Origin: a virus
IMG/VR virus record: IMGVR_UViG_3300033153_007378
Coordinates: 1 to 34,012 of that record
Strand: one strand, 5' to 3'
DNA length: 34,012 nt
Within the stretch, counting starts at the first letter, position 1. The number at the start of each line of letters is the position of its first letter. Below, one piece after another: positions 1 to 34,012 of this stretch. Made by a program: the position numbers and the translations under genes. The notes below the pieces were generated by a model. That model was not told where the DNA came from. It saw only the letters and a list, made by a program, of their open reading frames with translations, and made no database searches.

Positions 1-282
1 AACCCCATTTAAGCGCACCTCGTTCGCTATGATTTTCTCCATGCTTTCATGTGCGGCTTTATTCTCCTGGCGCAGCTCGTTATATTTAAGCTGCAAATCA
101 TCCCGTTTGTGCGCGACACTTTGAATCTCGTCTATCGCAATGCTCAACTCCTGGCGCAAGCGGTCGAGTTCATCCCGTAATTCGAGGAATAAAGACTTGG
201 CAAAAATACGGCCATCCTCATCCAGTACGTCTATAATCAAACTACAATGATCTTCTATAATTTCTTCCGTCAATCCGCTCAT
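1..282 (-). CDS. Coiled-coil protein, N-terminal part (gene crosses the contig join)
   Basis: This is the first 94 codons of a 226-residue gene whose remainder lies at 33500-33898. The start is ATG at 282, preceded by AAAGGA seven bases upstream. Reading through base 1 into 33898 keeps the frame exactly, so the gene is whole only on a circular or circularly permuted molecule. The protein is charged and helical, with recurring ELR(Q/D)E blocks (ELRDEL, NELRQEN, DELRQEN) that point to a long coiled coil. No enzymatic motif was seen. It follows a Cys-rich microprotein gene by 13 bases in the leftward operon. Function is unknown; a scaffold or host-interaction role is only a guess. Confidence 0.85.
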   Translation of the reverse strand, partial: MSGLTEEIIEDHCSLIIDVLDEDGRIFAKSLFLELRDELDRLRQELSIAIDEIQSVAHKRDDLQLKYNELRQENKAAHESMEKIIANEVRLNGV

Positions 283-295
283 GGCTGGTCCTTTG

Positions 296-463
296 TTAAT
301 GATCTGATGGTTTTTTATATCCATCATCATATCGGCTTGTATATGAATCACACTGGCATGGCTTAGTACAGCCACACCTGATGCACGTTCCCTGTTCGCT
401 TGGCGTGTAGCTATCGCACGCACATGGTTTTGAGCATCCACAATTTCTGCATGTCTCCATCAT
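296..463 (-). CDS. Metallothionein-like Cys-rich microprotein (55 aa)
   Basis: The 55-residue product is built from two 22-residue units, each holding CxxCGC(S/T)KPCxCDSYT, which gives ten cysteines in a tiny protein. The Cys spacing (CxxCxC and CxC) resembles bacterial metallothioneins more than an ordinary four-Cys zinc ribbon. An in-frame TTG exists at 490, but ATG 463 has AAGGA seven bases upstream and is preferred. It sits in the distal leftward operon among other Cys-pair proteins, 13 bases before the coiled-coil gene. Metal binding is inferred from the cysteines only; no family was recognised with certainty. Confidence 0.65.
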   Translation of the reverse strand: MMETCRNCGCSKPCACDSYTPSEQGTCIRCGCTKPCQCDSYTSRYDDGYKKPSDH

Positions 464-571
464 ACTTCCTTCCTTTGGCCCCGCGTCCAACGTATCTTTT
501 TCAATTTACTGGCCACGGTGGGCAGATACTTAGCTCCAGGTTGCTAGACGCGGGGCGCGTTCGTGGTTCAA

Positions 572-1138
572 TCAAAAATGGCCGGAGATATCTTCCAGGC
601 CGACTTTCACTTTCGCGCATAGCTCACGGATCTGATTGTATCGATTTCCCCGGATCACCTGGCGTTCGAATAGGAGCCTGTTGATGGTGGCCATATCATT
701 CCTGAGATCCTTCGCCATTTTCTTGGCAGATTCGTACTGCTTTGCAGCTCGCTCCATGTAAACCAGCTGATTGCTCTCCTCTCTATCCCTGTGTGCAATT
801 TCTCGAATCAGCTCCTGCGTGTCCGGCACGGCGACTCGTCGGACGGTGACGCTTGGTCCTTGCCTTTTCGTTCCACAGTGATTGCATGTCCACTCGTCTA
901 CCTGATCCGTCCAGATCACGAGATACCCCTTGTCCTGTGGGATGATCTCGACCTTCCTCGGAACTGTTGGTTGATCGTACATTTCGGCTCCTTTCTTGAA
1001 ATCGTGTCTGTGTATTTTACCTTCTGTGGTTGGAACGATCGCACAGCGACAATTCCATATATACTCAGCATCCAACGGGAAATCAGGTGGAAGTTCGAAA
1101 GGTTTATCCTTGGGTCGCTTCGGGATCTTCATGTCCAT
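572..1138 (-). CDS. Hypothetical protein with MuF-like Cys motif, CxxCG and helical tail (188 aa)
   Basis: No family was recognised for the whole protein. Residues 20-40 carry an aromatic DAEYIWNCRCAIVP stretch that resembles the last segment of MuF-type head morphogenesis proteins; compare IINCRCTVLP in the portal-MuF gene of this same genome. Near residue 85 lies CNHCG, half of a zinc ribbon. The C-terminal third is a charged helix, probably a coiled coil. The ATG at 1138 overlaps the preceding gene by ten bases, indicating translational coupling in the leftward operon. About 100 bases with no convincing gene separate it from the next gene downstream. Function is unknown. Confidence 0.7.
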   Translation of the reverse strand: MDMKIPKRPKDKPFELPPDFPLDAEYIWNCRCAIVPTTEGKIHRHDFKKGAEMYDQPTVPRKVEIIPQDKGYLVIWTDQVDEWTCNHCGTKRQGPSVTVRRVAVPDTQELIREIAHRDREESNQLVYMERAAKQYESAKKMAKDLRNDMATINRLLFERQVIRGNRYNQIRELCAKVKVGLEDISGHF

Positions 1139-1323
1139 TGCACCTCGTATTCCGGGCCGTCCATCTTCCGTTTCATTTCTTTCTTAAACTCCACGAGTGC
1201 ATCAATGTCATCCGGCCATAGCAATATAGGGGGCTCACAGTCAACGAATTCGAACGAATTCCCTCCCTGGTCGTGTTCCACCAGAATGCCCCCTGGTAAT
1301 CTTATTCTGGTTCGTTCACTCAC
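1129..1323 (-). CDS. Small hypothetical protein (64 aa, GTG start)
   Basis: The start is chosen at GTG 1323, with GGAGGAAAGG upstream and an eight-base overlap with the preceding stop. The frame stays open to 1371 but would then overlap the upstream gene much more. The product has an SERTRIRLPGG N-terminus, an acidic centre and a basic EFKKEMKRKMDGPEYEV end. No cysteine cluster, membrane segment or known motif was seen apart from one lone Cys. It is coupled by overlap with both neighbours, as expected of an operon gene. Function is unknown. Confidence 0.6.
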   Translation of the reverse strand: MSERTRIRLPGGILVEHDQGGNSFEFVDCEPPILLWPDDIDALVEFKKEMKRKMDGPEYEVQWT

Positions 1324-1612
1324 TTGCCCGCCCTTTCCTCCGGAACTTATCAGCGTGCTTGCAGGTTGCAAAATGCGAGAGCCCGGTATCCGGATCGACC
1401 GGCATCTGCATCTTGTTCTTGGTCTGCACGAAGATGATCCACTTGCCGCATTCGCAGAGCTTCGCTCCCACCATCGGGAACTCCCGCCAGTCGCGTTCTT
1501 TCTTATCAGCCAGCTTGTTGATGCGCTCTGAGAGTTCAGCCAGGATCACATGGGGACCATATTCCCTTTGCAGTTCTGCAATAATCCCCATGATTTTGAT
1601 TAAGTTAATCAC
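1316..1612 (-). CDS. Phage zinc-ribbon protein (98 aa)
   Basis: The GTG start at 1612 follows a near-perfect AAAGGAGGTG ribosome site. The N-terminal half is helical. The C-terminal half reads CECGKWIIF, then MPVDPDTG, then SHFATCKHADKFRRK. Conserved CxCG, PVD and SHF-TC-AD-FR positions recall a small zinc-ribbon family common in phage early regions, where the Cys pair and the later His/Cys ligate one zinc. That assignment rests on pattern memory, not a search. The upstream 53-aa gene stops inside this start (TGA within GTGA), so the two are translationally coupled. Nucleic-acid or protein binding is plausible. Confidence 0.72.
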   Translation of the reverse strand: MINLIKIMGIIAELQREYGPHVILAELSERINKLADKKERDWREFPMVGAKLCECGKWIIFVQTKNKMQMPVDPDTGLSHFATCKHADKFRRKGRASE

Positions 1613-1770
1613 GGATAATACACCTCCTTTGAATCATTGTGCTTTTCCGTGTGCTGCTTCGACGGGCCGATCGGCTTCAGCTCCAGCCAGGCGATCCAAC
1701 CGAGGACCACGAGGCCGATGACGATCAAGGCGATGGCGATTTTTATTTGTATCAGCAAGGTCCGTTCCAT
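1609..1770 (-). CDS. Single-span membrane microprotein (53 aa)
   Basis: ATG 1770 lies nine bases after GGAG. The preceding gene stops at 1776, and an alternative ATG at 1779 overlaps that stop. The product is one hydrophobic helix, roughly residues 5-30 (IAIALIVIGLVVLGWIAWLEL), followed by a short hydrophilic tail rich in Lys, His and Asn. The stop codon overlaps the GTG start of the zinc-ribbon gene. The size and single span would suit a small inhibitor or regulator of a host membrane protein. It lies far from the lysis genes and on the opposite strand, so a holin role is less likely. No family was recognised. Confidence 0.65.
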   Translation of the reverse strand: MERTLLIQIKIAIALIVIGLVVLGWIAWLELKPIGPSKQHTEKHNDSKEVYYP

Positions 1771-1775
1771 GATGA

Positions 1776-2069
1776 TCATCTCCGCATGTTTATTTTTTCG
1801 CTTTCTGGTGCTCTCACTGATGGGTCTGGTAACACATCAGCGACATTTTCTTTTTTCGCAAGCGCCATAATGCAATCCGTGCAGACGATCGAATAATCTT
1901 TGCCCATCTCTTTTGCCGGGTCCGCATAGACCACCACAGGCCCGAGCGAACTGTCTGCGAGGACAACCGCCGTTGAGTGCTTGAAGAACGGGCCGAGATC
2001 CTTTCCGCACGGGCCGTCGCAAAAATAGTGTGCCCGCTCTTTTTTCTCAGTGACTTTTTTAATTCCCAT
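1776..2069 (-). CDS. Small Cys-pair (zinc ribbon-like) protein (97 aa)
   Basis: ATG 2069 follows GGAGGGG with good spacing. Two Cys pairs, CDGPCG near residue 17 and CTDC near residue 63, sit about 45 residues apart and could bind one zinc. Between them is a segment rich in beta-forming residues (STAVVLADSSLGPVVVYAD), which suits a rubredoxin-knuckle ribbon. The C-terminus is basic and probably disordered. The stop at 1776 overlaps the alternative start of the next gene. Function is unknown; it belongs to the run of small Cys-rich proteins in this operon. Confidence 0.7.
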   Translation of the reverse strand: MGIKKVTEKKERAHYFCDGPCGKDLGPFFKHSTAVVLADSSLGPVVVYADPAKEMGKDYSIVCTDCIMALAKKENVADVLPDPSVRAPESEKINMRR

Positions 2070-2083
2070 TTTCCCCTCCGTTA

Positions 2084-2161
2084 TTAGCGCCCTGCGTCAC
2101 CGGCACCAGGTCTGATTTCATGCTTGCTTTTGACTGGTACCCCTAAGTCCAAAATTTCCAT
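2084..2161 (-). CDS. Possible micro-ORF (25 aa)
   Basis: In the 150-base gap between two genes, an ATG follows a purine-rich AGGAAGGAGGG tract and opens a 25-codon frame that ends in a double TAA just before the next ribosome site. The placement suits a leader or micro-gene. The peptide starting MEILDLGVPVK resembles nothing known to me, and the strongest part of the ribosome site is too close to the ATG. It may be no more than a spacer. Confidence 0.2.
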   Translation of the reverse strand: MEILDLGVPVKSKHEIRPGAGDAGR

Positions 2162-2219
2162 CCCTCCTTCCTGATCCAGGCCAGCAACGCGGGACACTGC
2201 TCCAAAACCACGAAACTAC

Positions 2220-2426
2220 TTATTCAAGGTCCATCTCACCCTGGTTCGGCTCCATCGTTACTGCGACATCCTGACCGTGGAGACGACCGGCCAACAGGAG
2301 GGCGTCCTCCTTGTATGGAATATCGAGCACGAGCTTGATGGATTTTCGAACATTCCCTCCCTTCTCGCTGCGAGAGTGGACCTGGACGCCCCCCACAGCG
2401 GCTTTGAATTGGACTGGTTTCGGCAT
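2220..2426 (-). CDS. Small hypothetical protein (68 aa)
   Basis: ATG 2426 is chosen because AGGAGGTGA lies six bases upstream; the frame stays open further but without a better start. The product begins MPKPVQFKAAVGGVQVHSR and looks like a small mixed alpha/beta domain, with a strand (KSIKLVLDIP), a helix (KEDALLLAGRLHG) and a strand (DVAVTME). It lies 30 bases after the coiled-coil recombination-block gene and is probably co-transcribed with it. No catalytic or metal-binding motif was seen. The family is not recognised. Confidence 0.7.
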   Translation of the reverse strand: MPKPVQFKAAVGGVQVHSRSEKGGNVRKSIKLVLDIPYKEDALLLAGRLHGQDVAVTMEPNQGEMDLE

Positions 2427-2456
2427 TGGATCACCTCCTCTCGGTTTTGATGTCAA

Positions 2457-3350
2457 TTATCGAACATTGACCTTCGTTTTCTTCTGGATCGCCAGGCCCA
2501 GGATCTTCGGCACCTCAATCCCTCGGTTGTACTGTGCCCTGATTTCTGCCATAACCGCGGAGCGTCTCACCTCAAGGAATTTCCCCGGCACTTTCTCGAT
2601 ATCAAGGACCGCGAAATCCCAATCGACCGTTGCCGTTGTTGACGCATGAGCGGTCTGGGTTTTCTGCAAAAACGGTTTCTGGATCTGTTCCTCTGCCTGT
2701 GTCACCTTATCAGCCTGGTCTAGCACCTGGTCGGCGATCTCCGGTGCCCCCATTTCTTCGAGCTTCTCCGCGTTTCGAAGGGCCTGCTCTTCTCGTTCTC
2801 GCCGTTCCCGCTCTAGGCGTTCCCGCTCTTTCCTTCGCTCTTCATCGAGCCATGCGGCCTGTCGCCTTCCGAGTGCTGCGTCTGCTTTCTCAAGCGGCAG
2901 CCGGATTTCGCGGCAATGGGCGTCAATGGCCGACGTGTATTTCTTGATCGGAGCGACGATTGATTTCCTGGTCTCTTCGAGGCTCTTCTTCAGCTGCCTC
3001 ATGCGCTTTCGGATCTCTGATGCCTCGTTATACTCGACCTGACTTGTGACCTGCTTCTCTTCAGCGATCACGATTGATCCGGCGATGCTCTTCTCGTATT
3101 GCATCAGCTCGACACTTTGTAACTGGATCACCGCCCGCCGGAGCACCCCGATGTATCGGCCATGCTCGTTCTTCCGGATCTCGTAGCTGTCACCGTCGGG
3201 GATATTGTAATGCAGCGAGGCCGGGTTCATCTCAAGGTGCTTGCCGTCCATCGAGCCGCCCTCGAAATAGACGCTCACCGATACCCGCTCCCCTTCGTTT
3301 GATGTCGATTCACCACATTGGGTTCGCTGTATATTCTCTTGTTCAGTCAT
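2457..3350 (-). CDS. Coiled-coil protein of phage recombination modules (297 aa)
   Basis: The start is set at ATG 3350, which has GGAGG six bases upstream and overlaps the nuclease gene by eight bases. Residues 1-80 form a separate domain with VSVYFEGGSMDG and YNIPDG. Residues 85-240 are a long charged helix with the family-like pattern of an APIKKYTSAIDA turn followed by LPLEKADAALGRRQ and an Arg/Glu coil. The last 60 residues (VDWDFAVLDIEKVPGKFL, then IPKILGLAIQKK) match the C-terminal signature, roughly 'vP.efl...gv.iPGl.i....', of phage coiled-coil proteins found beside annealing proteins and exonucleases. The biochemical role in that family is not established; context points to recombination or replication. 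Confidence 0.7.
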   Translation of the reverse strand: MTEQENIQRTQCGESTSNEGERVSVSVYFEGGSMDGKHLEMNPASLHYNIPDGDSYEIRKNEHGRYIGVLRRAVIQLQSVELMQYEKSIAGSIVIAEEKQVTSQVEYNEASEIRKRMRQLKKSLEETRKSIVAPIKKYTSAIDAHCREIRLPLEKADAALGRRQAAWLDEERRKERERLERERREREEQALRNAEKLEEMGAPEIADQVLDQADKVTQAEEQIQKPFLQKTQTAHASTTATVDWDFAVLDIEKVPGKFLEVRRSAVMAEIRAQYNRGIEVPKILGLAIQKKTKVNVR

Positions 3351-3903
3351 CTTGTTCCTCCTTCTTTGCAAACTCCCATCCTGGAATGATGTGCGAGAGC
3401 TTGCGTTCGATTTGTTTGTAACGCTTCCAGTCGATCACCTCGATCGGGATCTCCGGAAAGAACTTCCCCATCCGCCCGAGCGCCGTCTTGCTCCGCTTGT
3501 CCATCCAGCCCTTGAGCTCGTGGAAGGTGAAGTTTCGGTTGGAGTAGAGCAGCAGATAGTCCGGCGTGTAATTGGTAACGCCTCGGCTCACCGGAAACCA
3601 GAACGTACAGGGTTCATAGAGCCAGTTGACCAGCGGCGGAGAATCCTGGGAAACGATCCGCCGGCTGCGGAGCAGTTCCAAGAATCGTGCCCAGTTTGCT
3701 TCCCCTTTTGAGTTGAAATGAATCTCAGCAATTGGCTCCCTTGCTCTTGGCATTGGTGGACAGGCCAAGATCATTTTAGCGACATCCTGTTTCCACCGAT
3801 GGAATCCGTAGATGGATCGCCGGCCAGCCTGGGTGCCTTTTTTGCCCACCAGCAGCCCCGAGGTGTTCCTGCCTCGTTTAAAATGGGAGCCCGTCGTCGT
3901 CAT
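3343..3903 (-). CDS. DUF1064-like PD-(D/E)XK nuclease (186 aa)
   Basis: The product shows the DUF1064 pattern: FNSKGEANWARFLELL (Glu68), WLYEPCTFWFPVSRGVTNYTPDYLLL (Asp115) and FHELKGWMDKRSKT (Glu129, Lys131). E...D...ExK is the catalytic layout of PD-(D/E)XK/VRR-NUC-type nucleases, so DNA endonuclease or resolvase activity is likely. The first 35 residues are basic. ATG 3903 has AAAGGAG upstream; an ATG at 3909 is too close to it. It overlaps the SSB-tail gene upstream by 26 bases and the coiled-coil gene downstream by eight. That tight packing suits a DNA recombination module. Confidence 0.75.
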   Translation of the reverse strand: MTTTGSHFKRGRNTSGLLVGKKGTQAGRRSIYGFHRWKQDVAKMILACPPMPRAREPIAEIHFNSKGEANWARFLELLRSRRIVSQDSPPLVNWLYEPCTFWFPVSRGVTNYTPDYLLLYSNRNFTFHELKGWMDKRSKTALGRMGKFFPEIPIEVIDWKRYKQIERKLSHIIPGWEFAKKEEQDD

Positions 3904-4621
3904 ACTCATCTCCTTTCGTTTCCTCGGCACCGGCAGGAACGGGCACCGCTTCGCGATCCAGGGATGGATCGGTGGAAGGCTCGCGTTGGGCAGGACGAGG
4001 CGACGCCTCACTCCCTACCTTAGCCGAGGTTTTGTATTGTGGAAGCGGCAGTCCCTTGCCGCTCATCTTCTTGTACACACGCTCGAGCACACGGCTCACG
4101 ACGCCCATTGCCTGCTCGGGATCAGTCAGTTGGAACTCTGTCGGCTTCCCTTTGCCGTCTGCATCGTACTGGATCCACTTGTGGGTGTCGGGGCACCGAT
4201 AACTTTGGCGCACCTTTTTGCAGAGCTCGGCATACTTGCGCCGGTTGAAGTCTCGGACCTGGGCCTCCGTCTCGAGTACTGCGGTGGGCAACCGGAGATC
4301 ATCGGGCAGGTCAGTATATCTCTGCACCTTGAAACCACCGCGCCTGGAACGCTGCTGAAGGTACTCTCCGATCTCGCAAAGGCACGAGGCCATCGCCTCT
4401 CGCACCCGACCCTCCTTGTTCACGTAGGAATATCGCAGCAGCCCACCTTCATCGTTCCCGTCTCGTTTCACCCGACCGCCGCAGATGAGGCAGGCAACAT
4501 ACATCACTCTCGTGTGACGCCCATCGAGACTCCGGAGCTCGACCTCGTGCTCGTTCAAATCGGGATCCAGCTTTTCAAGCGGCTCCCTGCCTCTCTTTTT
4601 GGGTGATCCCTTTGCCTTCAA
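3878..4621 (-). CDS. Cys-containing protein with SSB-like acidic C-terminal tip (247 aa)
   Basis: The last residues are DEYDDDGLPF, strikingly like the DDDIPF tip with which bacterial SSB recruits RecQ, PriA, ExoI, RecO and others. A low-complexity Pro/Glu/Ala linker of about 45 residues precedes it, as in SSB. The N-terminal 150 residues do not read as a clear OB fold. They hold a CLICGG pair near residue 44 and a CLC near residue 80, and so may bind zinc. The start is TTG 4621 with AGGGGG seven bases upstream and a stop codon just before it. It lies between the replication initiator and the nuclease. It could be a divergent phage ssDNA-binding protein or an adaptor mimicking SSB. Confidence 0.65.
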   Translation of the reverse strand: MKAKGSPKKRGREPLEKLDPDLNEHEVELRSLDGRHTRVMYVACLICGGRVKRDGNDEGGLLRYSYVNKEGRVREAMASCLCEIGEYLQQRSRRGGFKVQRYTDLPDDLRLPTAVLETEAQVRDFNRRKYAELCKKVRQSYRCPDTHKWIQYDADGKGKPTEFQLTDPEQAMGVVSRVLERVYKKMSGKGLPLPQYKTSAKVGSEASPRPAQREPSTDPSLDREAVPVPAGAEETKGDEYDDDGLPF

Positions 4622-4635
4622 TCAATGGCCCCCTT

Positions 4636-5529
4636 TCAGTTTTTGAACAGTGAATCGGCCCCACGGCCGGAGTCCTCTGCGTGTTTGAGTTTCCGATATT
4701 TCAGAGCAGCGCCGCCCTCCATGATCCTGAAAAAATATCCGACGCCGATATCAATCCGGCCTTTCTGAAGCATTTCTTTGAAAAGCAGTGCTCCGATTGC
4801 CGCGTGCAGCGATGGATACTTTGAGAGTTTTTCGAGGAATTGCAGCCGGACAGACGGGCTCCGAGGATCGCCTTTTTGTGTTTTCATCAGGTGTTTGTAG
4901 ACCTCAAAGATCAGGTCCCGGTCCTCCTCATCGATCTCATCCAGGTCTATCGCCGCTGTGTAATGGTCGAGCAGGTATTGAATCCGCACTTCTCGTTCAT
5001 CGTCCGTCTGCGGTTCGGGCTCCTGAATCGTTTCACTCTCAAGCTCAAGTATCGGCTTCACAGGAGCCATCGCTCTTGTCGGCTCTTCGCCGATCTTGAG
5101 GCTATGGAAAAAGTCCATGATGTAGATGTTTCCAGAGACGCGCTCGTCGTTCTGGTAGATATCAAACCACTCCCGCCAAAACTCCCTAGCCTTGTACGTT
5201 GCCATGTAATCGCTTTTGATGGAGTTTGCGTTCTGCTCGGGCTTCCCGCCCTGTCTGAGCTTATAGAAGGTCCGCCGTTTGTTGAAGACGATTGCGAGCT
5301 CTTCGTCATAGCGAATCCCGTGCAGCCCCCGTTCAGCAACGATTCGCCGGGTTTCATCTATTGGAACAGAGGTGCGAAACGACGCCTCTTCGAGGGTTAC
5401 GATCCAGATCCCGCTAAGCCCCCGGTACCCGGTGATGAAATAGTACCAGAGGCATTTTTCTGCCGGCGACATTTTGAGCCACCAGAGCTTTTGATGCAGC
5501 GAATCGTAGATATCGGTTTTTGAAGGCAC
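4636..5529 (-). CDS. Replication initiator-like winged-helix protein (297 aa)
   Basis: Residues 1-90 fit the N-terminal DNA-binding domain of phage replisome organisers: a helix (SLHQKLWWLKMSPAEKCLWYYFITG), then SGIWIVTLEEASFRTSVP, then RIVAERGLHGIRYDEELAIVFN. The family pattern is 'W.d..f..Lsp.eKl.f.yl.t...sGi'. The middle is acidic and Gln/Pro-rich. The last 110 residues are helical and could load or contact a helicase. The start is GTG 5529 with GGGGAG five bases upstream. It lies ten bases after the Cas4-like gene. The candidate origin it would act on is about 5 kb away, at 10264. No polymerase or helicase gene was found, so host replication enzymes are probably recruited. Confidence 0.6.
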   Translation of the reverse strand: MPSKTDIYDSLHQKLWWLKMSPAEKCLWYYFITGYRGLSGIWIVTLEEASFRTSVPIDETRRIVAERGLHGIRYDEELAIVFNKRRTFYKLRQGGKPEQNANSIKSDYMATYKAREFWREWFDIYQNDERVSGNIYIMDFFHSLKIGEEPTRAMAPVKPILELESETIQEPEPQTDDEREVRIQYLLDHYTAAIDLDEIDEEDRDLIFEVYKHLMKTQKGDPRSPSVRLQFLEKLSKYPSLHAAIGALLFKEMLQKGRIDIGVGYFFRIMEGGAALKYRKLKHAEDSGRGADSLFKN

Positions 5530-5539
5530 ATCAACTCCC

Positions 5540-6538
5540 CTATTCTGTTATCCGCTGAACGTCAACCTTCCAATAACTGCCATCTTGGACCGTGTATCCA
5601 GACCTGGAAACCTCTTTGCCAGTAATGAGGAACGGGCCGATTGATATGTTTGTGAGCCCCTTGAATCGCTCCTTTTTCTTCTTCTCGAGGCGATTGTATT
5701 CGAGATGCAGCGGCTTCAACTCTTCAAGGCGTTCGAGCATCTCTATGACTTCGGGCTCATCAATGAAGATGATGCCATCGTTATTGAGAATATCCGGCAG
5801 GCAGTGCGCTCGGTATCGACAGTCGTTGCAGATCTCGGAATGGCCAACATTGTCATTGATACGATCCGGGATCTCCCCGGCTTCGATCGCTTTGTTTACC
5901 CGCCGGAGCTTCTCTTCGATCCCAACCCATCGCTCCGCATCGAACCAGATGACCAAGATCCGATAATCGCCGGATGAGATGTTACGGAGAATCAGGAAGC
6001 AGACCTCCGTCTCTTCGGCCTTCATGTAACAATGACACTGGTCGATGTATTTCCGATACCACTTTGACCCGTCCAGGTCCTCAACCGTCTGCATCTTGTC
6101 CCATTGATTTTCGACCATTGATTTGATCTCGCCCAGGATCGTGAGGGGCGCCCAAGAGGGAACCAGGATTCCATCGATCTTCCCAGAGACTTTCACCTGC
6201 TCGATCCAGGCCCGGCGCTGGATATGCTCGATCTCGCAACCGATTTCGGCAAATTCTGCCCGGGTGATTTTCTCCTGCTGGCTCCCCTCGTTCATCCGTT
6301 TGAGCCCTCGGATCGGAAACGGCTCTGCGGCCCCAGGCTCCTGCCGGTTGTACCAGAGCTGACGCTCGCAAGGGGAGTCGATGATGCTCGCCCAATGTGC
6401 GAATCGAGGTTCGGCCGAGCCCTTGCCCCATTGCTCTTGCTGTTGTTCCTCGCGGGAGTTCAGCCGGTGTTCAATCGTTTGGGCCAGTTGTTCGATTTCT
6501 TCTCTGCTCGCTGATGCGAGCTGCGCTTCGTGTGACAT
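5540..6538 (-). CDS. Cas4/RecB-like PD-(D/E)XK exonuclease with Fe-S cysteines (332 aa)
   Basis: The catalytic layout is visible: SGKIDGIL (Asp122), ILGEIKS (Glu137, Lys139) and a Q-(x)3-Y motif in DQCHCYM (Gln167, Tyr171). Cys57 in SPCERQLWY and the C-terminal trio Cys237, Cys240 and Cys246 (CNDCRYRAHC) match the four cysteines that hold the 4Fe-4S cluster of Cas4/AddB-like nucleases. About 80 C-terminal residues extend past the cluster. The ATG follows AGGAGG with standard spacing. Beside a candidate annealing protein, the most likely job is 5'-3' resection for phage recombination. No cas1 or CRISPR repeats are present, so a CRISPR adaptation role is not supported. Confidence 0.75.
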   Translation of the reverse strand: MSHEAQLASASREEIEQLAQTIEHRLNSREEQQQEQWGKGSAEPRFAHWASIIDSPCERQLWYNRQEPGAAEPFPIRGLKRMNEGSQQEKITRAEFAEIGCEIEHIQRRAWIEQVKVSGKIDGILVPSWAPLTILGEIKSMVENQWDKMQTVEDLDGSKWYRKYIDQCHCYMKAEETEVCFLILRNISSGDYRILVIWFDAERWVGIEEKLRRVNKAIEAGEIPDRINDNVGHSEICNDCRYRAHCLPDILNNDGIIFIDEPEVIEMLERLEELKPLHLEYNRLEKKKKERFKGLTNISIGPFLITGKEVSRSGYTVQDGSYWKVDVQRITE

Positions 6539-6593
6539 TTCGTTCCTCCTGTGGAGTCAGTATCATCAAACCGAATTTATTAAGTCCAGCCTC

Positions 6594-7580
6594 CTACATC
6601 GGGCCTTCCTGCTGCGCCTCCCACTCATCGAAGCGGGCAAGGTCCTCGTTCTTTTCGATTGCCTTGATCGCACCGGAGAGCCAGTTGATCCCCCTCTGGT
6701 GTTTAAATGTTGTGATCGATTTTGGATCGGCATATTTATTGCCGTCCTTGGTCGGCTTGTGATAGCTCATATATTTCTCACAAACAGCATCGAGACTCTT
6801 ATACGCTCCGGTCCATTCGAGGAAAGTTCCGAGCGTCATAAATCGATCGATCACGATATTTCGCTGGCCCTCCTCGACCACCGGATTGTTTTGGGACTGC
6901 TGCTTGCCGGTGCCCTTCGTGACTCCGCCGCCCTTCCCGTCCTTCTTGAAATCGACCGTCGTCGAGCCGTCTCGCCGGAAGCCATACGTTTCCAGCTCCG
7001 TCCAGGTGAGGCCCTTCAAAGCAAGGATATTCATGGTGCCGTTCACTATCATGTTCGAGTACGCCTTTTTCTTGACGTGATCTTCCTTCACGTCCTTGAG
7101 GCTCTTGAATTTCTGATCCTTCTTCCCCAGGAAGGCGTCCCTGCTGGAACAGGTCCCGACGCCGTGAAAGATGTCGATGTACGTCCCGATTGGGATTATG
7201 AAGGTGCCGTAGCAGGTATAGATATAGTACGGCCCTTCTTCGTCCTCTCGCTTATCGTACTCGAAATATGGATTGATTACCGAGCCCCCGGCCCGGCGGA
7301 GCATTGCCAGGGCGCCCCCGCTGTCCGGCCTGGGCCTTGCGTCATCGTCTCTGCCGTAGGTTGTCCATTGGCTTGGCCTTACAGCCTTTAAAACAATCGG
7401 ACGAATCTTGGTGAGCATCGTGTCCCGCTCTTCGATAAAAGCGATGTAATGCTCCGCGGTCCTGAACGTGGGGAGCTGTGGCCCCTCCCGGCGGACGACG
7501 GCATACTGCGACACGTCCAATTCGGCGGGCATACCGGGAGCTCCCTGGGGGGACCCCTGTCCGTTTGAGTCGGATGTCAT
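6594..7580 (-). CDS. Candidate ssDNA-annealing/recombination protein (328 aa)
   Basis: This is the first gene of the leftward unit. ATG 7580 follows AGGAGG; an upstream in-frame start at 7694 has no comparable site. After a disordered Gly/Pro/Gln leader, the core has PSQWTTYG, a beta-rich segment (YYIYTCYGTFIIPIGTYIDI), GTCSSRDAFLGKKD and then AYSNMIVNGTMNILALKGLTW. That last helix resembles the 'aytNc..ngitrllGlrn.tw' segment of phage Erf/Rad52-like annealing proteins as I remember them. A Gly/Lys/Gln-rich linker follows, then a helical C-terminus with a WEAQQEGPM tip. Adjacency to the Cas4-like nuclease supports a nuclease-annealase pair. The assignment is by pattern and context only. Confidence 0.5.
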   Translation of the reverse strand: MTSDSNGQGSPQGAPGMPAELDVSQYAVVRREGPQLPTFRTAEHYIAFIEERDTMLTKIRPIVLKAVRPSQWTTYGRDDDARPRPDSGGALAMLRRAGGSVINPYFEYDKREDEEGPYYIYTCYGTFIIPIGTYIDIFHGVGTCSSRDAFLGKKDQKFKSLKDVKEDHVKKKAYSNMIVNGTMNILALKGLTWTELETYGFRRDGSTTVDFKKDGKGGGVTKGTGKQQSQNNPVVEEGQRNIVIDRFMTLGTFLEWTGAYKSLDAVCEKYMSYHKPTKDGNKYADPKSITTFKHQRGINWLSGAIKAIEKNEDLARFDEWEAQQEGPM

Positions 7581-7706
7581 AATCCGTTCCTCCTGAAATA
7601 TGTGGTTGTTTGAATACGGGCCTTCCGTGTTCGCCAGAAGATTTCTATAAGTGGGATCATTTGTCAAGCGGAAAATTCGCTGGCAGGCTGCCATAAAGCG
7701 TAAACC

Positions 7707-7733
7707 TATATATACTTATGAGTTTCCTGTAAA
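7707..7733 (-). promoter_or_regulatory. Candidate leftward early promoter
   Basis: On the minus strand TTTACA (7733-7728) is followed after 15-17 bases by TATATA/TATAGG within an alternating TATATATA tract (7714-7707). It lies about 130 bases before the first leftward gene. The -35 matches consensus in five of six positions. The exact -10 is ambiguous because of the TA repeat. Confidence 0.4.
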
Positions 7734-7757
7734 GAAATCTCAAATAGGCGCAAAAAA

Positions 7758-7778
7758 TGTATTGACAACGTCAATACA
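7758..7778. promoter_or_regulatory. Operator-like palindrome GTATTGAC-AAC-GTCAATAC
   Basis: A perfect inverted repeat with nine-base arms (TGTATTGAC / GTCAATACA) flanks the three-base centre AAC. It covers the -35 hexamer of the rightward promoter, so a bound protein would block RNA polymerase. The same GTATTGAC half-site occurs three times as direct repeats at 10466-10496. The ribbon-helix-helix protein encoded at 8781 is the best candidate ligand by context. Confidence 0.7.
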
Positions 7779-7790
7779 ATATGGTAATCT
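7762..7790 (+). promoter_or_regulatory. Rightward early promoter (sigma70-like)
   Basis: A perfect TTGACA at 7762-7767, a 17-base spacer and TAATCT at 7785-7790 lie about 45 bases before the first rightward gene. The -10 is weak, but the -35 and spacing are ideal. The -35 is embedded in the palindrome, implying repression or activation at this site. Confidence 0.65.
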
Positions 7791-7835
7791 CTGGTTGTAA
7801 TTTAAATAGGCCCCTAACCAACAGGAGGAGTCGAG

Positions 7836-8183
7836 ATGAGAAAAGCAACCAAGTATGAGTACCCGATGAGCGGGGGGTATGCAGATACCCTGGCAACAAT
7901 GGAGGATGGTCGCAAGGTCTACGTCAATACCCAGTATAAGCGCGTGTTGCCGCTGGGCAAGCATGCAGATGATTGCGATCAGATTAACGTCATGGGTGGA
8001 CGGTGTACGTGCGGATTGTTGGACGGGATTGATGAGGCGTCGCTAATCGCAGACGCACACGAGCGCGGATTGTTTGGCTCCCCGCCAGAAGATGATGTGT
8101 CCGACGATGCTACGGACAACGTAGATCACGGCCAGGGTTGGTGCGATAGGTGCGAGAGTTATTGCTTTGGTGATTGCGGATAA
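7836..8183 (+). CDS. Early Cys-rich hypothetical protein (115 aa)
   Basis: First gene of the rightward unit, with AGGAGGAG before the ATG. The N-terminal half is a small beta-rich domain (KYEYPMSGGYADTLATMEDG, then KVYVNTQYKRVLPLGKHADDC). Cysteines follow in CDQ(x)6RCTCG and, at the C-terminus, in WCDRCESYCFGDCG. Six closely spaced Cys with acidic residues between them suggest a metal site. The spacer between the two clusters is very acidic. A GTCAATAC half-site falls inside the coding sequence at 7923-7930. Function is unknown. As first gene under the operator-bearing promoter, it is likely expressed immediately after infection. Confidence 0.75.
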   Translation: MRKATKYEYPMSGGYADTLATMEDGRKVYVNTQYKRVLPLGKHADDCDQINVMGGRCTCGLLDGIDEASLIADAHERGLFGSPPEDDVSDDATDNVDHGQGWCDRCESYCFGDCG

Positions 8184-8208
8184 TAGATGATATCGGAGGA
8201 GGTCGATA

Positions 8209-8478
8209 ATGAGCAGAGTAACAGTTAGCAATACGTTCCACGGGACCGAGACAAGTTTTTTTGCCCCGCGCAATCTCACACCAGTGCAAGCATGGGAGCA
8301 ATTGCAGGACGGTGCGAATCTGTATCTACAGACCCGCAGCGACGAGTATCTCGCAGCACGCCGCAAGTATCTACGCATCTGTAATACATTGTGCGCAAGT
8401 CCTGGTTGTGTCTGTATACCTAGGCATATTGAGGTATCAGATTGTGGGAAGAAATTAAGAGCCCAGGGGCGACTGTGA
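8209..8478 (+). CDS. Early hypothetical protein (89 aa)
   Basis: ATG 8209 follows GGAGGAGGT. The product starts with a strand region (SRVTVSNTFHGTETSFFAP), then a helix of the form PVQAWEQLQDGANLYLQTRSDEYLAARRKYLRICNTLC, and ends with a Cys cluster CASPGCVC and a lone C. The helix-plus-Cys arrangement could be a small zinc-stabilised domain. A shadow frame on the opposite strand is longer but lacks a ribosome site and conflicts with the flanking operon. Function is unknown. Confidence 0.65.
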   Translation: MSRVTVSNTFHGTETSFFAPRNLTPVQAWEQLQDGANLYLQTRSDEYLAARRKYLRICNTLCASPGCVCIPRHIEVSDCGKKLRAQGRL

Positions 8479-8505
8479 ACCCCCAGGCTCAAGGAACGGA
8501 ACGAG

Positions 8506-8784
8506 ATGATCGAATTAAAGCTAGCAAACCGACCTGGAAAGGTCAAGAAGAAAGGGAATGAGATGACCCCTGGCCTGCCGCTCAAGAAGCCGTTTCGGGT
8601 CCAGGATGGATTCCTCCACACCGTGCCTGTCAACCAACGTGAGAGCCATGGAACAGTTTGGATGGAAGGAATGACGGCCCACGAGGGGCTTTTGGTAACC
8701 TACGTTTCCAGCGAGACGACCGCCCGAGCGCTGGGATTGATGAATCACAAGTTCTTCTACATCGAGGAAATGGAGGCTGAATGA
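8506..8784 (+). CDS. Early hypothetical protein (92 aa)
   Basis: Two starts are possible. ATG 8506 has AAGGAACGGAAC upstream; ATG 8563 has AAAGGG six bases upstream and would give a 73-residue product lacking the basic NRPGKVKKKG leader. No domain is recognised. The body is probably a small alpha/beta fold (GFLHTVPVNQ, TVWMEGMTAHEG, LLVTYVSSETTARALGL). The stop overlaps the start of the ribbon-helix-helix gene (ATGA), so the two are translationally coupled. A regulator partner is possible but not shown. Confidence 0.65.
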   Translation: MIELKLANRPGKVKKKGNEMTPGLPLKKPFRVQDGFLHTVPVNQRESHGTVWMEGMTAHEGLLVTYVSSETTARALGLMNHKFFYIEEMEAE

Positions 8785-8990
8785 GTAAAAAAACCATCAC
8801 CATTAGGATCGATCCGGCGCTATACGAGGCGCTAAAAATCGAGGCATATCACAGGGGCATCCCGTACGTCTATGTCTTGATAAATGGGGCGCTGGCCCAC
8901 GATAACCGTCTCAGAGACATTCTCGCCAAAATCAGGAAAGGGGAACTGGAATGGAACGAAGATCAAAAGAAACCGCTTGGAACCGTGTGA
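8781..8990 (+). CDS. Ribbon-helix-helix (CopG/Arc-like) transcription regulator (69 aa)
   Basis: Residues 3-9 (KKTITIRID) are the DNA-contacting strand of a ribbon-helix-helix fold. PALYEALKIEAYHRG then gives helix A and YVYVLINGALAHDN helix B. The length is typical for Arc/MetJ/CopG repressors, which bind as dimers of dimers to short repeated half-sites. It lies 1 kb downstream of a promoter whose -35 is covered by a GTATTGAC palindrome, and the same element recurs as three direct repeats at 10466. Autoregulation and control of the later promoter are therefore plausible. No other regulator was seen. DNA target and sign of control are inferred. Confidence 0.75.
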   Translation: MSKKTITIRIDPALYEALKIEAYHRGIPYVYVLINGALAHDNRLRDILAKIRKGELEWNEDQKKPLGTV

Positions 8991-9754
8991 TAACCCGGGT
9001 TGAAGGGAAGCGCGGCTGCGGCTATCGAAAGCCCGGTGGACTGTACCTGGTATGCGACGGCTTCTCGAAGCGCTGCGGTCGGCTGCCGGTGCCAATCGAA
9101 CCGTGCCCGCATTGCGAAGAGAGAGGGATCATCTGCAAGATCGAGCAGACGCGATCGTGGACATGGATCAATGCGAGGAAACTGCTGGCGCTCCACGATT
9201 GCCAAGAAACCCCTGCTTGTATAACAGACGATGCGGATGGCTTCAGAGAATACAAAATCATATGCGACTGCCCACTAGCAGAGCCCCCGGAAAGAGCCGG
9301 GCTTCTCTGGATCGGCGAGGCTCACTACAAGGCCCCGGCAGACTTCTTGCTGGAAACGGAAATGCCTCATCCAGACGGTAGGAAAATGGGGGTCTCGAAG
9401 AGAATCGCCACCGTGCCCAAGGGATTCAAGCTCAGCGAAACCTGGGTTTTCGTGGCGCACCCGAAGGCGATTGTCGAGGACTGTCCAAAATGCGAGGCGG
9501 TGAATAGTTTTAGCACTGCGATTCTTAATCGCTGTCCACAGATAACAGCCATAGCGTCACCGATCTGCGAGGTCTGCAAGGGTGAAGAGGTTATCTATCG
9601 ACCGGCGATCTTCCATGCTTTCCAGCCGACCGGCCTGGAATACATCGTCACCGGCGAAGAGACCAACGAGGACTTGGACCGCCTCAAAGCCCGCGGGATT
9701 ACACCAGTCAAGGTAGAGACGGAAGAGCAATACTATCAAGGAGAAACGACATGA
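8951..9754 (+). CDS. Conserved phage Cys-rich protein, 'GCGYRKPGG' family (267 aa)
   Basis: I recall this as a widespread phage/prophage protein of unknown function. It opens with RGCGYRKPGGLYLVCDGFSK, then CGRLPVPIEPCPHC, a central AGLLWIGEAHYKAPADFLLE with ISKRI-like MGVSKRIATVPKGFKL, then SETWVFVAHPKAI, and closes with AFQPTGLEYIVTGEETNED. Cys pairs CPHC, CDC, CPKC and CEVC probably form two or more zinc ribbons. The ATG lies inside the preceding gene (40-base overlap) after AAAGGGG. Its size and conserved Trp/Gly motifs suggest a real fold with a specific partner, but no activity is known to me. Confidence 0.7.
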   Translation: MERRSKETAWNRVITRVEGKRGCGYRKPGGLYLVCDGFSKRCGRLPVPIEPCPHCEERGIICKIEQTRSWTWINARKLLALHDCQETPACITDDADGFREYKIICDCPLAEPPERAGLLWIGEAHYKAPADFLLETEMPHPDGRKMGVSKRIATVPKGFKLSETWVFVAHPKAIVEDCPKCEAVNSFSTAILNRCPQITAIASPICEVCKGEEVIYRPAIFHAFQPTGLEYIVTGEETNEDLDRLKARGITPVKVETEEQYYQGETT

Positions 9755-10239
9755 AGGCACTTACGGACCGGCAGCTCGAGGAAATCATTAGGCATCGAAT
9801 GATGCTCAGAGAGAAAAGCAAGTTTTCCATCCGGGAAGCTCTTATGGCAACAGAGCTGCTCCAGCGAAGGGCTCAGGATCATGGGCGTGGAGCTAAGGCT
9901 TTCTCGGTGCGGTTGAGCAGTTTCGAAATCGATTATTGCCCATTCATCGGATATCAGCATATCGATTCGATCGATCCAAGTATTCCCATTGGCGCCCCAG
10001 GCTCATGTGAGATCGAGATGCATTTTGCCGGCCAACGGATGACGCTACGGGCAACAGCCGACCGCAAAATGAATCTCGGAGAGTTCGCCAGGGTTGCCGA
10101 CGAGCTCCAGCGCGAGGACAAAAACAAGGCTTTTGAGATCCAGATTAGGGAGGTGGAAGCTGATCAAAATTCCGAAAATCTCGCCGATAATGAGTGGGAT
10201 TCACCCGGCCCGCCACCAGATCCAACACCGTTGCCATAA
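9751..10239 (+). CDS. Early hypothetical protein (162 aa)
   Basis: The ATG overlaps the previous stop (ATGA) and follows AAGGAG. Residues 1-45 are a helical, charged region (LTDRQLEEIIRHRMMLREKSKFSIREALMATELLQRRA). The middle is probably beta-rich (FSVRLSSFEIDYCPFIGY, CEIEMHFAGQRMTLRATADR). The C-terminus is acidic and ends in a Pro-rich tail. It is the last early gene before the origin-like region. No family was recognised. Confidence 0.7.
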   Translation: MKALTDRQLEEIIRHRMMLREKSKFSIREALMATELLQRRAQDHGRGAKAFSVRLSSFEIDYCPFIGYQHIDSIDPSIPIGAPGSCEIEMHFAGQRMTLRATADRKMNLGEFARVADELQREDKNKAFEIQIREVEADQNSENLADNEWDSPGPPPDPTPLP

Positions 10240-10263
10240 ACACCGATTTTACCGGATTCAAAG

Positions 10264-10315
10264 TTATCCACAAAGAAAGGAGACTTATCCACAGAAAAAA
10301 GTAAAGTTATCCACA
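10264..10315 (+). other. Putative replication origin: three DnaA boxes
   Basis: TTATCCACA, the strong DnaA box, occurs perfectly at 10264-10272, 10285-10293 and 10307-10315, all in the same orientation. The spacing is 21 and 22 bases, which places them on one face of the helix. AT-rich DNA follows from about 10430 to 10640 and could serve as the unwinding element. This points to host DnaA helping to start phage replication. Confidence 0.75.
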
Positions 10316-10465
10316 GGTTTTTTCGCATGGGGGAAATCGCCCAATGGGGCTGTTTTGAGAAAATTGGCGCAAGATCAGAGCGAAATCTGGTCACATTTCC
10401 AAGTGAATTTCTCAGAAAAACAGCGGGTCAAAAGACCCAAATGAAAAAATATTTTGAGGGGGTCT

Positions 10466-10520
10466 GTATTGACAACGTATTGACTATTGTATTGACACCA
10501 AAAAGCTTGATTTTTATGCT
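10466..10520 (+). promoter_or_regulatory. Regulated rightward promoter with three GTATTGAC repeats
   Basis: GTATTGAC occurs at 10466-10473, 10477-10484 and 10489-10496 as direct repeats; the first pair is separated by AAC, as in the early palindrome. The last copy supplies a perfect -35 TTGACA at 10492-10497, followed after exactly 17 bases by TATGCT (10515-10520). Transcription would cross the tandem repeats toward the late genes or prime the origin. Confidence 0.65.
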
Positions 10521-10670
10521 GAATTTTTAGCACCTCAACTATGTCCAAAATCGAGGACAGTTCGAAAAACGGCTCACTAAAATATATGAGGGATTTCTGA
10601 TTTTGATTCGAATCGCCGCATATCTATATATCGCTTATGCATACACCGTTTTTCTGCTTTCCCAAAATCC

Positions 10671-10730
10671 AACGGTTGGGTCAACGGTTGGGTCAACGGT
10701 TGGCTTCAGGGTTGGCCCCAGGGTTGAGTC
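10671..10730. repeat. Five 12-bp tandem repeats (AACGGTTGGGTC)
   Basis: Units at 10671, 10683, 10695, 10707 and 10719 are nearly identical at first (AACGGTTGGGTC twice) and then decay (CAGGGTTGGCCC, CAGGGTTGAGTC). The core CAACGGTTG is an imperfect palindrome, so each unit could be a protein site. The period is divisible by three, which explains the artificial VGSTVG frame across it. Confidence 0.8.
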
Positions 10731-10762
10731 AACTCACTCAGAATACTCTTTTCTTAAATCTT

Positions 10763-10799
10763 GGGGAAGAGAGGGGAAGGGAGGGAGAGGGGGGAGGGG
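10763..10799 (+). other. 37-nt homopurine G-run tract
   Basis: All 37 bases are A or G, with G-runs of 4, 4, 3, 3, 6 and 4 separated by one to six bases. This meets the usual G-quadruplex pattern and could also form a triplex. It lies between the tandem repeats and the next promoter-like site. Confidence 0.75.
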
Positions 10800-10838
10800 T
10801 CTTGAGGATCTCCGAGAATGTTTGAAAGAAAAAAAAGG

Positions 10839-10867
10839 TTGACAAAAGCGCGGCGAAATTTTATTTC
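10839..10867 (+). promoter_or_regulatory. Candidate late promoter
   Basis: A perfect TTGACA at 10839-10844 is followed after 17 bases by TATTTC at 10862-10867. It lies about 240 bases before the first late gene. The -10 is weak and the spacer is GC-rich, so activation by a phage factor at the direct repeats just downstream or at the tandem repeats upstream would fit. Confidence 0.45.
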
Positions 10868-10897
10868 TGGGACAGAGGGAAGATTCCGGTTTTGAGG

Positions 10898-10931
10898 CGC
10901 TTGACGTCCGGTGGTCGTCGCTTGAGGTCCG
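10898..10931. repeat. Pair of 13-bp direct repeats 21 bp apart
   Basis: CGCTTGACGTCCG (10898-10910) and CGCTTGAGGTCCG (10919-10931) differ at one base and start 21 bases apart, two helical turns. Related TTTGAGGC segments flank them. They sit just downstream of the candidate late promoter. Confidence 0.5.
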
Positions 10932-10932
10932 T

Positions 10933-11097
10933 TTGAGGCCTGCCACCCCCATCGTTGCTGAGAAGGAAAAGGCGGCGGCGACACCAACCGGATCGAGTCC
11001 CTCCCCGCACAACCCAAGAGCAGAGACCGAGCGCCGGTTACCCAAGAAACCAAAGTACAACCTTGGAGCTTGGGTGCTGGCGCTCAACCTGTTTTAG
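10933..11097 (+). CDS. Doubtful small protein before the late genes (54 aa, TTG start)
   Basis: A frame open from 10843 to the stop at 11095-11097 reads as protein-like: TPIVAEKEKAAATPTGS, then ERRLPKKPKYNLGAWVLALNLF. The only usable start is TTG 10933, with GAGG five bases upstream. The stop is placed neatly before the GGAGG of the first late gene. The lack of an ATG and overlap with direct repeats make this uncertain. The basic, Pro-rich body with an amphipathic end has no known relative. Confidence 0.3.
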   Translation: MRPATPIVAEKEKAAATPTGSSPSPHNPRAETERRLPKKPKYNLGAWVLALNLF

Positions 11098-11105
11098 GAG
11101 GCCTC

Positions 11106-11432
11106 ATGTCAGAACCCGTATCCCCTCCCGTTGTCATTGGCTCTTGGGGAATGCCCCTGCTCGTAGACACAAACGGTTTTGATCTCACCGGCGTATCCTC
11201 AATCAACCTCCGCTTCTGGAAACCCGACGGCACAGAGGCTACCGAGGTGACGACTAACGTCGATGACAACGGCGACCCCACGGCCGGGTTTGCTCGCTGG
11301 ACAGCAGTCACAGAGGATTACTTCGACATTGCTGGAGAATGGAAGGTCGTGGTGGAGCTGAACTATGCCAGCGGGGTACGGCAGAGTGATCCGCCGGGCC
11401 GGATACCGGTTGTTGAGGCTGGAAAGAATTAA
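11106..11432 (+). CDS. Ig-like/BppU-like virion domain protein (108 aa)
   Basis: ATG 11106 follows GGAGG; an in-frame upstream start at 11070 is weaker. The sequence is beta-rich and follows the order of phage Ig-like domains related to the BppU N-terminus: FDLTGVSSINLRFWKPDG, then TNVDDNGDPTAGFARWT, then YFDIAGEWKVVVELNYASG. Such domains trim tail or head fibres and bind partners or surfaces. It is the first gene of the late unit, ahead of the terminase. A structural role is inferred from fold pattern and position only. Confidence 0.55.
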   Translation: MSEPVSPPVVIGSWGMPLLVDTNGFDLTGVSSINLRFWKPDGTEATEVTTNVDDNGDPTAGFARWTAVTEDYFDIAGEWKVVVELNYASGVRQSDPPGRIPVVEAGKN

Positions 11433-11435
11433 TCT

Positions 11436-11840
11436 GTGCGATCGACAACTGAAATTAAGCGCAAATGGCAAAAAGCCTCAACCGATCCCCGCAGGCGCTT
11501 TGAGGCGGGGCAGCTCGTAGCCTTCCTCCCATACCGAGCAATCAAAAGCTCTCTCGATCCTCCCTTGCAGCAAATAGTCTATCGCAACGCCGGTCTGCCG
11601 TTGGACCAGGCGGACGTTCGTGAGCGCCTGGTGGTTGCTGTTCAGAGAATGAAGCGGCTTATCCAAGATGATCGGCGCAGATTGATTCGGAGGCGCTTCA
11701 CGGGGCTCCTGGCCTTGCTATGGCTAGAGGGTGATGACACCATCTGTCAGAGTATTCGAGATAGGGACTCGTTCGGGATCGATCATCTGCGGCAGGTCTG
11801 TGATTACCTTGGCATCGAAATATTAGGAGTTGAGCCGTAA
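11436..11840 (+). CDS. Basic hypothetical protein (134 aa, GTG start)
   Basis: GTG 11436 starts three bases after the previous stop, with GGAAAG at a long spacing. The protein is rich in Arg and mostly helical: KRKWQKASTDPRRRFEAG, then a VVAVQRMKRLIQDDRRRLIRRRF segment, then LRQVCDYLGIEILGVEP. Basic helices suggest nucleic-acid or capsid contact. The C-terminal 'FGIDHLRQVCDYLGIE' could be a small recognition helix pair. The stop overlaps the ATG of the next gene (TAATG). No family was recognised. Confidence 0.65.
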   Translation: MRSTTEIKRKWQKASTDPRRRFEAGQLVAFLPYRAIKSSLDPPLQQIVYRNAGLPLDQADVRERLVVAVQRMKRLIQDDRRRLIRRRFTGLLALLWLEGDDTICQSIRDRDSFGIDHLRQVCDYLGIEILGVEP

Positions 11841-12313
11841 TGCCAGATTCGGGCGAATACGTTCCGATTGGGGATCACTCGGTTAGCGGGTGGGGCACCA
11901 AGAACGGTGGTTGGGGATCGAGCGACTATTGGGATAAGGTCAATGAGCTTAGGGGTGCAGAAGATCTATCGGATTTCGTTTGGTCATCAACGAACGGCGG
12001 AACCGTGCGAATGCACATGCAGGTGCCCATTGAAACCGATATTGGGTCAGTCACGAACGTTTGTGTGTATTTCGCCTTCCTTGGCGCCCTCCTTGGAAGC
12101 ACAGATATGTACTGCAATTGCAGGATCATCGCCAATAATTTTCTGAAGGGTCAAATTGATTTCGATGCGGATACGGGCTCGGCGCTGACCTATGCCTATG
12201 TCGATATCCCAATTACAAATATGGACGGCAGCGATAAGGCAGACATCGATCTTTACTTTAGGTTTTTCGTGGACACGGGGCACTCGGAAGACCCGCCGGA
12301 GATTCAGACCTAA
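11840..12313 (+). CDS. Beta-rich putative virion surface protein (157 aa)
   Basis: The N-terminus (HSVSGWGTKNGGWGSSDYWDKVNELRGAEDLSDFVWSS, shown in pieces: GWGTKNGG, YWDKVNE, DFVWSS) resembles the 'disc-like' lectin modules seen in phage capsid and fibre proteins, where a Gly/Trp stretch precedes a D-D-x-x-Y/F strand. The rest alternates hydrophobic strands (VTNVCVYFAFLGAL, YAYVDIPITNM, ADIDLYFRFFVD). The gene is packed between neighbours by one- to four-base overlaps. A decorative virion role is inferred from composition and context; no sequence family was confirmed. Confidence 0.5.
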   Translation: MPDSGEYVPIGDHSVSGWGTKNGGWGSSDYWDKVNELRGAEDLSDFVWSSTNGGTVRMHMQVPIETDIGSVTNVCVYFAFLGALLGSTDMYCNCRIIANNFLKGQIDFDADTGSALTYAYVDIPITNMDGSDKADIDLYFRFFVDTGHSEDPPEIQT

Positions 12314-12531
12314 TGGCGCTGATACGGATATATCAAACCAGCATTGTGATTACCTATGATTCATCGGTCAACCCGATGGAAGATATCGTCGTCCTTTCGC
12401 TGGTCAAGGACCCAACCGTTGATTCTCCGATCGAAGATCCCGTCGTGCTCTCACCTGTCAAAGACCCGCAGGTTGTATCGCCAATCGAGGACCCGCATGT
12501 TCTATCCCCTATCCCGGAGAAGAAGACATGA
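12313..12531 (+). CDS. Short protein of 9-residue repeats (72 aa)
   Basis: After a 25-residue beta-like leader, the protein consists of five consecutive nine-residue units with pattern xVxSP(I/V)(E/K)DP (units from codon 26: VVLSLVKDP, TVDSPIEDP, VVLSPVKDP, QVVSPIEDP, HVLSPIPEK). KD and ED alternate, giving an 18-residue super-period. The codons differ between units, so the protein pattern is selected rather than recently duplicated. Short strands punctuated by Pro could form a solenoid or an extended fibre. It overlaps both neighbours. Family and function are unknown. Confidence 0.65.
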   Translation: MALIRIYQTSIVITYDSSVNPMEDIVVLSLVKDPTVDSPIEDPVVLSPVKDPQVVSPIEDPHVLSPIPEKKT

Positions 12532-13229
12532 AAGCCGCCGGCGGAGAGAAACCGAAGGTCCGGCCTGGGTGGAAGGTGGACCGAAGCAACTGGAAGAAGC
12601 GCCGGATCAAAGACCCAAAGACGGGGCGCAAGGTCACGGTCTGGATTCCCGACGATGTTACCTGGGCGCATGCTCTTGCGACGTACCACGAGTGCAACGG
12701 GGATATCAACGCGGTATATCAGGCGCTCAAGAAAAATGTCTCCAAGGTGGCTCTGCGGTGGTTGGCTGAGCGGTACCGCTGGGATCTCCGCCTCGAGGAA
12801 CACCGGAACAAACTGATTGTGCAGGCTGAGAGCGATGTGCTTGCCCGTAAGCGTGAGGCGCTGGTGAAGATACGGAACATGCAGACACGGCTGCATGCGG
12901 TCATCATGGGCTATCGAACCAACGACGGAGAGGTCGTCCCGGGAATCGCTGGTAAATCCCTCGAGGGGTGCACGGAGGCGCTGCTTCGAACATTGGAACA
13001 CGAAGCGCGGCTGCTCGGGATTAGGTCAGGAGAAGAGGGTAGAGGGGAAGAAGGCCCGCCGGCGGGTGGTATCCTCCAGCTGGTGCAGTTGACGATTGAT
13101 AACTCCAAAAATGGTGGAGGGGGTGAGAAAAAGGCCGATGCGGATAACAGCGAACAAGACTCAGATCCTCTCCGAATTAGAGAGGGATTGTCACGTTTCG
13201 AGGTCCGAGGCGATGAAGCTGATCGGTAA
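12528..13229 (+). CDS. Terminase small subunit (TerS) (233 aa)
   Basis: It directly precedes the large terminase. Residues 45-85 form a helix-turn-helix-like unit (ALATYHECNGDINAVYQAL, then VSKVALRWLAERYRWD), as in small terminases that recognise the packaging site. A long helix follows (KREALVKIRNMQTRLHAVI), suited to oligomerisation. The C-terminal 60 residues are Gly/Glu-rich and disordered. Overlap with its neighbours is four bases upstream and 17 downstream. The packaging site itself was not identified. The assignment rests on order and the HTH rather than a named family. Confidence 0.7.
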   Translation: MKAAGGEKPKVRPGWKVDRSNWKKRRIKDPKTGRKVTVWIPDDVTWAHALATYHECNGDINAVYQALKKNVSKVALRWLAERYRWDLRLEEHRNKLIVQAESDVLARKREALVKIRNMQTRLHAVIMGYRTNDGEVVPGIAGKSLEGCTEALLRTLEHEARLLGIRSGEEGRGEEGPPAGGILQLVQLTIDNSKNGGGGEKKADADNSEQDSDPLRIREGLSRFEVRGDEADR

Positions 13230-14640
13230 GCTCGGCCGCGTCTCGAACGTAATCAAGCAGGCCGTCCCTGAGTTCGCACCGTTCGATTATCAGGCTTTGT
13301 TTCTCGATGATCACTTCACCCGCTGGGTTCACGTCTCCAAGAGCCGTCAGGTTGGTTGGTCACAGGAGGAGGCGCATCACGGTGTGATGAAGGCCGTGTC
13401 ACTTCCCCGATATAAGAAGATCTTCACCTCGCTCAACCTCGACGACTGCAAAGAGAAGATCGAATATGCGAAGGAACTCTATGAGATGCTGCTTGAGTGC
13501 AAGTGGCTTCGGCACGAGCTGCCGGGCAAGGACGTGTGGAGGAAGACGGAGATTTCGTTTACAAACGGCAGCCGATTGATCTCGGCGTTTTCCCCGCGTG
13601 GTCAGTCCCGGGCGGATATCTCGATGGATGAGTTCTCGTGGTACCAAAACCCTAAGAAGATCTACAACGCGGCGTTGCCGATCATGATCCACGGCGGGCA
13701 GCTCCGCATCGGCGCTTCGCCGTCACACTCTGCCTCGATGTTCTCCGCGATCGGACGGCGGGACGGCGGGAAGTTCACACAGTTTCGGCGCTTCGAAATC
13801 TTCTGGTGGGATTGCCCAATCCACTGTCGAAACGTCGTGGAGGCTCGGAAGAAAATCTTCGATCGGGATACAAGGACAAGGCTACTCCCAACGGATGAGG
13901 CGGTGCGAGCCTACGGTACCGAAGTCATCAATGAGATCTTTGACAACATGCCGACCGAGGATTTCCAGCAGGAGTTCGAAAACTCAGAGTCAGACGACGA
14001 GCGATCTTTCTTCTCTTGGGAGCTGATTATTGCATGCACACCGACGGGAGAGGACGCGATCGAGCGATACGAAACGCTGGCCGAGCTCCGCGACAAAACC
14101 AAGGACTCGACGCTGTGGGCGGGCTACGACGTAGGGCGGCGGCGAGACTCTGCCGAGCTCACGGTGTTCGAAGAGAAAGACGGATTGTTACTCGAACGTT
14201 ACCGGCAGCACTTTGACAACACACCGTTTCCGATACAAGCTGAAGAGCTGGACGCGCTGCTCTCGATCCCCAACGTCATGGGCCTGGCAATCGACCAAAC
14301 GGGGATGGGGGAACAGCTGGCCGAAGAGCGCGTGATGCGCTGGGGAGCGCGGGTGCTCTCGGTCTACTTCACCGAGCAAAGCAAAAAGACGATGGCAACG
14401 AACGTCAAGATGCAGATGGAGAGAGCGAAGGCTTTTTTCCAGGCGGACAAGGAAGCGCGGTTCCAAATGCATTCGATAAAAAAAATCTTCACCACGACGG
14501 GGAAAATACTTTTTGATGTAGACACACAACAGGATGTGGGGTCATATTCCGGACATCATCATGCAGACATTTTCTGGGCTCGGGCGCTTGCGCTCTATGC
14601 GAAGGCGATGAGCATGAAGCTGGGTCCGGCACGGATTTAG
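13213..14640 (+). CDS. Terminase large subunit (TerL), Mu gp28-like (475 aa)
   Basis: ATPase: an altered Walker A, SKSRQVGWSQ (residues 42-51), with Trp where Lys is usual; Walker B ISMDEF (Asp139, Glu140); and the coupling motif IGASPS. RNase H-like nuclease: Asp306 in GYDVGR, Asp361 in AIDQTG, and a late Asp in HHADIFWARAL. RQVGWS is typical of the Mu gp28-type branch, whose Walker A is degenerate. ATG 13213 overlaps TerS by 17 bases. The frame is open to TTG 13096, with ATG 13138 also possible. It packages DNA into the prohead at the portal. Confidence 0.88.
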   Translation: MKLIGKLGRVSNVIKQAVPEFAPFDYQALFLDDHFTRWVHVSKSRQVGWSQEEAHHGVMKAVSLPRYKKIFTSLNLDDCKEKIEYAKELYEMLLECKWLRHELPGKDVWRKTEISFTNGSRLISAFSPRGQSRADISMDEFSWYQNPKKIYNAALPIMIHGGQLRIGASPSHSASMFSAIGRRDGGKFTQFRRFEIFWWDCPIHCRNVVEARKKIFDRDTRTRLLPTDEAVRAYGTEVINEIFDNMPTEDFQQEFENSESDDERSFFSWELIIACTPTGEDAIERYETLAELRDKTKDSTLWAGYDVGRRRDSAELTVFEEKDGLLLERYRQHFDNTPFPIQAEELDALLSIPNVMGLAIDQTGMGEQLAEERVMRWGARVLSVYFTEQSKKTMATNVKMQMERAKAFFQADKEARFQMHSIKKIFTTTGKILFDVDTQQDVGSYSGHHHADIFWARALALYAKAMSMKLGPARI

Positions 14641-14655
14641 AACGGGAGGCAGCTA

Positions 14656-16902
14656 ATGAGTAACGGGCATATCTCAATGCCGTATGTGCGAAAGCGCAAG
14701 GAGGGGCCGCTGCGGGAGTCGGCGTCTCGTATGCGTCATGCTGCCGGGGATTTCCTTGCAGCTCTTATCCCTGATCGCCTCCTCGAGCGCATTGCTGAGC
14801 GTGCTCCCCAAAGATTCTCTACTCTGAATATCCCCCTCTCCGGTTCCGATAGCGGAATTCCCATGTCGGATTATTGGACACTTCCCCTACAAGACGCTTA
14901 TGAAGTCCAGGCCTGGGTCTATGTTTGCTGCAACGCAGTCGGGCGGGCGGTCGCACAGATCCCCGTTGAACCCTACGAAGAAGTAAAGACTGCCAAGGGC
15001 GGCACCAGGCGGATCAAGATTGCAGACCATCCGGTTTCAAAACTCTTTCGGCGGCCGAATCCCTGGATGCCCTATTATCACCTGCGCCTCGGCACCTGCA
15101 TCTTCCAGGAAACCTCCGGGAATGCGTATTGGTACATAGCTCGGAAATCAAGCGGTGAAGCCGGGTGGATCATCCCGTTGCGGCCCGACCGTGTGCAACC
15201 GGTGCCGGACCCTGAAACATTTGTGAAGGGCTATATCTACACACTCGATGGCCGTCAAATAGCTCTGCCCCCTGACGACGTGATGCACTTTAAATACTTC
15301 GCAACCATGAAGGACCATCTCGGGCAGGGCACGCTTGAGGCGGCCCGCAAGACTCTCGTCGATGACGTCTACGCGCAGAAATATAACACGGCCTTTTTCA
15401 AGAACAGCGCGATGCCGAAGGGTGCTCTTGGATTCGACCAGGTGCTCGGCGAGGAAGAATACCCGCGCATCCGGGCGATGTGGGATGAGATCTACGGCGG
15501 CGGCCCGGACAGCGCAAATAAGATCGGCGTCTTCGGCAAGGGTGCGAAGTGGCTGAATATCGGAATGACCCAGAAGGACATGGACTTCGTTCTTACGCGG
15601 AAGATGAACAGGCTTACCCTCGCAGCCGTGTTCGGCGTGAAACCCACGATGATCAATACCTATGAGGATGTGAATTACAATACAGCGAAACAGCAGAAAC
15701 TTGAGTTTTGGCACGACACAGGAATCCCCAAGATTATCGAATTCACCCAATGGCTCGATGTCTATTCTTACAAGCTCCTAACCCCGCGGAGCCCTCTGAG
15801 TCGGTCGCAGGACTTCTATTTCGGCTATGACCTCTCCCGCGTGCCTGCGCTGGTAGCTGAGGCCCGGGAACAGCAAAAGAGCGATAACGAAGCGGTGAAA
15901 GCTGGAATATTCACGATCAATAAAGTTCTGGAGAAACGAAACGAGGAGCCCGTCCCCTGGGGTGACGTCTGGTGGGCGCCTTCCAATATGCTGCCGATTT
16001 CCGGCCCGGAAAGCCCACTCCTTGGCAAGGCTGCCAAGATAAAGGCCAAGTCGGGCACGGCTGCGAAGAAGGAGCTAAAGAGCCCGCGCACGCGAGAACA
16101 GCGCCTCGCCGTCTGGAAGGGCTTTGTGGTACACGAAGAATACTACGAGCGGCTCGTGGCGGGCCTGGTCCGCAACTGGTTCAAGGATCAGCGGGAGCTG
16201 GTGCTAAAGAAACTCAAGGCACTTTACCGAACGCTTGGCGTCACAGATCCCAATGTGCGATTGAAACGGAACCCGACGAAGGTTGAGATCGAGGGCGTCT
16301 TGTTCGATGTGGAAGAGGCTGCCGAGAAGCTGGGAGTTCTCTCGAACGATCTCTATGAGCGCATGGCACAGGCTGGCGGAGATGAAGGGTTCGTCCTGGC
16401 CGAGGTTGCCGGGACGTTCGACCTGGATGATCCGAAGGCTCGGGCGAGGCTTCTGGCAAAGAAACAGAAATTCGCAACGAAGATCAACGAGACGACATGG
16501 ACAAAGTTGCAGACCTCGCTCACTTCCGGGATGGAACTCGGTGAGACACTGGCAGAGATGAGCGCTCGGGTTGAGACAGTGATGAAAAGCCGGATCGCCA
16601 GCTCGAAACTTACAATCGCCCGTACCGAGGTCATCGGAGTAATGAATGGCGCAACGGTTGACGGGTTCAAACAGACCGGGGTTGTCGAGGGCAAGGAATG
16701 GATCACGGCCGGGGATGGAAACGAGAGAGAGGATCATGCGGACATGGACGGCCAGATCGCAGATCTTGATGGATATTTCACCGTTCCATCTACAGGTGAT
16801 CGACTTGAATATCCAGGAGATCCTGGCGGGGATGCGGCGCAGATCATTAATTGCCGCTGCACGGTTTTACCGAAACTCAAGGAGAAGCCAAATGAAGAAT
16901 AG
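14656..16902 (+). CDS. Portal protein fused to MuF-type head morphogenesis domain (748 aa)
   Basis: Residues 60-460 read as an HK97-type portal: LPLQDAYEVQAWVYVCCNAV, HPVSKLFRRPNPW, FQETSGNAYWYIAR, PPDDVMHFKYF, LTLAAVFGVKPTMI and YNTAKQQKLEFW. About 60 residues of Lys/Ala linker follow. Residues 480-748 then carry a MuF/SPP1 gp7-like domain ending in IARTEVIGVMNGATVDGF, EWITAGDGNEREDHADMDGQ, GDPGGDAAQIINCRCTVLP. The two are normally separate adjacent genes, so this is a fusion. The portal half makes the DNA gate; the MuF half is a minor capsid protein possibly injected or needed for assembly. GGGAGG precedes the ATG. Confidence 0.88.
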   Translation: MSNGHISMPYVRKRKEGPLRESASRMRHAAGDFLAALIPDRLLERIAERAPQRFSTLNIPLSGSDSGIPMSDYWTLPLQDAYEVQAWVYVCCNAVGRAVAQIPVEPYEEVKTAKGGTRRIKIADHPVSKLFRRPNPWMPYYHLRLGTCIFQETSGNAYWYIARKSSGEAGWIIPLRPDRVQPVPDPETFVKGYIYTLDGRQIALPPDDVMHFKYFATMKDHLGQGTLEAARKTLVDDVYAQKYNTAFFKNSAMPKGALGFDQVLGEEEYPRIRAMWDEIYGGGPDSANKIGVFGKGAKWLNIGMTQKDMDFVLTRKMNRLTLAAVFGVKPTMINTYEDVNYNTAKQQKLEFWHDTGIPKIIEFTQWLDVYSYKLLTPRSPLSRSQDFYFGYDLSRVPALVAEAREQQKSDNEAVKAGIFTINKVLEKRNEEPVPWGDVWWAPSNMLPISGPESPLLGKAAKIKAKSGTAAKKELKSPRTREQRLAVWKGFVVHEEYYERLVAGLVRNWFKDQRELVLKKLKALYRTLGVTDPNVRLKRNPTKVEIEGVLFDVEEAAEKLGVLSNDLYERMAQAGGDEGFVLAEVAGTFDLDDPKARARLLAKKQKFATKINETTWTKLQTSLTSGMELGETLAEMSARVETVMKSRIASSKLTIARTEVIGVMNGATVDGFKQTGVVEGKEWITAGDGNEREDHADMDGQIADLDGYFTVPSTGDRLEYPGDPGGDAAQIINCRCTVLPKLKEKPNEE

Positions 16903-18004
16903 TCATATTGCGAGATTCATATCGCAGGATGAGGTTCTCAACCAAACCATAACGAAATATCCAAAACGTGATGGTCTCAGAAATTATGTGTTGATTAAAG
17001 GGGTGACGGTTTCTGGCGGAGAGCAAGTAAATCTTGCCATTGAATATCCAGCAGACCAGTGGCCGACCGCAGTTGCTCGGACGCATAGTAAAGCCGCGGG
17101 TGCAATATCCTTTGAGCCCGCAGAGGGTGATGGTATCGACGAGGGCGCATTCACAAAGACATGGATCGACGAGATCAAAGGGGATGCCCTGTCAGCGGTA
17201 AAGGACCGATCAGCCGAGCTCGAATCTTACGGGTTGTGCTCTGGTGATGAGTGCGTTGATCTCGCAAAGCTCTCGGCCGACCTGGATCGCCGACATGGGT
17301 TTGACTGTCATGCAGAGATTATTCTCGCAAAAGGGCCGTCCTCGGATCGACGTATCGCCGGTTATGCGAACACGAAGAATATCGATCGCTACAATGAGAT
17401 CATTGACCCCAAGGCGTTTAAGAGTTCACTGAAACGATGGAAAAAGGACGGCGTGATTCTCCTGGATCATGATTCAAGGAAGCCGATCGGGTTCCCCGGG
17501 CCCGGAACAAAGATCGATAAAGAGGGGCTCTGGCTCGATGGGATTATCGTCGATGATGACGTGGACGCCGATTATGCCTGGGGCAAGATCGTTAAACGGC
17601 TCAAGAAAGCATTCTCGGTCGGGTTCCGAATACTCAAAGCGGAATGGAAGAAGATCGAAGGCTACAAAGATGAGATCCGAGTCATTACCGATCTGGATCT
17701 CTACGAGGTTTCCGTTGTGACGATTCCCGCGAATATCCAGAGCACGTTTGACCTGGTGAAGGGAATCGTCCACGGTTCAGATCTATATGATCCGGCCCTC
17801 AAGAGCTGGTTGCTGCCGGCGGATCATGCTGGCACTCAGCTCCTGGGTGTCCATGGACCGCAACAAACAGAGGATGAATCAAGGGAATATGCTCACACGA
17901 TCGATTTCGTAAGACGGATAAATCGAGATCTCGAGTCGAAGAGCAAAGAGGCGGAGCTGCTCGCCCGGCTTCGTAGGTTGAATGAACGGTTCGAAGTCCG
18001 TTAA
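16892..18004 (+). CDS. Prohead serine protease (U35/S78-like) with N-terminal domain (370 aa)
   Basis: ATG 16892 has AAGGAG upstream and overlaps the portal gene by 11 bases. The protease core spans about residues 150-290: RRIAGYANTKNIDRYNEIIDPKAF, LLDHDSRKPIG (catalytic His) and KAFSVGFRI (catalytic Ser), then DLDLYEVSVVTIPAN. This is the HK97 gp4-like fold that trims scaffold and capsid in the prohead. An additional domain at residues 20-100 with AVARTHSKAAGAISFEPA is not part of the minimal protease. The C-terminal 80 residues are helical, possibly scaffold-like. Confidence 0.85.
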   Translation: MKNSHIARFISQDEVLNQTITKYPKRDGLRNYVLIKGVTVSGGEQVNLAIEYPADQWPTAVARTHSKAAGAISFEPAEGDGIDEGAFTKTWIDEIKGDALSAVKDRSAELESYGLCSGDECVDLAKLSADLDRRHGFDCHAEIILAKGPSSDRRIAGYANTKNIDRYNEIIDPKAFKSSLKRWKKDGVILLDHDSRKPIGFPGPGTKIDKEGLWLDGIIVDDDVDADYAWGKIVKRLKKAFSVGFRILKAEWKKIEGYKDEIRVITDLDLYEVSVVTIPANIQSTFDLVKGIVHGSDLYDPALKSWLLPADHAGTQLLGVHGPQQTEDESREYAHTIDFVRRINRDLESKSKEAELLARLRRLNERFEVR

Positions 18005-18030
18005 TTTCTGATTGAAAGGAGAAAAAACAA

Positions 18031-19638
18031 ATGCTGAGACGAGTATTTTTCGATGCAGCAGGCAATGGCGGGGGGGGCAGTGCTGCTTCTGGTGGAGCGG
18101 CAGATCCCGCAGCAACCCTGATTGATGAGGTCTCGAAGCTGTCGGCAAACACGGAGAAGGTGCTCTCCGAGGTGGAGGTCGTCAAAACCGGGTTCAAGAA
18201 GGATCTGGCAGACCTCACGGAGGAAGTCAAAACGCTGAAGGCCCGTGGCGATGGAATCGATTATAAGAAACTCGGCGCCGAGGTGTTCAAAATTCAGGAT
18301 GCACAGCAGGCCGAGCAAGTCAAGAGCGGCGTTCTGTTTCCAGGTGAATCCAGGGCGTTGGAGTCCATCCCCGATCCCTGGTCCGGCGAGCAGAACTATC
18401 TCGACGATTTCGACATGAAGCACATGATCACCGAGCGCGGGTTCGAGGGCCTGGACGTTGTGGCGAGGATGCCTGTTCAGAGTGACGCCCACCGGAACTT
18501 CGCCAAGATGGGCGTGGATGCCGCAATCCTGGATCAGTGCTTGAGCGCGAAATACATGTTCAAGGGCAAAGCGTATCCGGGACTTGCCAAGTCCGCTCCG
18601 AAGTTTGCGAAGAAGTGGGGAGCGGTCATCGATCGATTCGTTTCCGATGTGACTGGAAAGGCCGCATCGGATCTGATGGATACAACCGACATGGCAAACT
18701 GGGTGCCGACCCAGATGTCATCGGAAATGCGAGCCTTGATCATGCTCAAGCAGCGTGTGGCCGCACTCTTCCAGCGGGTTCCGATGCCGACAGCAACGTA
18801 TCCCCTGCCGGTGGATATGAGCAGTAACATCGGATTCCTTGCTCCGGAGACCTCTTCGGTACCTTCGGCCTGGGGTGTGGCGGATCGGATCAACAAGTTC
18901 ACGCCGACCAAGCCGACGCTGACCAGCCGTAAGCTCGGGGGCCGCAAGGTTCTCTCGGGCGAGCTGAATGAAGATTCCGTCATTCCCATGCTGCCGTATA
19001 TCAGGAATTCCCTGGTGGAGATCGCAGCCAAGAACGAGGAAATGGCGCTCATCAACGGCCAGCGTACCGCGACAATCGACACGGGCGACGCTCCTGGATC
19101 GACAGACGTTCGATATGCCTGGGACGGTTTCCGGTACTACATCGAGCAGTTCACCGGAGCAAAAATCAACTCAGCCGGTACGATCACAGGTACGCAGCTT
19201 GTGAGCACGATGCGTAAGGCGATGGGTGAGCTTGGAGTTGACGACTTCCGGCTCGCACACATTCCGAGCGCAAACGCTTATCTCGACATGATCGGCATCG
19301 ACGATGTGCGGACGGCGGATATGCTCGGGCCGAATGCAACGCTATTCCGCGGGCAACTGGCGGCAATCGGAAACGCTCCGGTTGTCCCCTCGCGCTACGT
19401 GAGGACGGATCTTAACGCCTCCGGAATCTATGACGGCGTTACAGAGACCAAGACGGAAAGCCTGCTTGTCCAGCTGGATTCCTGGATCATCGGTGATCGC
19501 AGGAAGATCACGATTGAGGCCGAACGGCATGCATCCGATGACGCATGGGAGCTCGTAATGTTCCAGCGTTTGGCAATGGTTTACCTGTATTCGACTAGCT
19601 ACAATGCGGCAGTCGCGTTGTATAACATCACCTCGTAA
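18031..19638 (+). CDS. Major capsid protein, HK97 fold (535 aa)
   Basis: The first 110 residues contain a Gly-rich leader and a coiled coil (EVSKLSANTEKVLSEVEVVKTG onward), i.e. a delta domain normally removed by the adjacent protease. The capsid body starts near residue 220 (NWVPTQMSSEMRALIMLKQRV) and includes LAPETSSVPSAWGVADRI, ELNEDSVIPMLPYIRNSLVEIAAKNEEMALINGQ, and FRLAHIPSANAYLDM. Length fits a capsid with its own scaffold domain. The ATG follows AAAGGAG. The cleavage site was not determined. Confidence 0.88.
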   Translation: MLRRVFFDAAGNGGGGSAASGGAADPAATLIDEVSKLSANTEKVLSEVEVVKTGFKKDLADLTEEVKTLKARGDGIDYKKLGAEVFKIQDAQQAEQVKSGVLFPGESRALESIPDPWSGEQNYLDDFDMKHMITERGFEGLDVVARMPVQSDAHRNFAKMGVDAAILDQCLSAKYMFKGKAYPGLAKSAPKFAKKWGAVIDRFVSDVTGKAASDLMDTTDMANWVPTQMSSEMRALIMLKQRVAALFQRVPMPTATYPLPVDMSSNIGFLAPETSSVPSAWGVADRINKFTPTKPTLTSRKLGGRKVLSGELNEDSVIPMLPYIRNSLVEIAAKNEEMALINGQRTATIDTGDAPGSTDVRYAWDGFRYYIEQFTGAKINSAGTITGTQLVSTMRKAMGELGVDDFRLAHIPSANAYLDMIGIDDVRTADMLGPNATLFRGQLAAIGNAPVVPSRYVRTDLNASGIYDGVTETKTESLLVQLDSWIIGDRRKITIEAERHASDDAWELVMFQRLAMVYLYSTSYNAAVALYNITS

Positions 19639-19663
19639 AGGGGGAAGAGGCCAGGAAGAGGTT

Positions 19664-19741
19664 GCATCGTTGCGCCTCGAAGATACCTACCAGAAAAATA
19701 CCCTTTGCCCCTGGTTGGCGTCATAATTGAAGCGACGATGC
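19664..19741 (+). repeat. Ten-base inverted repeat in the capsid-decoration gap
   Basis: GCATCGTTGC (19664-19673) and GCGACGATGC (19732-19741) pair over ten bases with one G-U wobble, enclosing 58 bases. The stem would end 24 bases before the next ATG. It could attenuate or insulate translation. No T-run follows, so an intrinsic terminator is unlikely. Confidence 0.35.
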
Positions 19742-19765
19742 GGCCTTAACCTGGAAGGAGGAAAC

Positions 19766-20206
19766 ATGAAAGTTATCGAGCATGTACGAGATTTTCTCGA
19801 AGCAGATATTTCTGCTTTGGGCTCCGCCTCGGGTGTTATTAAGCTCACGAAGGACGGCCTCATAGCGAATCACCTTTTGCTTTTCATCGATTATGACGCC
19901 CTATCCGGCAGTGGCGGTGAATCATTGATTATCACGCCGAAGTTGGTTTTTGGTGATGATCTAACAGCGACAGTCCAGAAAAAAGCATGTGGCGTTTTCG
20001 ATCACAACGGAGGGGTTGCCGGAACAGCAATCACGATCACGGGCACTGGGGCTGCTGGTTGTGAGTGGTGGTATATTATTTCCGGAGCCTATACATCCAA
20101 AGAGCACGGCAGCGCGCAGATAATGGCGCCGGGCGTTCTGCTCGAGTTCACGAACACGAACTATACGGGCGGAGCGATGAGATTCGGATACTTGGCAGCA
20201 GGATAA
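19766..20206 (+). CDS. Putative capsid decoration protein (146 aa)
   Basis: ATG 19766 follows AAGGAGG with good spacing; an in-frame upstream start at 19727 lacks one. The protein is small, Gly/Ala/Thr-rich and strand-forming: ISALGSASGVIKLTKDG, HLLLFIDYDALSGSGG, TAITITGTGAAGCEWWYIISGAY, YTGGAMRFGYLAAG. Position directly after the major capsid gene suits a head decoration or stabilising protein. Sequence identity to a known decoration family was not recognised. Confidence 0.6.
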   Translation: MKVIEHVRDFLEADISALGSASGVIKLTKDGLIANHLLLFIDYDALSGSGGESLIITPKLVFGDDLTATVQKKACGVFDHNGGVAGTAITITGTGAAGCEWWYIISGAYTSKEHGSAQIMAPGVLLEFTNTNYTGGAMRFGYLAAG

Positions 20207-20246
20207 AATGGCCAACGTCAAAACCTAAAAACAAGGAGGCCAGAGC

Positions 20247-20633
20247 ATGGCTGAGAAGAAAGAAAAGATTACACAAAGTGTCACCGTAGAGGGCTCGGTT
20301 GTTGATCGTATGCCCTCAAAGAACGAAGAAAAGAAAGACGAGACACCGGTGCTGATCTTCATGAAAGAGGATCATATTCACGGGCATCTCGGATTTCTCA
20401 GGAAGGACAATGTTTATAAGGTCTGGAAACACTGGGCGAATCTGCTGAAACTGGATCACTCCAAGGTATTCAGGATTGTGACCAAAGAGGAGGCTGCGAA
20501 GATCATCGAACGGAATCAAAAGAAGATTGATGCGGCCATTGAGAAGGCAGCCAGAGAATCCGAGAATAAGGACACGGAGAGCCCGGAGAATAAAGACGCG
20601 GGCGGCAGCGACAGGAAAAAAGAGACCAAATAA
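20247..20633 (+). CDS. Hypothetical head-region protein (128 aa)
   Basis: AAGGAGG precedes the ATG. The N- and C-terminal thirds are Lys/Glu-rich and disordered. The centre is a compact domain with LIFMKEDHIHGHLGFLRKDNVYKVWKHW (quoted as LIFMKEDHI and YKVWKHWANLL) and a following FRIVTKEEAAKIIER helix. It lies between the decoration and connector genes. Proteins of this size here are usually virion or assembly accessories. Function is unknown. Confidence 0.65.
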   Translation: MAEKKEKITQSVTVEGSVVDRMPSKNEEKKDETPVLIFMKEDHIHGHLGFLRKDNVYKVWKHWANLLKLDHSKVFRIVTKEEAAKIIERNQKKIDAAIEKAARESENKDTESPENKDAGGSDRKKETK

Positions 20634-20645
20634 CAGGAGGCCACA

Positions 20646-21224
20646 ATGGACCTCATAGCGAGCGCCCTGATTACTCTGTCGGACGTGAAGAAGTTCCTCA
20701 CGATCACGGCGGCCAAAGACGACGAGGAACTCAAGCACTTGATTAATGCTGTTTCGAGGCATTGCCAGAAATACTGCAACCGGGAGTTCTTCAAGGCAAC
20801 GTACACAACAGAGAAGTATGATGGTCGTGGGACGGGATTGCTAACACTAAAACACTATCCCATTGTCACGATCACTGAGCTGATTCCGTTTACGGATGGC
20901 GCCGCGCTCGTTGAGGACACGGACTTTGTGGTCTATCCCGAAGAGGGCCAGATCAGGCTCCTGGGCGGCGGTGAATTTCCCGTATCACTCAGGGGGATCT
21001 CGGTCACCTACGATGCCGGATATGATGGGATCGATAATATACCGGAAGAGCTGAAATATTCTGTCGAACTCGCTGTAGCACACGTCTACAAAGAACAGAA
21101 AAAAGAGAGCTACAGCGTTACCAGACAGTCGAAGGGCGAGAGTGAATCTGAGTATATACGGAAGATCTATCCGGAGCGGGCGCTCACAATCTGGAATCTA
21201 TACCGAAACGTGAGGGTTGCATAA
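20646..21224 (+). CDS. Head-tail connector, HK97 gp6-like (192 aa)
   Basis: The N-terminus (LITLSDVKKFLTITAAKDDEELKHLINAVSRHC) is the helical start typical of gp6/gp15-like connectors. It is followed by LTLKHYPIVTITELIPF, a beta insertion, GISVTYDAGYDGIDNIPEELKYSVELAVAHVYKEQ, and a C-terminal helix. These proteins form a ring below the portal. The ATG follows CAGGAGG, and the next gene begins immediately after this stop (TAAATG). Order and sequence agree. Confidence 0.82.
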   Translation: MDLIASALITLSDVKKFLTITAAKDDEELKHLINAVSRHCQKYCNREFFKATYTTEKYDGRGTGLLTLKHYPIVTITELIPFTDGAALVEDTDFVVYPEEGQIRLLGGGEFPVSLRGISVTYDAGYDGIDNIPEELKYSVELAVAHVYKEQKKESYSVTRQSKGESESEYIRKIYPERALTIWNLYRNVRVA

Positions 21225-21794
21225 ATGCTGCAAATAGATGTCAAAGGCCTAGATGCGACAAAAGAGAAGATGCAGCGCATTAGTGGCAAGCTCCGCCCGA
21301 AGATTGAGGATGAGCTGCAACGGGTTACCTTGAGCGCTCATCGTTATGCCGTCCGCCTGGCCTCCGGGGGGGTCATAAAGGTTCGCAGTGGATTCACACG
21401 ATCCTCAATCAATTGGAATTTCAACAAGCGGGAGCTGGCCGGAAAGGTCGGCTCGCATGCAAAACACATGCGGCAGATTGAGCATGGCGGGACTATAAAA
21501 CCGAAGCGGGTCGCGTTCCTAACCATTCCTCTGCCGGCAGCACAGACCGCAGCGGGGGTCACCCGGAAACCGATTACCGAATATGATGGATTCTTCCGTC
21601 GCAGCAAACAAGGGAATCTGCTTTTTTTCGAGGACAAGGGTGACGGAAATATTCAGCCAATGTTTCTGCTGGTCCGAAGCGTGACACAGAAGCCGAAGAA
21701 ACTATTCCAGAAAACACTGGAGAAGACGCAGCCGGAGGCGGTACGCGGGACGGACACAGTGGTCCGAAGAACGATATCGGAGGTGTTTGGATAG
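21225..21794 (+). CDS. HK97 gp10-like head-tail joining/tail completion protein (189 aa)
   Basis: It starts MLQIDVKGLDATKEKMQRIS, as gp10-family proteins do, with a long amphipathic helix that includes LQRVTLSAHRYAVRLA. A 'VRSGFTRSSINW' segment follows, then VGSHAKHMRQIEHGG, the conserved gp10 core. The insertion PKRVAFLTIPLPAAQTAAGVTRKP is longer than usual. FLLVRSVTQKPKKLF near the end is also family-like. It sits between connector and tail terminator, the usual place. Confidence 0.78.
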   Translation: MLQIDVKGLDATKEKMQRISGKLRPKIEDELQRVTLSAHRYAVRLASGGVIKVRSGFTRSSINWNFNKRELAGKVGSHAKHMRQIEHGGTIKPKRVAFLTIPLPAAQTAAGVTRKPITEYDGFFRRSKQGNLLFFEDKGDGNIQPMFLLVRSVTQKPKKLFQKTLEKTQPEAVRGTDTVVRRTISEVFG

Positions 21795-22270
21795 TGGCCG
21801 AGCCGGAGGAATCAAAACGCCAGCAGATCATCGACAGCGTGATTTCCGATATGCGGGCAATAAAGAAGTCAGACGGTTACTGGTTTGAGTTCGTCCACGA
21901 CAGCGTAACACGCTCGAACCCTGATATCGAGACGGCCAAATCTGCGGAGATGCCGTGGGCCGGGGTTATTCCCGGGCCGGAAGTGGACACCACAGAGAAG
22001 CTTCCAAAGACCGATTACGGTTTATGGGAAGTGTATATTTGGCTCTTGGTGGAGGCCGAGCCGGAAGATAAGCGGAAGGACATGGAGCGCTTGCTTCGTG
22101 ACGTTCGAAGGAAGCTGATGGCAAGTCCGAGCCGGGGGCTGACCTTCGTGAAATATGCAAAAGTCACCGCGGTGGAATCTCCGTTGGATGACGATACGGG
22201 ATATGAGCGCTATGCGGCATGCAGGATCACGCTCACTGTTCTGTATAAATTTGATTGGTCTGTACCGTAA
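21794..22270 (+). CDS. Tail terminator protein (158 aa, GTG start)
   Basis: GTG 21794 overlaps the preceding TAG by one base and has GGAGGT nine bases upstream. The pattern is that of tail terminators/tail-tube completion proteins: an N-terminal helix (RQQIIDSVISDMRAIKKSDGYWFEFV), a central YGLWEVYIWLLVEAEPEDKRKDMERLLRDV, and a beta end RITLTVLYKFDW. The protein caps the tail tube at the head side. Position between gp10-like and tail tube genes supports it strongly. Confidence 0.75.
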   Translation: MAEPEESKRQQIIDSVISDMRAIKKSDGYWFEFVHDSVTRSNPDIETAKSAEMPWAGVIPGPEVDTTEKLPKTDYGLWEVYIWLLVEAEPEDKRKDMERLLRDVRRKLMASPSRGLTFVKYAKVTAVESPLDDDTGYERYAACRITLTVLYKFDWSVP

Positions 22271-22283
22271 AGGAGGCAGAAAA

Positions 22284-22493
22284 GTGGTCGAGCAAATGGT
22301 TGAAATCACTTATTTGGGGCCGATGAGCACGGTCGTGGTAGATGCTCTTGGGGAGCTCACGATCGAGCGGGGCAAGTCGGCTCAGGCCCCGAAGTGGTTT
22401 GCAGATGAAAAACTGAAACGAGACAAGAAGCGTGGCAACAAACCACACTGGAAACTTGGGGCACCTGAGAAAAAGAGAGGGGGTGCTGAATAA
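22284..22493 (+). CDS. Small tail-region protein (69 aa, GTG start)
   Basis: GTG 22284 follows GGAGG by seven bases. The frame is open further upstream, but inside the tail terminator gene. The product has a short beta domain (MVEITYLGPMSTVVVDALGELTIERGK) and a Lys-rich tail. Its stop overlaps the ATG of the tail tube gene (TAATG). Small proteins here are common in this phage type, with unknown role. Confidence 0.65.
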   Translation: MVEQMVEITYLGPMSTVVVDALGELTIERGKSAQAPKWFADEKLKRDKKRGNKPHWKLGAPEKKRGGAE

Positions 22494-23461
22494 TGACTAT
22501 GGACACAGGAATGGGTCACAACTCATGGATGTCATTGGAGAAGGAAAGCTCCTACGGGGTCAGGGTTGGAACCAGCGAGCTCTATTCCCGGATCGCCGGT
22601 GGCGAGGGAATCAAATACAATCCCTCTCCGCAGAAACGGATAACGGTTTCCGGGCCTGGGCATATCGGGAAGTTCCCTGGGAGAATCCGTTGCGGCGGGC
22701 CGATCACGCCTGAGATTTCTTACGACGGGATGCTTGGGCTGCTCCTCGAGGGAGCCTTTGGTTCTCTCGTGACCTCTGGTGCGGGTCCTGACTATACCCA
22801 TACGCTGGCGATGGCGAACGAGCTGGATTCGTATTCGGCAGAAGTCTGCAAGGGCGACGTTCCAACGGGGAAAGTTTTTGAGTATCTCGGCGGAATGATC
22901 GATCAGCTGGCGATCAACTTCGAGACCGAGAAGCAGATCGAGATAATCCCGACGTTCCTATTCAAAACACGAAACACGAACGTTGCCAAGTCCGGGACGC
23001 CGAGCTTCCCCGGCGATTATTTCCCGCTCTTTTATCACGTTTCTGCGGTTGACCTGGTGGGCGAGACGAGCCTCTCGGTAAAACGAGGGAGCCTTCTTAT
23101 CAACAACAATCTGGACAAGGACCGTTTCTTTATGGCTCGCACTATGAGCAAGCCGAAGCGGAAGGCGGGCGGGCGTTCCGTGACTGGCAGCATTGTCGTT
23201 GAGTTTGAGGATCTTACAATCCTGGATAAGTTCGATGCGCTGACCGAGGGGTCGTTTAAGTTCACGTTTACTTCGGACGTTGTGATTCCCGCGACCGCGG
23301 TCTATTTCTCTCTTGAGTTCACCGGGGCGGCATCGTTCCTGACCGATGGAGAGCCGAACGTGAGCGACGATGGAGCAATCGAAATGACGCTACCGTTCCA
23401 GCTGACCGGTGGAAACACGGAGCTTGCAGCCGTCCTCGTCAATGGAACTGCGAGCTACTAG
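22493..23461 (+). CDS. Tail tube (major tail) protein (322 aa)
   Basis: The pattern fits long tail tube proteins: an N-terminal ESSYGVRVGTSELYSRIAGGEG stretch, a central DYTHTLAMANELDSYSAEVCKG and YLGGMIDQLAINFETEKQIEI, then SLSVKRGSLLINNNLDKDRFF, and a C-terminal EFTGAASFLTDGEPNVSDDGAIEMTLPFQLTGG. The alternating strands match the tube barrel plus an extra outer domain. It polymerises around the tape measure. It precedes the tail assembly chaperones as expected. Confidence 0.82.
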   Translation: MTMDTGMGHNSWMSLEKESSYGVRVGTSELYSRIAGGEGIKYNPSPQKRITVSGPGHIGKFPGRIRCGGPITPEISYDGMLGLLLEGAFGSLVTSGAGPDYTHTLAMANELDSYSAEVCKGDVPTGKVFEYLGGMIDQLAINFETEKQIEIIPTFLFKTRNTNVAKSGTPSFPGDYFPLFYHVSAVDLVGETSLSVKRGSLLINNNLDKDRFFMARTMSKPKRKAGGRSVTGSIVVEFEDLTILDKFDALTEGSFKFTFTSDVVIPATAVYFSLEFTGAASFLTDGEPNVSDDGAIEMTLPFQLTGGNTELAAVLVNGTASY

Positions 23462-23492
23462 ACAATAATCTGCGCCAACAAAGGAGTAAAGA

Positions 23493-24065
23493 ATGGCGGA
23501 GCAAAACGGAATGCAGCCAACCTCGAATGAGGAGCTGCTCGGGAACAGAATCAAACTGGTCACTACCAAAACAGGGGGGCATACCTGGATCATTCGAATG
23601 GTGTCGCCGTTCGATTTCTATAACAAGGAACTGTTGCCCCTGGGCCGTGAGATCGAGCTGAATCCTCAGAAAGTGATTGAGCAGAAAGCACGCGAGGACG
23701 TCGTCGCCGGCGGAATAAATAAAGAGCCGGTATCCAAGGCAGCAAAAAAGCAGAAGCAGCTCATGGATTACATGGGCTGCTGCCTAGAAAACGGAGTCCT
23801 CAAGAGTGATCGCCGGAGGCGGCGCCGAATCGTATGGTGGGGCGAGCCGAATACTGACGATGAAGAAATCAGTTATACGGATCTCGATATCGATGAAGTC
23901 ACGGAACTGTATGAGCTCATTGAAGAGTTCTCAGGTTTGAGGCGCTACTTGAAGATCAAAAAAAAAATCAATTCGAACGACGAGGAAACCACCGGACAAA
24001 GCGCTGTTGATAGTGGACACGATGGCCCGGCGTTACGGAAAGACGCCAGCACAGATTCTATCTGA
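23493..24065 (+). CDS. Tail assembly chaperone, zero-frame product (gpG-like) (190 aa)
   Basis: It lies between tube and tape measure genes, the canonical chaperone place. Sequence features fit: a basic middle (KQKQLMDYMGCCLENGVLK, DRRRRRRIVWWGEP), then an acidic helix DEEISYTDLDIDEVTELYELIEEFSGL. A run of ten A at 23958-23967 encodes KKK, after which a +1 or -2 shift gives a longer product. The unshifted tail after KKK (NSNDEETTGQSAVDSG onward) is hydrophilic. These proteins coat the tape measure during tail assembly and are absent from the virion. The ATG follows AAAGGAG. Confidence 0.82.
   Translation: MAEQNGMQPTSNEELLGNRIKLVTTKTGGHTWIIRMVSPFDFYNKELLPLGREIELNPQKVIEQKAREDVVAGGINKEPVSKAAKKQKQLMDYMGCCLENGVLKSDRRRRRRIVWWGEPNTDDEEISYTDLDIDEVTELYELIEEFSGLRRYLKIKKKINSNDEETTGQSAVDSGHDGPALRKDASTDSI
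23958..23967 (+). other. A10 slippery run, probable +1/-2 frameshift site
   Basis: Ten consecutive A span codons AAA AAA AAA A in the zero frame. Moving to the +1 frame here opens 58 further codons to the stop at 24142-24144. A -1 shift would stop after 14 codons. A +1-equivalent (-2) shift is known for the tail chaperone of phage Mu. Confidence 0.8.
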
Positions 24066-24144
24066 TCCTTATGATGAGTTCTTTGTGAATCTTGACGTTA
24101 TGAACGTTGGGATAGCCGAACAGAGAAAGCAGGAGAATGGGTAA
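23968..24144 (+). CDS. Tail assembly chaperone, frameshift extension (gpT-like) (58 aa)
   Basis: In the +1 frame, residues after the shift read SIRTTRKPPDK, then MARRYGKTPAQILSDPYD, then EFFVNLDVMNVGIAEQRKQ. 'A.rYG.tP.qil..py.eF....d....ae' is the signature of the second chaperone half in many siphoviruses. A free-standing start at ATG 24022 would have almost no ribosome site, so a fused 216-residue product is favoured. Its stop overlaps the tape measure start by eight bases. This is the gpG-T arrangement. Confidence 0.78.
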   Translation, partial: SIRTTRKPPDKALLIVDTMARRYGKTPAQILSDPYDEFFVNLDVMNVGIAEQRKQENG

Positions 24145-26362
24145 GAACATCATCGAGATTTTAATCTCTGGTGACTATAAAGCCGGAGATGCATTCGACC
24201 AGTCTGCAAAAAACCTCGATCAGATGGGGAAGAACATGCAGAAGGTCGGCGGGATCATTGTCGGGGTTGGTGCCGCTATCAATGCCGCGCTATTCGCAAT
24301 GGTCAATCAGACAGCAAAAACCGGCGATCAACATGCCAAATTCGAGAGGCAAACCGGAGTATCTGCACAGACTATGGCAGGGCTCACTTATGCGATCAAG
24401 AGAATGGGCGGCGAACAGAGCGATCTTGAGGCTGGTGTGCGAAAATTAAGCAAGGCGATGTCAGATGCCGATTTAGAACTTACTACATATCAAAGAACCT
24501 TCGATCGAATGCACATCTCTGTTAAGAACACCGATGGGACATTGAAAACATTCGAACAGATTCTCCCTGAAATAGCAAAGTGGTTCAGCATTAATACTGA
24601 TGTGACATTAAAGCAAGCCACAGCCATTGAGCTATTCGGCAGGGGGGGATTGAAACTCATTCCCTTGTTGAATCAGAGCGCTGCTGGAATCAAGGAGCTT
24701 ACCGACCGAGCAGAGGAATTACATATTATCTATGACGATAAACTCCTTGGATCGTCTGAAGATTTTATCGATGCGAACCTAGACTTGAAAATGTCTCTTC
24801 AGGGATTGCGCAAGGAATTATCTGAAAATCTGATGCCCGCGATGACGGATATTATCAACCAGGTGACTGACGTTGTGGTTGTCGTAGCAGATTGGGCCGA
24901 TGCACATCCACAGCTCTCTACGAATATATTCAAAACCGCAACGGCGCTTATGGGGGCCGGTGGATTGGTGCTTGCTCTCGGAACGACGCTTCGCATTATG
25001 GCTAGGATAAAAACAATGACGATCGGGATGGGCACCACATTGTTTGGCGTTTTAGGTCCTGGGGGGCTTATTGCCACAGCAATTGTTGCTGGAGCTATAT
25101 ACGGGTTTAAGCAGTTTGATGATGCCCTCAAGGAAAACCGCAAAGAACTAGAGAAAACAATTAAGGCAGTGAAGGATGGGATCATAGAGCTAGACGAGGT
25201 GATCGGTGCGCTACCCGCCCCACTTAACGAAGACGATAAACGAGCGATCGAGGACTTGTTTGTGCAGATTGATAAGATAAAAGGTATGGATAAAGATGCG
25301 ACCTTTAAAATCATAACAGATGTTCCCGATCCGGCTGAAGTGAAAGATGCGTCTGATGCACTCATCATGATGCTTGCGAGGCCCGAAGATCTCAGCGAAG
25401 AGATGAAAATTAAATACAACATCAAATCGGAGATCCTGAACAAAGAAGAGATGATTGCCAACCTGCGGGAGCAAATAGATGCTGTCTACGAGGGTGCAAG
25501 GGATCGGACCTGGGCGCACCTAAAACCGAAAGTCGTTGTTGAACCGGACACAGATGTAAACATTGCCCCTATTTTAGAAGATTTCGATACAGCATTCTCA
25601 GAGATCTCTGATCGCATTATGGTTGAGCCGATTGAACTGCCGTTTAAAAAAAGCGAGCTTGAACAAGACAAGGATGATATTGTCTCAGCCTTTAATGAAA
25701 TTGCCGATGGGTTCGATATAATTATAGATAAATCGGAGAGCCCGGAAATACAAAACATGATGGATGATCTCCTGGATCGATATGAGGAGAGGCTTATGAC
25801 TTATAATCAAATATTTTATGCCGCATTTAACTCAGGATTTCAGGGAGTATTAAGAGCGGGAAATAAATGGTCGGACAGTATGAAGGCGATGGCTCGAAGC
25901 CTTGAAAGCAGTATAATATCAATCTTTTCTCAGATGCTTGCGAAGATGGCAGCGAAATGGATAATGTCAGGATTCCTGCGAATATTTAGTGGTGGCGTCT
26001 CCCCCATCTCTCCTTGGTCTCAGCCGTTCCCTGCTTTTGTTCAAGGTGGTGGCACCTTTGATTTCCAAAAAGGCGGTACGGTTGTTGAACTGCAACCAGG
26101 TGGCACAGCTATCACTGGTGTGCGTGGAGTCGATACGATTGATGCGAAAATCGGCAAGGGTGAAACGGTGATCACTCACGATACTACGGATCGTCTGGAT
26201 GCATTCTTAGAAGCAGTCGAAGAGGGAAAATTTGGCGGCAGCTCGCTCGTAATTCAGGCGGGTGTTATCACGGGCTCCCCTCAAGATGTCGTCCGCTTTG
26301 GCCGCGAAGTTCACAAGGCCCGGGCATTCGAGAATGATTACATCGTGGAAGGGGCGATCTAA
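24137..26362 (+). CDS. Tape measure protein (741 aa)
   Basis: The longest tail gene, directly after the chaperones. The N-terminal helix (AFDQSAKNLDQMGKNMQKVGG) leads into a hydrophobic span at about residues 39-57. The segment KFERQTGVSAQTMAGLTYAIK is the usual tape-measure domain. Two further hydrophobic spans lie near residues 265-325 (TATALMGAGGLVLALGTTL; FGVLGPGGLIATAIVAGAI). A long helical and acidic region and a Gly-rich C-terminus follow. At about 0.15 nm per residue, a tail near 110 nm is expected. It overlaps the chaperone extension and the next gene. Confidence 0.88.
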   Translation: MGKNIIEILISGDYKAGDAFDQSAKNLDQMGKNMQKVGGIIVGVGAAINAALFAMVNQTAKTGDQHAKFERQTGVSAQTMAGLTYAIKRMGGEQSDLEAGVRKLSKAMSDADLELTTYQRTFDRMHISVKNTDGTLKTFEQILPEIAKWFSINTDVTLKQATAIELFGRGGLKLIPLLNQSAAGIKELTDRAEELHIIYDDKLLGSSEDFIDANLDLKMSLQGLRKELSENLMPAMTDIINQVTDVVVVVADWADAHPQLSTNIFKTATALMGAGGLVLALGTTLRIMARIKTMTIGMGTTLFGVLGPGGLIATAIVAGAIYGFKQFDDALKENRKELEKTIKAVKDGIIELDEVIGALPAPLNEDDKRAIEDLFVQIDKIKGMDKDATFKIITDVPDPAEVKDASDALIMMLARPEDLSEEMKIKYNIKSEILNKEEMIANLREQIDAVYEGARDRTWAHLKPKVVVEPDTDVNIAPILEDFDTAFSEISDRIMVEPIELPFKKSELEQDKDDIVSAFNEIADGFDIIIDKSESPEIQNMMDDLLDRYEERLMTYNQIFYAAFNSGFQGVLRAGNKWSDSMKAMARSLESSIISIFSQMLAKMAAKWIMSGFLRIFSGGVSPISPWSQPFPAFVQGGGTFDFQKGGTVVELQPGGTAITGVRGVDTIDAKIGKGETVITHDTTDRLDAFLEAVEEGKFGGSSLVIQAGVITGSPQDVVRFGREVHKARAFENDYIVEGAI

Positions 26363-27945
26363 TGGAGCTTGTTTTAAAGACTGCGCCAGATATAACTCCA
26401 TACGAGGAACTCGACATATCGGATGATCACGCCCCGAAGATTCTCTCACCGCAATCTAGGGATATTATTCTCGATCTATATAAGGGCAATCAGCAGCTTA
26501 TAAAGAGATCGCTGCGGAGTAAGTTTCAACTGAAAGCGCAAGGCGTATCATCTGCAACTATTCAGCAGTACATGAACTGGCAGCAAGAGCGTATCCGTCT
26601 GCGGATAAATGGGAACTACGGGTCGCGGACAATCTTTTATCAAACCTTCCGGAGAGCGAATGCGAATGATAATTCCCTCGGTGTTCAGATCGGCACCGAG
26701 CCGACATTCGACAGAGACGTTACGAGCACAGACGGAGAGGCCACCTATCTTGCTGATGACGGCAAGTTCCATGTCGTTTCAGACGATGTTCCGCGGTATG
26801 AAGGATCGTGCTTTGGCGGCAAGGGATTATTGATCGAGGGGGAATCTAGGAACTATATGGCCTATTCGCATCCGCAGAGCGGGCTCTTGTTGTGGGGTGC
26901 ATTCCTTGGCACTCCAACAATCTCCTGGTCTGCTGCATTCGAGAGCATCGTTGACGGCATGGCTGGTGGCGCTTATTGCAATATCCCGAACGGGGAGAAG
27001 GTCTATCACACTTCGTCCATCGTCCAATCGACAGAGACTCATAGTTATTTTGTATATCTTCGTGGATGGGGAACCGTCCGCGTTCAGGCTTACAAGAATG
27101 GGTTAACCTATTTGACTCAATCCCAAGGAATTGTTTTGAGCCCGGATGAATATACTCGAATCGAATTACGCGGAATCTCACTGGCAAACGGTGATTATGT
27201 GTATATGGTCATTGAAGCGCTGGCAGATACCAACGTCTGGATCTTTAACGATCAGCTCGAACCACGACCGCACCATACGAGTTACATCCACAATGTAGCA
27301 ACTGGCCAATATACAGTCCGAGAAATGGACAAGATTGAACTTACCAACGTTAATAATCTCACCGGGGCCGGGACTTTCTCCCTCGGTGTTCTCTTCCCTG
27401 GGTATTCTATTCCTACATTTGGCCCGCCTTATTATTGGTATCTCTCCGACTCGCCGGAAACATTCAAACTTTATTATGATGTGGCCAATTTAAAAACGTA
27501 TTTCCAGAAGAAATCTGCATCTTATAAAGCTGAATTTTTGCACGCCCCGACTGCTGATTCTGAATTAATTGTCACCGGGTGCTATGACAATGATTATATC
27601 AAACTTTATATTGATGGTGACGAAAAGGACTCAATGGGGAACTTTCCGGTGCATTCCGTTGGGAGCACGTTTCATATCGGGGCTGCTACGAGCAAGGATG
27701 CAATTACCAACCCGGTGGCATTTCTTCGGATCGATGATATTCGGCTCTCGTCTGCTGAAATCTTGTCAATGGCGAATATGTATCTTGATGCGGATTCTCT
27801 TATCTGGACCAATTTCGGAGAGGGCCGCGACTTCCGAATTATAAAAATGACTACACCGCTCCGCGTTGGTCCTGGTACATGGGATTCCACAATAGTCTTC
27901 GGTGAAGTGCAGGCAGAAGAAACAGCAACTACCAGGAGCAGATAA
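26362..27945 (+). CDS. Tail-tip protein with carbohydrate-binding-like and LamG-like domains (527 aa)
   Basis: The N-terminal 110 residues may be a tail-hub anchor (RLRINGNYGSRTIFYQTF). Residues 160-320 look like a phage carbohydrate-binding module, with LIEGESRNYMAYSH, WGTVRVQAYKNGLTY, YTRIELRGISLANGDYVYMVIEAL and DQLEPRPHHTSYI. Residues 340-490 form a LamG/concanavalin-like jelly roll (GTFSLGVLFPGY, IKLYIDGDEKDSMGNF, FLRIDDIRLSSAEIL). Such domains bind surface glycans, so this is a strong receptor-binding candidate. It follows the tape measure and overlaps it by one base. Confidence 0.65.
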   Translation: MELVLKTAPDITPYEELDISDDHAPKILSPQSRDIILDLYKGNQQLIKRSLRSKFQLKAQGVSSATIQQYMNWQQERIRLRINGNYGSRTIFYQTFRRANANDNSLGVQIGTEPTFDRDVTSTDGEATYLADDGKFHVVSDDVPRYEGSCFGGKGLLIEGESRNYMAYSHPQSGLLLWGAFLGTPTISWSAAFESIVDGMAGGAYCNIPNGEKVYHTSSIVQSTETHSYFVYLRGWGTVRVQAYKNGLTYLTQSQGIVLSPDEYTRIELRGISLANGDYVYMVIEALADTNVWIFNDQLEPRPHHTSYIHNVATGQYTVREMDKIELTNVNNLTGAGTFSLGVLFPGYSIPTFGPPYYWYLSDSPETFKLYYDVANLKTYFQKKSASYKAEFLHAPTADSELIVTGCYDNDYIKLYIDGDEKDSMGNFPVHSVGSTFHIGAATSKDAITNPVAFLRIDDIRLSSAEILSMANMYLDADSLIWTNFGEGRDFRIIKMTTPLRVGPGTWDSTIVFGEVQAEETATTRSR

Positions 27946-27946
27946 A

Positions 27947-29530
27947 ATGCCGGCAGGTCTTTCCGCAGCTTCCAAAACAGAGCTTGAGAAAAAAGAGCCG
28001 CGACTCAGAGTCACCGCAGAGATCATCAAGAATTATTATGCCACTCAAACAGTGATCGATATTACCGACCGCGTGATCTCCTATGGTACATATAACAATC
28101 CGTCAACTCTAAAAGAGATCAATTGGGAACTCCCAAATATGACGATCGTCGTCAGCAATGACGAAGATTATTTTCACGATCTGAATTCAGAGTCTATATG
28201 GGCAACGTCTCCGGCGAAGGATATCGAGGCTTGCGTTCTTCGAATCAGGTTGTATGTCGATTCGGATGATGCATCAGAGATTGCACGTGAATATATCGGC
28301 CGGATTTTAAATTGTGAGCTCGAGGCATCCACCGAATTTACGACTGCTCAGATCGTGACTATTTTTGAACCGGGAAACATTCTCACGAATCTCCGAAGGA
28401 TCATTGACGGTGAGTGGACACTTTACACAAGTCCTCCAGACACACAGGTTCAATATCAGTTCGGAGGTATCACCTGGGGCGCTCCTTGGATATCTATTTG
28501 GCCCAACTGGAATAACGATGCCACCGAGCCGTTTCCTCGTTGGATAACAGGGATCGATAACGCCTCTGGGATAATGAAAGTCTTGCATGAAAATATTGCG
28601 CAAACTGAGATCCGGTACCCACAAACCAAACACTCATCTTCGCAGATGTTCGAGCCGTTAACACAGACACATAAACAACCAGACTCCTGGCCTGCTGCAA
28701 ATATTCACCGGATGCGATTTCACAATCCGGTTTCGTACTTTGACAAGGACCCCGCGGAGATCGTCTCTGACTTCTTGCGCTATGTATGTGGGATTAATAC
28801 GAGCTTCATTGATCTGGGTTCGTTCATGGCAACATCCACATACCTGCAAGGCTTGACATCCCCGCCATTGCTAAGGGCCGCACTCTATGACAAGACAAAT
28901 GCGGAATTAATCGCAGATATCATGAGTTATGCACCACAGATCATGATGTTCTGGACGCATGATTCGCAACTCAAAATACAGAAGATCCCAGCGTATTCTG
29001 GGACAGCATCGCCATATACGTTTTCAACTCGTTCTCCGCAGGGGATCTCGGAAATAACGGCTATCGGAAAATATCGATCTCGACTGGCGACAAAGATGGA
29101 AGTGAATTTTTCTTCGTTCACGGAACCCTATGTATGGCAGAAAGTGAGAGATCGTCAGATAGGTGGACTTCAGGACTCAACCGGCGGGGCTGACTTAAAT
29201 CCCTGGGTGCTCGAAAAGACCGGCCCGGGCACATACGACGTTGAAAAGTTTAAAAAGGTCGACAAGCCCTGGTTCTCAAGTAATACGGCGAATTACGCGG
29301 CAATGGTCGGATCATATATTGATAATTACCTTGCACTCTATGATGGATTAATTCCCAGCATCGAGCTTTCCGGTGATCTTTCCTCACTCGAAAACGTGAA
29401 CGGTGATGTGGTTGCAGTGAATATTCCAGAGCGGCATCTTATTAACAAAAAGTATCTAGTAGTTGGGGAGGCGTTTGATTTCGATCGAATGATTCCGATG
29501 TTCACTCTTTACGATATGGAGTTTGTGTAA
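27947..29530 (+). CDS. Tail hub / minor tail protein (527 aa)
   Basis: ATG 27947 has CAGGAG upstream. The N-terminal half is beta-rich (VIDITDRVISYGTY, NWELPNMTIVVSNDEDYF, CVLRIRLYVDSDD), typical of phage hub proteins that dock beneath the tube. The centre has WPAANIHRMRFHNPVSYF and FLRYVCGIN, and LIADIMSYAPQIMMFWTHDSQL. The C-terminal SLENVNGDVVAVNIPERHL is a short beta-barrel motif common in Tal/gp27-like proteins. No peptidase or fibre domain was found. It forms the tail tip with the upstream receptor candidate. Confidence 0.65.
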   Translation: MPAGLSAASKTELEKKEPRLRVTAEIIKNYYATQTVIDITDRVISYGTYNNPSTLKEINWELPNMTIVVSNDEDYFHDLNSESIWATSPAKDIEACVLRIRLYVDSDDASEIAREYIGRILNCELEASTEFTTAQIVTIFEPGNILTNLRRIIDGEWTLYTSPPDTQVQYQFGGITWGAPWISIWPNWNNDATEPFPRWITGIDNASGIMKVLHENIAQTEIRYPQTKHSSSQMFEPLTQTHKQPDSWPAANIHRMRFHNPVSYFDKDPAEIVSDFLRYVCGINTSFIDLGSFMATSTYLQGLTSPPLLRAALYDKTNAELIADIMSYAPQIMMFWTHDSQLKIQKIPAYSGTASPYTFSTRSPQGISEITAIGKYRSRLATKMEVNFSSFTEPYVWQKVRDRQIGGLQDSTGGADLNPWVLEKTGPGTYDVEKFKKVDKPWFSSNTANYAAMVGSYIDNYLALYDGLIPSIELSGDLSSLENVNGDVVAVNIPERHLINKKYLVVGEAFDFDRMIPMFTLYDMEFV

Positions 29531-29823
29531 TGGATACAGGGGAGAAAATTGACAAGATTCTTGGATCGGTTATCCGTACCGAGACGAAGGTTGAGGCCAT
29601 TGAAAGCTGGCAGAAGAAACAGGAGAAGAACTGTCGGCAGGACATGGGCCATGTCTGGCGGGTGATTTCCGGTGATGGAGGGCACGGAGAGCGACTATCA
29701 GTTGTTGAGACAAACCAGAAAAGTATGCTAAAGAAAGGGATGCAGGGCGGAGCGATTGTTGTCGGCGGCGGCGGTGTTATTACTTTTATCGTTTGGCTTC
29801 TTGAGGCGGTGTTTGGGCGATGA
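29530..29823 (+). CDS. Holin-like protein, XhlA-type layout (97 aa)
   Basis: The N-terminal 60 residues are a hydrophilic coiled-coil region (GEKIDKILGSVIRTETKVEAIE), and residues 73-93 form a single transmembrane helix (GAIVVGGGGVITFIVWLLEAV). This coiled coil plus C-terminal span is the XhlA/DUF1515-like plan. The stop overlaps the endolysin start (ATGA). It would act in the inner membrane to release or activate the endolysin. A second membrane protein at 31311 could be the partner. Confidence 0.65.
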   Translation: MDTGEKIDKILGSVIRTETKVEAIESWQKKQEKNCRQDMGHVWRVISGDGGHGERLSVVETNQKSMLKKGMQGGAIVVGGGGVITFIVWLLEAVFGR

Positions 29824-30386
29824 CAAAAGACGTATTTCACGACTTTTCAATTCCGAAGGCCGTTGTTCATTGCAGCGCCGGTGAGTGGGGGCATGCGACG
29901 ATCATCGAGCAATGGCACCGTAAGCGCTGGGGGCACCTGGTAAAAGATGGGCGCCCCTGCATTGGATACAACCTGGTGCTTCCCAATGGATTCATCACAT
30001 ATGATCACTGGAAAAAGGGATTCCGCGTGAACGCCTTCAACGGCATGCCGGAGATTGGGCGGCCCTGGGATGCGGATGATGAAATCGAGCTGCACGAGAA
30101 GGGCGCCCATGTTTATGGATTCAACTTGAACACATTCTCAATCTGTCTCATCGGTAAAAACATATTCTCAAAGGCGCAGATTATCTGGCTCGTAAAAATG
30201 CTGCGTCTCGGTATGAGCCAGTTTGGGATTAAAATAGATCACATTTTTGGACACTATGAATTCCCGGGTGTGACGAAGACCTGCCCGAACATCGATATGG
30301 ACATCATCCGGGAGCTGGTGCGTAACAAGGGAGAGGCGTTCGAATTGCTCGAAAGTCTCAAAAACGTTAAGGAGGTCGCCAAATGA
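29820..30386 (+). CDS. N-acetylmuramoyl-L-alanine amidase endolysin (188 aa)
   Basis: An Amidase_2/PGRP-like fold with zinc ligands His17 (VVHCSAGEWG), His145 (FGHYEFPG) and Cys155 (KTCPNIDM), plus the GYNLVLPNG, HVYGFN and SICLIG core strands. It cleaves the amide bond between MurNAc and L-Ala in peptidoglycan to release progeny. There is no separate wall-binding domain and no signal peptide, so export depends on a holin. The C-terminal 30 residues form a helix. It overlaps the holin-like gene and the next gene by four bases each. Confidence 0.88.
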   Translation: MTKDVFHDFSIPKAVVHCSAGEWGHATIIEQWHRKRWGHLVKDGRPCIGYNLVLPNGFITYDHWKKGFRVNAFNGMPEIGRPWDADDEIELHEKGAHVYGFNLNTFSICLIGKNIFSKAQIIWLVKMLRLGMSQFGIKIDHIFGHYEFPGVTKTCPNIDMDIIRELVRNKGEAFELLESLKNVKEVAK

Positions 30387-30667
30387 CCGAAGAAACAAAC
30401 CTGCCTGACGAAGAGCTGGAGCCGATCGCGCAGGAGGTTGCAGAAGCAATTCCGGCCATTCGTAAATTTACGGGCCTGTCCACCGAGGACAAGCTCAAAG
30501 TGTTCAAGAAATTAGCGGACAAGCAGATCGGAGAAGAAGAGACGGCGATAATAAAATCCGTTCCCGGATTCCCTGACATGCTCGTTGAGCCGATGTCTGA
30601 TGCAGCAATCGAGATGGTCATGAAGCTGATTCGAAAGATGTTTTTAGGGGACGAACCCACGGGGTAA
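30383..30667 (+). CDS. Acidic hypothetical protein after endolysin (94 aa)
   Basis: ATG overlaps the endolysin stop (ATGA). The product is acidic, soluble and largely helical, with ELEPIAQEVAEAIPAIRKFTG and STEDKLKVFKKLADKQIG near the start and EMVMKLIRKMFLGDEP near the end. No membrane span and no signal peptide. It is coupled translationally to the endolysin; an antiholin, chaperone or unrelated role cannot be told apart. Family not recognised. Confidence 0.65.
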   Translation: MTEETNLPDEELEPIAQEVAEAIPAIRKFTGLSTEDKLKVFKKLADKQIGEEETAIIKSVPGFPDMLVEPMSDAAIEMVMKLIRKMFLGDEPTG

Positions 30668-30683
30668 TTAATCCTCAAATCAT

Positions 30684-30719
30684 GGTGCCCAGAGGGTAAT
30701 CGGGCGCTCCCTGGGCACC
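30684..30719 (+). other. Nine-bp hairpin GGTGCCCAG/CTGGGCACC
   Basis: A perfect nine-base inverted repeat with an 18-base loop lies 17 bases after the 94-residue gene and about 30 before the GTG of the secreted protein gene. No T-run follows the stem, so it is more likely an mRNA stabiliser, a processing site or a partial attenuator than a classical terminator. Confidence 0.5.
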
Positions 30720-30747
30720 TCTTCCGCCTCTACAGAAAGGACTCACT

Positions 30748-31296
30748 GTGAAACATATTACTTTAATTGTCGTTCTCCTGCTGTCCTCTTTTGCCTGCGA
30801 ACAGGGAAGCACGCTAAACGAGCCGGTAACACTGGACGCGGGATCGCCCAAAGCGATGGTAGGAGAAGATCCGAGAACTCCGCCGGATTGGAAGCAAGAG
30901 GCTCGTGTACCAGCACTTGACTATCTAAGGGTGACGCCAGATTGGAGCGTTGGCTGCGACGGCCAGGTACAATTCAGAGCCGAAATCTGTACTGGCCGCT
31001 CAAACGAGGGGGCGCCTCCGTACTTGTTCGTTGCCGATGAGTGTTACGGGTTCTACCCGGACACAAATGAGATGGCCTACGACTCAACGGCAATCGGAGA
31101 TTATCTAAACTGCATGTGCAATTTCTACTCAACCGAGATCCTGGATATTGATGATTACGGGATTAGCGATGGCGTCTATAGCGTGAGGCTATTCTGGTAC
31201 TCAGACCAAGAGTACGAGGATTGGATATGTGACTTTCAGCGCGAATGGATCTCGTGCGGCGGCCAAGGAGGAAAGACAAGGCCAGGGCAAGACTGA
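30748..31296 (+). CDS. Secreted Cys-rich protein, possible lipoprotein (182 aa)
   Basis: GTG 30748 follows AAAGGA. The N-terminus (MKHITLIVVLLLSSFAC) is a Sec signal with a Cys at its end. The -3/-2/-1 residues S-F-A are not a canonical lipobox, but S-x-A also suits signal peptidase I. The mature part is acidic, rich in Tyr and holds seven more Cys (GCDGQ, ICTGR, ECYGF, CMC, ICDF, SCGG), so disulfides outside the cytoplasm are likely. It lies beyond the lysis genes. Superinfection exclusion, adhesion or a host-benefit role is possible; nothing identifies it. Confidence 0.65.
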   Translation: MKHITLIVVLLLSSFACEQGSTLNEPVTLDAGSPKAMVGEDPRTPPDWKQEARVPALDYLRVTPDWSVGCDGQVQFRAEICTGRSNEGAPPYLFVADECYGFYPDTNEMAYDSTAIGDYLNCMCNFYSTEILDIDDYGISDGVYSVRLFWYSDQEYEDWICDFQREWISCGGQGGKTRPGQD

Positions 31297-31310
31297 AGGG
31301 AGTTGATTCT

Positions 31311-31667
31311 ATGAGATGTTTTATCTGTATTCTGCTGCTCGTTTTTCTGATCTTGATTCCGCTCATTGTTTGGGCGGCGGGCACTGACGCCACTGCGCCG
31401 ACTTCGCTTGAGGCGCTACTCTTCGGCGTTGGTGGTCTCGCTGCATCGCTGGTGATGGGTAAGATCAAAAAAGGGCTGCCGTTCAACTGGGGATTCAATG
31501 CTCCGCCGGGCAAGCAGAACAATAACATGATACCCGTTACAAACCCGATTGCCGTCGGCATGGGAGCCTGGGCTGCGACGAATGATATTAAGGTGACGGC
31601 TGCATCTGTTGCTGGTTCGTTTCTCGCTTGGGGATTCCATCAGGCTGGCAAGAAGCTGCTGCAATGA
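31311..31667 (+). CDS. Membrane protein with N-terminal hydrophobic segment (118 aa)
   Basis: ATG 31311 has GGGAG upstream at eight bases; a longer frame from 31245 overlaps the previous gene. The N-terminus is very hydrophobic (ICILLLVFLILIPLIVWAA), a membrane anchor or signal peptide with an A-x-A-like WAAG end. A second candidate span is LEALLFGVGGLAASLVMG, and a third region is TAASVAGSFLAWGF. As last gene of the late unit, right before a strong terminator, it could be a second holin component, but the lysis genes lie 1 kb away. Confidence 0.6.
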   Translation: MRCFICILLLVFLILIPLIVWAAGTDATAPTSLEALLFGVGGLAASLVMGKIKKGLPFNWGFNAPPGKQNNNMIPVTNPIAVGMGAWAATNDIKVTAASVAGSFLAWGFHQAGKKLLQ

Positions 31668-31689
31668 GAAGCGGGGAAATCTTTAAATC

Positions 31690-31728
31690 AAGGGCGCCGG
31701 GGGCATTGACTTGGCGTCCTTCGTTTTT
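31690..31728 (+). terminator. Intrinsic terminator of the late unit
   Basis: AAGGGCGCC (31690-31698) pairs with GGCGTCCTT (31713-31721) over nine bases with one G-U, around a 14-base loop. CGTTTTT follows immediately. This is a good rho-independent terminator 23 bases after the last late gene. Confidence 0.82.
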
Positions 31729-31779
31729 CCTCCAATAGCAAATAATCTGCCACTATCCCTATTTTGCGATATAAGGCCA

Positions 31780-31795
31780 GACCTCGCTTGAGGTC
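31780..31795. other. Short hairpin GACCTC-GCTT-GAGGTC
   Basis: A perfect six-base stem with a GCTT tetraloop sits between the two terminators, without a T-run. It may be part of the intergenic structure or neutral. The 265 bases from 31668 to 31932 contain no gene. Confidence 0.4.
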
Positions 31796-31859
31796 GATCA
31801 ATGAATCGAAACCCGCAAAATCTCTTGAACTAGCTAGGGAGGGCTAGCGATAGCCACAG

Positions 31860-31893
31860 AAAAAGGGCCACCCGGCTGGTGATGACCCCTTTT
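31860..31893. terminator. Bidirectional intrinsic terminator between convergent units
   Basis: AAAAGGG (31861-31867) pairs with CCCTTTT (31887-31893), with an inner CACC/GGTG stem and a short CGGCT loop. On the minus strand the stem ends in CCCTTTTT, on the plus strand in CCCCTTTT. It is placed 40 bases after the last leftward gene, so it ends the leftward unit and backs up the rightward one. Confidence 0.78.
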
Positions 31894-31932
31894 CGCGGTT
31901 GCCGACCAATGAAGGCTAGTTCTGCATCCTGT

Positions 31933-32160
31933 CTAGATCCAAATTAGCACAATCGCGGCGAGCCCTGCAAGAATAATCGCCAGCTCGGTTCCCCCGACGA
32001 CTTGACGATCGTCAAAGGTCAACCGGCAGCTCGGGCATTGGGTGCGTAGGAGTTCGAGTTTCCAGGCCCGCACCTGCCAGCGACGGCCGCAAGCCTCGCA
32101 GCGGATCATTTTCTTTCGGAAGATCTTCATCGGCATTAGAGCGAATTTTGATTTGGTCAT
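31933..32160 (-). CDS. Zinc ribbon with C-terminal membrane anchor (75 aa)
   Basis: Last gene of the leftward unit. AAGGAG precedes the ATG, which overlaps the preceding stop by four bases. A zinc-ribbon-like segment CEACGRRW(x)12QCPSC is followed by a C-terminal hydrophobic helix ELAIILAGLAAIVLIWI. The protein would be tail-anchored with the ribbon in the cytoplasm. No known family is recognised. A membrane-tethered zinc ribbon could target a host membrane complex, but this is speculation. Confidence 0.7.
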   Translation of the reverse strand: MTKSKFALMPMKIFRKKMIRCEACGRRWQVRAWKLELLRTQCPSCRLTFDDRQVVGGTELAIILAGLAAIVLIWI

Positions 32161-32345
32161 AATCCCAACTCCTTTTTGATCGCCTCGTTGCGTTCCTTGC
32201 GTATTCGATCGCAGGCCTGGTCGTACGACTGCTGAAGGACTCTTCTTCCATCGACATAGACCGTAAGTTCCTCGAGCTGGCCATCGCGTTTGTAATATTC
32301 TGAGACCTTATGTCCATCGATGAACGTCTCACGTGATAGTGGCAT
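32157..32345 (-). CDS. Small hypothetical protein (62 aa)
   Basis: ATG 32345 follows AGGAAGGAGG. A frame open to 32417 overlaps the lipoprotein gene and is not preferred. The product starts with a beta region (SRETFIDGHKVSEYYKRDGQ, then LEELTVYVDGRRVLQQ) and ends in a charged helix (CDRIRKERNEAIKKELGL). Function is not recognised. It overlaps the next gene by four bases. Confidence 0.65.
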   Translation of the reverse strand: MPLSRETFIDGHKVSEYYKRDGQLEELTVYVDGRRVLQQSYDQACDRIRKERNEAIKKELGL

Positions 32346-32359
32346 CGTTCCTCCTTCCT

Positions 32360-32704
32360 TCATCTTAGCTTGCGCACCATGCTGGGAACCCCATCTGTTC
32401 TCATCAGCAAAAGCCAAACGGTGTCGGCCCGCAGGTTCGCCGCATGGCCGGTCATCTCGTAGAGCATCAAAACACCGGTCGGACTGGAAAGGCCCCAGAG
32501 ACAGAGCTGGCTATCCGGCAGCGTCATGGCGTGATAGGTGCGGACCCCGCGGCTCTGCTCGTCCGGCTCCATGTCGAATAGATAAAGCCTTGTTGTATCA
32601 CCATTGATAACCGGGATCTCGCCAGCAATCATCCTGTCCGTTGGGGTTTTTGTAGAGCAGGCCATGAGTGTAATCAGGAATATTGATAGTAGTATTCTTC
32701 TCAT
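32360..32704 (-). CDS. Lipoprotein (114 aa)
   Basis: The N-terminus MRRILLSIFLITLMACSTK is a signal peptide with a lipobox-like LMAC ending (Cys16), so a lipid anchor is likely. The mature part, about 98 residues, is probably beta-rich (GEIPVINGDTTRLYLFDME, then QLCLWGLSSPTGVLMLYEM, then DTVWLLLMRTDG). It starts immediately after the preceding stop (TAAATG) behind GGAGGTGGAG. As a leftward-unit gene it should be made early. Early phage lipoproteins commonly block superinfection or receptor use; this is analogy only. Confidence 0.7.
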   Translation of the reverse strand: MRRILLSIFLITLMACSTKTPTDRMIAGEIPVINGDTTRLYLFDMEPDEQSRGVRTYHAMTLPDSQLCLWGLSSPTGVLMLYEMTGHAANLRADTVWLLLMRTDGVPSMVRKLR

Positions 32705-32977
32705 TTACTCCACCTCCGGGTAGTGCTCGTCGATTTGCTTTTCAATTTCATAAAGTAAATCTGCTGATTCGGTTATACTGAACCTTCCTAGCATATATTT
32801 TGAAACCATTTCTTTTGTCGCAATCGCCGCCTCCCTCGCAGCGCGGGCCTCATATTTGCTTGCTTTATCCCGTAATGGATAATGACAAAAACTGCATTTA
32901 TGAGTGATAATAAGTCTTTTTTCACTTGGTATAGGTTCCATCGTAACTTGTTGGCAATTCTCGCAAAGTTCACACAT
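32705..32977 (-). CDS. Zinc-ribbon protein (90 aa)
   Basis: ATG 32977 is preferred over the in-frame GTG 32986 because GAGAGG lies nine bases upstream of the ATG. The N-terminus holds CELCENC and, after 21 residues, HKCSFCHY, giving a CxxC(x)n CxxC ribbon. A helical tail follows (YEARAAREAAIATKEMVSKYMLG, ESADLLYEIEKQIDEHYPEVE). The stop is joined to the next gene's ATG (TAAATG). It may act as a small adaptor or nucleic-acid-binding protein. Confidence 0.7.
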   Translation of the reverse strand: MCELCENCQQVTMEPIPSEKRLIITHKCSFCHYPLRDKASKYEARAAREAAIATKEMVSKYMLGRFSITESADLLYEIEKQIDEHYPEVE

Positions 32978-32982
32978 CCTTC

Positions 32983-33099
32983 TCACCCTCTCGCAGACTG
33001 TCTAATACTCAAACATGTCCTACAACATGAAATTTTACATTTATAACACCGGAACACCCAATCCCACATTGGGTCATCACAAAAGTAGCATTCATCCAT
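32983..33099 (-). CDS. Micro zinc-finger protein (38 aa)
   Basis: A short frame between two genes: ATG 33099 (or 33102), with AGAGGG upstream, overlapping the stop of the Lar-like gene by eight bases, and a stop five bases before the next ATG. The peptide begins MDECYFCDDPMWDWVFRC, continues YKCKISCC and ends with CRTCLSIRQSARG. Seven cysteines in 38 residues, in CxxC/CxxC/CC spacing, indicate one or two zinc sites. The tight overlaps and the Cys pattern make coding likely. Function is unknown. Confidence 0.6.
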   Translation of the reverse strand: MDECYFCDDPMWDWVFRCYKCKISCCRTCLSIRQSARG

Positions 33100-33274
33100 C
33101 ATTCCCTCTCGTTTCGCGGTTCCAATCTTTAAGCAGTTTATTTTTATCCGGTCTAGTCAATTGCTTGCCGCAATTAAGGCATCTTAAATAAACCAGGCCC
33201 ACAACAGGCGATACCATAAATTGTATCTCCTCAAATCCACATGATGGGCACGGCTTCAACTCTTGCTCACTCAT
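33092..33274 (-). CDS. Lar-like restriction alleviation family zinc ribbon (60 aa)
   Basis: ATG 33274 (AGGTG upstream) is preferred to ATG 33295. The sequence follows the Lar-family layout: LKPCPSCGFEE at the start, a beta segment IQFMVSPVVGLVYLRC, LNCGKQ and a final DWNRETRG; 'kPCPfCGs ... v.C..CG ... a...WN.R' is the family pattern. The four Cys form one zinc ribbon. Rac Lar of E. coli modulates type I restriction, while most other members are uncharacterised. In a leftward early operon an anti-restriction role is plausible. Confidence 0.65.
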   Translation of the reverse strand: MSEQELKPCPSCGFEEIQFMVSPVVGLVYLRCLNCGKQLTRPDKNKLLKDWNRETRGNDG

Positions 33275-33330
33275 GATACACCTACATATATTCATTCAGC
33301 TCATCAAGTTTATTATCAAGTGAATAGTGA

Positions 33331-33495
33331 CTAATTTATTTCCTTGGTAGTCGGCTCCCGCTTGATCGATTCTTCCTCTGCTTTCGTGGCACAGTCAAAA
33401 CAATACCCATAACGAAGATCGTCATAATTATTGCATCCTTTGCAGTACCCCCAACTCTCGCTCGTTATATACGGCTACAACTCGCGGTCAGTCAT
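33331..33495 (-). pseudogene. Zinc-ribbon gene interrupted by an in-frame amber codon
   Basis: ATG 33495 has GGAGG nine bases upstream, but codon 7 is TAG (33477-33475). Past it the frame runs on to a second TAG at 33333-33331 and reads PYITSESWGYCKGC, then NNYDDLRYGYCFDC, then a charged tail: a clear CxxC...CxxC ribbon. No alternative start lies between the amber and the first Cys. The terminase and other genes here end in TAG, so the code is standard. It is either a nonsense mutant, a read-through gene or a sequence error. Confidence 0.6.
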
Positions 33496-33499
33496 GGTT

Positions 33500-34012
33500 C
33501 TATTCCTCCTCACGTCGTAGACGCTCAAAATACTCCGAATCATCTAATTGTTTCTGTAATTGCCGTGTTTCATCCTCTTCTTTATTGTTTTTGGCAGCCT
33601 TCTCACCATCCTCTTGCAGTTCGGGGTATTTGGATTTGATGTGGCCCAGCGCCCGCTCGAGTGCGTATCTATGGGCCTCGTCTGTCGCTACAAACGCTGG
33701 GACATCTTGGTAATTTAGTTTTTCCAATATCTCCCTCGATTCCTCCCGCCGTCTTTTATCCTCTTCTCTTTGGCTGCGAAACCCCGCTATCAGTCTGCTT
33801 GTCATTTCATCATTCTCTTGGCGCAACTCATCGTAATACCTCCTCGCTACTTCCTCCGCTTCCTGCGCGGCTTGTAGGTTTTCTTGTAGCTTGGCTATAA
33901 CCCCATTTAAGCGCACCTCGTTCGCTATGATTTTCTCCATGCTTTCATGTGCGGCTTTATTCTCCTGGCGCAGCTCGTTATATTTAAGCTGCAAATCATC
34001 CCGTTTGTGCGC
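33500..34012 (-). CDS. Coiled-coil protein, C-terminal part (gene crosses the contig join)
   Basis: The 3' part of the gene that begins at 282. Bases 33899-34012 duplicate 1-114, and reading continues from codon 94 (GTT at 3-1) to ATA at 33898-33896. The apparent start at TTG 33994 is an artefact of the contig end. This half carries DELRQENDEMTS and RSQREEDKRRREESREILEKL, then a short alpha/beta-like patch with ALERALGHIKSKYPELQ, and ends in an RLRREEE helix. The stop lies four bases before the amber-interrupted gene's ATG. It is probably dimeric; the role is unknown. Confidence 0.85.
   Translation of the reverse strand, partial: AHKRDDLQLKYNELRQENKAAHESMEKIIANEVRLNGVIAKLQENLQAAQEAEEVARRYYDELRQENDEMTSRLIAGFRSQREEDKRRREESREILEKLNYQDVPAFVATDEAHRYALERALGHIKSKYPELQEDGEKAAKNNKEEDETRQLQKQLDDSEYFERLRREEE
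33899..34012. repeat. 114-bp terminal direct repeat (copy of 1-114)
   Basis: The last 114 bases match the first 114 exactly. Removing one copy gives a circle of 33,898 bp with an intact gene across the join. This supports a complete circular or circularly permuted genome, or an assembly overlap of one. It is less likely to be a fixed physical terminal repeat, because that would cut the gene at both ends of the virion DNA. Confidence 0.9.

Follow-up and report, generated by a model that had tools for sequence, protein, structure and literature searches.

In bacterial genome maintenance, the tails of SSBs serve as a hub. In phage HK620, both the loading and the stimulation of Sak4 require the last six residues (NDYPPF) of the phage SSB (PMC5928155). 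Similarly, efficient annealing needs the last seven residues of SSB-80alpha as well as the C-terminal domain of Sak (PMC11846896). The C-terminus of Red-beta contacts SSB (PMC9870868), and, for RecT-type annealases, host range has been tied to the final residues of the host SSB (PMC10711431).

The window analysed here, a stretch of 34,012 bases corresponding to one virus record, carries tailed-phage structural genes (terminase, portal, tape measure and amidase) on the plus strand, and replication and recombination genes arranged in a leftward operon at about 2.4–7.7 kb. One gene of this operon (3878..4621, minus strand) encodes P0001, a 247-residue protein which, as judged by its ORF, codon score and composition, consists of a basic Cys-containing body, a disordered linker and an SSB-type tip. 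The gene starts with a TTG at 4621, immediately downstream of the Shine-Dalgarno-like sequence AAAGGGGG, and stops at 3878-3880, and the C-terminus of the product reads ...PVPAGAEETKGDEYDDDGLPF. The frame is stop-free and, when all six frames are scored against the codon usage of this phage, ranks highest (0.102 vs 0.015 for the next frame). An antisense ORF of 264 aa (3812-4606, plus strand) was considered as the real gene and was rejected on codon usage and gene order.

Residues 1-195 of P0001 have a pI of 9.4, and the second half is rich in Lys and Arg. Cysteines are found at C44/C47 (CxxC), C80/C82 (CxC), C134 and C143; the segment from CxxC to CxC (4376..4492, minus strand) is a putative metal-binding region, as read from the residues themselves. 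A duplicated Cys motif (CGCSKPCACDSYT / CGCTKPCQCDSYT) occurs in a separate 64-aa ORF of the window (296-490, minus strand). The body of P0001 is followed by a linker (residues 196-236; 3914..4036, minus strand), 68% of which is made of P, A, E, S, T, Q and G, and by the tip GDEYDDDGLPF (residues 237-247), which features five acids and no base and is encoded, together with the stop codon, at 3878..3913 on the minus strand. The order basic body, disordered linker and acidic tip ending in PF resembles the layout of an SSB.

The P0001 tip is above chance. In Monte Carlo simulations based on phage codon usage, random free C-termini match an SSB tip with a frequency of 1.2e-5. The last 11 codons of P0001 also hold the Shine-Dalgarno (AAAGGAG, 3910-3916, minus strand) and the ATG (3903) of the following, resolvase-like gene. 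Because the tip codons double as the start signals of that gene, the simulation was rerun with both elements forced in; the frequency was 1.6e-5, so that either way the tip is expected at about 1.5e-5 per C-terminus, and a tip imposed by the overlap with the next gene was rejected on this basis. In phage contigs, the tip is also nearly specific to SSBs. A first search pattern, in which three acids were needed, missed the primases of Hydrogenobaculum phages and was relaxed. The relaxed pattern matches 10 of the 5,618 ORFs of at least 80 aa found in other phage contigs, and it almost marks SSBs, since 9 of the 10 are PF00436 SSBs. The only non-SSB tip in these background contigs belongs to a 116-aa protein ending in GENEIPF (L146:7876-8226).

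Judged by sequence, P0001 is not an SSB. Searches of Pfam, PHROGs, NCBIfam and PDB sequences returned neither an SSB or OB match nor a match to any other family, and comparison with PF00436 gave nothing at E ≤ 1. P0001 has the acidic tip of the SSB family, with its hydrophobic-Pro-Phe end (DDDGLPF), and the flexible low-complexity linker, and lacks an OB-fold domain recognizable by the PF00436 model. The preliminary description of the locus, which had reported an SSB-type tip after a Pro/Ala/Glu linker, Cys pairs in the N-terminal domain and no obvious OB fold, is borne out on all these points. No homolog of P0001 was found in phage records, plasmids, IMG/VR viral contigs or GTDB genome contigs, in the roughly 80 records of related phages traced through portal, terminase, annealase and exonuclease, or among the six-frame ORFs of all loci. 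The sole close relative of the phage that was found is an 8.3-kb contig (terminase identity 49%), and the P0001 region falls outside this contig. The AlphaFold model obtained from the single sequence had a pLDDT of 38 and was discarded.

P0001 had also been placed between a replication initiator and two nucleases, a claim that holds in part. The Cas4-type (PD-(D/E)XK) exonuclease (5540..6538, minus strand) is solid, as evidenced by the match to phrog_1990 (E=2e-25) and by alignment. The gene following P0001 (3343..3903, minus strand) matches a Holliday junction resolvase family (phrog_9019) weakly, with E=0.002; its start is most likely the ATG at 3903, picked by Shine-Dalgarno spacing, and it overlaps the tip codons by 26 nt. 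The gene upstream of P0001 (4636..5529, minus strand), separated from it by 14 nt, is a plausible replication initiator: its product has an N-terminal pattern that we take to be replisome-organiser/initiator-like, and Pfam, PHROG, NCBIfam and phage records contain no convincing match to it. Another gene of the operon, with a coiled-coil-like centre (2457..3371, minus strand), matches phrog_10477 (E=4e-11). Its product is similar to L005:6325-6930 (phmmer, E=7e-9), the gene for which directly precedes the annealase gene in L005, and may be a further member of the recombination module. No PF00436 SSB was found in the 34,012 bases of the record, which may be incomplete. Overall, the reading offered in the preliminary description is supported in part: the data back an SSB-like tip on a non-SSB protein inside a replication and recombination module, and the proposed new ssDNA-binding protein and the decoy are candidates.

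The gene paired with that of the exonuclease (6594..7694, minus strand) encodes a protein with no usable family match, and the family to which it belongs has no Pfam or PHROG entry. Its AlphaFold model, obtained from an alignment of 8 sequences, is of moderate quality (pLDDT 68-90 over residues 81-240) and displays the beta-sheet and long helix of the RAD52 fold. In Foldseek searches, the best PDB match of the model is human RAD52 with ssDNA (E=1.3e-3, probability 1.00), and matches in BFVD include RecT, ERF, Rad52 and annealing proteins. On the strength of the model, the protein is a RAD52-superfamily single-strand annealing protein; its fold and its pairing with an exonuclease suggest that it anneals strands. 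The annealase family is rare, as relatives were found in 3 of 50,697 phage records. It includes, besides the window protein, L001:6874-7710, L004:7905-8846, L005:6968-7819 and members in L160-L163, and an alignment of five members contained no conserved stretch fit for searching. Annealase and exonuclease occur together in both viral and bacterial genome contigs. For instance, searching with the exonuclease gave 10 viral contigs, Hydrogenobaculum phage 1 (L010) among them, and 9 of these carry the annealase too; the reference phage MW202801 carries both genes, and four GTDB genome contigs found via the annealase carry the exonuclease as well.

SSB tips are present on other proteins of phages carrying this module. 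The L004 annealase has a tip of its own (NKDDDIPF), as if an annealase and an SSB tail had been fused, while the L005 annealase ends in a weak, degenerate version (IGDIEF). In Hydrogenobaculum phage 1 and three relatives, the tip is found on the Prim-Pol/DUF927 protein adjoining the annealase (L002:11771-14494, L008:3982-6714, L012:3971-6715 and L013:3989-6712), with the endings EDDIPF, DDGIPF, DDGIPF and DDNLPF. These four proteins share 84-94% identity with one another's reference; their linkers differ in length and sequence, and the tip is kept. Altogether, 6 of 923 module ORFs carry tips, all on non-SSB proteins, versus the single non-SSB tip among the 5,618 other ORFs, a clustering that represents three lineages (the L004 annealase, the Prim-Pol/DUF927 proteins and the orphan P0001) and small numbers, one lineage being the ascertained window itself. 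No tip was found on an SSB in the module-bearing records. A PF00436 gene is absent from 11 of the 12 module records; since most records are fragments, SSB genes may lie outside them. The twelfth record encodes an ordinary SSB with the tail ...ASEASVPF; together with several module phages that lack a tip altogether, this indicates that the tip is not obligatory. Because distant phages with the same pair bear the peptide on other non-SSB proteins, this docking peptide seems capable of passing from one replication or recombination protein to another. We consider it close to an even chance that, in scattered phages sharing the rare RAD52-type annealase and the Cas4-type exonuclease, the SSB tail has been split off from SSB and attached to any available protein of replication or recombination (annealase, Prim-Pol helicase or basic Cys-containing orphan), so that the phage supplies the SSB-tail signal without an SSB.

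We propose, with a probability of about 40%, that P0001 is a phage recombination and replication adaptor with a detached SSB tail. This is the simplest reading, because a non-SSB protein with an SSB tail adjoins a RAD52-type annealase and phage annealases need SSB tails. The basic, probably metal-binding body would sit on phage ssDNA or on a DNA-bound complex, and the long flexible linker would present DDDGLPF, which may dock into the pocket used by SSB tails. The nearest expected client would be the phage's RAD52-fold annealase (6594-7694); the tail would bring it onto strands that the Cas4-type exonuclease (5540-6538) has resected, much as phage SSBs bring in Sak4 and the Sak protein of 80alpha. 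Host proteins that read SSB tails (RecO, PriA, DnaG) may be second clients. That the body binds DNA, which protein is the client and that there is binding of any kind are our inference.

Among the other explanations, the one that survives best, though we regard it as unlikely, gives P0001 an accessory role in the primosome or in helicase loading, in concert with the upstream initiator-like protein. The tip would then compete with SSB for DnaG, PriA or a similar protein, or couple the initiator to SSB-coated origin DNA. The 14-nt distance between the two genes fits this idea, as does the occurrence of the tip on a Prim-Pol/DUF927 replication protein in Hydrogenobaculum phages; moreover, E. coli SSB tails bind DnaG and RecO (PMC5872125, PMC7913777). 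However, P0001 has no Walker A motif (G-x4-G-K-[ST]) and no Pfam match, and hence lacks the AAA+ signature of DnaC/DnaI-type helicase loaders; the initiator assignment of 4636-5529 is itself putative, and there is no P0001 homolog to back a conserved pairing.

It is less likely still that P0001 is a highly diverged SSB, the OB fold of which is beyond detection by sequence. Tip, linker and context are all SSB-like, and phage SSBs may be very distant from known ones: the HK620 SSB is a distant homolog (PMC5928155), and the Enc34 SSB was counted among proteins of unknown function until its structure was obtained (PMC5686142). However, neither SSB nor OB models in Pfam, PHROGs and NCBIfam match P0001, and the CxxC and CxC motifs, together with the Lys/Arg-rich second half, would argue against a simple OB domain.

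P0001 might alternatively act as a decoy, abundant enough to titrate the SSB-interacting proteins of the host and so keep them from its DNA or from defence, and a tip free of SSB could in principle sequester partners of the RecO/PriA type. This we find improbable, as the gene is embedded in the phage's own replication and recombination operon and the tip elsewhere sits on working enzymes, not on small decoys. Last in order, a functionless tip, the by-product of reading through the Shine-Dalgarno and start of the next gene (GGA-GAT-GAG = GDE), accommodates the 11 shared codons and is nonetheless very improbable, given the rarity of matches in simulations with the overlap fixed, the SSB-like linker upstream of the overlap, and the location of the L004 and Hydrogenobaculum-phage tips outside gene overlaps.

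A phage with the tail on its own annealase, or on an adaptor devoted to that purpose, would be independent of the host SSB tail. Such independence could help annealases to function in more laboratory species, and the rare annealase and exonuclease are a candidate new recombineering pair. Being present on an orphan protein and again on unrelated proteins of phages that share the pair, the tip is no longer an isolated curiosity and forms a pattern open to testing.

DdrB of Deinococcus is a non-classical ssDNA-binding annealing protein that is used alongside SSB; to our knowledge, no sequence link connects it to P0001. The tip of bacterial and phage SSBs (SSB-Ct, DDDIPF) resembles that of P0001, being acidic, ending in hydrophobic-Pro-Phe and following a flexible linker. 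In contrast to SSB, the body of P0001 has no detectable OB/PF00436 domain and features CxxC and CxC motifs. In the Sak4-SSB system of HK620 and the Sak-SSB system of 80alpha, as in the window, an annealase is encoded together with a partner that has an SSB tail (PMC5928155, PMC11846896). The partner is an SSB in these two phages, whereas in the window it is the orphan P0001; furthermore, the window annealase, unlike those of HK620 and 80alpha, belongs to a rare RAD52-type family and is paired with a Cas4-type exonuclease. Further parallels are the L004 annealase and, in Hydrogenobaculum phage 1, the Prim-Pol/DUF927 protein: although their bodies are unrelated to P0001, both are, like P0001, non-SSB proteins carrying an SSB tip beside the same annealase and exonuclease pair.
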